Virus record (IMG/VR): IMGVR_UViG_3300005529_000070
Span: 1-37,576 of that record
Length of the DNA: 37,576 nt
From: a virus
Direction: 5' to 3' (one strand)
Below are positions 1 to 37,576 of this stretch, piece after piece. How positions within the stretch are numbered: position 1 is the first letter of the stretch; every line of letters starts with the position of its first letter. Both the position numbers and the translations under genes were made by a program. A model generated the notes under the pieces. The model saw nothing but the letters and a program-made list of their open reading frames with translations, had not been told where the DNA came from and made no database searches.

Positions 1-44
1 GATTAACGCGCCAATCTTGTCCACAAGACAGGGCTACGACTGCT

Positions 45-248
45 ATGAATGACCTTCACGCCGCCTTTGAAGCCTGGTGGGCTACGAGAAAGCCCAACGG
101 TGAGTCTGTGGCCTTTCAGAGCTATAAGGCGGGATACGAGGCAGGAATGTCAGCTCGGAGCGAGCGCTGGTGCCGAGAGTGCGGCGTCTACCACGACCCG
201 GAGGTCGGCGAGACATGTCCGAAAGCGTTACCTCAATCGGAGCGCTGA
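45..248 (+). CDS. Small zinc-knuckle-like phage protein
   Basis: A 67-residue protein of unknown function. The N-terminal half is aromatic and helical; the C-terminal half has C43-x2-C46, H50 and C58, which could bind one zinc. The ATG overlaps the stop of a frame that begins at 37557 and runs across the ends of the window if the genome is circular, so this is probably the last or next-to-last gene of the rightward operon starting at 36993. The ribosome-binding site is weak, consistent with translational coupling. No family is recognised by eye. Confidence 0.65.
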   Translation: MNDLHAAFEAWWATRKPNGESVAFQSYKAGYEAGMSARSERWCRECGVYHDPEVGETCPKALPQSER

Positions 249-360
249 TGTGCCAAGAAGGAAGAAATATATCCAGCTGCCGAAATGGCCGAGTTCGAGC
301 CCATCTGGATCGGGCGAATGATCATCGCAGCGTTCTACGATGTCGCGTATATACGACTAT
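249..360 (+). other. Convergent junction with ambiguous short frames
   Basis: Here the rightward operon meets the leftward lysis genes. Two short rightward frames compete. One (248-364, 38 codons) starts with a TGATG overlap on the preceding stop but encodes an unconvincing Arg/His-rich peptide. The other (ATG 285, stop 455, 56 codons) begins with a credible hydrophobic helix but has no ribosome-binding site and runs antisense to the next leftward gene. I cannot decide between them. A near-palindrome around CGTATATACG lies at 344-353, but no clear terminator is visible. Confidence 0.3.
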
Positions 361-537
361 TTAGCGCTTCGGCAGTAGCGTCTTCAGCCATCCAACGGAT
401 TTGCAGACAGCCTGAGAAGGCTCAAAGGTCTCCCCGAAGATCCTCCCAAACCTGATAGCAGAGTCAAAAGCCACCTTAGCCCTTTCTGCTGCCTGGATGG
501 GGGTTCTTTCGCCTCTTCGTCCGGGAACCTTTTTCAA
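361..537 (-). CDS. Small basic protein after holin (TTG start)
   Basis: A predicted 58-residue basic protein of unknown function, translationally coupled to the holin: its TTG start overlaps the holin stop (TTGA). The sequence is rich in Lys/Arg with an amphipathic helix in the middle and a C-terminal WLKTLLPKR. No ATG or GTG lies nearby in frame, so TTG is the only reasonable start; a GGGG stretch upstream could act as a ribosome-binding site. It is the last gene of the leftward transcript. It shows no lipobox or transmembrane segment, so it does not look like a spanin. Confidence 0.45.
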   Translation of the reverse strand: MKKVPGRRGERTPIQAAERAKVAFDSAIRFGRIFGETFEPSQAVCKSVGWLKTLLPKR

Positions 538-929
538 CCACTGATCCCCAGCATTCCGAGAAGAACTGAGCCGAGTTGCTTCCAGTCCAGCTTTGGAAGT
601 TTGTCCACCGGGAAGGTCGGGCTGACCAGAAGGATAGCGGCCACCATGAATGGGAAAAGAATTAGCTGATAGGCAAGTGACCCTGCCAGCACCCAGCCTA
701 GAGCACCGCGCCATTTACCCAGGAGTGACCCTGATTGAACCTCTGCGGTATCCAAAGCTATTTGGGCTTTCGCAAGGTCGGTCATCTGGGCGAGCCTTTG
801 AAGGTCTCCTGACTCCTGCAGCTTCAGCAGTTCTAGCTTGGCCTGCGCCTGTTTCTGTGGGTCGGGGAAGAAGTGCTCGATCAGCTTCTCGCCGATTTGG
901 AAGATGCTGGAAAGCAGGAGCGGGTTCAT
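534..929 (-). CDS. Holin, 3-TM gene-transfer-agent type
   Basis: A 131-residue predicted holin that would form the inner-membrane lesion releasing or activating the lysis enzyme. The N-terminus (1-20) is amphipathic, followed by a charged Gln/Lys/Glu helix (24-63), a long hydrophobic segment (about 75-102) and a second C-terminal hydrophobic segment (about 116-130). This layout matches the family called holin of 3TMs (GTA_holin_3TM). A strong GGAGGT lies just before the ATG, and the start overlaps the stop of the DUF5675 gene (ATGA). Family call is by eye from length and segment pattern. Confidence 0.75.
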   Translation of the reverse strand: MNPLLLSSIFQIGEKLIEHFFPDPQKQAQAKLELLKLQESGDLQRLAQMTDLAKAQIALDTAEVQSGSLLGKWRGALGWVLAGSLAYQLILFPFMVAAILLVSPTFPVDKLPKLDWKQLGSVLLGMLGISG

Positions 930-1342
930 ACGACCTCCAGAGTTACCTTCTCACCGCAGCCGAGCGACTCTTGGATCTTGGTGAACAGCTTCTCGAAGGC
1001 TTCGCGGGAGTGGCCGACGAAATCGGTGTCCTTCGACGCCCCGACGAGGATGCAGCCCTCGGTATCTTTCGGTCCGTTTCCCGGGTGGATGCGGACCCCG
1101 GTGAATCCTGGCACGTCCACCAACAGCGGCAGGTCGCGCTTGAACCGCTGGCTCGGGGTGACGATCACGCTGTAGGAGCCGGTCGGGATGGCAGTACAGC
1201 CGGGGATCTTCCACGCCTGGACGATACGGCCATCCTCCCTGACGACATCCTCAAGGCTATAGCACTCGAACTTGCCATCAACGGACAACTTGCCGATCGT
1301 GCTGTTCGGGCTGCACCAGGTCCGCTCGATCTTGAGTCTCAT
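926..1342 (-). CDS. DUF5675 protein, candidate lysis enzyme
   Basis: A 138-residue protein of the DUF5675 type. The signature is GVRIHPGN (82-89) followed by DTEGCIL (93-99). A His-Gly-Asn then Thr-x-Gly-Cys pattern resembles the catalytic His and Cys spacing of YkuD-type L,D-transpeptidases, so an action on peptidoglycan is plausible but is an inference. It sits directly before the holin and overlaps it by ATGA, the usual endolysin position, and no other lysozyme, amidase or peptidase is visible in the window. No signal peptide is seen, so export would need the holin. Confidence 0.75.
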   Translation of the reverse strand: MRLKIERTWCSPNSTIGKLSVDGKFECYSLEDVVREDGRIVQAWKIPGCTAIPTGSYSVIVTPSQRFKRDLPLLVDVPGFTGVRIHPGNGPKDTEGCILVGASKDTDFVGHSREAFEKLFTKIQESLGCGEKVTLEVV

Positions 1343-1575
1343 GAGCCCATCGGGTCGCCGTAGAGTTCGCGAACGCGAGCCATCATCGGCATCTTCGTCT
1401 TGTCGTGGCGGATGTCGTTTAGCCGCTTCATTGCATCCTCGGCCGCATCCCGCAGGAGCATCAGGGCACAGAAAAGCGCGCCCTCATATCCGTTGGCTGT
1501 GTAGTTATCCAAAACCCGGTTGTTCTTGTGAATCTCAGTGATGAGCGCTGCTAGCCGAATGTCGTTGATCGTCAT
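1339..1575 (-). CDS. Small helical phage protein
   Basis: A 78-residue, mostly helical protein of unknown function with a hydrophobic stretch GALFCALMLLRDAAEDAM in the middle. I chose the ATG at 1575, which overlaps the metallophosphoesterase stop (ATGA) and has AAGGAG about nine bases upstream; an in-frame GTG at 1584 lacks such spacing. It lies between the metallophosphoesterase and the lysis genes and overlaps the DUF5675 start by ATGA. The single hydrophobic stretch is too polar for a confident membrane call. Confidence 0.7.
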   Translation of the reverse strand: MTINDIRLAALITEIHKNNRVLDNYTANGYEGALFCALMLLRDAAEDAMKRLNDIRHDKTKMPMMARVRELYGDPMGS

Positions 1576-2534
1576 ACCCGCCACTCCTTACCCCTGAACT
1601 GCACCATTCTTGGACCACTGATCCACGCCTGCTCCGGCCAGAGAAGTCTTCCTTTAACGAACGTGAGCAGCGTGAAGCCGGTCCTCCAGTTGAGCGGGTT
1701 CATCTCGGTGTAGTTGTAGAACTGTGGCCCGTAGGGATCGGCCATCGTTCCGCAGTCAACTCCCCAACGAGTGCCGTTGTAGTCAGATAGCGGCTCGACT
1801 TTCATCGCGTGCAAGTGGCCGGTGATGATCGTGCGCCCTGACCAGAGGGTGTTGTTCTCGGGAGCGTGACGGCCGCTCTTGTATCTATGCTTCACAACCA
1901 CATCGGAGTTAATAAATGAAACCCAACAGGGTTCCCACTTCGGGAAGTTGTCCTTCAGGTGTACCCCGTGGACGTTCGCATACTCAGGAGCTAGCGTTGC
2001 CAGACGGGTCTCGAATCTGGAATCGTGGTTTCCCAAAGGCCAGATGAACCTGGCACCTTTAGCGAGCTTTTCTATCTCCCCGAGCATCGCTTTCAGGTTG
2101 TCGATTTCGTCAGCAACCTTCGGGCGTTTTTCCCATGCGATAGGCGCGTGTCTGGAGATGGTGGGGAAGTCTGCTTCGTCGCCGTTCTTGATAACGACCT
2201 TGGGTTTATATTCACGGACGAACTCGAGGAACGCATCGTGCGCGGTGGAATTGACCCCCGGCCAATAGTGGGAGTCCGAACCGATAAGGACGTGCCCATC
2301 TTGAATACCTAGAGACACTGCCGCCGGATGCTGGTCTAACTTACTGCCCGCGAAATACGGACTCCTTGAATCGAAGCTCGAGAGGTCGTGTCCCTGAGCT
2401 CTAAGTCTCTTAAGTCTGTTGTTGATGTTCCGGGGAGAGCATTTGAATAGTCTTGCGATGGAGCCTACTGATGGCGTCGTCTTCCACGCCTCTACGATCA
2501 TCGCGTCGGTTATGCCTTTATGGTGTGGCGACAT
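1572..2534 (-). CDS. Metallophosphoesterase with N-terminal HTH
   Basis: A 320-residue calcineurin-like metallophosphoesterase. Metal-ligand motifs are in order: SDSH (86-89), NGDEAD (117-122), GNHDSR (168-173), a single His at 216 and GHLH (239-242). The first 45 residues form a helix-turn-helix of the kind seen in homing-type or terminase-linked phage proteins (GSIARLF then NINNRLKRL). Substrate is unknown; such phage enzymes may act on DNA ends or nucleotides. The ATG follows directly on the stop of the tiny acidic gene (TAAATG), and the 3' end overlaps the next gene. Confidence 0.85.
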   Translation of the reverse strand: MSPHHKGITDAMIVEAWKTTPSVGSIARLFKCSPRNINNRLKRLRAQGHDLSSFDSRSPYFAGSKLDQHPAAVSLGIQDGHVLIGSDSHYWPGVNSTAHDAFLEFVREYKPKVVIKNGDEADFPTISRHAPIAWEKRPKVADEIDNLKAMLGEIEKLAKGARFIWPLGNHDSRFETRLATLAPEYANVHGVHLKDNFPKWEPCWVSFINSDVVVKHRYKSGRHAPENNTLWSGRTIITGHLHAMKVEPLSDYNGTRWGVDCGTMADPYGPQFYNYTEMNPLNWRTGFTLLTFVKGRLLWPEQAWISGPRMVQFRGKEWRV

Positions 2535-2618
2535 TTAGGGTCTATTTGGATGGGGCCAGTTTTCGGGATCGTGCTCGTCTTCTGGTTCGTACTCATCCCA
2601 CTCGTCTTCGTAGCGCAT
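2535..2618 (-). CDS. Tiny acidic peptide
   Basis: A 27-residue, very acidic peptide (eleven Asp/Glu; tail NWPHPNRP). It has a good GAGGGG ribosome-binding site, sits 13 bases after the preceding stop, and its stop touches the metallophosphoesterase start. The tight packing supports translation. Function unknown; it may serve to couple translation to the phosphoesterase. Confidence 0.5.
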   Translation of the reverse strand: MRYEDEWDEYEPEDEHDPENWPHPNRP

Positions 2619-2631
2619 AGATGTCCCCTCA

Positions 2632-2802
2632 TCAGTGCACCTTGTCCGAATCCTCCCGCATGAAGGCGATTGCCTTGATTCCCTCCATCGCGAGGTAAAT
2701 GGCTATACAAGTGTTCTTCTCGTCTAATTTCCTTTGACGACTTTCAAGTAATGCTTCGATCCCAGCCTCTAGCATTTCGGGAAGCATCAGGATCTCGGTC
2801 AC
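2632..2802 (-). CDS. Small helical protein (GTG start)
   Basis: A 56-residue helical protein of unknown function with an amphipathic central helix (CIAIYLAMEGIKAIAFM) and charged ends. The GTG start is preceded by AGAGGTAA at suitable spacing. It is immediately followed by the tiny acidic gene, in the cluster linking the membrane proteins to the metallophosphoesterase. No transmembrane segment is convincing. Confidence 0.6.
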   Translation of the reverse strand: MTEILMLPEMLEAGIEALLESRQRKLDEKNTCIAIYLAMEGIKAIAFMREDSDKVH

Positions 2803-2836
2803 TGGCTTACCTCTGATCTGAAACCGTGAGGTAAAG

Positions 2837-3268
2837 TCAAAATGGAAACCTCAAACCAAATCCAATAACCGACCGTTTCCCATCTGTACCCCCTACTAAG
2901 TCAATGGCGTAGTCTTTCTGCTCATAGGAGGCAGTTGGTAGAGGAAGGAAGATGGTTCTCTTCGAGTAACCCGTAAGCCCCACAAGCCCAGTTCCGAAGC
3001 ACATCGGGCCCAATCTGAGGCCGCACCACACGACTCCAGCGACTTTGGTCTCTCTACATAGGCTGTTCTTGTAGAACCCAGCCATGAGCCTTGTATTGGG
3101 TGTGAGGGAGTAGTTCAAAGCGAGGCCAGGATTGACCTCGCAGTAACCCGATTCGGAGTGTTTTGAAGCTCCGAATACAGATAGAGATAATTGAGCATGC
3201 GAATTCCAGCCAATCGCGATACAGAGTCCTAAAAGAACTCCGGCCGCGAAAATGACTGGGTTACGCAT
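2837..3268 (-). CDS. Secreted small beta-barrel-like outer-membrane protein
   Basis: A 143-residue protein with a clear Sec signal peptide (MRN, hydrophobic core 4-22, then NSHAQ), followed by alternating aromatic/aliphatic segments and a final Phe (GFGLRFPF), the classic C-terminal signature of outer-membrane beta-barrels. Short Cys-containing strands (NSLCRETK, WCGLRLGPMCF) recur. The start chosen, ATG 3268, has GAGAGGG upstream and overlaps the preceding stop by eight bases; an in-frame start 54 bases earlier would spoil the signal peptide. It may alter the host surface or block reinfection; a role in lysis is less likely. Size allows about eight strands. Confidence 0.65.
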   Translation of the reverse strand: MRNPVIFAAGVLLGLCIAIGWNSHAQLSLSVFGASKHSESGYCEVNPGLALNYSLTPNTRLMAGFYKNSLCRETKVAGVVWCGLRLGPMCFGTGLVGLTGYSKRTIFLPLPTASYEQKDYAIDLVGGTDGKRSVIGFGLRFPF

Positions 3269-3653
3269 CGCCCTCTCTCTTAAACTGCTGAATCGGTATG
3301 TCGCCGTGGCCGAGGCCATCAACTACTAGACAGACCGCACCCTGCTCTTTGAAAACCTTGTGGCAGGCTTCGTATTTGGCGCCCTTATATTCCACCGTAG
3401 CCGCTTGGTATTGGTCTGGCTCTTCGCCGAGCTCGACAATCAGCGCCTTCGCGACGGCGTTGACACATGGAGCGCTGAGCAGGCGGATGGTCGTGAATTC
3501 GTCCCGATATACGGGCGCTCCGGCATAAGCCCAGCGCATCGCGCCGGCGAGAGCTAAACCAAGAATGACCGCCAGCCAGGAATATGGAAAGAGGGTCAGT
3601 CGTTCGTGTTTTGAATCTACAGAAAGCCCGTTGAAATATTCTTTTTCGCTCAT
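3261..3653 (-). CDS. Single-span membrane protein, large periplasmic domain
   Basis: A 130-residue protein with a charged N-terminus, one transmembrane helix (about 22-45) and a periplasmic domain with two Cys (63 and 97 region) that could form a disulfide. It overlaps the neighbouring small membrane gene by ATGA. It could be an inner-membrane spanin or an exclusion protein given its place among membrane proteins next to lysis genes, but there is no coiled-coil typical of Rz, so I leave the function open. Confidence 0.65.
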   Translation of the reverse strand: MSEKEYFNGLSVDSKHERLTLFPYSWLAVILGLALAGAMRWAYAGAPVYRDEFTTIRLLSAPCVNAVAKALIVELGEEPDQYQAATVEYKGAKYEACHKVFKEQGAVCLVVDGLGHGDIPIQQFKREGDA

Positions 3654-3826
3654 TTGCCGACTCCCGGTAGATGACCTCCGAAATAGAGCATCAACACTGC
3701 TCCGACTGCGATCCAGAAAATGCGCTCGATCAGTCCTCTACCAACCCCCCGGTAGACCTGGTCCATAAACTGTTTGACGGCTTCTCTGGCGATCAACTTG
3801 GCCCTGTCTTCTTCTTCCTGGCTCAT
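3650..3826 (-). CDS. Small membrane protein, C-terminal TM
   Basis: A 58-residue protein: acidic start (MSQEEEDR), an amphipathic helix and one hydrophobic segment (about 36-51) ending GGHLPGVGK. ATG 3826 follows AGGAGG by four bases and overlaps the preceding stop (ATGA); longer in-frame versions are unsupported. It is a candidate accessory holin or membrane anchor for neighbouring virion/lysis proteins, but this is only positional. Confidence 0.6.
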   Translation of the reverse strand: MSQEEEDRAKLIAREAVKQFMDQVYRGVGRGLIERIFWIAVGAVLMLYFGGHLPGVGK

Positions 3827-4101
3827 TGCGCCTCCTCTTTGCAATGACCTTTCTTGAGGACTACATCCAAGACTGCACAGAGAATCAGGCAGAACCGGCA
3901 ATTACTCCGTCCGCATTCCTTAGAGACCGTTGACCGGCCATCCCAACCGAGCAGCGCCGCCAAAAGAGAATCCATCGCACGGCTGACGTTGGAGATGTAT
4001 TCAGTCTTGCCGAGACAGAGACCCACGAGACCAGCGAGGCCAGCCAAGCCTGCTGCTGCAGAGAAGATGAGATATAGGACCGCTACAGTTAAGTAGCGCA
4101 T
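3823..4101 (-). CDS. Cys-rich membrane protein of phage type
   Basis: A 92-residue protein with a hydrophobic N-terminus (4-30, a run of AGLAGL-type residues) and a conserved-looking Cys-rich tail (C63, C68, C71, C75, C87) after the motif LLGWDGRSTVSKECG. I recall similar short phage proteins of unknown function next to tail-fibre genes but cannot name a family. It starts three bases after the tail-fibre stop. The Gly-rich helix may span the membrane. Confidence 0.65.
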   Translation of the reverse strand: MRYLTVAVLYLIFSAAAGLAGLAGLVGLCLGKTEYISNVSRAMDSLLAALLGWDGRSTVSKECGRSNCRFCLILCAVLDVVLKKGHCKEEAQ

Positions 4102-4104
4102 GGG

Positions 4105-4887
4105 TTATGCGATGCGCACAGCGCTGATCGTGCTGTCCTTGGAATTACCGCTCTGATTGAAGGCGATCTTCGTGCTGGTAGTGCTGGTGACGTTTTTAAC
4201 GGAGATGCGCAGATTCCCGGCCGGCGAGCTGATATAGCCGGACAGAGATACGCTGAAATAACCGCCCACCGCTGCGGTAATCGCTGCACTGTCAATTACC
4301 GTCGTGCCGTCCCATAGCTTCACCAACACGCCGTCTGGAGTGCTGGCCTGAACCGTTACCTTACCTGCCACTGACCACGTCCCTACAGTTCCCTGGGCAA
4401 CACTCGGCCCGTCGAAGTAATTGGCCGTGTTGTTAAGAGTTACATCAGAACCGAGCGAATTAGTGATCCTCGTTCCGATGACTGGACCGACGATGTTGAA
4501 CTGTGTACCGTCATACTCAAGAACGGATGGAACACTGACGACCAGCTCACCACCGGAACAAGCCGCCCCGTTCCAGAAGACGTTTTTGTTTCCCGCTGAG
4601 TTGACGTTTAAGACAGTCGCGGCTGTATTCGTCGCCGCAGGAACGAGCAGGAATTTCTGATTCGCTGCTAGAGTCGGGGCTGGGCTTGTAGATCCAGTGA
4701 TGGAGTTAGTCCCAGCGACACTAGTGAGAGTAAGAACCCCATAAGCCTCTCCGTCGCGCCATTTGGCTATTTCGGCCTGCAAAGCCCTCAGGTTGTCATC
4801 AAGGCCAGTGCCAATAGTGGTGCCGCCCTGAGGCTGATTGCTCGCTGCCGTTGAGCTCCATGAGGTGAAGTCCGTGATATCGGCCAT
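4105..4887 (-). CDS. Tail fibre / receptor-binding protein
   Basis: A 260-residue fibre-type protein. The N-terminus has the pattern seen in podophage fibres: an aromatic/Ser start, then TGLDDNLRALQ and IAKWRDG (28-46), which attaches to the virion. The remainder is Thr/Ser/Asn/Val-rich beta structure, and the C-terminal 100 residues look like an immunoglobulin-like or carbohydrate-binding sandwich (KVTVQASTPDG onward). It is short for a fibre, so it may be an adaptor-plus-tip. The ribosome-binding site GGAGAAAAGA lies within the shared AATAACAAGAGCC leader region at 4901-4913. Confidence 0.75.
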   Translation of the reverse strand: MADITDFTSWSSTAASNQPQGGTTIGTGLDDNLRALQAEIAKWRDGEAYGVLTLTSVAGTNSITGSTSPAPTLAANQKFLLVPAATNTAATVLNVNSAGNKNVFWNGAACSGGELVVSVPSVLEYDGTQFNIVGPVIGTRITNSLGSDVTLNNTANYFDGPSVAQGTVGTWSVAGKVTVQASTPDGVLVKLWDGTTVIDSAAITAAVGGYFSVSLSGYISSPAGNLRISVKNVTSTTSTKIAFNQSGNSKDSTISAVRIA

Positions 4888-4972
4888 TTCTTTTCTCCAT
4901 GGCTCTTGTTATTCTGTGGAATTGCTCGAGCGGCTTTATCTCGCCGCACTTGGTACACTTCTTTTCAGCCAT
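4799..4972 (-). CDS. Truncated zinc-ribbon ORF overlapping the tail-fibre start
   Basis: A 57-residue frame starting MAEKKCTKCGEIKPLEQF, a zinc half-site seen at the start of many HNH-like and phage zinc proteins. GAGG lies eight bases before ATG 4972. After about 25 residues it runs into the tail-fibre gene in another frame and loses protein-like character, so it may be a real mini-protein or the remains of a longer zinc protein cut off by the fibre gene. An in-frame ATG at 5050 would add 26 residues. Confidence 0.4.
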   Translation of the reverse strand: MAEKKCTKCGEIKPLEQFHRITRAMEKRNGRYHGLHLMELNGSEQSASGRHHYWHWP

Positions 4973-5057
4973 CGTTAGCGCCTCACGCTGATGGTGGTTA
5001 GGGGCTGGCTCCGGTGCTTCAACACCGTCCAGTCCCGCTATTTTATCCATTCCGAAA

Positions 5058-5082
5058 TAAAAAAGGCCGCATCTAGCGGCCT
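5058..5082 (-). terminator. Rho-independent terminator after ejection gene
   Basis: On the leftward strand AGGCCGC, loop TAGAT, GCGGCCT form a perfect 7-bp stem followed by six T. It lies 25 bases past the stop of the 545-residue virion protein and would reduce read-through into the fibre and lysis genes. Confidence 0.85.
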
Positions 5083-5106
5083 CTCAATAAATCTGAATTA
5101 CTTAAT

Positions 5107-6744
5107 CTATTGCTGCTGGCTCATCCACTGAGCTAGTGCTGCAGACGAATACGGAGCCAGAGCCCCAATAGACTGCGCCGCTGCAGCTTGACCGGGGTAG
5201 TCGCCGAGCATGTATCTTGTTCCTGGGCGGCTGTAAAGCATCGGCGCGAGAGCAAGTCCAGTCAGATAATGCGGGCCTCCGAAATATTCGTTAGCAGCTC
5301 CAGTGCTGCCGCCCAAAGCCAGCATCGCAAGCATTGCCCTCCCAGGAGTCCCTGAGTCTGGGTAACGATCGCCGAGCACAGAAACCGCTGGGTCGGATAG
5401 CTCCTGCATATTGGCTCGACCCTTGGCGAATTGGCCCTTACGCACAGACTTATCTTCCTGCCTCACAGCAGTCTGTAGCTGACCTGGAGTGAAGACGCCT
5501 TCCTTGCCTGCCGCCTCGGCCCGCTGAAGCCTGACGATCTTGCTCCAGCGTCTATTGGCTTCGTCCAGCATCGCCGCCGCTTCTGGTGTCGACGCACCTT
5601 TCTGCATCTGTTGCCTGAAAGCCGTCTGAGCGTCTTGTAAAGCCCTGCCCATTTCGCGCTCAGACGTTGAAGAACTGGCCCTCAAGGCTGCTGCTTTCGC
5701 TCCGAGCTCGGCGTCGATCTTCTTTGCCATCTCGCCAGGTATCTGGCTTCCTTGAACGTTGTCCCCAACGGTGCTGTTGATGAAGTTGCGCACCGTTCCT
5801 CTCTGTTCTGAGGACATCATGTATTTCGTGTTATCGGCAAAAGACTCCAGATGCGGGACTAAAGATTCGTCAGCCTTGACGGTGATATTGGAGAGAGCCT
5901 TGTCGTACATTTGTCCAACGCTCGACTCGGCCTGCCTCAACCCCTCTCTGCCTATTGCGGTGACTTCTGGCGCGGCTTCCTTGATGGCTGCGCTGTTGAG
6001 TTCCCTGACCGCTCTACCTTGTGCGTTTTTGATGAGATCGCCGATACCGGGAATGCTGGTAAGACGCTCTTCCACAGAGCGACCGAATTTGCCAAGTGCC
6101 TGTCCAACTGTCGGAACGATGTCGGCCGACATTAGTTTCTGCACCATTGGGGATTGCACGATCGGCCGCGCTACTCTCGCCAGTCCGCTAGCAGCGGCGC
6201 TACCAGCTACGCCACCCGCGGCCCCAGCCCCGGTATTCTCGCCAGTAGCCGCCGCCGTTGTGCCGCCAATTACAGCCCCAGAGAAAAGCTTTCCTAGCAA
6301 TGGGATTTTCGCAATACCTGAAACTACCGGAGCAGCCAATGCGGCCTCACCTATGGGCGTCGTGGCGAGACTTGCCGTAATGGCTCCAGCTTGAGCCGGT
6401 CGCGATGTCTCGAGCAATGCATCGTTAGCAGCCTTAGCGGCTTGCTCTTGTGGAGTGAGCGTTCCGCCGAGAGCCGTCTTTAACTTCATCGCCGCCGCAT
6501 CCCACAACGCCTTAGCCCCGACTGCTTCATGCGTGAACGGACTGAAGTCTCCAGCCACGTCCTTGACCGCTTGGGGCAAACCTTCGACCCCAATGGGATA
6601 GGGCTTGACTGGAGCCAGTTCCCTTTTCGTGCTCTGAAGCTGGGTGAGCGCCGAGGTGACTGGATCTGGTGAGCTCGTTTGTGGAGTTGGTGACTGTCCT
6701 CCAGTTTGAAGTAACTGGAGAGCGCTTTGGATCGGGTCTGCCAT
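5107..6744 (-). CDS. Internal virion / DNA-ejection protein
   Basis: A 545-residue protein interpreted as an internal virion protein delivered with the DNA. It has a Gln/Pro/Ser-rich start, a Gly/Ala-rich stretch with glycine-zipper character (about 120-195: several hydrophobic segments rich in A, G and T) suited to membrane insertion, a long Lys/Glu/Ala helical central region (about 240-420), and a second Ala-rich hydrophobic C-terminus. Nothing resembles a lytic transglycosylase. It is last in a row of four such genes following the tail hub, as in P22-like ejection modules. Family not recognised. Confidence 0.65.
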   Translation of the reverse strand: MADPIQSALQLLQTGGQSPTPQTSSPDPVTSALTQLQSTKRELAPVKPYPIGVEGLPQAVKDVAGDFSPFTHEAVGAKALWDAAAMKLKTALGGTLTPQEQAAKAANDALLETSRPAQAGAITASLATTPIGEAALAAPVVSGIAKIPLLGKLFSGAVIGGTTAAATGENTGAGAAGGVAGSAAASGLARVARPIVQSPMVQKLMSADIVPTVGQALGKFGRSVEERLTSIPGIGDLIKNAQGRAVRELNSAAIKEAAPEVTAIGREGLRQAESSVGQMYDKALSNITVKADESLVPHLESFADNTKYMMSSEQRGTVRNFINSTVGDNVQGSQIPGEMAKKIDAELGAKAAALRASSSTSEREMGRALQDAQTAFRQQMQKGASTPEAAAMLDEANRRWSKIVRLQRAEAAGKEGVFTPGQLQTAVRQEDKSVRKGQFAKGRANMQELSDPAVSVLGDRYPDSGTPGRAMLAMLALGGSTGAANEYFGGPHYLTGLALAPMLYSRPGTRYMLGDYPGQAAAAQSIGALAPYSSAALAQWMSQQQ

Positions 6745-8309
6745 TAGAGAATTCCGGCCTTACGAAGCGCGGTCAGGCTGTTCGTCAGCTTTTGCCGATC
6801 AGACTCACTCAGGGAAGAAATCAACTTAGCCTGCGAGGCAGGATCTTGTCGCGCGAGGAGAAACGCCCTCGGGTCAGCCATTGACTGCCAATAGGAGTTA
6901 AACCCGCCCAGCTTTTTGTTCTGTGCCAAGTAAGCATCACGAGCTTTCTCTTTGGCGATAACGTAGTCGTTCTGCGCCATCAATCCGTTCGCGATAGACG
7001 TAATGGCTGGCTTAACCATCTCTGGGTTCGGGTTTGACTTGATGGACATCTCCACGATCTGCGTTGACTCCCGAGCGCCCATCTTTCTCGCTTGGTCAAA
7101 GCCCAGGCGGATAGAGTATTTGCTGAACTCCTGGAACGAGGTCAGCTTGTCCATCTGCTCCTTGGGGAAGAGGTCCGGGAGCGCCCCTTGTAGGAATGCT
7201 CTAGCGCCGGCTACGGTCGGAGCGAACTTTCCAGTGTCAAAACCGTTCGCAGCCTCTAAGACATGCTGGAGGTTGTAATTGGTGTCTACGGCCAGATTCG
7301 CGGCCTCCCTGCCCTTTGAGGCTTCATGCGCCAGCATTTCCTCATTTGCCCTTTGTGCCTCTGCCTCCGCAGGCGTGATGCCTTGAGATAGGTTAGGGGC
7401 CTGACGCGGAGGAGTGAATGGAGTTGGGCGACTCGGCGCAGTTGGTTGCATAGCTGGGCCGCCGGTGATGGATGACTCCGGCACTCGCACCTTCCGGCCG
7501 TCTGGAGTTGTGACTTCTACAGTCCTCTGCGTGGCTTCTGCACTGGCTTTGGCTCCGGCTTTCGCGGCCTCGATACCTGCGACGGTCGGCGCAAAGCCGG
7601 AAATCGGCTCGGCAGACGTGACCCTGCCTTGAGCCCCATAGTTAAAGTTCACCCCAGGGACCGGCGGCGTGTTCTGGAAGATCATCTGTCCCGTAGGAGA
7701 GACCAAGGGCCCTTGCCTCATCGGGATCGGTTGATTTGCTTTCATGATGATCTCGCCAGACCCAGGCATCGCTATATTGGAAACGATAGCCTTCCGTGCG
7801 TAGTCAGGCAGGCCAGCAAAGAGGCCGTTGTCTTGCTCTGCCGGCTGGTTCGGTTGAGTTGGCCCAGACGCGAATTCGGGAGTCCCGAAAGCCAAAGTAG
7901 AGGTCGCCGGAGACATCCCCGGCGGAGTAGGCCCTGCGGCCGCTTGTGGTTGCGCAGGAGGCATGGTCGCTGGAGCCGTGGGTTTAGGCATCCCCGGGAA
8001 ATTGAACGCAGGAGGCGCAGGCGGAGGGCCCTTCCCACCACCAGCCGCCCAAGCCTGTAGGGCTGCTTGGTACTGAAGATGCGCAGCCTGAAGACCTGTT
8101 AAAGCGATCTTCTGGTTCTCGAGCTCGTAGTTCTGCGCTGCCTGACGAGCCGTGGTGTATTGATTTAATCCAGCAGCACCACCTTGACCCAAAGCCGCCC
8201 CCAAAGGAACAGGATACGGAGAAGGCCCCCCAGCTTTCATGAGGCCCATTGCCAAAGCCAGAATGCCTTGAGTCTTGGGATCGTCTAAAGAGAGCGCGGG
8301 AAAATCCAT
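6744..8309 (-). CDS. Internal virion / ejection protein, Pro/Gln-rich
   Basis: A 521-residue structural protein. The N-terminal 80 residues are Gly/Ala/Gln-rich (QGGAAGLNQYTTARQAAQ), then comes a Pro-rich linker (about 90-165), a middle region with short beta segments, and a helical C-terminal half (about 330-521) resembling virion-internal helical bundles. It shares its end base with the next gene's start. Placement between two other ejection-type genes and low-complexity composition support delivery with DNA; no catalytic motif is visible. Confidence 0.6.
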   Translation of the reverse strand: MDFPALSLDDPKTQGILALAMGLMKAGGPSPYPVPLGAALGQGGAAGLNQYTTARQAAQNYELENQKIALTGLQAAHLQYQAALQAWAAGGGKGPPPAPPAFNFPGMPKPTAPATMPPAQPQAAAGPTPPGMSPATSTLAFGTPEFASGPTQPNQPAEQDNGLFAGLPDYARKAIVSNIAMPGSGEIIMKANQPIPMRQGPLVSPTGQMIFQNTPPVPGVNFNYGAQGRVTSAEPISGFAPTVAGIEAAKAGAKASAEATQRTVEVTTPDGRKVRVPESSITGGPAMQPTAPSRPTPFTPPRQAPNLSQGITPAEAEAQRANEEMLAHEASKGREAANLAVDTNYNLQHVLEAANGFDTGKFAPTVAGARAFLQGALPDLFPKEQMDKLTSFQEFSKYSIRLGFDQARKMGARESTQIVEMSIKSNPNPEMVKPAITSIANGLMAQNDYVIAKEKARDAYLAQNKKLGGFNSYWQSMADPRAFLLARQDPASQAKLISSLSESDRQKLTNSLTALRKAGIL

Positions 8310-8310
8310 A

Positions 8311-9090
8311 CTATCTCCCGAAGGGATACAGAGCTCCAGGCATCACTGGAGTAAATAAAGAAGCTGGAGCCATTGGTTGTTGTAGGGCTGGGAAACCGCC
8401 GCCCATCATGCCTCCACCGCTAGGAAGGAGGCTTAATCCTTGGCGGGCTTTATCGAGAGGCGAGGAAGACTTGCTCGTAGATTGCGGGGGCGTAACCGTA
8501 TTGGGCATCGAATAAGCATTCTCGGTCGTCATTCCGGCGGAATCGAACGGCGACGCCCAGCCAGTCATGTCATACGCCTTACCACCCATGTTCCCGGCAT
8601 CGAACGAGGAGCCCCACCCGGTCATGTCGTACTGCGGCCCGCCCATACCAGCAGCATCGAAACTGCCGCCGAAGCCGCTCGTATCCAGGGCCCCCGCTCC
8701 ACCGCCTGCCGCTGCCCCACCACCAGCACCGCTGACACCTGCTCCAGTTCCAAACGACCCGCCGGCTGCGGCAGCACCAGTCCCGAGAGTCACCCCGATA
8801 CCGATTGCCTGTAGAGGAGAGATACCACTATCTTCCTTGTACCAAGGTGGCCTCGCACCTTGACTGTCGGCGATGTCTTTACCAGCGAGCTGACCTAATG
8901 GGTTGTTAGGATCTCCAGCAATCCCATACTTAGCCGCGAGACTGTTAATCGCGTTGTAGAAGTCGCCCGTGTTATTGGTGTTCCACAGAGCGCCCTTCAG
9001 GGCTTGATACTCCGGGAACCATGGCTGTGATTGGGTATTAGCCTGCTGCTGCTGGAGGGCTAATAGGGCTGGTTGAGATAGTTGGAACAT
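8311..9090 (-). CDS. Gly-rich virion protein with triple 19-residue repeat
   Basis: A 259-residue structural protein. I start it at ATG 9090, which follows AGGGA by six bases and lies two bases beyond the previous stop; a longer in-frame version would add a non-homologous-looking basic segment. The N-terminus is Gln-rich, residues 96-135 are a Gly/Ala-rich hydrophobic stretch, and residues 139-195 are three imperfect 19-residue repeats (G-F/W-G-S-F-D-A pattern with Y-D-M-T). Likely an internal or ejection protein by position. Confidence 0.6.
   Translation of the reverse strand: MFQLSQPALLALQQQQANTQSQPWFPEYQALKGALWNTNNTGDFYNAINSLAAKYGIAGDPNNPLGQLAGKDIADSQGARPPWYKEDSGISPLQAIGIGVTLGTGAAAAGGSFGTGAGVSGAGGGAAAGGGAGALDTSGFGGSFDAAGMGGPQYDMTGWGSSFDAGNMGGKAYDMTGWASPFDSAGMTTENAYSMPNTVTPPQSTSKSSSPLDKARQGLSLLPSGGGMMGGGFPALQQPMAPASLFTPVMPGALYPFGR
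8506..8676 (-). repeat. Three 57-bp coding repeats
   Basis: Encodes residues 139-157, 158-176 and 177-195 of the Gly-rich virion protein. Units one and two share the ending YDMT and the core SFDA; unit three is more diverged. The repeats are tandem without spacers. Confidence 0.8.
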
Positions 9091-9091
9091 C

Positions 9092-9784
9092 TCAGGTCCC
9101 TGCCGGTTTAGAACCGCCAAAGAGACTGTAGATAGTCCCAGCGCCAATCCCAAGACCGATAGCGTTAGACGCCGGGTTAGTAAAGTACGGAGTCTGTTGG
9201 GTTCCACCGTATGCTCCCGCGACAGCGTTTCGATAGTTGGCTAGGTTACTCCAGGGAGACATATACGCCTGTTGGGCGGCTAGGTCTGCCGCGTTCAGGT
9301 TGGCAATCCTTCCTTGGTCTATCCCAGGAGCGGCTTGAGAAGCAGCTAATTGATTCCCCCTCTCCTGCTGGTAGGCGTTTGAATAGGCATTTGTAGCTAC
9401 AGCACCCAAACCTCTAGCGAGGGCTTCTTGATAGCCTGAGTTGTTGAGGTTGGCCCCAGCGGGACCGCCGTACTGACCCGCGAAGGTAGACCCGGCCAAA
9501 CCCAAAGCGTCTTGAACGGAAGCCTTTAGATAGGGGTTCGTGTCAGGAGTGAGGTAGTTCCCCTGAATCGTGGAAGCTAACTGTTGTTGCCCCAAAGCAG
9601 TCGCGGAATTGGGGTTAGTCCCCTGCTGAATGATCGAGGACGTAAAGGGACTCTGATAGGGTCCTCGGTTATAAAGCCCTTGGGCCTGCGCAAACGTGTC
9701 TGCCAGGTAGGGTTGTTGTACGGACCACGGTGCTGATTGTGTCTGCGTAGTTCCGGTAGAACCTTTGAAAAGCGAACCGCTCAT
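9092..9784 (-). CDS. Tail/ejection-associated structural protein
   Basis: A 230-residue Gln/Asn/Ala-rich protein. The start resembles many phage structural proteins (Ser/Thr/Gln run, then APWSVQQPYL and FAQAQGLYN). A central helical part (QQQLASTIQG to AYQQERGNQLAASQ) precedes a hydrophobic Gly-rich C-terminus (AIGLGIGAGTIYSLFGG). This suggests a virion protein able to insert in a membrane. AAGGGTGG precedes the ATG, within an A-rich AATAACAAG leader. Confidence 0.6.
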   Translation of the reverse strand: MSGSLFKGSTGTTQTQSAPWSVQQPYLADTFAQAQGLYNRGPYQSPFTSSIIQQGTNPNSATALGQQQLASTIQGNYLTPDTNPYLKASVQDALGLAGSTFAGQYGGPAGANLNNSGYQEALARGLGAVATNAYSNAYQQERGNQLAASQAAPGIDQGRIANLNAADLAAQQAYMSPWSNLANYRNAVAGAYGGTQQTPYFTNPASNAIGLGIGAGTIYSLFGGSKPAGT

Positions 9785-9797
9785 AGCACCACCCTTG

Positions 9798-10160
9798 TTA
9801 TTTTTCTCTTAGCCGCAGCACTACTTGCTCTTTCTTCCAGCCGCAGTCCTGAAGGACCTTCTCTAAACCAGGCCTACAGTAAGCCTCGAGGATCTTGATC
9901 CCCAGACTGTCTGCATAGGCTTTCAGGTCTTGAGTGGCTTTGTGTTTCCAGTTCTCGAGGTTTTCACCAGAGAGCAGGAAAACTAATAGTCTGTTATGAC
10001 CCGTGATTTGGGTGACTACCAAACCCTCGGGATATAGAAATAATTGAAACTCACCCGAAGCGATACCTTTTAAAACGTCTTCTGGTGTATACCTCTCGTC
10101 TCTTTCTATTCCCTTCCGAATCCAGTTTTCTACGGAGTTAAGATCCTTACCTGTTTCCAT
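9798..10160 (-). CDS. GNAT-like phage protein
   Basis: A 120-residue protein whose pattern (two N-terminal helices, central beta strands FQLFLYPEGLVVTQI and RLLVFLLSG, then LKAYADSLGI and a C-terminal YCRPGLEKVLQDCGWKKEQVVLRL) matches the compact acetyltransferase-like proteins often found beside podophage tail genes. No clear acetyl-CoA loop is visible, so catalysis is doubtful. It overlaps the upstream gene by 31 bases with a poor ribosome-binding site, suggesting coupling. Confidence 0.6.
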   Translation of the reverse strand: METGKDLNSVENWIRKGIERDERYTPEDVLKGIASGEFQLFLYPEGLVVTQITGHNRLLVFLLSGENLENWKHKATQDLKAYADSLGIKILEAYCRPGLEKVLQDCGWKKEQVVLRLREK

Positions 10161-10450
10161 ACCGGGTTGACTGGATCGGAAGCCGTACAGATCCAGCCTT
10201 CAATAATGTAATTACCCACCAGAGTCCCGGTGACGGTCCCATTAACAACAGTCGGATTCAGATTGGCTACGAAGTCTCCGACCTGAGCTGCTACCGAAGA
10301 TCCAGGGACTACTGATTGGGCCTGATACCTCGCGGTGATCTTCCCTTCAGAAAGATTGTTCACCTGAGTACAAATGGTCCTGATGATTTCCGTTATCGTT
10401 TGCTTGCTGTATTCGTTCGGGACTTTCAAATCCAAAACTAACTTACTCAA
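10130..10450 (-). CDS. Small beta-rich structural protein (TTG start)
   Basis: A 106-residue protein: an N-terminal helix (ITEIIRTICTQVNNLSEGKI) that may trimerise, followed by beta segments (VNGTVTGTLVGNYIIEGWICTASD). The layout is fibre-base or tail-accessory-like. TTG starts seven bases after GGAG and overlaps the tail-hub stop. Function unknown. Confidence 0.6.
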   Translation of the reverse strand: MSKLVLDLKVPNEYSKQTITEIIRTICTQVNNLSEGKITARYQAQSVVPGSSVAAQVGDFVANLNPTVVNGTVTGTLVGNYIIEGWICTASDPVNPVWKQVRILTP

Positions 10451-11894
10451 GTCCTGACTCCACCCACTCAGGACTGAAGCCAGCCATTTCCCAGTCCCCG
10501 GTGAAGTTCATCTGTAACCTATGCCAACGGGCGTCTCTCAACATGTCGAAAGACCCGGCACTCGAGAGAGACACAAGAGAGTCTGCAGTCAGCATATCCC
10601 CCGTATTCAGACGATAGGAGTTCTGTGCTGTAGCAGTCGTCGGCGCTGTCAGGAATCTAGGTCTCACCCTCGTCAACGTACTGAATTGGGTATCGTCTCC
10701 GTAGTCTCCGGTAATCAGGTAAGAGCTTGTAGAAGGAGCGGTTAATACTTGGAGAACGTGAGAGCTATTAAAGACTGCGGGTCTCGTCTGTGACGACCCG
10801 ATAAACGCCGAGTCGTATGAAAGGTTCGGAAGACTGTCGTAAGTCGTGTAAAGAGATCCTAACCCGTCATACGTTACAGATGGGGCTGCAAAATCTGTCG
10901 CAGCTTCGATCTGCCTATCGTCAACTCCCCACTTGTCTACCTTGTAGTTATAAACGACGCATTGATTTGGGAGAGCGGAGTCAATGGTCGGGTAGTAGAA
11001 ATAAACCAGACCGTTCTTCTTGTCGTGAAGGGCTTTGCAGGCGTAGTACCTATTTTGCTGTAAAGCTGCAAAGACAGATTGAGCTACCCTGTTCTGCCCA
11101 ATCCTCGCTGGTTTCGACCCGTCGTAAACCCAAAAGTCATCTTCTCCCATGAAGATGTGTCTCGGGTTCTCGGGCGTCCCGATTGAGACTACAGCCTCCT
11201 GGCTCATCGCTCCAGCGGTTCCGGGGATGAGAGCGAATTTCCAAATGTTCGGGGGGCCTTCATTGATCCCCAGATACATCGAATTCTTCTTGTAGACGAC
11301 TATCGCGTCCCCGAATCTTTTCCCTGCTGTAATCGGTCCTGAAGTAGTAGTTAGTAAGTCATTCCCAGCCTGAGAAGCTACCGAGGCTGTCCAGTTGGTG
11401 TAATCGTTTAGTGCCGACCACTGGACACCGTGAGCGTTAGCAGAGGTGTTTAGAGCAAAGACGAACTTCCCGACCGTTTCGACAATCGCCGCTACCGGAC
11501 CTCCGGCGATACAGGAAAAGGCTCCAGTCGAAACTGAGGCCTGCATCGTATCTGCCCCATTAGCCGCTAGAGAGACGTTTCCCTGCTGTGCAAACCTCCA
11601 GATACCAGTGGTGCTGGTACTGTAGGTCGCAGCCCTGCTGACATCGCTCCAGGTCGAGGACCCTGCTTCGTAAATCTTCTGCGGAGTCCCGGCGAAGAGT
11701 CTATTGGTAGCGTCCAGCTTGGTTAAAAGAGCCGCCCCAACACAAGTCGCTGCCAGAGTCGCCATTCCAGAGCTTGCAGGCCATGGAGCGGCTTTCATCC
11801 CCTTTAAAGACGGAACGACTCCAAGAGCGTTGGTAATGACTCCGGGGATCGTGGGGTCGGCATCCGGTGCGTACCCCAAAAGCTCGACGATCAT
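10443..11894 (-). CDS. P22 gp10-like tail hub / DNA stabilisation protein
   Basis: A 483-residue beta-rich protein, close to the P22 gp10 length of about 470. The N-terminal region ends in a repeated beta pattern (LFAGTPQKIYEAGSSTW, FVFALNTS), there is a conserved-looking stretch with IVVYKKNSMYLG, FMGEDDFWVYDG and VYNYKVDKW, and the C-terminus is beta-rich. Role: binds below the portal/adaptor, closes the tail channel and keeps DNA in. It overlaps the adaptor stop by ATGA, which supports a head-tail joining role. Call is by eye and by synteny. Confidence 0.7.
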   Translation of the reverse strand: MIVELLGYAPDADPTIPGVITNALGVVPSLKGMKAAPWPASSGMATLAATCVGAALLTKLDATNRLFAGTPQKIYEAGSSTWSDVSRAATYSTSTTGIWRFAQQGNVSLAANGADTMQASVSTGAFSCIAGGPVAAIVETVGKFVFALNTSANAHGVQWSALNDYTNWTASVASQAGNDLLTTTSGPITAGKRFGDAIVVYKKNSMYLGINEGPPNIWKFALIPGTAGAMSQEAVVSIGTPENPRHIFMGEDDFWVYDGSKPARIGQNRVAQSVFAALQQNRYYACKALHDKKNGLVYFYYPTIDSALPNQCVVYNYKVDKWGVDDRQIEAATDFAAPSVTYDGLGSLYTTYDSLPNLSYDSAFIGSSQTRPAVFNSSHVLQVLTAPSTSSYLITGDYGDDTQFSTLTRVRPRFLTAPTTATAQNSYRLNTGDMLTADSLVSLSSAGSFDMLRDARWHRLQMNFTGDWEMAGFSPEWVESGLE

Positions 11895-12505
11895 CCCGTG
11901 GTAATAGAGAGAGGTTGCGCACCGGAAAGAAACTCATCGTCGTTTTCCTTTTGAATCAAGGTAAACAACTGAGAGAACTTTCCTTCCCAGATCGGGATTC
12001 TTTTGTCGTCTTTTAAATAAGGAGCGGCTTCTAAAAGAGCTCCGTACAACCAAAGACCCGGATAGGTCGTGAAGACGCTGTTTGTAGAAGTCGAGAGGGA
12101 CGGAAACCGGTTGTAATAAACAAGTTGAACCGTGTAATTCGTATCTGGGTAGGGTCCGAAGATAAAGTTCGACCCTTCTCGCGCGATATATTTCGGTGTG
12201 TTATCCGAAGCCCGATATGGATACTTCTCATAGATCCACTCAGCGCTCTTACGATCAAGATTCGTATAGGGAGTAGTCGAGCTGATATAGGAGTCTTTGA
12301 GCTCGATGTAGTTCGCGGGAACGGCAATGGTTCCCGAGGCTATGGTGGATGCCATTGCGGTTTCCATAGCCCTGTGTCTCAGATCGTTGTTGATCCTGTT
12401 ATCGGCCAATGTAATGAAATCAGCAATGGCCGAAGTAAGATCAGCGCGGTGCAGAAAGTCAGCTACACTTGACTTTAAGCCGTTGTAGGTTCCGTCTAAA
12501 GCCAT
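11891..12505 (-). CDS. SU10-type head-tail adaptor
   Basis: A 204-residue protein with the features of phage adaptors that join the portal to the tail: an N-terminal helical segment (VADFLHRADLTSAIADFITLADNRINNDLRHRAME split over residues 14-48), a beta strand preceded by PANYIELKDSY, then helices near GALLEAAPYLKDD. This is the pattern of SU10-like/P22 gp4-like adaptors. GGAG lies seven bases before the ATG within an A-rich leader. It follows the DegT aminotransferase, overlapping its end by 47 bases. Confidence 0.75.
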   Translation of the reverse strand: MALDGTYNGLKSSVADFLHRADLTSAIADFITLADNRINNDLRHRAMETAMASTIASGTIAVPANYIELKDSYISSTTPYTNLDRKSAEWIYEKYPYRASDNTPKYIAREGSNFIFGPYPDTNYTVQLVYYNRFPSLSTSTNSVFTTYPGLWLYGALLEAAPYLKDDKRIPIWEGKFSQLFTLIQKENDDEFLSGAQPLSITTG

Positions 12506-13487
12506 CGACCAGCTCCGTTATTTTTGTTAGTTGGTCTGGTGTAACGTGCGGCCCGGTCGGAAGCGCCAGATGATTCATCCAGATTTCTTCCGACACTTTG
12601 TATTTACCTTTGCCATACACACGAAACGCAGGAGACAGGTGTAGAGGCGTGAAGATCGGCCTCGTGTCTACTCCGTGTACCTTTAAGTGCCTTGCGAGTC
12701 CTTGAGGGTCTTCTGTCTCAGCGCAGAACAGCCATTTCCCTTTTCCCGGCAGGCTTTCTGAAAATCTCTTAGCATTAGCGAGACGCGCTCCGAGCAGTTC
12801 GTCAAAGCGCTCGAGCTGGGCAAGACCGACAGCGGCTTGCATGTTGGAAAGTCTGTAATTGAGCCCTGGTACGATATTTCGGTAGTCTGAGTCGAAACCA
12901 CCGTCCCGCCACTCTTTAGCGTTACCGTAATCACCGCAGAGCATCCCTCCTTCGCCTGTGGTAATTGGCTTATTTCCGTAAAACGAGAAGCAAGCCATCT
13001 TTCCGCGGATCGGTACCATGCCGATTGCTTCGCAGGAGTCCTCAATTACTGGTATCCCAAACTGCGTGAAAGCACCTGCATCCTCTCCATAGAGATGGGT
13101 GACCATGATGGCTCTGGTGCGCCGTGTAAGAACTCCGAAGAGCCGGTTTCGATCCAGTCCCCAAGTCTCCCGGTGAACGTCAACGAGTATCGGTTTCGCT
13201 CCCACTGCGAGTACGACGGAAGCGGTAGCTCCGAAAGTAAGGTCTGGAACCACGACCTCATCCCCCGGCCCGATCCCGAGAGAAAGTAGGGCAAGGTGGA
13301 GCGCACCTGTGCCACTAGAGGTCGCAAGACTGGGAACTCCGAATTTCTGACTGAAGGCTTTCTCAAACTCTCCCTCGAATCGTCCGGCGTGGGTTACATA
13401 TCCTGTCTGGATGCACTCGGTTAAATACTTGAGCTCATTCCCCTCGAGGCTCGGCCTCGCCAAAGGGATCAGCGATGATTCCGTCAC
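12459..13487 (-). CDS. DegT/DnrJ/EryC1/StrS sugar aminotransferase
   Basis: A 342-residue PLP enzyme of the family that transfers an amino group to nucleotide-linked keto-sugars. Motifs: SSGTGALHLAL (58-68, phosphate binding), IEDSCEA (148-154, Asp to PLP nitrogen), and FSFYGNKPITTGEGG (167-181) with catalytic Lys173. The length is slightly short of the usual 370 but all key residues are present. The start is GTG. It implies that an amino-sugar is made for use by the neighbouring glycosyltransferases, although no nucleotide-sugar dehydratase is present, so host precursors must be used. Confidence 0.9.
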   Translation of the reverse strand: MTESSLIPLARPSLEGNELKYLTECIQTGYVTHAGRFEGEFEKAFSQKFGVPSLATSSGTGALHLALLSLGIGPGDEVVVPDLTFGATASVVLAVGAKPILVDVHRETWGLDRNRLFGVLTRRTRAIMVTHLYGEDAGAFTQFGIPVIEDSCEAIGMVPIRGKMACFSFYGNKPITTGEGGMLCGDYGNAKEWRDGGFDSDYRNIVPGLNYRLSNMQAAVGLAQLERFDELLGARLANAKRFSESLPGKGKWLFCAETEDPQGLARHLKVHGVDTRPIFTPLHLSPAFRVYGKGKYKVSEEIWMNHLALPTGPHVTPDQLTKITELVDGFRRNLQRLKVKCS

Positions 13488-13511
13488 TTATAAATGCCAG
13501 TAGAAGCTGGT

Positions 13512-14330
13512 CTAGGCCCTCATAAGGTGACGCCAGGCGTGTCCTTCTCTCATCTCCGCCGGGGTCCATTGTGTCCAAGCAAGGTTCGCTGCCCACTGCT
13601 TTCTGTCCGGGCACTTTGGTTCCTCTAAGTCTGAAAGGCTTTTATTGGCTAGATCCCAAACCATAGAGCCTTCGTCAAAAGCAAATACAGGTTTGCCGTA
13701 GATCAAAGCCTCCACCGCTGAATTGCTGTTGAATGTCACTACACAGTGAGCATCCTTCAGGTCTTCAAGAAGTGGCGCTTTGGAGTAACCACATCCCCTG
13801 ATTGGGTCTATCGGTGCTAAAGGATGAGGTCTGAAGACCACCGGCCTGTTGGTTATAACGGCTAGCCTTTGGGCCGTCTCCTGACACCAGACAACGTGGT
13901 AACTACCTTCCACGCTTGCATCCCAGGGAACCTGACCACAGAGGATGATCTTATTCCCCGGAGAGTAGGGCCTCATCTGGGTTTTCAGCTTCTCCCAGCG
14001 CTCAGGCCCCATGCTCTTGTTACGGAAGTCTGCTCTTCCGTTCAACCCATTAAAGCCGGCAGCATAGTGGTGATGTTCCCCGTCACCCCGGTTGACGTAA
14101 CCCGTCTCTAGAACGATTACATCCAGGTTTTTTTCCCTCTGCTGCCGAAAGACTTTTCCTCGAGGCCAGGATTTCCTGACCTTGGATTTATAGACCCCGA
14201 AGATGACTGCTATATCTGAAGGTTCGTATTGGAATCCCTCGATCAGTTTCTTTTCTTCCGGGATTCCGTCATAGAAAGCTTTTAATACTCGGTCGTGGAC
14301 CGGATCGCCGCTTAGATATACGTTAATCAT
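13512..14330 (-). CDS. Capsule-biosynthesis-type / GT-B-like protein
   Basis: A 272-residue protein resembling capsular polysaccharide export/transferase proteins of the KpsC/KpsS kind. Motifs: FRPHPLAP (166-173) and FNSNSAVEALIYGKPVFAFDEGS (200-222), the latter being the C-terminal nucleotide-sugar loop of GT-B folds. It overlaps the upstream methyltransferase by ATGA and is part of the glycan island. Whether it transfers Kdo or another sugar cannot be read from the sequence. Confidence 0.7.
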   Translation of the reverse strand: MINVYLSGDPVHDRVLKAFYDGIPEEKKLIEGFQYEPSDIAVIFGVYKSKVRKSWPRGKVFRQQREKNLDVIVLETGYVNRGDGEHHHYAAGFNGLNGRADFRNKSMGPERWEKLKTQMRPYSPGNKIILCGQVPWDASVEGSYHVVWCQETAQRLAVITNRPVVFRPHPLAPIDPIRGCGYSKAPLLEDLKDAHCVVTFNSNSAVEALIYGKPVFAFDEGSMVWDLANKSLSDLEEPKCPDRKQWAANLAWTQWTPAEMREGHAWRHLMRA

Positions 14331-14902
14331 TCGGCGATGACAATCAAAAACATCCCATCACTGCCGGCGTGGATAGCGCCTCCCTTGTCTTTCTGGCAAA
14401 AGCGTTCGGTTACTCGGAACCCGCAACTTTTAAGTAAGCCGTCGAACTCGTTCGGTCTGTAATGCCTGAAGTGCGGGCTGTCGTCTCTCTCGAAATGCTT
14501 CGCTAGAAACGGGTATCTTTCTTCGTTCGGGACTGAGGCTATTAACGTCCCGATGCACGCTTTCCTGAACGCTTGGAGCGCTGGCTTCGGGTCTTGGAGG
14601 TGCTCGATTGTCTCCAGGGAGACGACCGTCTCAAAACGTCCGTTCCAAGGCTCATCCTCGATTCGTCCCTGAATAAAACACGGCCCCTGGAAATGTTCCT
14701 CCGCCCAGTGAATCGCTTGAGCGCTCTGGTCAATGCCCACAACCAACTGCGCATTCTCAAGAAGAAGTTTCGAGCCATATCCGCACCCGCAGGCAGCATC
14801 TAGAACCCTCCCGCTCGCATACTTGGCTGCGAGCTCGTAGCGTCTAACGTGATCCGGCCTCGCCCCTCTTACCGTCTTAGTCCATTGTCGGCTGGCGTCC
14901 AC
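14327..14902 (-). CDS. Class I SAM methyltransferase
   Basis: A 191-residue methyltransferase with motif I VLDAACGCGYGS (33-44), an acidic ribose-binding motif VVGIDQS (54-60) and SLETIEHL (95-102) typical of the small-molecule (Methyltransf_11/23) subgroup. A C-terminal substrate region contains HFRHYRPNEF. GTG starts directly after the glycosyltransferase stop (TAG-GTG). Likely methylates a sugar or lipid-linked sugar in the island's pathway. Confidence 0.85.
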   Translation of the reverse strand: MDASRQWTKTVRGARPDHVRRYELAAKYASGRVLDAACGCGYGSKLLLENAQLVVGIDQSAQAIHWAEEHFQGPCFIQGRIEDEPWNGRFETVVSLETIEHLQDPKPALQAFRKACIGTLIASVPNEERYPFLAKHFERDDSPHFRHYRPNEFDGLLKSCGFRVTERFCQKDKGGAIHAGSDGMFLIVIAE

Positions 14903-15595
14903 CTACTTTGCGATTAAGTCGCCCTCTCTGAGTTGTCTTGTTTCTTTCCTGTCACCCTTAAAGTGGTGCATCACCGTGCCGGGCAGGGAATTCTCAAAGG
15001 GATGCATCGTGCCTTTAGGAACATGCTTCGCGAGGTTCACGAACTCGCCTTCATATCCATCTTTGGACGCCATGTATCTGATGGCGTCAAAGGCTATGCA
15101 GTCGTGCCACCACTGCTGTGTGAAGATAGTCCCAACAATGAAGACATGGACGTAATCTCTTAGGAATCTTTTCGCTATTGGGTGATTCGCGTTAAACCCG
15201 ATAAATCCTGACTCGGTGAAGTACCACCCGTCTCGACCTAAATAACAATTGAACTTGTCATCCGGGAGACACGTATCTAGGAAACTCTCGGGGACGTGCT
15301 TATAAGTCTCCGAGTCGGCGTCCATCCAAAAGACCTTCCCCCCGTACTGTCTGCAGGCGTGAACCTGCATGAAGGTTTTTCTTCCCATCCTTGCGTCGAA
15401 GTTAATGTCGTAATTTGAACCAACGACTCCGTGCATAATCGGAAAGCGCAGGCTGGATAAGTAGTCCTGCAGAAACTCGACTTCCTCAATCGGCCTCCAG
15501 GAAATACCCGGAAGCATCTCGAAAGCCGAATCGTCTCCCTCGTAGTAGACGGTCAATCTAATGCTTGGGGGCCAGAACTTCAGCCACGACTCCAC
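14903..15595 (-). CDS. GT-A-type glycosyltransferase, N-terminus upstream of start
   Basis: The frame from the first canonical codon (GTG 15595) gives 230 residues with the metal/nucleotide motif FWMDADS (89-95) and a conserved-looking C-terminal region. But coherent sequence continues upstream in the same open frame: KLPNVITSFSASG and YQKYGKRFVESW precede the GTG and form the first beta strand and helix of a GT-A fold. That frame is open back to a TAA at 15731-15733 with no ATG, GTG or TTG. A TGATG overlap on the preceding stop is followed at once by TAA in that frame, so a 2-base insertion may have broken the start, or a near-cognate codon (ATC 15685 or CTG 15709) is used. Confidence 0.75.
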   Translation of the reverse strand: MESWLKFWPPSIRLTVYYEGDDSAFEMLPGISWRPIEEVEFLQDYLSSLRFPIMHGVVGSNYDINFDARMGRKTFMQVHACRQYGGKVFWMDADSETYKHVPESFLDTCLPDDKFNCYLGRDGWYFTESGFIGFNANHPIAKRFLRDYVHVFIVGTIFTQQWWHDCIAFDAIRYMASKDGYEGEFVNLAKHVPKGTMHPFENSLPGTVMHHFKGDRKETRQLREGDLIAK

Positions 15596-15692
15596 GAAGC
15601 GCTTTCCATACTTCTGGTACCCGGAAGCAGAAAAGCTCGTGATGACGTTCGGGAGTTTCTTCGGAGGCTTCTTCGCTTGTTCGATACTTACA

Positions 15693-17060
15693 TCACCGAC
15701 GATGAGCAGGCCACTTCTCCTGTAAGGCAGTTAGCATTGGAATGATCGGCCACTGTTTGTTTTTCTGGCGCCAGAGCTTCACGGAGCTAGCCCAAGGGAA
15801 AGACTCGCCTTCAGCAAGGTGTCTCCACATAGGCATTTCTGGAACCAGGCACCAGCATTCCTTACCAATGGCTCCAGCCGCGTCTACTACAGCGGTCGTC
15901 ACGCTCACCACGATGTCTAACTGAGAAAGCAATGCAATCGTCTGGTCATAGTCCCAGAAACGGCTGCCCCATTCCCAGTCATGGATCTTCACGCCGTACT
16001 TTTCTTCCGCTCCTTTAACCCCGTCGGCGTCTTTGTATTGAAGACTCACCCATTGGGCATCAATACCCTTGAACAAGGGAGCAAAGGTATCCAGGGTCAC
16101 AGAACGCCTGTAGGTCCCGGTCTTTGGGATACCACCTGTCCACGCTATTCCTATCTTTGGCTTCTTCTCATTGAGAAGCACTCCCCATTGGGCTGACATA
16201 TCGGGTCGTGGGATGAGATAGGGCTTCCCGTGAAAGTCAGAGTCTTTATTCCTATAGAACTTTGGTAACTCTCCCAAAGCCACTCGAGCGTCGAACGACT
16301 GACTGTGCGCCCAGGTCCTGGCCTCTTCAGGTTTGTACCTGGTTCCGTACACCATAGCCGTCGGGAAAGACCTCTGGAAGAGAGGCGCTAGTCTCTTATC
16401 AACCTCCAGAGTCACCGTCTTGCAGTCGCGGATCAGGTCGGGCAGACAGGAAGCGAAGGAAATCTCGTCGCCCAAACCCTGTTCTCCGTAACACACGACG
16501 TTAAGACCTTTGGTGCCGTCCCATCGGGACTCGTTGCCGTACTTCATCTCCTTCCGGTTCTTCTCGGTCCCCAGATTGGCCTGGTAGTCCCTCCAGCCTT
16601 CTCGCCACCTTCTTGTGGCTAGATAGGCCATTCCCCTGTTGACTCTCGCATCCACCAGTTCGGGATTTTCGGCAAGAGCTCTATTGGATAGAGCAATACA
16701 TTGCTCGAAGTCACCACGGTGAAGGGCTGACATCGACAGTCCCTCAAGAGCATTCGGAAAGTCCGGTTTTAGCTTTACCGCTTTCCTGAAGTGCTCATCC
16801 GCCAGCTCATCTTTCTGCACTTCATGGAAGCATTTCCCCATGTTGTGCCAGGCAGCGGCGTTAATAGGTCTTATATCCGCCGATCGCTTGATGATGTTGT
16901 AGGCGAGCCCGTAGGAGCCCTCCTGCATCAAGGCGTATCCAAGCATGAAGAGGGCTTCACCGTCGTCGAAGTCCTCATCCAACCTTTTGAAGAGTCTTTT
17001 AGCTGCCTCGGGGTAGTTTTTTTCGTCTAGGTATTTTTTTGCTTCTTTTAAGAGGCTAAT
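15693..17060 (-). CDS. TPR-domain glycosyltransferase (GT41/GT9-like), ATT start
   Basis: A protein of about 455 residues if started at ATT 17060 (429 from TTG 16982). The first 165 residues form TPR-like helical pairs; then comes a GT-B-type catalytic part with YGEQGLGDEISFASCLPDL (split around residue 193), PKIGIAWTGG and a C-terminal VSVTTAVVDAAGAIG loop, as in bacterial O-GlcNAc-transferase-like enzymes. ATT is chosen because GGAGGG lies four bases upstream and the added residues LLKEAKKYLDEKNYPEAAKRL complete the first TPR helix; TTG 16982 would cut it. Likely glycosylates protein or lipid-linked acceptors. Confidence 0.8.
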   Translation of the reverse strand: MSLLKEAKKYLDEKNYPEAAKRLFKRLDEDFDDGEALFMLGYALMQEGSYGLAYNIIKRSADIRPINAAAWHNMGKCFHEVQKDELADEHFRKAVKLKPDFPNALEGLSMSALHRGDFEQCIALSNRALAENPELVDARVNRGMAYLATRRWREGWRDYQANLGTEKNRKEMKYGNESRWDGTKGLNVVCYGEQGLGDEISFASCLPDLIRDCKTVTLEVDKRLAPLFQRSFPTAMVYGTRYKPEEARTWAHSQSFDARVALGELPKFYRNKDSDFHGKPYLIPRPDMSAQWGVLLNEKKPKIGIAWTGGIPKTGTYRRSVTLDTFAPLFKGIDAQWVSLQYKDADGVKGAEEKYGVKIHDWEWGSRFWDYDQTIALLSQLDIVVSVTTAVVDAAGAIGKECWCLVPEMPMWRHLAEGESFPWASSVKLWRQKNKQWPIIPMLTALQEKWPAHRR

Positions 17061-17070
17061 TCAGCCCTCC

Positions 17071-17466
17071 CTATCCGTCAGAAAGCGTGTCTCTCCATCC
17101 GGCAATTGAAACCTTTTGGGTTACGGAAGCGAGCGGCGTCCCGAAATCGACAACCAGGGGGACGCCCTTCTTGCCCATGAGGTTCACAACCCAAGTATCC
17201 TGAACCGATACACCCAGCGCCGCGATGATGTCCCAACTCGCGACCACGGTGCCGCCGATAGAGGCGTGGCGGACGTTCAGGGTGGACGTATACGCAGCAG
17301 CAGCGGCATTTCGCTCTGACCAGCCCAACTGGGTCATGTGGATTCTCTCCTTGGCCGCAGGCGTGGGAGAGCTCACCGCGAGAGTCGTACCAGAGGCCGT
17401 TGTGTTATTGGCGCTCCAGTTGTTCCCCAGTGAGTCAATGATTAATGCCTTATCGCGGAAAGCCAT
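17071..17466 (-). CDS. Small beta-rich virion-like protein
   Basis: A 131-residue beta-rich protein (ALIIDSLGNN, AVSSPTPAAKERI, VASWDIIAALGVS, WVVNLMGKKGVPLVVDFG). No family is recognised. Composition resembles capsid decoration or small tail proteins; it is embedded in the glycan island but probably belongs to the virion. A GGGGC lies ahead of ATG 17466, two bases past the preceding stop. Confidence 0.65.
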   Translation of the reverse strand: MAFRDKALIIDSLGNNWSANNTTASGTTLAVSSPTPAAKERIHMTQLGWSERNAAAAAYTSTLNVRHASIGGTVVASWDIIAALGVSVQDTWVVNLMGKKGVPLVVDFGTPLASVTQKVSIAGWRDTLSDG

Positions 17467-17467
17467 A

Positions 17468-17809
17468 TCAGCCCCAGTGCATTTTTGAAGTTGTTTTTAG
17501 GTAACGATACTCAGGCTGGTTTAAGAGCCTGTAGACCGCTTTCTCGTGATCCTTGTTATAGACATCTACCCCGTACTCGTTCAGCCACTTCTCGATCACG
17601 ATATTGGGGATCGTGGCGTACTTCCACCAACTATCCTTAATCCCGTCCTTCGTGAATTGATCGTCATTCTGTAAGACTTTATTGGCGTCCAGAATCAGAC
17701 CAACATCATGCTGCTCTCTATGGACAACAGTCGTGTCAGTCTCGGGGACGTAATCGACGCTGGTTGTGATCCCGGTTAAGGGGTCGTATTCAAGAAGTCT
17801 TTTCGACAT
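17468..17809 (-). CDS. Conserved phage protein (YDPLTG motif)
   Basis: A 113-residue protein starting MSKRLLEYDPLTGITT and containing GIKDSWWKYATIPN and EYGVDVYNKDHEKAVYRLLNQPEYRYLKTT. This pattern is familiar from uncharacterised phage proteins found in structural or neck regions. I start at ATG 17809; an in-frame TTG at 17815 is less likely. It overlaps the oxygenase end by 20 bases. Function unknown. Confidence 0.7.
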   Translation of the reverse strand: MSKRLLEYDPLTGITTSVDYVPETDTTVVHREQHDVGLILDANKVLQNDDQFTKDGIKDSWWKYATIPNIVIEKWLNEYGVDVYNKDHEKAVYRLLNQPEYRYLKTTSKMHWG

Positions 17810-18599
17810 ATCCAAACGGGTTATTGATTCTTATGGACCCGTGCATAGAGACTCTATGGGTCGGTTTCCTAGTGTCTCCTCGTCGGTGAAAACCGTAGAC
17901 ATTCGCTACAACTAAAGTATCCGCCTCTACGGTCACAGGCTCGGGTGTGTACTCGAGCTCATGTAATTCCTCCGGGCTTATCCGGAAGCTTCCCTCTCTA
18001 TGCCCAGGCCCCCTCCACTCCTCAGCCGCTCCGCGCTTTAGGTCTTTTACCCTGTCGGCGTGCCACTGAATCAGTCTTTCAGTAAGCACCGGAGACTTTG
18101 GCACATACCAGAACGGCCCCTCGTCCAGACTCACTGAATGCGGGAAGTACCAGAACTTCACGCAAGGGAAAAACGTATCGCTGTGGAAGACTTTTTGCTC
18201 ATCGCCATCTTCGGGCAGGTTGTACAAATGTTGTAGATACGAATTCCCGACAAACAGGTTCTGTGCTTCTCCCCGAGCAACTGGCTGGAAAAGGGGCGCA
18301 ATGACGTTCCATATCGGCGTCATCGCATGAGCAGCAAGGCTATTAGGATGGCTTCCAATCCTGGACTCGTTGCTCTGCCCATCCTTGATGGCGCTTTTCT
18401 CGGCCTGGGCTTTTATTTCTCCCGCTACTGCCTTCCCCAAAAAATTCTCTATTCGAATCATCCCGGAGTTCAATAACTCAGAGGGAGTCATATACGACCC
18501 GGCTACCCTGTGGGCCTCGATCATCCTTGGGACATGAATATCCAAAAGCTCGGGCTGTAGGTCATATCTTTTGTTTTTCCCGAACCTCGCGAAACTCAC
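17790..18599 (-). CDS. Phytanoyl-CoA-dioxygenase-like Fe(II)/2OG oxygenase
   Basis: A 269-residue oxygenase of the PhyH type. Iron ligands: H139 and D141 in VFHSDTF and a distal H238 in YGFHRRGD, with R249 (THRVS) a likely 2-oxoglutarate anchor; GPFWYVPKSP (161-170) is the typical intervening strand. The substrate is unknown; in this context it may hydroxylate a sugar, lipid or virion component, or a nucleobase. GTG 18599 overlaps the methyltransferase stop (GTGA). An in-frame GTG 15 bases earlier is also possible. Confidence 0.8.
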   Translation of the reverse strand: MSFARFGKNKRYDLQPELLDIHVPRMIEAHRVAGSYMTPSELLNSGMIRIENFLGKAVAGEIKAQAEKSAIKDGQSNESRIGSHPNSLAAHAMTPIWNVIAPLFQPVARGEAQNLFVGNSYLQHLYNLPEDGDEQKVFHSDTFFPCVKFWYFPHSVSLDEGPFWYVPKSPVLTERLIQWHADRVKDLKRGAAEEWRGPGHREGSFRISPEELHELEYTPEPVTVEADTLVVANVYGFHRRGDTRKPTHRVSMHGSIRINNPFGYVEKTS

Positions 18600-19138
18600 A
18601 ACCTGAAACTCCACACGGGGTAAAACTTCCCGTCGGTAAATTTCTCTCCTTGGTGAACATCTGGCTTAGGAAATACCTCGTTCACGGCTCTCATAAGGCC
18701 TTGGTATGCCGCCGAATAGTCGTGCCCGCAGATCAACCCCCCGACCATGATCTTCGGCCTCCAGGCAGCAATATCCTTTCTTACAGAATCGTAATCATGC
18801 TTGGCATCGATAAACACGAAGTCCAGGCTTTTATCTTCGTAGAGCTTCGCCGCCTCCCACGAGAGAGACGCATGGAGCTTGCCAATCGTTTTCCCCATCA
18901 GAGGCCCAAGATTGGAGAGCGCCTGACCATCTCCGTTCTTGATATCCACACCGTCTACAACGCACTGAGCGCCAGCATTGATGAGCTCGACCCCCAGATA
19001 TGCGAGAGACTGCCCGTGTAACGTCCCCAGTTCTACGCCTCTAGTCGCGCGCTTCTTGGCGGCTAGTTCTTTGGCGAGGTCTGCATAAAATTCAGGCCAT
19101 GTGAAACAGCCGTCTATGCTTTTGTAGAAGTGCTCCAT
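18596..19138 (-). CDS. TylF/Methyltransf_24-type methyltransferase
   Basis: A 180-residue SAM methyltransferase of the kind used in sugar and natural-product O-methylation. Motifs: VELGTLHGQS (35-44, SAM loop), VDGVDI (61-66), FIDAKHDYDSVRKDI (109-123) with a metal-binding Asp, and GHDY (138-141). ATG 19138 is used because the frame upstream passes through the capsid terminator; GGAAG precedes it by three bases. First gene of the glycan island. Confidence 0.85.
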   Translation of the reverse strand: MEHFYKSIDGCFTWPEFYADLAKELAAKKRATRGVELGTLHGQSLAYLGVELINAGAQCVVDGVDIKNGDGQALSNLGPLMGKTIGKLHASLSWEAAKLYEDKSLDFVFIDAKHDYDSVRKDIAAWRPKIMVGGLICGHDYSAAYQGLMRAVNEVFPKPDVHQGEKFTDGKFYPVWSFRL

Positions 19139-19151
19139 ATCTTCCAAACTG

Positions 19152-19185
19152 GATAAGAAAACGGGAGGGGGTTTGCCCCTCCCGT
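19152..19185 (-). terminator. Strong terminator after major capsid gene
   Basis: On the leftward strand ACGGGAGGGG, loop CAAAC, CCCCTCCCGT make a perfect 10-bp stem followed by TTTCTT. It begins 8 bases past the capsid stop and separates high-level capsid expression from the glycan island. Confidence 0.9.
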
Positions 19186-19192
19186 CCATACG

Positions 19193-20167
19193 TTACGACG
19201 TGGCGAGGTCCGTGACCTTGCCTGAAGCAGCTTCGTTTCGACTTACCAGCGTGTATTCCGCGAGGATCATGCGCTGGATGTTGTCACCCGTCACCGCCAA
19301 CTGAACGGACTGGAAGGGTCGGAGATAAGCCACCGCCCAGTAGTTCATATCGAGAACGCTGATAGTTCTGTCTCGATTGAAACGGCTTGGAATGACCTTC
19401 AACGTCCCGAAGTCGCTGACATACGCATCCGCCGCAGCGACGATCTTTGCTTGACCGCCGGCCTGCTGGAAGATGTTGTTGGTCAGAATCCCAGAGAAGC
19501 CCGAGACTTTCACTTTGTTGTAAGGGCCAACAAGGATCGTGTCCGGGTTTCCACCAGCGTTCCACGCCGCGCGGATGATTGCCTTAACCGCAGCTTCCGT
19601 CACGGTCGCCACAGCCGAGTTGTCAACCGGCGCGGTGGTGCCCGTACCAGTGACGAAACCAACCGTCGCCGGAGAACCACCCGACCCGAGAGTCGTGTTG
19701 TTGGACGAGAGCCACGACTCGAGAGACGCCGACACACGAGCGGTCGCCGTGGTGCCCGCCACAAAACCGTTGTTCTGGCTGAGGGCAGACTCCATGTCCC
19801 GCTTCATCTGCAGGCCGTACTTGACGATCTGGAAGGCCATCTCGTTCGCACGACCAGCGGTGTTTACAGCTTGCGCCGTACCCGATACCTGGAATGCGTA
19901 CTGCGCGATTTCGCAGTAGTTGAACACTCGGGTCGTCGGGTTGACCGCCGTGTTCGACGGGTTGTTGCCTTCAACCGCCTGGTTGGTTGCGACGGCAGAC
20001 GGAATCTTGTCGATCTGCCACTCATGTTTCGTATTGCGCGCGGTCTCCCGAGCGGTGGCGTTAAGAAAGGGCGTTTCCGTTGGACTAATGCGATAAATCA
20101 TGTCCGTGAGGTCTTCACGGATACCAATTTGCTGGTACGTTGCGTACGTACCTACAGGGTTAGCCAT
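19193..20167 (-). CDS. Major capsid protein, SU10 type
   Basis: A 324-residue capsid protein of the SU10 MCP family (HK97 fold). Recognised from the N-terminal IREDLTDMIYRISPTETPF, the EWQIDK loop, QYAFQVSGTAQAV, and the C-terminal ILVGPYNKVKVSGFSG and VSDFGTLKVIPSRF followed by YWAVAYLRPFQSVQLA. CGGAGG precedes the ATG inside a long A-rich leader, consistent with high expression. It follows the scaffold gene and is closed off by a strong terminator. Confidence 0.9.
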   Translation of the reverse strand: MANPVGTYATYQQIGIREDLTDMIYRISPTETPFLNATARETARNTKHEWQIDKIPSAVATNQAVEGNNPSNTAVNPTTRVFNYCEIAQYAFQVSGTAQAVNTAGRANEMAFQIVKYGLQMKRDMESALSQNNGFVAGTTATARVSASLESWLSSNNTTLGSGGSPATVGFVTGTGTTAPVDNSAVATVTEAAVKAIIRAAWNAGGNPDTILVGPYNKVKVSGFSGILTNNIFQQAGGQAKIVAAADAYVSDFGTLKVIPSRFNRDRTISVLDMNYWAVAYLRPFQSVQLAVTGDNIQRMILAEYTLVSRNEAASGKVTDLATS

Positions 20168-20195
20168 TGGCTACCTCCGTTTGTTGTTTTTGTTT

Positions 20196-21197
20196 TTAGA
20201 GTCTTCCGGACTCGAGCATCTGCAGGATTACATCCTGGGCAGCGTCTCTAGAGCCGGTCTTGTTCAAGCGCGCCATGCTGTCCTTCAACCTGTCGGCGTC
20301 GGGGTTGGGCTTCTCGGCCGTGCCTGGCTTTTGAACCTTGGGCACTTGTGCAACCCGCTTCTCCACGGTCTTTGGCTTGGCTGATTGGTACTCTCTCCAT
20401 TTGAGAGCATCGTTCAGCACTTCAATCGCCCGGTGATCGGTGATGGCGTTTACTTCTTGTTGTTGAAACCCGTATTGGTCCACAGCACCTTTAAGAATTT
20501 TCCCGTAAAGGTCGTTATTCCAACCCGGCACTCTTTCCTGAAGCTTCTCTACGGCTTCCCGAGCCTGCTTGTTAAAGACTTCTTTTGCTTGAAGCTCGCG
20601 CTGCTGTTGGGCTTGGCGGAGTTCAGCTTCGATGCCTTGTAAAGCCTGCTGGAACTGCAACTGCTTGAAAAACTCTTGTTGAGCTCTTGAGGGGTCTTCG
20701 GCCGCTAGTTTGTTGAGGTCAACCGATTCGACTCCGGCGACTTTCTCAACATACTTTTTATAAGCCTCCAACCTCGTCAGATACTCTTTTTCTCTCGTTT
20801 CAATTTCAGACTTCACCTTGGATTGCGCTTCCTCGCGTTCCTTTGCGAGCTGCTGCATCTTCTGGGTGTAGTCGAAACCCTTCTGTGCTAGCTCGAGGAC
20901 TTCCGGCTCGAGCTTTTCCAACTCTTCACCCTTGTACTTGAGTTTGAGCTTCCGTGGTTCGGGAGCTTCTTCTTCGGGTGTTTCTTCTGCCTTTTCCTCG
21001 GCGGCTTCCGTTTCCGGCTTAGCCTCTTCGGTTTTGGCTTCAGCAGACTTGAACTTCCCTTTCTCGTCTCTAGGCTGTTCTGGTGCTTTTTCTTCTGCCT
21101 CTAGAGCTTGGGAAAGAATTCCTACTGCCTCGTGCGGATTCATCGCTTCTGGTAATGCGGGCTGCTCTGGGGCTTGGCCCTGAACTTCGTCTGCCAC
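20196..21197 (-). CDS. Capsid scaffolding protein
   Basis: A 333-residue, highly charged protein directly before the capsid gene. The N-terminal third is an acidic, disordered Glu/Ala/Pro/Lys region (about 20-85), the middle is a long coiled coil (QKMQQLAKEREEAQSK to about residue 210), and the C-terminus is basic (about 280-330), as expected for a capsid-binding tail. GTG 21197 is taken because AAGGAG sits five bases before it; an in-frame GTG at 21203 overlaps that site. A small hairpin (GCCGTT-CT-AACGGC) lies just upstream. Confidence 0.8.
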   Translation of the reverse strand: MADEVQGQAPEQPALPEAMNPHEAVGILSQALEAEEKAPEQPRDEKGKFKSAEAKTEEAKPETEAAEEKAEETPEEEAPEPRKLKLKYKGEELEKLEPEVLELAQKGFDYTQKMQQLAKEREEAQSKVKSEIETREKEYLTRLEAYKKYVEKVAGVESVDLNKLAAEDPSRAQQEFFKQLQFQQALQGIEAELRQAQQQRELQAKEVFNKQAREAVEKLQERVPGWNNDLYGKILKGAVDQYGFQQQEVNAITDHRAIEVLNDALKWREYQSAKPKTVEKRVAQVPKVQKPGTAEKPNPDADRLKDSMARLNKTGSRDAAQDVILQMLESGRL

Positions 21198-21266
21198 TTT
21201 CACTCCTTGGCCGTTAGAACGGCTCTTGTTATTTACTGCTTAGCAGCGGTTGGTCAGAGACTCCGC

Positions 21267-21470
21267 TTACTTGAGTTTTTGCTTGTTAGACCCTGCTGGA
21301 TTGCCGTTCTTCAAAACGCCGTTCTTTGACCCGATCTGCGCACCGTCGAGACTAGAACGGGTCTGGAGTACTGGAAACCGTTTCGGGCCGCTAGCAGTTG
21401 GTACTTCACCGTTGAAGCCGTTGTTGGAGCAGGCTTCCTGGAGATAGGTAGGTTGTCCGTTCTTGCTCAT
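21267..21470 (-). CDS. Small Asn/Gly-rich protein
   Basis: A 67-residue polar protein with little predicted order (MSKNGQPTYLQ, NNGFNGEVPTASGPKRF, KNGNPAGSNKQ). The ATG overlaps the previous stop (ATGA). Possibly a minor virion or head-completion protein, by position only. Confidence 0.55.
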   Translation of the reverse strand: MSKNGQPTYLQEACSNNGFNGEVPTASGPKRFPVLQTRSSLDGAQIGSKNGVLKNGNPAGSNKQKLK

Positions 21471-21634
21471 TTGCCGCTCCCATACCCGCGGACTTTCGCC
21501 ACCGCCTGCGACACAGAGTAACCGTGCGTAGTCGGGTGACGACCCTCCGGCTTGGTGACGTACTTCTGTTTTGAAAGTTTCGAGGTCGCTGAGTCCTTGT
21601 GAGTCGGCCCCGACTTGGTTTTGGTGACTGGCAT
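21467..21634 (-). CDS. Small basic Thr/His/Lys protein
   Basis: A 55-residue basic protein (MPVTKTKSGPTHKDS; YVTKPEGRHPTTHGYSVSQAV). It has an excellent ribosome-binding site (AAGGAG, six bases from ATG) and overlaps its successor by ATGA. Function unknown. Confidence 0.65.
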   Translation of the reverse strand: MPVTKTKSGPTHKDSATSKLSKQKYVTKPEGRHPTTHGYSVSQAVAKVRGYGSGK

Positions 21635-21652
21635 TTTTTCTCCTTATTTGCT

Positions 21653-21955
21653 TCAGTTGAAAGAAAGCGCGTCTTTCACGCGCTGCGCGATCGTCCTTTG
21701 CCGTAACTGTTCTTCGGCTAGAAGGCCGGTGTTTACTACGCTTTTCAATTCGTCTAGCAGGTCGTGAAGGGCTTCATACTTGTCTAAGAGTCGAAGCCTT
21801 AATTTATCGTCCGCAATCCCGGCGGATCTCATTCCTGCCAATAGAGCTCGGTCGATCTTGTCCACCGACTGTTTGAAGACCGGATTCTCCAAGACTTCCC
21901 TGGCGTGACCCGCCTTTCGGATCTCTTCGGCTAAAAGCTGTTCTTCAGCGTCCAT
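21653..21955 (-). CDS. Small helical protein
   Basis: A 100-residue, almost wholly helical charged protein (EEQLLAEEIRKAG, KLRLRLLDKYEALHDLLDELK). No motif. It shares its first base with the last base of the preceding gene. Located between fibre-type genes and the scaffold; a chaperone or assembly factor is possible but unsupported. Confidence 0.65.
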   Translation of the reverse strand: MDAEEQLLAEEIRKAGHAREVLENPVFKQSVDKIDRALLAGMRSAGIADDKLRLRLLDKYEALHDLLDELKSVVNTGLLAEEQLRQRTIAQRVKDALSFN

Positions 21956-22407
21956 TACAGTCCAAGCAGAAGCACCTCTATATCTTCTTCGTCATCACTT
22001 TCATTCAGGAAGTCGTAGATCGGCATTAGGTCTACGGCTGTCAGTTCGATTTCCCGTCTTAGCTCTGAAGCTCGCTCTCTCAGAGAGTCAAGGTTGGCCA
22101 GAACCCCTAAAGGAACCTTCTGGACCGAGACCTTCTTCTCTACGGTCTCGATTTTCTTTTCGATCTTCTTGAGCTTTGTCTGATCCCTCTTTAACTTGAG
22201 CTCAAGCTTTACTTTTTCGACTTCCGCTTCTTTGGGAGACTTCCAGGCGAGGAAGGTGATTAACCCGCCCGCCCCTCCTCTTGCTGCCGGAGGCGGAATT
22301 ACGACCGCAGCCGCCCCGTTCCCATAACCCAGAGTTACTAAGTGGTTCTGATCTCCTATGAAAACCCCAAGCCCGTTGGTGACTACTGCACCAGCGGACC
22401 CGATCAT
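21955..22407 (-). CDS. Beta-start, coiled-coil structural protein
   Basis: A 150-residue protein. The N-terminus is a repetitive Gly/Val/Ala region (GSAGAVVTNGLGVFIGDQN, PPPAARGGAGGLITFLAW), the middle a Lys/Glu coiled coil (about 57-120), the end acidic (ESDDEEDIE). It starts inside the end of the repeat-fibre gene (ATGA), suggesting joint assembly with it. Confidence 0.6.
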   Translation of the reverse strand: MIGSAGAVVTNGLGVFIGDQNHLVTLGYGNGAAAVVIPPPAARGGAGGLITFLAWKSPKEAEVEKVKLELKLKRDQTKLKKIEKKIETVEKKVSVQKVPLGVLANLDSLRERASELRREIELTAVDLMPIYDFLNESDDEEDIEVLLLGL

Positions 22408-23393
22408 GTCGCTCTACTTACGCTCGACGGAGTAGTGCTATCCAGGGTTAGGGTTGTAGCTACAGCCGAGTGATCCAGTTTCTTAATGGTCATGGTTACA
22501 CCGGAGACTGTTTTCTCGGTGTGATGACCCAACAGTTCGTAAAGGATCTGAGCAGGGGTCCCAGCAGCCCCATTGGCCCTGTAGGACTCGGAGATGGTGC
22601 TTACGAAGTCTCCAGTCGTCCCGCCGACGTTTCCGACCACTGAACCAACAGACCCGCCCACGTTTCCGGTGACGCTCGAGGCTAGAACGCTTGCAAGGAC
22701 TGACCCAACGGAACCGCCGACATTGCCAATGACCGAAGCGACCGAGCCGCCCACGTTCCCTACAACGCTTCCGACCGACCCGCCGACGTTACCGGTAACA
22801 CTGTTAGCCAGAACCGAAGTCGCGACGGAGTTAACCGAACCCCCGACGTTACCCACGACACTTCCGACTGAGCCTCCGACGTTCCCGGAGACTGAGGCTA
22901 CCGAACCACCGACATTCCCAGTGACGCTCCCGACAGCTCCCCCGACGTTTCCAACCACCGATCCTACGGAGCCGCCGACGTTACCTGTTACAGACCCCAC
23001 CGCCCCGCCGACATTTCCAGTCACTGAGGAAACAGTGATGTCTAACTGAACCTCTTTCATCGCAGGCGCCACGCTAAGAGTCGTGGTGTTGGCGTAGAGG
23101 GTCAGGATTACGGTGTCTACACCAGCGGCGGTTGAGTAAGCCGCGTCCGGAACGTCTACTCTGTAAAGGCCTGGTGCGCCTGTTCCATCTACCTCGATAG
23201 CCCCGCCGCTCGACCACGCGACTGAAGTGTTAGAAAGGGCCGAGCAGTTGGTGGTGACGTTTCCTTGTCTAGTTCTGGTGTAACCAATCAATAGCTGATT
23301 GATAGTTACACCAGTTTTAGCCGTCCCCGCCGTTTTCTCAACGAGGTTGAAATACTCAGTCCTGCTGGTAGTGCCTGACTTGACTGAGCTCAT
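22404..23393 (-). CDS. Fibre-like protein with 11-residue GNVGG repeats
   Basis: A 329-residue protein. The first 120 residues form a beta-rich attachment domain (GVTINQLLIGYTR, GLYRVDVPDAAY). Residues 123-261 comprise eleven copies of an 11-residue repeat SVxGNVGGxVx, broken twice by 9-residue units (SVATSVLAN and SVLASVLAS). Such Gly-Asn-Val repeats likely fold as a trimeric beta-fibre. A short C-terminal knob follows (EILYELLGHHTE and LTLDSTTPS region). Probably a head- or neck-attached fibre, given its place among head genes. Confidence 0.75.
   Translation of the reverse strand: MSSVKSGTTSRTEYFNLVEKTAGTAKTGVTINQLLIGYTRTRQGNVTTNCSALSNTSVAWSSGGAIEVDGTGAPGLYRVDVPDAAYSTAAGVDTVILTLYANTTTLSVAPAMKEVQLDITVSSVTGNVGGAVGSVTGNVGGSVGSVVGNVGGAVGSVTGNVGGSVASVSGNVGGSVGSVVGNVGGSVNSVATSVLANSVTGNVGGSVGSVVGNVGGSVASVIGNVGGSVGSVLASVLASSVTGNVGGSVGSVVGNVGGTTGDFVSTISESYRANGAAGTPAQILYELLGHHTEKTVSGVTMTIKKLDHSAVATTLTLDSTTPSSVSRAT
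22611..23027 (-). repeat. Eleven tandem 33-bp coding repeats
   Basis: Encodes residues 123-261 of the fibre-like protein: units of SV-x-GNVGG-x-V-x, with two 27-bp interruptions after the sixth and ninth units. Synonymous positions vary between units, so the array is old or selected at protein level. Confidence 0.9.
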
Positions 23394-24100
23394 TGCATGT
23401 AGCCCCCGAGGAGACCGAGATCACCGTGGATATTCCCCGGCACCTTTAAAACCCCGGCCGAGGTAGACCCACCACCACCGCCACTTGCTTGCATGATTGC
23501 GTCGACAATTCCAGCGTTAGCATTACCCGCTCCAGTCCCGATGGTCGCGGTCTGCGAGCTCTGGGTAGTAGAGACTATGCGGTATTCAGTTAACTGGAAA
23601 TCCGCCCCAGAAATCTTCGTCGCGGCCGAACCGCCGATATTTCCTTGCGTCGGGCTGGCGGTGCTTCCCATCCGATAACTGGCTATCACCGAGTCGTTCG
23701 CATTCGACGTGCTAAAGGTAATCGGGTCTGACTGCGCGCTGTATGGAATACCTGCATCTCCATCCCAGATCGTGCTCGTATCCTGCCCGCTAAAGGCGTA
23801 TACGTCCGTCGTGATAAAGCTCGTAGAGCCGCCCAGCGTGAGCGTGAACTGCACGCTCGATAAAGCACCAGAGGCTTGTGCCGCCCACTCCTCAATGAAG
23901 TTGACCGTGGTCGGGTCAGACTGACGTTTTCTCAAAGACCAGGTCAACGATCCACCGCTGATGCTGCTTACAGACGTTCCGTTAATCGTGACGGAGATGA
24001 ATATTTCCGCCGCCTGGGTCGTGGTGAAGGCTCCAGTGGTGAGCGACGATCCGCTCGTCGCGTTGTTGTGGACCGGAGTGCCTTCTAACGCTAGCGCCAT
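23390..24100 (-). CDS. Beta-sandwich virion protein, Gly-rich C-terminus
   Basis: A 236-residue Ser/Thr/Gly-rich protein with regular beta strands (EIFISVTINGTSV, SVQFTLTLGGSTSF, TTDVYAFSGQD) and a flexible GGGGGS segment before its last 25 residues. It resembles capsid decoration or fibre-base proteins. The gene begins right after the preceding stop (TAAATG) and overlaps the fibre gene by ATGA, so the two are probably co-produced. Confidence 0.6.
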   Translation of the reverse strand: MALALEGTPVHNNATSGSSLTTGAFTTTQAAEIFISVTINGTSVSSISGGSLTWSLRKRQSDPTTVNFIEEWAAQASGALSSVQFTLTLGGSTSFITTDVYAFSGQDTSTIWDGDAGIPYSAQSDPITFSTSNANDSVIASYRMGSTASPTQGNIGGSAATKISGADFQLTEYRIVSTTQSSQTATIGTGAGNANAGIVDAIMQASGGGGGSTSAGVLKVPGNIHGDLGLLGGYMQ

Positions 24101-24487
24101 TTACAGAGTGGTCATCGTGTTCACGCTGATTGCAGTCGTGAACGTCTTCAGAACTTGAGCCGAAGCCCTACCTTTCGTATTCGCATCCGCAGGTTGTGGA
24201 AACCCTGCTTTGAACGTCGCCCCGCTGATTACACCCACATAAGGATCATTCACGCCTTGCGAGTCACCGTTGACGGTGAAACTTCCAAGTGCCGAGAACG
24301 TCACGCCGTTGTCGTAGCTGATCTCCAGGGTGATCGTCGCAATATCACCGAGCGGCCATCCCGACGGGTTCGTGAATACGAACTGCATCCACACCGCGCC
24401 GGCGGAAATCCCGAACGCCTGCGGGCCGAACGACTGGCCGGTGTTATAGGTGTGCTGCGGAACGTTAAGAGCGGTTACCGTCGGCAT
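24101..24487 (-). CDS. Small beta-sandwich virion protein
   Basis: A 128-residue protein with a beta-sandwich look (WMQFVFTNPSGWP, ATITLEISYDNGVTFSALGSF). It overlaps the portal end by 23 bases. Probably a head decoration or head-completion protein; no family recognised. Confidence 0.6.
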   Translation of the reverse strand: MPTVTALNVPQHTYNTGQSFGPQAFGISAGAVWMQFVFTNPSGWPLGDIATITLEISYDNGVTFSALGSFTVNGDSQGVNDPYVGVISGATFKAGFPQPADANTKGRASAQVLKTFTTAISVNTMTTL

Positions 24488-26750
24488 CGATTAGCTTTGG
24501 CCTTACGCCTTGAGCTCTGCCTTTTGCGTCTCTCACGATTTCCTTCTCGGCCATCGCGGCGTCAATTGCCCCTTGGAGTTTTGTCTGTAGCTGGTCGTGC
24601 ATGGCTTGCTGCTGATTCAGAAGAGCCTGGATATGACCCTTCAAGACTTCAAGTTGTTGGTCGTTGTTGGCTTCTTGGGCAGACTTTTGAAGGTCTCCCA
24701 ATTTATCCAGGACCATCTGCCGGTTCTCATGGGAGATGGTCAGGGCGTGTTTCGCCATATCGACCTGGAGGTCTTTATCTTGTTTCATCGACTCCATCAT
24801 CGCCCCGAACTTCTCTTTATCAGCCTCCAGCTTCTGCTGCATTTGAGTCAGGAAAGCATCCAGTTGCATCTTCTGGTCCTTCTGCTGTGCAGCCATGTCC
24901 TGCTTCTCTTTCTGAAGCTGGAGCTTGATGAGGTCGGGGTTGGGTTGGGGTTGTGGAGGCGGAAGAGTCTTCGGATTGGTAAACAACTGATCCGCTTCTC
25001 TCGGGAACAAAGCCTTGGCTGCGATATGAGCCAGGTGGTAGGCGTTGTCTTCTGTAACCACTCTCCCCGCAAGACCCATCTGCGCCATGCCCTGCATCAT
25101 GTTCCCTAGCATGGTCACACCCTGGACTGCGTTCTGTTGAGACCCTGTCCCAAGACCAACAGTGACCGTCATGTTGAAACGGCTTCTCCACTCCCGAGGG
25201 TCTACTTCTACCCACTGGCCTCTCAGCTTCACCATCTGTTTCTTTTGTTGGTGCTTGGACTCCAGCTCGAGAATCTTCCACATGATTTCCTTGACGCAGG
25301 TCTCAGCAAGAATTCTTGCCATCAAGGTGATTCGTTCCAGAGCTGCGTTACGGAAGGCCTCCACAAAGGTCGCCTTCGCGTTAATCGCATCCGGGTCTAC
25401 AGCGTTTGGAAAGTCTGTAGCTCCTACCCGATTGGTTTTGACCTTATCCAGGTAGTCGAGCAGGTTGTAGAACGGCTGACCTAAGAGAGGATTATCGATT
25501 CTCTTAACGGACCCCATAGCCTTGACCCTAACTACACCGTTAGGTCTCGCGGTGAGGAGGTCGGCCATGTTGACCATGTTCTCCAAGACTTCCATTCGAC
25601 CGTTATTGGCTACATAAGCGTTGTCGAAGAGTTGTCTCAGAACCGTGGACTTCTGGAGTTGAATGTCTCCTACAAGATCAAAGATTGATAATCCGTAATG
25701 CTTGTGAGGCATCAGGATCGCTGTTCCACCAATGATCGGAAGACTGTCGAACTCCTCGTTGTCGAGGATCGTCTTTCCTACCTTAGTGACTTTTCTTAAC
25801 TCAGCAATCCCATCCCCGTCGTAATCAACCTTGAAATACGCTTCGCAGAGCCAGACTCGCCTAGTGGTCGGGTCGTTAGACTCCTGGTCATACCTGTAGG
25901 AAAGAGCGTCGTCGAACTTAAGTCTTTCGACTCTTTCCAGATTGAAGTCAGCATTGGGCGCGTAGTCCGCGATGTTGTCTTCAATCTCATAACCCATCTC
26001 GCGAATGTCGGAGATGGTTCTTAAAGTCCGGTGTTCAACAAATCTTGCAGAGGAAAGATCGTTCCCCGCCTCCCTCGAGATTAGAACTTCCTCCGGGGGG
26101 AGCGGGTCGATACAAACCTTCCCATACTTCCTTGATCTCTTGAAAACAGCGTCATGAAGCTTGGGAGTCGGTATTTGGGGAATCGGCATCCCCATCTGCT
26201 GCATTTGAAGGACCTGCTGTTGGATCTGTTTCTCAGCGTCTTCGTCGGGTCTCTCTGTATGCTGCTTTAGCTCAAGTTCTGGATCGTCCAGAAGATGCTC
26301 AAACTCGGCATCGGTGAGGTTTTCGTATTGTTCTTTCCCGTTGTCTTCGTAGTTCTCCCAGTAGACTTTGACGTAGCCGTTCTTCTGGAGGAGCGCGTCT
26401 TTGAAGAGGCAGTAAAGAGCCAGGAAGCCGTTATTAAGACGACTGAAGACGTAATTAACGTAATCAGTCGCTTGTTGCGCGGCGGCTTCATCATCCGGCT
26501 TTTGGGCCTCAAACCTGACTATCTCATCTGAAGCCGTGAACATCGCCATCAAAGAGGGGAGAATCCCCTCTACGGCGTCTTTGACTTCAGTTGTGACTAC
26601 TTGAGAGCGACCCTCGACCTCATTTCCATAAGGCTGTCCGTAGTAATACTGCATCGCCTTTCGGCGCTGCTCGGACAGAAGGGAGGTGAAGTGAACTAAG
26701 CAGTTCGCTTCCTCTTTCTCAATAGTCGCTAAGAGCTCGTCTTGATCCAA
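24465..26750 (-). CDS. Portal protein, P22-like
   Basis: A 761-residue P22-type portal (P22 gp1 is about 725). Evidence: N-terminal SLLSEQRRKAMQYYYGQPYGNEVEGRS and EVKDAVEGILPSLMAMF, the wing/stem pattern VYWENYED, CIDPLPPEEVLISREA, the strand YFKVDYDGDGIAELRKVT, and the stem/crown region near FVEAFRNAALERITLMARILAETC. The last 150 residues are a Gln/Lys-rich coiled coil resembling a barrel extension. TTG is the start, with no ATG or GTG nearby. Confidence 0.9.
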   Translation of the reverse strand: MDQDELLATIEKEEANCLVHFTSLLSEQRRKAMQYYYGQPYGNEVEGRSQVVTTEVKDAVEGILPSLMAMFTASDEIVRFEAQKPDDEAAAQQATDYVNYVFSRLNNGFLALYCLFKDALLQKNGYVKVYWENYEDNGKEQYENLTDAEFEHLLDDPELELKQHTERPDEDAEKQIQQQVLQMQQMGMPIPQIPTPKLHDAVFKRSRKYGKVCIDPLPPEEVLISREAGNDLSSARFVEHRTLRTISDIREMGYEIEDNIADYAPNADFNLERVERLKFDDALSYRYDQESNDPTTRRVWLCEAYFKVDYDGDGIAELRKVTKVGKTILDNEEFDSLPIIGGTAILMPHKHYGLSIFDLVGDIQLQKSTVLRQLFDNAYVANNGRMEVLENMVNMADLLTARPNGVVRVKAMGSVKRIDNPLLGQPFYNLLDYLDKVKTNRVGATDFPNAVDPDAINAKATFVEAFRNAALERITLMARILAETCVKEIMWKILELESKHQQKKQMVKLRGQWVEVDPREWRSRFNMTVTVGLGTGSQQNAVQGVTMLGNMMQGMAQMGLAGRVVTEDNAYHLAHIAAKALFPREADQLFTNPKTLPPPQPQPNPDLIKLQLQKEKQDMAAQQKDQKMQLDAFLTQMQQKLEADKEKFGAMMESMKQDKDLQVDMAKHALTISHENRQMVLDKLGDLQKSAQEANNDQQLEVLKGHIQALLNQQQAMHDQLQTKLQGAIDAAMAEKEIVRDAKGRAQGVRPKLIDADGNRS

Positions 26751-26856
26751 TATCGGCTCGCTTTATTCTTTTTGTTCTTTTCGTGCCGCATCGTGGACAA
26801 AACATCCCGCGTGCGAATGGATAGCCGCATTCGGCGCATTTCAGCACCAGCGGCAT
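26719..26856 (-). CDS. Tiny zinc-ribbon protein
   Basis: A 45-residue protein with CAEC (7-10) and CPRC (20-23), a complete short zinc ribbon, then a basic tail. It begins four bases after the preceding stop and overlaps the portal start by 32 bases. Function unknown; tiny ribbon proteins recur throughout this genome. Confidence 0.65.
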   Translation of the reverse strand: MPLVLKCAECGYPFARGMFCPRCGTKRTKRIKRADIGSRRALSDY

Positions 26857-26859
26857 CTG

Positions 26860-27144
26860 TTATGGGTCTAGCTCGACGGTCAGAAGCAGCTTGTCTGAAG
26901 TCTCTCTACTGGAGATGATTCTGTTGGCTTCATAAGGCGCGAAGCCGCTTTCTCTCAAGAGAAGAAGAACGGTAGCCTTCCCGACTTCGATTTCTTTCGT
27001 CTTGGGACTCATCGTTTTAGACTGCGGCCAACAGGAAATGCACCAACCGCCCTCCACGTTTTGATACATGGATGGCTTACCGCATTTGATACACGGGACC
27101 ATCTCTATCGGCGGTTTAGACGATTCCTGTGGCTGGGTAGGCAA
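26860..27144 (-). CDS. Zinc-ribbon protein after terminase
   Basis: A 94-residue protein: CIKC (18-21) and CISC (35-38) make a zinc ribbon, followed by a helix/strand domain ending KLLLTVELDP. The start is uncertain: TTG 27144 overlaps the terminase end by 29 bases; ATG 27102 lacks a ribosome-binding site but would keep the ribbon. Function unknown, perhaps helping packaging by position. Confidence 0.65.
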   Translation of the reverse strand: MPTQPQESSKPPIEMVPCIKCGKPSMYQNVEGGWCISCWPQSKTMSPKTKEIEVGKATVLLLLRESGFAPYEANRIISSRETSDKLLLTVELDP

Positions 27145-28525
27145 TGGGTTCCGACCACTCGGTCGAGTTGTTCATTGTTGTGCTGTACAAAGCCGCGTAT
27201 TGAAGAGCGTCTTGAAGGTGCGAGTAGTCGTTCTTGTCTGGAACGTCCTTGAATCTTTCCTGTCCCACCACTTGAAGTCTTCGGTATTGATAGCGACCAT
27301 TAAAACCCCGTCTAAGCATGTCGCACTTGGGGTCAACCATCAGACAGGGTTTCCCGTCTGTCATTCGGGTTAGGTATTTAGCTACCGCTTCTCTTCTTCC
27401 GACAAAAGCATTGGTAGAAGCCGGGGAACAAGCAATCCCCTCCTCCGCTAGTTCCATAAAACAAGACTTCTCATCGTTCTGGGACTTCGCCATCCCAGCG
27501 GGATCTCCAACTGCTTGAAAACTCATCCCCGGATAGTTCATTGCTAAATGAGGTCTCACTACGTCTCTAGCGAACTGTCTGATCCCCATGTCTTTCGCGA
27601 AGAGCTCGTCAACTACTAACAACTGACCTCGAGGACTTACCTGGCAAATCGCACAAGCAGGGGTTAATCCATAGTCGAAACCAAGTAATAGAGGAAGACC
27701 AGGATCAGCCACCACAGGACGGCAGTGAATGTCATCGGCCCACTCCGGGTAAACGGGTCTTCCGTCTGCGATGGTTCCGTAGTTACCTAGAAGGAAGACC
27801 TTGATCCACTCTCTAGCTTTACCCGGAACCTGCCTTAAATAGTATTCATGACCCCCTGGTAAATTCTTTACGTTCTCCGCGTTTGGGTTAGGCGCATAAG
27901 CGCCATCTCTCTCGACAAGTCCGCCGGGCTGCCTGAAGAACTCCCACTCTTTAGGCTTTTCCCTCTCTGCGAGCCGAAAGTACCAGTGGTCATCGTCCGG
28001 CGGGTTGGTATCGAGCAGAACTCCGGTCCACGTCGGGCCACCCTGGCGCGCAGGAGGAAAACGCCCGACCCGCTGCGTGACCATATCGAAAACGGCCTTA
28101 GGGAGTTCGCCCGCTTCATTGATCCACGCTCCAGTCAATTCCAAAGACTTAAGTTTCCCAATCTCCTCGGGTCTATCCACCGGGAAAAAGAAGACCTCCA
28201 TCTCCATCTGGGTCCCATCTTTTAACTTTCCACTGATGGTCCCCGTAATCGGAGCGTCCCACTTCATCACACACCCAGCAGCCCATTCCTGCCACGTTTT
28301 AATCGTGGTGGACTTCAGCTCCGGATAAGTGTTTCTGATAATGGCCCAGCGGGTCCTACGAACCCCCAGAAACGCTTTCTGTTCTTGAGCCCTACTCAGT
28401 ATCTCGATACAGCAAGCGGTGCTCTTGGAACTTCCTACGGGGCCCATCAAGCCTCTAACGAAGGCGTTACTGGCGTGAAACCTCTCCACCGTAGGTCCGG
28501 CGGGGATGTAGCTGATGGAGTCCAC
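27116..28525 (-). CDS. Terminase large subunit
   Basis: A 469-residue packaging ATPase-nuclease. Walker A MGPVGSSKST (27-36), Walker B with catalytic Glu in LTGAWINEAGE (130-140), coupling motif LLDTNP (170-175), and nuclease Asp residues in GFDYG (D284), GDPAG (D341) and SHLQDALQYA (D439). GTG starts by overlapping the upstream stop (TAGTG) with no obvious ribosome-binding site, so coupling is likely. The packaging strategy cannot be read directly. Confidence 0.95.
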   Translation of the reverse strand: MDSISYIPAGPTVERFHASNAFVRGLMGPVGSSKSTACCIEILSRAQEQKAFLGVRRTRWAIIRNTYPELKSTTIKTWQEWAAGCVMKWDAPITGTISGKLKDGTQMEMEVFFFPVDRPEEIGKLKSLELTGAWINEAGELPKAVFDMVTQRVGRFPPARQGGPTWTGVLLDTNPPDDDHWYFRLAEREKPKEWEFFRQPGGLVERDGAYAPNPNAENVKNLPGGHEYYLRQVPGKAREWIKVFLLGNYGTIADGRPVYPEWADDIHCRPVVADPGLPLLLGFDYGLTPACAICQVSPRGQLLVVDELFAKDMGIRQFARDVVRPHLAMNYPGMSFQAVGDPAGMAKSQNDEKSCFMELAEEGIACSPASTNAFVGRREAVAKYLTRMTDGKPCLMVDPKCDMLRRGFNGRYQYRRLQVVGQERFKDVPDKNDYSHLQDALQYAALYSTTMNNSTEWSEPIAYPATGIV

Positions 28526-28725
28526 TAACGACGCGCACCGCCATTTTTGCCTGACTTTCGCCCAGCGCTTTCATATTTGACGACCCGCGTGATCTCGGAG
28601 GGGCAGTCGCCCCTTAAATAGCGCATAAACGCCCTAGCGTCCTCGCGCGACAGAAAAACGTCAGTTACCGGCACAAACTGATCGTCCACCCAAGTCTCTC
28701 GTACCCAAACGTGGCCGCGCCTCAT
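28525..28725 (-). CDS. Small protein preceding terminase large subunit
   Basis: A 66-residue protein (MRRGHVWVRETW, FLSREDARAFMRYLRGD) with an alpha-beta character and a basic tail. It overlaps both neighbours (ATGA and TAGTG). Unknown function. Confidence 0.6.
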   Translation of the reverse strand: MRRGHVWVRETWVDDQFVPVTDVFLSREDARAFMRYLRGDCPSEITRVVKYESAGRKSGKNGGARR

Positions 28726-28991
28726 TTCGCCCTTCTCTTCCTCATGTACTCCCTTTGGTAGGCGTTGTAGGCTTCTCTGGCTCGGCGATTTCGAGTTCGT
28801 CCAGTAGACGGACGATCTGCATCCCCAACCGCGGCGGGATTGTCTCCACCGGCTGGCAGTGTTTCAGTATTTCCTCGATCACCCATCGCACTTCTGTTAG
28901 TCGCATCTGTGTTAGTCGCACATCCCTCGTGAATCCATCTCTGTGAAGGCCAGTAACCTCGGCCGCAGACACATAACGTTTTCGTTTGCAT
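28722..28991 (-). CDS. Zinc-binding small protein with TN repeats
   Basis: An 89-residue protein: C7-x-C9, H21 and C24 (CVCGRGYWPSQRWIHEGC) suggest a zinc site; short TN repeats follow (ATNTDATNRSA), and the C-terminus AYNAYQREYMRKRRAK is a basic helix seen in small phage proteins. The middle (36-70) is low-complexity and uses codons poor in G/C at third positions, unlike the ends, because a second frame in the same DNA looks more protein-like there. Confidence 0.6.
   Translation of the reverse strand: MQTKTLCVCGRGYWPSQRWIHEGCATNTDATNRSAMGDRGNTETLPAGGDNPAAVGDADRPSTGRTRNRRAREAYNAYQREYMRKRRAK
28742..28906 (-). CDS. Nested helical ORF inside the zinc-protein gene
   Basis: A 54-residue frame from ATG 28906 wholly inside the previous gene. 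It encodes a credible helical protein (VRWVIEEILKHCQPVE, GMQIVRLLDELEIAEPEKP) with G/C-rich third codon positions. No clear ribosome-binding site. Either both frames are used or one is an echo; the codon pattern favours this frame in 28795-28906. Confidence 0.45.
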   Translation of the reverse strand: MRLTEVRWVIEEILKHCQPVETIPPRLGMQIVRLLDELEIAEPEKPTTPTKGST

Positions 28992-29170
28992 TCAAATCGT
29001 GTGTGGATGGGAGAGGCCCGCGCTCACCGGAACGAGGACTCCTCGCGGTTTTCTCTCCCCCGGTGCCGGCCTTGGCAAGGAATCTCTTTCGGCTCGGAAG
29101 CATGCTTTGCTGCGCTGCACATTATTTGACATAAAACAGATTGTGGGCGAGCGCTGCACAAAGCCGTTGA
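28992..29170 (-). other. Gap with direct and inverted repeats near terminase
   Basis: 179 bases without a supported gene between the small terminase gene and the zinc-protein gene. It holds two exact copies of GCGCTGCACA (29112-29121, 29151-29160) flanking TTGACATAAAACAG, and a palindrome CGAGGACTCCTCG (29033-29045). The location beside terminase makes it a candidate packaging site. Confidence 0.45.
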
Positions 29171-29611
29171 TTACTCTGGCTTATTGCTCTGCGTCACATC
29201 CTCTGACTCGATATCCACCGCTGTTTGCTGCCCTGCGTCACGCCTCAGATTGATGTTGATCTGCACCGCTTGGGCTACGTTTGGCACGTCCTGGCCGTAG
29301 ATCCGACGACACACACGCTCGAGCTCCCACTGAGCCGATCTGAGCTGTTCGCGCGCACGTGTCAAGTCAAGCGCGTTGTCGGCCTTATCCATCAAGTCTT
29401 CGGCTCGCTCTTTCCTTGTTAGAGCCTTAGTGAGTTGAGCGTCACGCCATTGCTCCTCAGCGTGTTTGAGCATGAAGAGAGAGAGGGCTGCTCTGGTTAC
29501 GCCATAGCTCTTGGCGATCTGTTCACCAGACTCTTCGGCTAAATAACGTTCTAGGATGTCTTTGGGGTCTACGTCTTTAAGAGGGGCTAGTTGTCCGCCT
29601 TTACTGAGCAT
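29171..29611 (-). CDS. Terminase small subunit
   Basis: A 146-residue DNA-recognition subunit. The N-terminal helix-turn-helix (ILERYLAEESGEQIAKSYGVTRAALSLFM) fits known small terminases, followed by a helical oligomerisation region (RKERAEDLMDKADNALDLTRAREQLRSAQWELERV). It precedes the large subunit by four small genes instead of directly. No ribosome-binding site is evident for ATG 29611. Confidence 0.85.
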   Translation of the reverse strand: MLSKGGQLAPLKDVDPKDILERYLAEESGEQIAKSYGVTRAALSLFMLKHAEEQWRDAQLTKALTRKERAEDLMDKADNALDLTRAREQLRSAQWELERVCRRIYGQDVPNVAQAVQININLRRDAGQQTAVDIESEDVTQSNKPE

Positions 29612-29662
29612 TAGGTCTGGAGTTCAGGGTGCCGTCAATTAAGCCCTCGTCTCTCCGAGGTG

Positions 29663-29761
29663 TCATGGGGTCTCGCACAGCCGCCATTGGCCGTGTAGTT
29701 TGTCGATTGGGACGTACCAATCCGGCCGCGAGCTGGCCGCCTTTCCTATAAGGCCGCTCAT
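29663..29761 (-). CDS. Tiny ORF, 32 residues
   Basis: A 32-residue frame ([21 protein letters not shown]) whose ATG overlaps the preceding stop (ATGA). A small hairpin (CCTCG/CGAGG, 29646-29661) follows its stop but lacks a T-tract. Plausible but short; could be chance. Confidence 0.4.
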   Translation of the reverse strand: MSGLIGKAASSRPDWYVPIDKLHGQWRLCETP

Positions 29762-29922
29762 CCCGGCTGATGCGCTGCCTTCAATTGTGGAAATCTCGCT
29801 TCTAGCTCTCTGATGTCGTTACTTACATCTGCAACGCCATGCCAATCCTCGAGTTCTATCTTTAACAGCATGTAAGTCACGAGGATCTGCTTCTTTCTTT
29901 CCGGGGTTGTTTCAGCGTCCAC
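29758..29922 (-). CDS. Small phage protein (GTG start)
   Basis: A 54-residue helical protein ([40 protein letters not shown] split by short loops), a pattern familiar from uncharacterised early phage proteins. GTG overlaps the end of the DUF6496-like gene. No strong ribosome-binding site. Confidence 0.6.
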
Positions 29923-30061
29923 GCTTCAGCACTGGGGTTTTGGACCTGCGGGCGACATCTAAAGCAATAGCCACCGCTTGTCTTTGCGGTTTACCCGCTG
30001 CTATTTCGGTGCGGATGTTTTGACTTATCGCTTTTCTGCTTTTCCCTTTGGTCAGAGGCAT
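29912..30061 (-). CDS. DUF6496-like small phage protein
   Basis: A 49-residue protein with the very common phage motif [13 protein letters not shown] preceded by a basic [15 protein letters not shown]. The family is widespread in phages near terminase or replication genes, with unknown function. The upstream frame overlaps it by 71 bases. Confidence 0.75.
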
Positions 30062-30182
30062 ATTTATCTATCTCAAAGAGGATCGAGGCTTTCCAGAAAT
30101 TTAGGTGCCACTCTGGGGTCTGATTCTGATTCCAGGAGAGCTTGGTCTCCCGGATGATTTGTTTAACTTGGTCGAGATCCAA
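29991..30182 (-). CDS. Small charged protein (TTG start)
   Basis: A 63-residue protein ([45 protein letters not shown]). The TTG overlaps the glycosyltransferase end by 20 bases, and the tail overlaps the DUF6496-like gene. The first 45 residues look like a genuine helical protein; the rest is Lys/Ser/His-rich. Unknown function. Confidence 0.5.
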
Positions 30183-30825
30183 GACGCTTTAATACCGCTT
30201 CCTTATGCACACTCGCTCCCATTATTTCGTCCCAGGTCACCGTAGACATGGATGCTCTAGCTTCAGCGGTCCACTCAGCGCTGTAGGGCGAGTCTTTGGT
30301 CTCAGGGAAACAGGGAATACCTTGGGTGAAATGGACTAATTTGGGATTGGCGATCGGCTCGTCATAACCCACGAGTAAATTCCATTCAGCCGGTAGCTCA
30401 CCTATTGAGCTAGCCCATTTAAGGGTCTGTGGCTCTCCAGTCTCGATAAACTCAGGCGTCAAAACTCTGCATTTGTCGTTGTTAAATACCATCAGGCTTG
30501 GCCACTCGAACCTGAGCTTGTTCTTGACTACGCTGACCGCGTGCTCGTAGTGGTCGCCCGCGTAATCTCGGAGTTCATAGACATCGCCAAGGCAAAGCAT
30601 GTCAGCGTCCATGAAGACCGACCAGCCGTGGTCAAAATCGCAAAGGTATGGCGGTAAATAGCGGGTGAACGTGAAATCAGAAAGTCCGCGGCGCTTCACT
30701 GGAAGCTGGTCTATGACCAATGGCGTGATGCTTACCGGCCGGCGAGCTCTCCGGTAAATAGAGTGCATCAGAACCTGCACAGCAACGGGCTGGCGCTTGT
30801 CTACACCAAGGAAGACTCTTAGCGT
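30163..30825 (-). CDS. GT8-like glycosyltransferase, ACG start suspected
   Basis: A glycosyltransferase of the GT8/glycogenin-like kind. It has the metal-binding DxD in WSVFMDADMLCLGDV (middle of the protein) and a late YDEPIANPKLVHFTQGIP. From the first canonical codon (GTG 30780) it is 205 residues, but the preceding in-frame sequence LRVFLGVDKRQPVAV is the first beta strand of the fold and lies upstream of any ATG, GTG or TTG. ACG 30825 sits four bases after GAGGT and is the best start, giving 220 residues. Unlike the other transferases it is separated from the island and is the first gene of the late transcript. Confidence 0.75.
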   Translation of the reverse strand, partial: TLRVFLGVDKRQPVAVQVLMHSIYRRARRPVSITPLVIDQLPVKRRGLSDFTFTRYLPPYLCDFDHGWSVFMDADMLCLGDVYELRDYAGDHYEHAVSVVKNKLRFEWPSLMVFNNDKCRVLTPEFIETGEPQTLKWASSIGELPAEWNLLVGYDEPIANPKLVHFTQGIPCFPETKDSPYSAEWTAEARASMSTVTWDEIMGASVHKEAVLKRLGSRPS

Positions 30826-31004
30826 ATTTACCTCGAATAGGTCAGCCCTAACTCGGAGCGCGCCGACGAGCTCGTTATTTAGTGGGCGTGGTCGGGACCG
30901 GCGGGCTGATTTTCTGGAATTCTGGATTTACGAGGGAAAAACTACCCCTCGCATTTGGACTTATCGGCTTTCGCCTACGATGGACGAATTGTTACCGCGT
31001 TAGA
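30826..31004 (-). other. Long late leader with hairpin
   Basis: About 180 bases of leader between the candidate late promoter and the GT8-like gene, with no supported gene. It contains a hairpin (CGAGGG at 30931-30936 pairing with CCCTCG at 30946-30951) and a TTCTGG direct repeat near 30911-30924. This fits the place where Q-dependent leader control would act, but no canonical terminator is present. Confidence 0.45.
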
Positions 31005-31034
31005 CTTGTACCACTAGATCTAGTTCCAAGTCAA
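31005..31034 (-). promoter_or_regulatory. Candidate late promoter with palindrome in spacer
   Basis: Leftward strand: -35 TTGACT (31034-31029), 18-base spacer, extended -10 TGG-TACAAG (-10 hexamer 31010-31005). The palindrome ACTAGATCTAGT (31013-31024), with outer arms GACTTG/CAAGTC, fills the spacer. It overlaps the stop region of the Q-like gene and would start RNA near 30998. Confidence 0.6.
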
Positions 31035-31465
31035 GCGTGTAGCTCAGTATTTAGTAGCAACGCCCAGACTCTGATTCTGGCGATGTCCAAAGCCTCACCG
31101 TATTCCTTCCAATTTAATCTTCTGCCGCTGTATTTCTTGATGGCCTTCAAGATGCGCCATCTCTCAAGACCCGGAAAGCAGTAGTGATAGGTGATGGACC
31201 ATTTATAAACCTTGCCCACAGAATCGCTACCGAGCCCCACAATCGCCGCATTCGTTCGGACGGCTCTGAGTATGTCTATCTCTGGTAGAGGCGCTGTAGG
31301 CGCTCCTGGATCGCCCCAGCCGCTATCCCAAGCACCAGGAGCATGGGGGTTGAAGTTTCCCTCGAGTGATTTACAGCGGGCGTAAATCTGCCGGTCCTTA
31401 AAAAAACGACTCCACTCGATTAACCTGTCCTCGAGCTCAGGTGGAACCAGATCCAGGCGTTTCAT
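31031..31465 (-). CDS. Q-like antitermination candidate
   Basis: A 144-residue protein located after NinG and directly before the terminase-side genes, exactly where lambdoid Q genes lie. Features: N-terminal helix with LEDRLIEWSRFFKDRQIYARCKSLEG (two short halves), basic/aromatic C-terminus ITYHYCFPGLERWRILKAIKKYSG then LNWKEYGEALDIARIRVW, resembling a helix-turn-helix. I recall related phage proteins with the start pattern LEDRLIEW and the label Q-like but cannot confirm the family. A promoter overlaps its end. Confidence 0.5.
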   Translation of the reverse strand: MKRLDLVPPELEDRLIEWSRFFKDRQIYARCKSLEGNFNPHAPGAWDSGWGDPGAPTAPLPEIDILRAVRTNAAIVGLGSDSVGKVYKWSITYHYCFPGLERWRILKAIKKYSGRRLNWKEYGEALDIARIRVWALLLNTELHA

Positions 31466-31601
31466 TTGGCTTTTGTTGTTGGGATTTAATCAGCCGGCGC
31501 TTTTCGTAGTAGGCCTTCCCGCGCTCGCTTTCTCGCCACTTTTTATGAGCGCGAGCCTGAGATTCTTTTCGCTTTTGAATCCTTGCGGACAGATCATCCA
31601 T
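31437..31601 (-). CDS. Small basic protein
   Basis: A 54-residue, strongly basic protein (IQKRKESQARAHKKWRESER, AYYEKRRLIKSQQQK). The ATG overlaps the NinG stop (ATGGATGA) and the tail overlaps the Q-like start. The pattern fits a nucleic-acid-binding helix or a phage small protein of unknown role. Confidence 0.65.
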   Translation of the reverse strand: MDDLSARIQKRKESQARAHKKWRESERGKAYYEKRRLIKSQQQKPNETPGSGST

Positions 31602-31995
31602 TTAGTCCCTCCAATTTCTGCCTGTAGGCGGCGATTAAATCCTCTACGTCGGAACGGGTGTATTTAACAATCTCACGGGCGCCGGCGAGCTTTCGTTCAA
31701 ACCATTCGAGCCCGTTTTCCTTGATGAGCTTCGCAGCGAAGACCTCATAACGTCCGCCCATAAAGACGTTATCGCGGCGGCACTGAGGGCGAATGATGTC
31801 CACGTCAAAGAGCACAGCACCATGTCGTCCAGGGATGGCGTGACCAGCCTGCGCTTCGTATTTCCAGTGAATCGGTGCTCCGCATGTATAACAACTGACG
31901 AAGCCCCCTTCATCGGCGTCTTTTCGTCTCACATACTCGCTTATCAGCTTCCAAAGCTTCTTCTTCAGGCTTCCGAGCGTCTGCTTTTTCGCCAT
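31594..31995 (-). CDS. ninG: NinG-like recombination protein
   Basis: A 133-residue NinG (Rap) homologue. Zinc motif CYTC (35-38), then AGHAIPGRHG (50-59) and IRPQCRRDN (68-76), the conserved His/Cys nuclease-like core. Lambda NinG aids recombination by targeting branched DNA. ATG 31995 follows GGAAG; an in-frame TTG 15 bases earlier is less likely. Lambda-like position before the Q-like gene supports both calls. Confidence 0.85.
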   Translation of the reverse strand: MAKKQTLGSLKKKLWKLISEYVRRKDADEGGFVSCYTCGAPIHWKYEAQAGHAIPGRHGAVLFDVDIIRPQCRRDNVFMGGRYEVFAAKLIKENGLEWFERKLAGAREIVKYTRSDVEDLIAAYRQKLEGLNG

Positions 31996-32062
31996 TCTTT
32001 TTCTTCCCAAAGGCCATTTGCCATTTACGGCCGGTTTTGTTGCCCTTCTTGAATTTGCCCAT
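31910..32062 (-). CDS. Basic mini-protein overlapping NinG
   Basis: A 50-residue Lys/Arg-rich frame (MGKFKKGNKTGRKWQMAFGKKKNGEK). It begins by TAATG overlap with the preceding gene and shares about 86 bases with NinG in another frame. The coupling supports translation; the overlap makes it uncertain. Confidence 0.5.
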   Translation of the reverse strand: MGKFKKGNKTGRKWQMAFGKKKNGEKADARKPEEEALEADKRVCETKRRR

Positions 32063-32385
32063 TAACGCAGCATCATTTCAGCTCGTTTTGTCGAAGCCTC
32101 AGTCCTCCGCATTTCAGCCAGGACTTTGGTTGAGTCGTATCTGACTTTTGCTCTATTCGCTTCTTTCCTCGCAGCGACCATTGTTTTGATGTGATGCTTA
32201 TAAGCGGCATCTGCTAAAGCCTGTCTTTCGCGCTCTGCATTTGACCCACTAAAGCCCGTCATCAGTTCAGCGAGCAAAGTCTTCTTCGTTTCCTCGAGCA
32301 TGCACGCTGCGGCATCTTTGTCTGTCCAGTCCTCACCAGCAACCATGAGTCGGTGAAAGATTGCCTCGGGATCGAAGTCGCTCAA
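32062..32385 (-). CDS. Small helical protein (TTG start)
   Basis: A 107-residue helical protein (PEAIFHRLMVAGEDWTDKDAAACMLEETKK, then KTMVAARKEANRAKVRYDSTKVLAEMRR). This pattern is common in uncharacterised phage proteins beside recombination genes. TTG follows GGAG by five bases and overlaps the previous stop (TTGA). Confidence 0.7.
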   Translation of the reverse strand: MSDFDPEAIFHRLMVAGEDWTDKDAAACMLEETKKTLLAELMTGFSGSNAERERQALADAAYKHHIKTMVAARKEANRAKVRYDSTKVLAEMRRTEASTKRAEMMLR

Positions 32386-32537
32386 TTGTTCTCCAACTTA
32401 ATCACTCTGTTTCTCAGGTCCGAAAGCTCCTCAAATAGCGCAAAGAATGCCAATCTCACAGCGGGGTTTACATTCACATCAGAAGCTATGAGCTCGACCA
32501 GGTTTTTAATGTGCTGCTTTCTCTCTTCAGCGTTCAT
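32382..32537 (-). CDS. Small helical protein
   Basis: A 51-residue helical protein (NAEERKQHIKNLVELIASD, FALFEELSDLRNRVIKLENN). The last 20 residues look like a coiled coil. It starts within the previous gene's end and couples to the next by TTGA. Confidence 0.6.
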   Translation of the reverse strand: MNAEERKQHIKNLVELIASDVNVNPAVRLAFFALFEELSDLRNRVIKLENN

Positions 32538-32719
32538 TTCTGTTTAGCTCTCCAACGCTTCAGCGCCTTTCTCGCTTTCATTCGTCTTTCAATCCGGGGG
32601 TCATCAAGAGGAGTCGTCCAGGACACATTCCTTATCGGCGAATACTTCTTCTCAGCAGGCGAGAGGTTTCTGTCCTCTGCTTTCCAGCTAGGAGGTAGAG
32701 GGCGGTATTTGCTAATCAC
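32534..32719 (-). CDS. Small basic protein (GTG start)
   Basis: A 61-residue basic protein (ISKYRPLPPSWKAEDRNLSP; ERRMKARKALKRWRAKQK). GTG overlaps the upstream stop (GTGA). Unknown function; the tail is a basic helix suited to nucleic-acid contact. Confidence 0.6.
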   Translation of the reverse strand: MISKYRPLPPSWKAEDRNLSPAEKKYSPIRNVSWTTPLDDPRIERRMKARKALKRWRAKQK

Positions 32720-33075
32720 GCGGCTTCGCGTTCATCGTCTTCGCCTGGCTCGCGCTGAAGCATCGGCTTCACCGCTAGACCAACCATCTTTCTGCAGAAC
32801 GCTTTCTTCTGCTCGAGGGTGTGAAGGCCACGCTCCTCGCACCATCTTTCTGCCCTGAGCCTGTTGGCTTCTAGGTAGTGGTATTCGCAGAGATTGTGTC
32901 TGCCTTTCCCGTACTCGATTTCCTCGCGGACGATGGCTTTCTGCCTGCATCCCTCCCATGAGCAATCGGCCTGCGGTTGTCCGTCTAGAGTCTTCAAAGC
33001 CTTCCACCCACATCGGCACTTCACGGCGTCGCGAGAGAGGCTTCCACCACAATCGGGGCACGCGATACGGTTCAT
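32716..33075 (-). CDS. Two-zinc phage protein
   Basis: A 119-residue protein with an N-terminal ribbon C6-x2-C9, C20-x-C22 and a second site C38, C43, C63-x2-H66, followed by a helical C-terminus. It overlaps the replication gene stop and probably works in the same process (single-strand or fork DNA binding), but this is positional. Confidence 0.65.
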   Translation of the reverse strand: MNRIACPDCGGSLSRDAVKCRCGWKALKTLDGQPQADCSWEGCRQKAIVREEIEYGKGRHNLCEYHYLEANRLRAERWCEERGLHTLEQKKAFCRKMVGLAVKPMLQREPGEDDEREAA

Positions 33076-33776
33076 GCAACGCTCGCAATCTCGCCTCGGT
33101 ACTGGGCGAACTTCGTGCGGTTAAATAAGGTCGCCGGCCGGAGGTATTGGCACATCCGCTCGTCGGCGCACCATTCCCTGCACTTCTTGGCAACAACGGC
33201 TCGGCAGTCATCCACCGTTGCGCCTTCCTGTAGCCTGGCAATGATGAGCTCGAGATTTGCTGGCACGGGCTCGTATTGCCGGCCGGTCTTCTCGTTTAGA
33301 AATTCCAATACCTGCAGAGCGTCGGGCTTTAGCCCGACAGTGTTTTTCTTTATTTGGTTATTGGTTCTTGGTTCTTGGTTCTTGGTTATTGGTTCTTGGT
33401 TAGCTAAGCCACCGTTCAACGGTCGCTTAACGCGCGTTGAACGCCTGTTGCGCCTAGCCTCCGCACCCGCCTTTCCAGCAATGCTTGCAGATTGAATTCT
33501 CGCTTTATAAACAGATATTTCGTGATCACAACGGTGATGCCTGTAGACGTCGCCATCCAGGATGAAAAACTCCTTCAGAATGTGCTTAACGGTGACTCTG
33601 TCGAGCTCAGATGCAGCCATTACCTTGCGACAGATCCACTCAATGTCATTAGCTGGCAACGGTCGTTCGATGTCGTAATACAGTTCGATGAGCTCTCTGT
33701 ACAACGACCGTTCATCGCGCGTTAGATGACGTGTAGCGTTGTTGAAATCGCCAATGTGGTGCGGGTAGTAATTCAC
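33072..33776 (-). CDS. DUF1376 / Phg_2220_C replication protein
   Basis: A 234-residue replication initiation-type protein. The N-terminus NYYPHHIGDFNNATRHLTRDE with LYRELIELYYDIERPLP is the DUF1376 pattern; the C-terminus (VLEFLNEKTGRQYEPVPANLELIIARLQEGAT, LRPATLFNRTKFAQY) is the conserved phage C-terminal domain. Between them (about 122-142) lies NQEPITKNQEPRTNNQ, encoded by a 7-bp tandem array. No helicase accompanies it, so the host replisome must be recruited. Start GTG. Confidence 0.85.
   Translation of the reverse strand: MNYYPHHIGDFNNATRHLTRDERSLYRELIELYYDIERPLPANDIEWICRKVMAASELDRVTVKHILKEFFILDGDVYRHHRCDHEISVYKARIQSASIAGKAGAEARRNRRSTRVKRPLNGGLANQEPITKNQEPRTNNQIKKNTVGLKPDALQVLEFLNEKTGRQYEPVPANLELIIARLQEGATVDDCRAVVAKKCREWCADERMCQYLRPATLFNRTKFAQYRGEIASVA
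33321..33442. other. Candidate replication origin inside replication gene
   Basis: In order: a hairpin GTCGGGCT-TT-AGCCCGAC (33321-33338), a T-rich stretch (33342-33355), seven 7-bp repeats (33354-33402) and an 8-bp inverted repeat GTTCAACG/CGTTGAAC (33414-33421, 33435-33442). Position inside the initiator gene matches lambda, where iterons lie in gene O. Confidence 0.5.
33354..33402. repeat. Seven tandem 7-bp iteron-like repeats
   Basis: TTGGTTA, three TTGGTTC, TTGGTTA, TTGGTTC, TTGGTTA are not all identical but differ only in the seventh base; the second to fourth are TTGGTTC. The array has no spacers and encodes the NQEP segment. Confidence 0.85.
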
Positions 33777-33787
33777 TTCTTCTTAAA

Positions 33788-33818
33788 CCGCCCCTTATGG
33801 GGGCTATCCGCCCCTCAT
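33788..33818 (-). promoter_or_regulatory. Alternative-hairpin leader before replication gene
   Basis: An 11-bp direct repeat with one mismatch (CCGCCCCTTAT, CCGCCCCTCAT on the plus strand) flanks a GGGGGC block. On the leftward RNA the central GCCCC can pair with either flanking GGGGC, forming mutually exclusive stems just ahead of the replication ribosome-binding site. Confidence 0.4.
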
Positions 33819-33842
33819 ACAGTCAAAAAAAATTTACAGCCC

Positions 33843-34019
33843 CTAGTTGTTCCTGGACGGCCCTTCCGTTCCTGAAAGCGCCTTCTCTACGATGACGTGG
33901 CGAGTGAGCACATGCCGAACGTAATCCGATAAATCGCGGTCGTTCTTGGTGGCGATGCGCTTCAGGTCAACCTTTAACGAAGATGGAACGTGGATCTTGA
34001 TGTCGTCGTCACACTTCAT
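33843..34019 (-). CDS. Arc-like ribbon-helix-helix regulator
   Basis: A 58-residue DNA-binding protein: beta strand DIKIHVPSSLKVDL, helix KRIATKNDRDLSDYVRHVL with the RHH turn. ATG 34019 follows GGAT by seven bases; an in-frame ATG 12 bases earlier is possible. Likely binds operators in the early region (for example the CCAACG/CGTTGG inverted repeat at 34079-34112). Confidence 0.75.
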   Translation of the reverse strand: MKCDDDIKIHVPSSLKVDLKRIATKNDRDLSDYVRHVLTRHVIVEKALSGTEGPSRNN

Positions 34020-34042
34020 CGAGTTATCCATTGGAAAGAAGG

Positions 34043-34072
34043 CCCGGACCGGCGAGCCACAACCGGTCCGGG
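34043..34072 (-). terminator. GC-rich hairpin, possible terminator/attenuator
   Basis: CCCGGACCGG and CCGGTCCGGG form a perfect 10-bp stem with a 10-base loop, between the zinc-binding gene and the RHH gene. The leftward RNA continues CCTTCTTTCC, a weak T-rich tail, so it may attenuate read-through. Confidence 0.5.
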
Positions 34073-34121
34073 TAAAGACCAACGCTCCAGGAGGAGGTCT
34101 GAAGACGTTGGAGGGGGGAAA

Positions 34122-34445
34122 TCACAGGAATGTGGGATTGACCGAACGGGTTGCGCCGGACCACATTGCAGGCCCGCGCTTGTAATTGCATGCGCGGCAT
34201 ACTGGATCAACCGATAACGGCTTGTCGTAATCCCGATGATCGTAGAGTCGCGCCGTCGCGCCACAGTCAGCGCAGGGAAAGTTCTCGGCTGGAGGCAGAA
34301 CCCCGGCTTCCAGCAGACCAAAAATTACGCAATAAGCGCGGCGTTGCGCCGCTTGGCGAGCTTTCATGCATTGAAAGCACATCCGCGCCTGGTGCTCGCG
34401 CCTCTTCGTGCGCCGGCAGTAAAAGCAAATGAATCGCTTGATCAT
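34122..34445 (-). CDS. Double zinc-ribbon phage protein
   Basis: A 107-residue protein with two zinc sites: C7-x2-C10 with C23-x2-C26, and C58-x2-C61 with C83-x2-C86. DHRDYDKPL after the third motif resembles the HNH-like zinc proteins of phages, but the metal-binding HNH histidines are incomplete, so nuclease activity is doubtful. It starts by overlapping the Cro-like stop (ATGA). Confidence 0.7.
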   Translation of the reverse strand: MIKRFICFYCRRTKRREHQARMCFQCMKARQAAQRRAYCVIFGLLEAGVLPPAENFPCADCGATARLYDHRDYDKPLSVDPVCRACNYKRGPAMWSGATRSVNPTFL

Positions 34446-34669
34446 GCAGCGCGACGCACGTTGTCCGGGATGTCGTACTTACTGGCTACAGGAAGGCGTT
34501 TGCCTTTCTTTTTCGGCAGACGCTCTGCCTCCACCTGGATCTGGCACTGCTTGTCGTATGGAATCCAGCCCTGCTTTACCCAGTAGTAGACGGCTGTCTT
34601 GGTGACGTTACAGATGCGGGCAACCTCGTTACGGCTGCCGAAGTAGTCGATTGGCTGGCTTGGTGTCAT
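34442..34669 (-). CDS. Cro-like (YdaS-type) helix-turn-helix regulator
   Basis: A 75-residue DNA-binding protein. Residues 11-38 form a helix-turn-helix (SRNEVARICNVTKTAVYYWVKQ) of the Cro/YdaS kind, followed by WIPYDKQCQIQVEAERL, a typical dimer-contact segment, and a basic tail. It is the first leftward early gene. Its promoter lies only eight bases upstream of the ATG, implying a leaderless or two-base leader mRNA, and its likely operator overlaps the -35. Confidence 0.85.
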   Translation of the reverse strand: MTPSQPIDYFGSRNEVARICNVTKTAVYYWVKQGWIPYDKQCQIQVEAERLPKKKGKRLPVASKYDIPDNVRRAA

Positions 34670-34677
34670 TGCCTAGA

Positions 34678-34706
34678 AGTAAAGCATATTTGACCCTATA
34701 GGTCAA
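34678..34706 (-). promoter_or_regulatory. Leftward early promoter with operator
   Basis: -35 TTGACC (34706-34701), 17-base spacer, -10 TTTACT (34683-34678) on the leftward strand. The palindrome TTGACC-N5-GGTCAA (34690-34706) covers the -35. RNA would start at 34669-34671, at or within two bases of the Cro-like ATG. Confidence 0.7.
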
Positions 34707-34770
34707 GCATGTTTGAGGCCTACTAGCCTAGGCTGCGGGTTTTGAAGTAAACTTGACCGGAGTAAGAGAG

Positions 34771-34911
34771 ATGAAATACGCCTCAATAGGCCAGCGCATC
34801 CTTGCCAAGCGGACAATCAGGCGCTGGATCGCCGGTCAAGTCAGAATCCCTTGGTCATCATACCGATCCACGCACTGTAATAATCGAGGACAAGCAAGCT
34901 TGACCTTTTAG
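34771..34911 (+). CDS. Short HTH-like ORF between the divergent promoters
   Basis: A 46-residue rightward frame with GGAG eight bases upstream. LAKRTIRRWIAGQVRIP resembles the second half of a phage repressor helix-turn-helix; the remainder is Ser/Asn/Arg-rich and unconvincing. It ends inside the rightward operator. It may be a tiny regulator or the remains of a truncated repressor gene. Confidence 0.4.
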   Translation: MKYASIGQRILAKRTIRRWIAGQVRIPWSSYRSTHCNNRGQASLTF

Positions 34912-34928
34912 GTCAAACATGCTTTAAT
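34900..34928 (+). promoter_or_regulatory. Rightward early promoter with operator
   Basis: -35 TTGACC (34900-34905), 17-base spacer, -10 TTTAAT (34923-34928). The palindrome TTGACC-N5-GGTCAA (34900-34916) overlaps the -35, and the downstream sequence ACATGC before the -10 nearly repeats the leftward promoter (ATATGC). RNA would start near 34935, giving a 19-base leader with GGAGGGG. Confidence 0.8.
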
Positions 34929-34953
34929 CGCTCCATCTGCAACGGAGGGGCGA

Positions 34954-35100
34954 ATGCAGCTAGACAACGCAGGCTCAGAAGAAACCCAGGAACCACCCCT
35001 TACCTTCCGTGAGTTCGTATCCCTCCTTATCGGCGGGTTTGCGGTGTGGGGTCTCATCTTTGTAGCGGCTTTGGTTGTGTTCTCGCTGGAAAGACTGTGA
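34954..35100 (+). CDS. Small membrane protein, first rightward early gene
   Basis: A 48-residue protein: polar N-terminus (QLDNAGSEETQEPP) and one clear transmembrane helix (about 20-45, LLIGGFAVWGLIFVAALVVF). GGAGGGG precedes the ATG. First gene after the rightward promoter, where phages often place host-takeover or exclusion proteins; the exact role is unknown. Confidence 0.7.
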   Translation: MQLDNAGSEETQEPPLTFREFVSLLIGGFAVWGLIFVAALVVFSLERL

Positions 35101-35264
35101 AGCCCAAATTCACCGACGAAGGCAAGTTCCGCGTTCCCTATGTCCCCGCGAATCAGACTGATATTCGCCGGACGTTTGAGCGAGTCCGCGCCGACCTGGA
35201 AGCCCAACGAAATAGAAACGTTCTCAAGTTGAACGAAGCCATTGACCGCAGGAAAAAGCGATGA
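35097..35264 (+). CDS. Small basic protein
   Basis: A 55-residue protein (KPKFTDEGKFRVPYVPAN, TDIRRTFERVRADLEAQR) with a C-terminal basic helix. GTG overlaps the previous stop (GTGA). Unknown function. Confidence 0.65.
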   Translation: MKPKFTDEGKFRVPYVPANQTDIRRTFERVRADLEAQRNRNVLKLNEAIDRRKKR

Positions 35265-35446
35265 ACCCCGTAATCACCGAAGAGATTGCTGGAACCATCA
35301 GGTCAGCTCTAAGACTGATGGAGACTCAAGACAAGTTCCAGATAGCTTGTTTCCTGTACGCCCTTGGACACGTCAATGGATGTCTCGAGATGGCCTCCAA
35401 GGAACTCTCGAATCTCGCGATTGCTAAAGCAAGGCTGGCAGCGTGA
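35261..35446 (+). CDS. Small helical protein
   Basis: A 61-residue helical protein (ITEEIAGTIRSALRLMETQ, FLYALGHVNGCLEMASKELS). ATG overlaps the previous stop (ATGA). No motif recognised. Confidence 0.6.
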   Translation: MNPVITEEIAGTIRSALRLMETQDKFQIACFLYALGHVNGCLEMASKELSNLAIAKARLAA

Positions 35447-35447
35447 C

Positions 35448-35564
35448 ATGAACTACGGGCGAAACGCGGTGAGCCTTAAACGGTTGGTAGGTGGCGCAAT
35501 ACCCGACGGGGCAGCCTATCGACGCCGAGGAGTAGCCCACCACAACAACGCGAAGAGGAAATAA
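35448..35564 (+). CDS. Small basic ORF
   Basis: A 38-residue basic frame (MNYGRNAVSLKRLVGGAIPDG, AAYRRRGVAHHNNAKRK) starting two bases after a stop. Ribosome-binding site weak. Length and packing make it plausible, not certain. Confidence 0.45.
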   Translation: MNYGRNAVSLKRLVGGAIPDGAAYRRRGVAHHNNAKRK

Positions 35565-35569
35565 GAGGC

Positions 35570-35854
35570 GTGAGCGAGCGAATCCCATGTCGTGTCAGTG
35601 CGGACCTCGCGAAATATCTCCGCGAGACTGAAGCCGCCCAGGAGAGAGCATTCGACCCTTGGGATGACTCCCTTATGGCTGACATCTGCGGCAAATGGCT
35701 ACAACTACCGATTCAGTCTCTCCTATTTACCCTCATCCAAATCCGCCGAGCTGAACAAAGCTTCGGTCTGGAGAAGGAAAAAGCCTTCGATGCCTTAAGA
35801 CCTTCTCTTGAGTCTTTAGAAGATGCCTGTAAAGCCGCGTTTAACGACCTTTAG
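35570..35854 (+). CDS. Small helical early protein (GTG start)
   Basis: A 94-residue helical protein (LAKYLRETEAAQERAFDPWDDSLMADICG, then a C-terminal helix with EKEKAFDALRPSLESLEDACKAAF). GAGG lies 11 bases ahead of GTG. Unknown function; it precedes the annealing-type protein and may act with it. Confidence 0.65.
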   Translation: MSERIPCRVSADLAKYLRETEAAQERAFDPWDDSLMADICGKWLQLPIQSLLFTLIQIRRAEQSFGLEKEKAFDALRPSLESLEDACKAAFNDL

Positions 35855-35862
35855 GGAGAAGC

Positions 35863-36465
35863 ATGGCTGAGACGAAAAGCGATGGCACGGTCCTGATACA
35901 CAACAGAGTTTACGAGACCGTCGCCCTAAGAGTTAAGAAGTTCCGAGACCTCCACGGGTTCGAGCTCAGCCTTACCACCGAGATCGTCCACCGCGATGAA
36001 GAGTGTGTAGTGATGAAAGCGGTCGTCACGGACGATAGGGGCCGGATCTTGGCTACGGGTCACTCCGAGGAGTACAGGCACACCAGCCAGATAAATAGAA
36101 CCAGCGCCCTTGAGAACGCTGAGACCTCAGCCATCGGAAGAGCTCTAGCTGCTCTCGGTTTGGGTGGTACCGAGTTCGCAACTGCTGATGAAGTGGCGAA
36201 CGCCATCACGCAAAAGTCTGGTGTCATCAAGCCTACTGACGGAGCCTGGAATCGTTGTAAACCGGACCGTAGAAAAGTCATTGCAGACACAGCGACTCTG
36301 ATTAAAGACTACCTCTCAGAGAACCGGGACTTTGATGCCTACGCTCTTTGTGAAGAGTTTACAGACGCAGACGAGAAAGTCGCCTTGTGGAGTTTTCTAG
36401 ATAGTAAAGCCCGCTCGAGACTCAAGGCACAAGCAACAGTTTCCAACAACCAACAGGCGGCATAG
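35863..36465 (+). CDS. ssDNA-annealing-type phage protein
   Basis: A 200-residue protein of a type common in phage recombination/replication regions. The marker is INRTSALENAETSAIGRALAALGL (77-100) then EFATADEV, resembling the conserved core of ERF/Rad52-like single-strand annealing proteins; N-terminal beta strands (YETVALRVKKF, CVVMKAVVTDDRGRIL) fit a small beta-alpha fold. GGAGAAGC precedes the ATG. It lies directly before an SSB-like protein. The annealing role is an inference. Confidence 0.6.
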   Translation: MAETKSDGTVLIHNRVYETVALRVKKFRDLHGFELSLTTEIVHRDEECVVMKAVVTDDRGRILATGHSEEYRHTSQINRTSALENAETSAIGRALAALGLGGTEFATADEVANAITQKSGVIKPTDGAWNRCKPDRRKVIADTATLIKDYLSENRDFDAYALCEEFTDADEKVALWSFLDSKARSRLKAQATVSNNQQAA

Positions 36466-36696
36466 ATGGCCGAATACGACGACACCAACCGCGGAGCTCT
36501 TTTTAAGAACGCCGACAAAGCCAACGAGCAACAACCAGATTACACCGGGTCTCTAAACGTCGGCGGTAAAGACTTCTGGCTAAACGCCTGGCTCAAAACG
36601 AGCAAGAAAGGCCAGAAGTACATGAGCGTGTCGGTTAAGCCCAAGACTGCCAAAGGACAGGCCCGTCCAGCAGCAGACGAGGATGTGCCGTTCTAG
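36466..36696 (+). CDS. SSB-like protein with DEDVPF tail (DUF736-like)
   Basis: A 76-residue OB-like protein: ALFKNADK, YTGSLNVGGKDFWLNAWLK and KGQKYMSVSVKPK give the strand pattern of DUF736/SSB-like small proteins; the end DEDVPF (71-76) copies the acidic tip used by SSB to call partner proteins. AGGCGG precedes the ATG, which follows the previous stop directly. Confidence 0.7.
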   Translation: MAEYDDTNRGALFKNADKANEQQPDYTGSLNVGGKDFWLNAWLKTSKKGQKYMSVSVKPKTAKGQARPAADEDVPF

Positions 36697-36728
36697 AGCG
36701 CCACGATGACTGACTGCGCCACTAAGGG

Positions 36729-36908
36729 CTACTTCGCCGAGTACCGGCTAGCGCGGTCCAAGACCCGCTTGACCCACGCCGACAGGCTCTCGTTGGCATG
36801 GCGGGCGGCATGCTCATATCGGCCCTTGCGCTCCTCGCTGACCCTGATCGTCAGGTACAGCCGCTCGCCGTTCTCGACCGGTGGGCGTCCCCGTGGCTTC
36901 TTTTCCAT
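36729..36908 (-). CDS. Ribbon-helix-helix repressor of the 36.9-kb switch
   Basis: A 59-residue RHH regulator: basic AT-hook-like start (EKKPRGRPPVENG), strand RLYLTIRVS, helix EERKGRYEHAARHANESLSAWVKRVL. The candidate promoter places the transcript start exactly at the A of ATG 36908, so the mRNA would be leaderless. Likely represses itself and the divergent operon via the TGTACCAACA repeats. Confidence 0.8.
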   Translation of the reverse strand: MEKKPRGRPPVENGERLYLTIRVSEERKGRYEHAARHANESLSAWVKRVLDRASRYSAK

Positions 36909-36914
36909 GGGCGT

Positions 36915-36974
36915 ATTGTGTACCAACAAATAATGCTTGACAAGGGTACTCTGATGGTATTTAATGTACCAACA
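36915..36974. promoter_or_regulatory. Overlapping divergent promoters with TGTACCAACA repeats
   Basis: Rightward: -35 TTGACA (36937-36942), 17-base spacer, -10 TTTAAT (36960-36965), start near 36972. Leftward: -35 TTGTCA (36943-36938), 17-base spacer, -10 CACAAT (36920-36915), start at 36908. TGTACCAACA occurs twice, at 36919-36928 over the leftward -10 and 36965-36974 just past the rightward -10. Confidence 0.8.
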
Positions 36975-36992
36975 TTAAACAAGGAGCCGCAG

Positions 36993-37160
36993 ATGAAAAC
37001 GACGATGCTGATGACCCGGAACAACGAGACCCGCGAAGTCGAGATCGAGGCCATGTTTGGGCGCCCTGGCGAATTCTCCGTGTACCCGTTTTGCATCACG
37101 AAGTCTGACCTTGAGGCCATCGGTTTCAAATTCCACAACATAGTCGCTGAGGCCGCATGA
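36993..37160 (+). CDS. Small protein of the second rightward operon
   Basis: A 55-residue protein (MKTTMLMTRNNETREVEIEAMFGRP, SVYPFCITKSDLEAIGFKFH). AAGGAG lies six bases before the ATG; an earlier in-frame ATG exists but falls upstream of the predicted transcript start. First gene of the operon under the RHH switch. Unknown function. Confidence 0.7.
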   Translation: MKTTMLMTRNNETREVEIEAMFGRPGEFSVYPFCITKSDLEAIGFKFHNIVAEAA

Positions 37161-37363
37161 TCCGCTATGCCTGCCCGTTCTGCTACAAGTCCATGCCGGC
37201 AAGCTGCCCCGATCCCGCTGTGTTCCAGTGCTGCGGGGAGATTGGCCGCGCCACGTTATTCCCTGAATGCCAGAAGTGCCACGCCGAGATCGTAGACGGC
37301 AGCGATAAATGTGATGTTTGCGGGTTTGACGCCATGCCTGCTGCGTGGAGGATCAATCCATGA
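37157..37363 (+). CDS. Zinc-ribbon small protein
   Basis: A 68-residue protein with Cys pairs at C6/C9, C25/C26, C38/C41 and C52/C55, giving two possible zinc sites. ATG overlaps the previous stop (ATGA). It pairs with the next gene as a tandem of small ribbon proteins; function unknown. Confidence 0.7.
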   Translation: MIRYACPFCYKSMPASCPDPAVFQCCGEIGRATLFPECQKCHAEIVDGSDKCDVCGFDAMPAAWRINP

Positions 37364-37560
37364 ACGTGAAATGCCCCGATTGCCCAGACGGCCAACTTTG
37401 GGACCGCAATGGTCCTACCGAGGAGGCTTGTCTGACCTGCGGCGGCACGGCCGTTATTTGGGACGATCCGAGCGAGCCGTCCGACTACTGCGAATGCGGT
37501 GCAGTGCATACCGGCCTTGAGGACGGCGGACGCTGCGAAGCCTGCGGCAAGATCATATGA
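37360..37560 (+). CDS. Zinc-ribbon small protein
   Basis: A 66-residue protein with C5/C8, C24/C27, C44/C46 and C59/C62, two likely ribbons. ATG overlaps the previous stop (ATGA) and has GGAGGA upstream. Its own stop overlaps the next start at 37557. Confidence 0.7.
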   Translation: MNVKCPDCPDGQLWDRNGPTEEACLTCGGTAVIWDDPSEPSDYCECGAVHTGLEDGGRCEACGKII

Positions 37561-37576
37561 GCGACACGCCGAGAAC
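37557..37576 (+). CDS. Partial gene running off the end (wraps to base 48)
   Basis: ATG 37557 overlaps the preceding stop and opens MSDTPR before the window ends. Joined to base 1 it continues for 23 codons and stops at 46-48, overlapping the ATG at 45. It would be a 23-residue peptide, short but consistent in packing with its neighbours. Confidence 0.5.

Follow-up and report, generated by a model that had tools for sequence, protein, structure and literature searches.

A five-gene glycan-enzyme core beside the capsid gene of an uncultivated podophage and its possible role in virion-protein glycosylation

The window analysed here comprises 37,576 nucleotides (positions 1 to 37,576) of IMG/VR record IMGVR_UViG_3300005529_000070, an uncultivated phage known from sequence. 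Inspection of the interval between the genes for the major capsid protein (MCP) and the adaptor (island at 12459-19138) revealed nine genes with open and intact frames, all on the minus strand, seven of which encode glycan-type enzymes (Table 1). Family scans identified MCP and scaffold genes upstream of the island and agreed with the original prediction on its position, its two methyltransferases, its DegT aminotransferase and the TPR repeats of the glycosyltransferase TPR-GT, while the folds of the GT-A and GT-B proteins, both without Pfam match, were confirmed by AlphaFold models. The proposed PhyH-type oxygenase was only partly borne out: an HxD and a distal His/Arg stretch can be made out, but the Pfam match was sub-threshold. 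A capsid terminator that had been placed at the left border is absent, as only 3 nt separate the MCP stop from the next gene and the promoter/terminator scan listed no terminator-like site at this junction.

Table 1 Genes, motifs and borders of the island (positions refer to the window).
Feature	Position	Strand	Basis and remarks
Adaptor	11891..12505	-	SU10_adaptor 6.2e-27; right-hand border, 47-nt overlap with DegT
DegT, core gene 5	12459..13487	-	PF01041 4.9e-70; sugar aminotransferase closest to GDP-perosamine synthase
PLP-binding Lys173 codon of DegT	12969..12971	-	invariant in 12 sequences
GT-B, core gene 4	13512..14330	-	retaining Kdo-transferase fold; AlphaFold pLDDT 93
RxHP motif of GT-B (R167-P170)	13821..13832	-	R167, H169, P170 invariant in 16 sequences; predicted CMP-binding
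QxxxD motif of GT-B (Q133-D137)	13920..13934	-	both residues invariant in 16 sequences; Asp137 predicted nucleophile
MT23, SAM methyltransferase, core gene 3	14327..14902	-	PF13489 (Methyltransf_23) 3.4e-13
GT-A, core gene 2	14903..15709	-	GT8/GT6-like retaining fold; AlphaFold pLDDT 90; start CTG
DxD motif of GT-A	15314..15322	-	invariant in 14 sequences
Shine-Dalgarno AGGAG of GT-A	15717..15721	-	sequence
TPR-GT, core gene 1	15693..17060	-	N-terminal TPR repeats (TPR_2 1.8e-11, other TPR matches) and C-terminal glycosyltransferase-like domain; start ATT
Shine-Dalgarno GGAGGG of TPR-GT	17065..17070	-	sequence
p131, small Ala/Ser/Thr-rich protein	17071..17466	-	19.8% Ser+Thr; tblastn: some relatives only (L002, L012, L027)
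p3982, small conserved phage protein	17468..17815	-	phrog_3982 1.7e-13; between MCP and TPR-GT or adaptor
PhyH-like Fe/2-oxoglutarate oxygenase (weak assignment)	17790..18614	-	PF05721 E 0.011, below cut-off; accessory
Methyltransf_24 methyltransferase	18596..19189	-	PF13578 4.4e-14; accessory, absent from sister phage L002
Major capsid protein (MCP)	19193..20167	-	phrog_1328 major head protein 1e-86; left-hand context in transcription order

Two of the enzymes start at non-canonical codons upstream of the standard gene calls. The CTG at 15709 was assigned to GT-A on the basis of its Shine-Dalgarno sequence and homology to the GTG of L002, and the ATT at 17060 to TPR-GT on the basis of an in-frame TGA, a Shine-Dalgarno sequence and homology. 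This TGA, located directly ahead of the TPR-GT start, ruled out a frameshift fusion of p131 and TPR-GT. The position of p3982 is conserved in 82 phages. As a constant acceptor p131 was rejected, being absent in L009, L011 and L034, and it showed no detectable relation to the small genes that follow the MCP gene in cassette-less phages. The Ser/Thr content of the MCP as a sign of glycosylation gave no clear signal (17.6-21.7% in phages carrying the cassette, 13.6-20.6% in those lacking it).

The C-terminal part of TPR-GT contains a conserved GEQGxGDE-type domain, and a sequence search for solved structures related to this catalytic domain returned none. Within the MCP-family set of 82 non-redundant phages, 62 have TPR-GT and 20 lack it, and a single well-supported branch of the MCP tree separates the two groups (1 label change versus 18 in shuffles). 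On one side of the tree the gene is fixed beside MCP/p3982, and its distances follow those of the MCP, as do those of structural neighbour genes. Related phages lacking the set, which the original prediction had named as potential counter-evidence if their virion masses were identical, do exist, but they lie on the other side of this single branch. Many distant relatives of TPR-GT were found on Azospirillum plasmids, where the neighbourhoods give no clear function, and the public phage records searched contained no cultured TPR-GT-positive phage. TPR-GT probably attaches sugars to proteins of the phage itself.

TPR-GT is followed by GT-A, the methyltransferase MT23, GT-B and DegT. About a dozen further phage contigs share this group of five core genes, with the gene order nearly always preserved, a joint recurrence that excludes chance grouping. 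The core is found in two phage lineages with unrelated capsids, preceding TerL in the second, and has moved as a unit; trees of GT-B and GT-A leave the first owner lineage of the cassette unsettled. Broken frames, suggested beforehand as an argument against function, were not encountered, all frames being open and the core being under purifying selection in one close pair of phages. The earlier description of a late glycan-modification island operating on host nucleotide sugars fits this evidence, but the set in fact consists of the five-gene core and two phage-specific additions, PhyH and Methyltransf_24, and the PhyH combination that had been singled out as unusual is therefore its least conserved part. 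Judged by sequence comparison, the PhyH-like gene is apparently unique to this phage, with no relatives in phage records, no close ones in viral contigs and no solved relative. The enzymes other than TPR-GT are swappable cargo, the content of which varies widely among phages, a few of them having space for little beyond TPR-GT. In the 20 TPR-GT-less phages, the slot yielded no member of the profiled cargo families. The slot also takes other genes, one of them coding for an SGNH hydrolase that was detected in particles of phiM5.

Comparison of the GT-B model with retaining Kdo transferases revealed agreement in fold across the whole protein for KpsC (GT107; Z 15.2, rmsd 3.4, 236 residues aligned), WbbB (GT99; Z 13.6) and KrkA (GT140; Z 11.0), versus Z 10.2 at rmsd 8 for the next unrelated GT-B fold. 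The QxxxD motif aligns with GQVESDAS of KpsC, and the RxHP motif fits the (K/R)XHP motif described for retaining Kdo transferases, a group of which KpsS1 is a relative able to use Pse (PMC12887879); E75, a candidate for the general-base Glu, is kept in 15 of 16 sequences and replaced by Asp in L002. A Kdo adduct of +220 Da has been observed with KpsC, WbbB and KrkA. In contrast to these enzymes, GT-B is phage-encoded, shorter and of very low sequence similarity (KpsC profile match E 0.0038), and it is probably a family of its own. Among bacterial genomes it matched a single contig, a Planctomycetales MAG, and is thus not a common bacterial gene at this search sensitivity; a literature search for phage Kdo transferases found no paper. 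The GT-A model matched glycogenin (Z 14.1) and the capsid glycosyltransferase of the chlorovirus PBCV-1 (2p72, Z 13.5), and no single family stood out in the Foldseek and VIA lists. Although virus-encoded enzymes make the capsid glycan of PBCV-1, this is a eukaryotic virus, and the match, tied with glycogenin, LARGE1 and others, reflects fold rather than kinship.

For DegT, a profile search against the PDB gave GDP-perosamine synthase (PerA, 3bn1/3dr7) as the best match with 305 bits, followed by an unnamed enzyme with 266, WbpE with 188 and ArnB with 180 bits, and the protein fell below every NCBIfam equivalog cut-off. It shares the PLP lysine and neighbouring motifs with PerA but is about 30 residues shorter. 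As stated previously, the window holds no GDP-mannose 4,6-dehydratase gene; such a gene does, however, lie beside DegT in the related cassette L010, and in about ten further phage contigs it precedes a related DegT gene.

Glycosylation of phage virions is already known, while the TPR-GT route, like the depth to which it is conserved within one branch of uncultivated podophages, appears to be new; the literature search found no paper dealing with TPR glycosyltransferases encoded in the head module of podophages. To our knowledge, mycobacteriophages use different enzymes, and neither a TPR docking enzyme nor a Kdo-type transferase has been reported for them. According to Freeman et al. 2023, as cited in PMC12619734, mycobacteriophage glycosyltransferases act on capsid or tail proteins; phage-encoded glycosyltransferases are also present in the island, with the virion as putative acceptor. 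The build of TPR-GT resembles that of FlmG, the flagellin O-glycosyltransferase of Caulobacter crescentus, a soluble protein with an N-terminal TPR part that binds flagellin, a C-terminal GT-B-type part and sugar-synthesis genes alongside (PMC7591256). By analogy, a protein acceptor may be proposed for TPR-GT, although FlmG serves flagellin and pseudaminic acid, whereas TPR-GT is a phage head-module gene likened to it by domain build. Unlike Gtr-type O-antigen conversion cassettes, the island showed neither a GtrA flippase nor a membrane GtrB in the Pfam scan; no island protein matched any membrane glycosyltransferase or flippase in Pfam, and no strongly hydrophobic segment or multi-span membrane protein was found.

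The original prediction had offered virion decoration or late remodelling of the host surface, of which the former is better supported, and we consider it fairly probable that the island encodes a cassette with which the phage glycosylates a virion protein in the cytoplasm. This reading is supported by the recurrence of the core in two lineages with unrelated capsids, the fixed place of TPR-GT beside MCP/p3982 with distances tracking the MCP, the FlmG-like build, the GT-B fold with both Kdo-transferase motifs, the match of DegT to GDP-perosamine synthase with a dehydratase in relatives, purifying selection, and the lack of membrane-enzyme matches and strongly hydrophobic segments in the island. 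TPR-GT would dock a newly made late structural protein (the MCP or another head or tail protein) via its TPR repeats and, as FlmG does on flagellin, may add the first sugar, which GT-A and the retaining Kdo-transferase-like GT-B would lengthen. The donor of GT-B is predicted to be CMP-Kdo or a similar CMP-ulosonate of a Gram-negative host, used via a covalent Asp137 intermediate, and DegT may convert host GDP-4-keto-6-deoxymannose by amination into a GDP-perosamine-like sugar, for which some relatives would encode the required GDP-mannose 4,6-dehydratase themselves. Trimming of the glycan would fall to the methyltransferases and the PhyH oxygenase. The gene set, its conservation, the one-branch pattern, the folds and the catalytic motifs are thereby observed features, while the substrates, the sequence of steps and the role of the virion as acceptor are inferred. 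Against this reading count the patchy occurrence of p131, the NCBIfam scores of DegT, the TPR-GT catalytic domain without solved relative by sequence, and the interpretation of similar pelagimyophage clusters as O-chain modification. More tentatively, and with somewhat less than even confidence, capsid O-glycosylation in the cytoplasm by a TPR-docking glycosyltransferase may be a fixed character that a large branch of uncultivated podophages inherits vertically; the glycan-building genes behind it would be interchangeable and would include the first phage-encoded retaining transferases of the ulosonate (Kdo) type to act on a virion protein.

Alternatively, the enzymes could change the LPS O-chain or core of the host late in infection, blocking superinfection or the binding of progeny to debris, in which case LPS would be the target of the Kdo-type transferase and the perosamine-type sugar. 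KpsC, WbbB and the GDP-perosamine enzymes are surface-polysaccharide enzymes in bacteria, a PagP-like gene at 2837-3322 of the window could also target lipid A, and the glycosyltransferase-rich host-recognition clusters of pelagimyophages, likewise with several glycosyltransferases in late/tail regions of uncultivated phages, were interpreted as O-chain modification (PMC7029224). Those clusters, however, belong to large myophages and accompany the tail fibres; their description mentions no fixed TPR-GT beside the MCP. We regard host-envelope remodelling as rather unlikely, given that no lipid-carrier transferase, flippase or multi-span membrane protein was recognised in the island, that docking by a TPR domain would be expected with a protein as acceptor, and that a fixed head-module position and inheritance with structural genes would be unusual for a superinfection gene.

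A division of roles, in which TPR-GT alone modifies a virion protein and the cargo represents an insertion hotspot acting elsewhere (on the host surface or nucleotide-sugar pools), would account for the variable cargo, the phages with little room beyond TPR-GT and the admission of genes such as the SGNH hydrolase; it has a low probability in our view, since the profiled cargo families were never seen in this slot where TPR-GT was missing (20 phages) and the five-gene core moved as a unit. Decoration of the phage DNA by the glycosyltransferases and the oxygenase appears highly improbable: DNA-glycosylating enzymes encoded by viruses are known, as cited in PMC12619734, but the window genes scanned included no thymidylate-synthase-like, hydroxymethylase or base-kinase gene, and the TPR domain, DegT and the Kdo-transferase-like enzyme would have no evident role in a cassette that sits in the head module. 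A search with a defence-system library returned nothing relevant.

If glycosylation of a virion protein is indeed the function of the cassette, a whole branch of environmental podophages would sugar-coat its particles as a standard step of head assembly and exchange the chemistry of the coat as a cassette between relatives, with implications for the range of hosts, the lifetime of the particles and the way they are recognised in nature. The cassette would also offer a compact set of soluble tools for glycosylating proteins, phages would count a family of retaining Kdo-type transferases among their enzymes, and the one-branch pattern makes the role of glycosylation for a tailed phage particle testable.

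Between the genes for the major capsid protein (MCP) and the adaptor, the 37,576-base virus record carries nine intact genes on the minus strand, transcribed in the order Methyltransf_24 methyltransferase, PhyH-like oxygenase, p3982 (PHROG 3982), p131, TPR-GT (TPR repeats joined to a glycosyltransferase-like domain), GT-A, MT23 (Methyltransf_23), GT-B and DegT aminotransferase, which confirms the gene list of the original prediction. The capsid terminator that it also described is absent, since only 3 nt separate MCP from the next gene and the scan of this junction returned no terminator. The island genes are tightly packed or overlapping, and promoter-like sites were fewer than in shuffled sequence. 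The PhyH family assignment is weak, and no PhyH relative was found in other phages.

Coordinates of the island borders, revised start codons and further features of the window
Feature	Position	Strand	Remark
MCP	19193-20167	minus	upstream border of island
TPR-GT, most likely start	17060	minus	ATT
GT-A, most likely start	15709	minus	CTG
Adaptor	11891-12505	minus	downstream border of island
PagP-like gene	2837-3322	minus	phrog_3600, 8e-8
ORF with tandem repeat	22404-23393		between portal and scaffold
Tandem repeat	22698-23025		33-nt period (11 residues)

The standard gene call cuts short two cassette genes, TPR-GT and GT-A, for which probable starts were assigned on the basis of homology and Shine-Dalgarno sequences. 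The ATT assigned to TPR-GT directly follows an in-frame TGA and has GGAGGG upstream, and the sole canonical start (TTG 16982) would leave out the first TPR helix. Relatives use ATG, TTG, ATA or CTG near the same position, including ATA in the sister phage L002 (about 11780) and CTG in contig L027 (about 6570). The CTG of GT-A is preceded by AGGAG, and its position is occupied by GTG in L002 and ATG in L024. Every non-canonical cassette start in the window, L002 and L027 either has an in-frame stop immediately before it or is preceded by a Shine-Dalgarno sequence; such weak starts might keep cassette expression low relative to the capsid genes. Elsewhere in the window, the product resembling phrog_3600, whose annotation is PagP, a lipid A acylation protein, had no solved relative by sequence and could be encoded by a host-surface gene. 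At the position of the repeat-bearing ORF, which has no assigned function, L002 has an unrelated-looking ORF of 824 aa.

The island is a conserved cassette and no mere collection of genes. In the closest relative found, L002 (MCP 84% identical), TPR-GT, GT-A, MT23, GT-B and DegT occur in the same position and order, together with an extra NUDIX gene and without the PhyH and Methyltransf_24 genes. Scans with GT-B, GT-A and DegT alignments recovered this core from about a dozen other contigs (L009, L011, L012, L024, L025/L026, L029, L032, L034, L215 and fragments), and it precedes the adaptor in every one with the adaptor in view; gene order differs in L058, and L034 has another methyltransferase in place of MT23. 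In the DegT scan, matches above 340 bits were all part of a cassette or, where the contig ended, immediately preceded the adaptor; those with lower scores had other contexts. Larger cassettes in L009 (6021-6971, 10732-11475) and L012 (8079-9495) include a radical-SAM/SPASM protein, a cytidylyltransferase-cupin fusion, a HAD phosphatase and a nucleotidyltransferase, which suggests other activated sugars in those phages.

All five genes, in unchanged order, were also found directly before TerL in MW202713, a podophage from Manatee Spring, and in its near-twin L013. As GT-A, GT-B and DegT are 52-54% identical to those of the window whereas MCP (PHROG 1357 versus 1328) and portal do not align, sequence comparison indicates that the cassette was transferred between phage lineages as a unit. 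For all five genes, dN/dS between MW202713 and L013 was 0 to about 0.1, and the core has thus been kept functional. A looser version, comprising TPR-GT, a methyltransferase annotated FkbM and a glycosyltransferase, occupies the MCP-adaptor slot of MW202512.

Among 82 non-redundant phages of the MCP family in which MCP, p3982 and adaptor could all be seen, collected from MCP and TPR-GT scans, TPR-GT lay between p3982 and adaptor in 62, a proportion inflated by positives found via TPR-GT itself; loci found via MCP alone comprised 16 with and 12 without it. The remaining 20 phages lack TPR-GT and have p3982 near the adaptor, with a median gap of 6 nt. In an MCP tree built from 81 of the phages, a single branch (support 100/98) separated both groups, compared to about 18 changes with shuffled labels. 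Distances correlated with those of MCP for TPR-GT (r 0.66) as for p3982 (0.69) and adaptor (0.60). The genes behind TPR-GT vary: most phages have another GT-A type (tagged "GT8" in our tables as a label only), others GT-B alone, the full core or no profiled cargo, and L055, L129 and L132 have space for little besides TPR-GT. The one-branch split, the MCP-tracking distances and the variable genes behind it led to the conclusion that TPR-GT behaves like part of the head module and the remaining enzymes like cargo. When the public phage collection was searched with the window TPR-GT, the only matches were MW202512, MW202713 and one Rhizobium phage from a different family; this collection thus yielded no cultured member of the branch. 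The slot of cassette-less relatives holds an SGNH hydrolase that has been found in particles of phiM5 (L046, 7728-9038) or, in MW202711, a lone putative glycosyltransferase (L049, 9338-9967).

The AlphaFold model of GT-B (pLDDT 93, 20 sequences) best matched retaining beta-Kdo transferases (KpsC, Z 15.2; WbbB, 13.6; KrkA, 11.0), the best other GT-B reaching only Z 10.2 at 8 A rmsd. These enzymes share a QxxxD motif with the nucleophilic Asp and an HP motif that binds CMP (PMC12887879, PMC9587256). Both are kept in GT-B, with Q133, D137, R167, H169 and P170 conserved and GQVPWDAS placed on GQVESDAS of KpsC by a profile alignment; the catalytic base may be E75, with R81 as its candidate Arg partner. 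Almost every Gram-negative host makes CMP-Kdo. As a Pse transferase has the same architecture (PMC12887879), CMP-Kdo is a candidate donor only. Distant GT-B relatives (L016-L023; L039, 7710-11334; L040, 7074-10968) occur in other phage contigs as tandem copies accompanied by a GT-A relative, and in Pelagibacter phage Mosig and Caulobacter phage CcrSC, in the latter immediately behind the tail fibre genes and next to an FkbM methyltransferase.

The GT-A model (pLDDT 90) has a GT8/GT6-like fold with conserved DxD, its structural matches being tied between glycogenin, the PBCV-1 capsid glycosyltransferase, LARGE1 and others. DegT retains the PLP lysine and scored highest with GDP-perosamine synthase (305 bits; WbpE 188, ArnB 180). 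A GDP-mannose 4,6-dehydratase gene lies between GT-B and DegT in L010 (PF16363, 3.6e-131) and close upstream of a related DegT, several directly adjacent, in about ten other phage contigs. L002 and L035 have a NUDIX gene in that slot, the former with GDP-mannose mannosyl hydrolase as top score, below cut-off. Taken together, these matches and neighbours point to GDP-4-keto-6-deoxymannose as the likely DegT substrate, host-supplied in the case of the window.

The Caulobacter enzyme FlmG shares the two-part build of TPR-GT; flagellin binding needs only its TPR part, and the modification takes place in the cytoplasm (PMC7591256). By analogy, TPR-GT would most likely dock a newly made virion protein and add the first sugar, after which the cargo enzymes would lengthen the glycan, and the methyltransferases and PhyH would trim it. 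The virion as target is favored by the fixed site beside MCP, inheritance with structural genes, soluble enzymes and the lack of any recognised lipid-carrier transferase or flippase among the island genes. However, p131 is not universal among relatives, and comparable pelagimyophage clusters were interpreted as host O-chain modification (PMC7029224), both of which count against virion glycosylation. An MCP loop motif (GF.SG..AP.DNS, about residues 165-190) common to cassette phages and missing in the cassette-less relatives compared marks a site where the glycan might be sought, but ancestry may suffice to explain it, as both groups form separate branches.

Capsid glycosylation by virus-encoded enzymes is known from chloroviruses, and virion glycosylation from mycobacteriophages (as cited in PMC12619734). 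Within the open-licence literature, we found no papers on a head-module TPR-GT, a five-gene glycan cassette or a phage Kdo-transferase signature. The features that seem to be new are the fixed place of TPR-GT in the head module of a large branch of uncultivated podophages, the mobile five-gene glycan cassette that follows it, and phage proteins bearing the retaining-Kdo-transferase signature.

Follow-up and report, generated by a model that had tools for sequence, protein, structure and literature searches.

A probable Q-type late-gene switch with a Q21-like predicted protein in a virus contig

Among antiterminators that act by loading at a paused promoter, the Q proteins are the textbook example. 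Here we ask whether such a switch controls the late genes of the virus in IMG/VR record IMGVR_UViG_3300005529_000070, a contig of 37,576 bases, the whole of which is called the window below. The original prediction proposed a new Q-type late switch, in which the protein would bind a palindrome lying in the late promoter. The answer developed here is that the locus is likely to be a Q-type late-gene switch whose protein belongs to a new, Q21-like family: the Q-like protein and the lambda-like promoter are supported, and the palindrome as the Q site is not.

The locus reads on the minus strand, a point absent from the original prediction, in the order NinG, a 54-codon open reading frame, the 144-codon Q-like gene, promoter, leader, a GT8-like gene, a small terminase-like gene (TerS-like) and the large terminase gene, TerL (Table 1). 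NinG, the Q-like gene and a promoter overlapping its end are present as predicted, with the 54-residue frame intervening after NinG, and the terminase-side genes are found beyond the leader. The label of podophage comes solely from the similarity of the terminase to those of podophages such as BcepC6B. In BcepC6B, an annotated transcriptional repressor gene sits ahead of the terminase genes.

Table 1. Features of the putative late switch and its surroundings, in window coordinates.
Feature	Position	Strand	Basis or comment
NinG	31594..32010	-	PF05766, E 3.8e-13
54-codon ORF between NinG and the Q-like gene	31437..31601	-	without family match
Q-like antiterminator gene, 144 aa	31031..31465	-	predicted fold Q21-like
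-35 element TTGACT of the putative late promoter	31029..31034	-	contains the TGA stop of the Q-like gene
12-bp palindrome ACTAGATCTAGT	31013..31024		inside the 18-bp spacer
-10 element TACAAG, preceded by TGG (extended -10)	31005..31010	-	expected start near 30998
CAATTCG, putative pause site close to the promoter (about +8 to +14)	30985..30991	-	also in L003, L023, L102
Leader hairpin 1, GGC-GAAA-GCC	30966..30975	-	folding
Leader hairpin 2, 9-bp stem without T tract	about 30930..30952	-	folding
GT8-like gene, first late gene, role unassigned	30163..30780	-	a homologue follows the Q-like gene in L003
Small terminase-like gene (TerS-like)	29171..29611	-	phrog_1482, E 2.4e-4
Large terminase gene TerL	27116..28525	-	phrog_2, E 3e-22; podophage-like terminase

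Is the 144-residue protein a Q protein? No Pfam, PHROG or NCBIfam model matched it, and no solved structure matched it in sequence. Phage Q proteins fall into three named families, PF06530, PF03589 and PF06323 (PMC7171158); the window protein has no match to the model of the first (Q21) and no sequence match to the second (lambda Q) or the third (Q82). Homologues were sought by scanning viral contigs and in loci fetched via portal and terminase. Five were found on virus contigs (L002, L003, L023, L102 and L103), with 40-57% identity to the window protein, and none in 50,697 phage records or in the bacterial genomes searched. All six members of the family, the window included, lie upstream of terminase genes.

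Fifty further terminase-related virus records added just L103 and a distant relative, L028, whose link to the family lies in its N-terminal part (family profile E 1.6e-4; hhalign P 1.6e-5 over 45 columns). The L028 protein matches phrog_79, “anti-termination protein Q-like” (E 4.9e-5), and reaches E 0.0083 against PF06530, below the curated cut-off. Its gene (L028:953-1399) is a divergent Q-like gene flanked by the small and the large terminase gene; a promoter-like TTGACA-17-TACTGT lies near its end. A direct profile link to 21Q failed: compared by hhalign with ten 21Q-type proteins, the family profile gave a non-significant P of 0.056, or 0.085 when L028 was included. Matches in BFVD (A0A8S5QZW8, E 2.3e-5, and others) are uncharacterised phage proteins.

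A homologue of the GT8-like protein comes after the Q-like gene in L003, and a GT-like gene is found there in L103 too. The conserved N-terminus of the GT8-like protein, VNTLRVFLGVDKRQPVAVQV, reaches upstream of the first ATG, GTG or TTG, at 30780 (window 30780-30927, minus strand); a rare start or decay of the gene is possible, because no ordinary in-frame start codon occurs upstream of that point. Judged from translations, the minus strand of the window carries a sugar- or glycan-modification-like gene run between head-tail genes (12459-16982), with aminotransferase-like, methyltransferase-like, glycosyltransferase-like and TPR proteins. In L023, right after TerL (L023:9906-12140), genes resembling a sugar kinase, a phosphoheptose isomerase and the halves of a transketolase would form metabolic cargo in the late operon. 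Another minus-strand gene of the window, at 22404-23393, contains many VGSVxGNVGGSV repeats and possibly encodes a fibre or decoration protein.

Structure prediction gives a more specific answer. Two AlphaFold models, of the window protein and of the L003 protein, were built from the six-sequence alignment and are confident in the C-terminal half. The window model has helices at 9-31, 65-76, 82-96, 102-113 and 119-143, of which the last four end in a helix-turn-helix, and a strongly conserved loop at about 25-56 that is predicted with low confidence or as disordered. Foldseek alone found no significant match for the window model in the PDB. A second look with VIA-align, limited to the PDB chains that Foldseek ranked highest, gave as the best solved match of both models the same chain, 6p18_Q from the Q21 loading complex, with Z 9.0, 121 and 109 residues and an rmsd of 4.2; other Q21 chains and sigma region 4 came next, and AlpA reached Z 5.2 with the first model.

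A Z of 9.0 is modest for a helical protein; the match carries weight because the same specific answer was obtained twice, over the whole length, and in the expected genomic place. In Q21, an N-terminal helix packs on a sigma-region-4-like domain, and a loop refolds to form a ring inside the RNA exit channel (PMC6606751). The predicted models have the same arrangement, at modest Z: an N-terminal helix on a sigma-region-4-like domain with a loop between, and the flexible conserved loop after helix 1 of the window model stands at the position of the ring-forming segment in Q21. That the protein is Q-like, as originally proposed, is borne out by the top rank of Q21 for two models, by the match of L028 to a Q-like PHROG, and by a gene order and promoter placement found in authentic Q phages. 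We therefore describe it as Q21-like in its predicted fold and not as a demonstrated member of PF06530, PF03589 or PF06323, since no family matches it and the profile comparison with 21Q-type proteins is not significant.

We now turn to the promoter. In the window it consists of TTGACT, an 18-bp spacer and TACAAG, on the minus strand; the -35 element includes the TGA stop codon, so that the predicted overlap with the end of the gene is indeed found. A standard promoter scan does not call it, because its -10 element lacks the final T. Matches of equal grade (-35 of at least 5/6, overall 9/12) number 27 on both strands of the window, and perfect 12-bp palindromes number 7, compared with a mean of 8.8 in shuffled sequences. 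Judged from the window alone, promoter and palindrome are weak; with both counts at chance level, the evidence must come from relatives.

A TTGAC[AT] lies at most 40 nt from the end of the gene in the window, L003 and L002, and 208-292 nt further downstream in L023 and L102, in L023 beyond a small open reading frame; the match to the -35 element in L103 is weaker than in the other members. The sequences thus contain what is expected of the Q class, a late promoter just downstream of the gene and directed into the late genes, although this promoter is further off in L023 and L102. The window, L002 and L102 have weak -10 elements, and the L003 promoter, TTGACA-16-TAAAAT, is near consensus (11/12).

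What these promoters share lies past the start. Downstream of four of the six genes (window, L003, L023 and L102), the motif CAATTCG lies at 43-45 nt from the start of the -35 element. Counted from the first T of that element, the first A of AATTCG stands at 44 in the window, 43 in L003, 44 in L023 and 45 in L102; in lambda pR' (L104), AATTCG is at 46, a placement that the window promoter reproduces. By the known start of the lambda transcript, the C and G of the lambda motif are +16 and +17, the published sigma-dependent pause. In 20,000 shuffle trials, a 7-mer common to the three independent leaders, placed within 6 nt, came up twice. Over 987 kb of fetched DNA, both strands, TTGACW-N36-40-AATTCG is found only at the four family promoters and at lambda pR', with 0.69 expected, a comparison that is not a clean probability and partly counts shared descent, because the set is enriched in relatives; lambda, for its part, is not a close relative. 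The two other members have variants at shifted distances, AACTCG in L002 and AATCCG in L103.

Counted by eye, the window and L003 also have a G at the tenth position upstream of the pause C, as has the core pause consensus G-10 Y-1 G+1 (PMC4604602). Q promoters are known to carry a -10-like element (PMC6606751, PMC9371919), which in lambda pR' lies at +1 to +6 (PMC4604602). A search by eye for such an element upstream of the pause gave no consistent hexamer across the family.

How does this combination compare with known systems? A first likeness is to Q21. In 21Q-type phages, namely Proteus phage Pm34 (L111), ST64T, Enterobacter MII_001 and Salmonella SE10, TTGACA or TTGACT overlaps the Q stop codon or lies just past it. 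As in the window, the -35 element lies over the stop codon in Pm34, ST64T and MII_001, and Pm34 has both TTGACT over TGA and the order NinG, small ORF, Q. To these are added the full-length predicted fold, a gene following nin-type genes, and a putative binding interval in the spacer. The differences are that the window protein has no significant sequence similarity to Q21, that the TGAGCA direct repeat is absent from the window promoter, where the palindrome occupies the interval, that the window has a lambda-like AATTCG and not the 21-type initial transcribed sequence, and that its late operon opens with terminase genes, whereas the Q21 type opens with lysis genes.

The promoter itself resembles lambda pR' in its TTGACT, its spacer of 17-18 and its AATTCG at a distance of 44-46 nt from the start of the -35 element, and NinG lies upstream, in the nin region, in both. 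However, lambda Q (PF03589) has no sequence similarity to the window protein and has a different fold outside the helix-turn-helix (PMC6606751, PMC7171158), and the -10-like AACGAT at +1 to +6 of pR' is not clearly present in the window, where AACGCG takes its position. AlpA of Pseudomonas aeruginosa provides a third comparison: an antiterminator with a Q21-like fold, without sequence homology to Q21, and with its site in the spacer (PMC9371919), which matches the window model at the Z of 5.2 given above. It differs in being a chromosomal cell-death regulator, in having a single ABE, GGGACG, and in giving a weaker structural match than Q21.

Because a Q21-like predicted fold and an adjoining lambda-like late promoter occur together, the late genes are very probably under a Q mechanism. 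From the conserved gene family in its conserved position, the predicted fold, and the conserved geometry of promoter and pause, we infer a transcription start, a pause, DNA binding, ring formation and antitermination, as follows. Transcription by host RNA polymerase would begin near 30998, from the promoter into which the Q-like gene runs; once 13-14 nt have been made, the holoenzyme would pause at CAATTCG. The Q-like protein, of 144 residues, would bind the promoter DNA between -35 and -10 through its C-terminal helix-turn-helix, load onto the paused polymerase and, like Q21, make the RNA exit channel narrower; the polymerase would in this way ignore later terminators and transcribe the terminase, head, tail and lysis genes.

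The same protein could instead be a sigma-region-4-like activator that binds at the late promoter and raises initiation there, without antitermination. The C-terminal half alone does match sigma region 4, with Z 5.6-7.9, and the weak -10 elements noted in three of the promoters speak for this reading. However, the match to Q21 is better than that to sigma region 4 and is full-length, including the N-terminal helix; the conserved pause-like CAATTCG past the start would be superfluous for an activator of initiation; and the L003 promoter is already near consensus. We consider an activator unlikely.

The leader, predicted at about 180 bases with a hairpin, was found to measure about 155-220 nt and to contain two hairpins. 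A 57-nt segment with the hairpins folds better than shuffled sequences (z -3.5), and the whole 139-nt window leader no better (z 0.01). Two hairpins follow the pause site in five of the six leaders, the first of them short, with loops GAAA, GCAA or CUCG; all five relatives have a short hairpin like hairpin 1 in the corresponding position. No tR' terminator was called in the window leader, and L103 has a terminator-like site at 6500-6520. Hairpin 2 is possibly a degenerate tR' or part of a two-hairpin leader; taken together, the hairpins could be a tR' without the canonical T tract, a stabiliser, or a put-like element. In L023, a tRNA-Met (CAT) gene lies in the late leader (L023:6745-6814), past the putative Q-type promoter and ahead of the terminase genes.

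Given the precedent of HK022 put, an RNA antiterminator (PMC9378689), the two-hairpin leader could act on its own, the protein doing something else. The recurrence of the two hairpins, and two pairs with compensatory changes in the first stem, are in its favour. However, the covariation is weak (a term of 0.08 from five sequences), hairpin sequences and spacing vary, and Rfam, which may hold no put model, gave no match to the leader at gathering score. Such a leader would also leave the Q21 fold and the promoter geometry unexplained, and we regard this reading as very improbable.

There remains the palindrome. Its exact sequence occurs once in the window (31024-31013), and the claim of a 12-bp palindrome between -35 and -10 is correct: it is a perfect dyad in the 18-bp spacer. 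As a statistical signal it is ruled out by the counts given above, and it is notable only by its place, at about 7/4096 for an 18-bp spacer, before any correction for the choice of this site by the original prediction. It spans positions 10-21 counted from the -35 element, an interval in which the direct repeats of the phage 21 type begin at 10 and 18; in Salmonella SE10, TGAGCA is repeated at these two distances (10 and 18 nt) from the start of the -35 element. The interval is thus the right one for a Q-binding element, but a comparison with relatives, suggested as a check together with the claim, shows that the palindrome is not conserved and is missing from that interval in all five. It is ruled out as a conserved Q site: L002, L003 and L102 have no counterpart there, the L103 spacer contains a different inverted repeat, ACACAC..GTGTGT, and L023 has a near copy, ACTATATCTAGT, but displaced onto the -10 element. 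The pentamer GGAAC is common to the window, L023 and L102, at differing offsets. Published Q elements are direct repeats for 21Q (PMC6606751) or a single site for AlpA (PMC9371919); for this reason, and for its lack of conservation, the palindrome is treated here as only a candidate for the Q-binding site of this promoter.

A palindrome may also suggest an operator, at which a dimeric repressor, such as the P22-Cro-like protein encoded by the virus at 34669-34442, would shut the late promoter. The perfect dyad is in fact flanked by the arms of an outer inverted repeat (31037-31027 and 31008-30998), whose centre is 1 bp off that of the inner palindrome. However, no similar site exists near the early control region, the sole other match within 2 mismatches being 6659-6670; promoters of the lambda pR' type are constitutive; and the lack of conservation counts here too, making an operator slightly less probable still than a leader acting on its own. 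Least probable of all is chance, an ordinary phage gene next to an accidental promoter match: the counts in the window are at chance level, but a family of six with a fixed place and fold, four of them sharing the promoter and pause geometry, argues against it.

A Q-type switch of this kind may point to a fourth phage Q family, beyond Q21, lambda Q and Q82, with the Q21 fold, a lambda-type pause and at least one member reading a dyad palindrome between -35 and -10; as a whole, this is a doubtful conjecture. If the dyad reading were true, the palindrome would seat two Q molecules head to head, not in tandem. A further family with the Q21 fold and unrelated sequence would show that the mechanism is defined by the fold and not by a sequence family, which AlpA already hints at, and a lambda-like AATTCG at an equal distance from the -35 element would point to a pause module common to Q types. 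The geometry of TTGACW and AATTCG is a simple signature by which the late promoters of uncultured phages can be sought in sequence.
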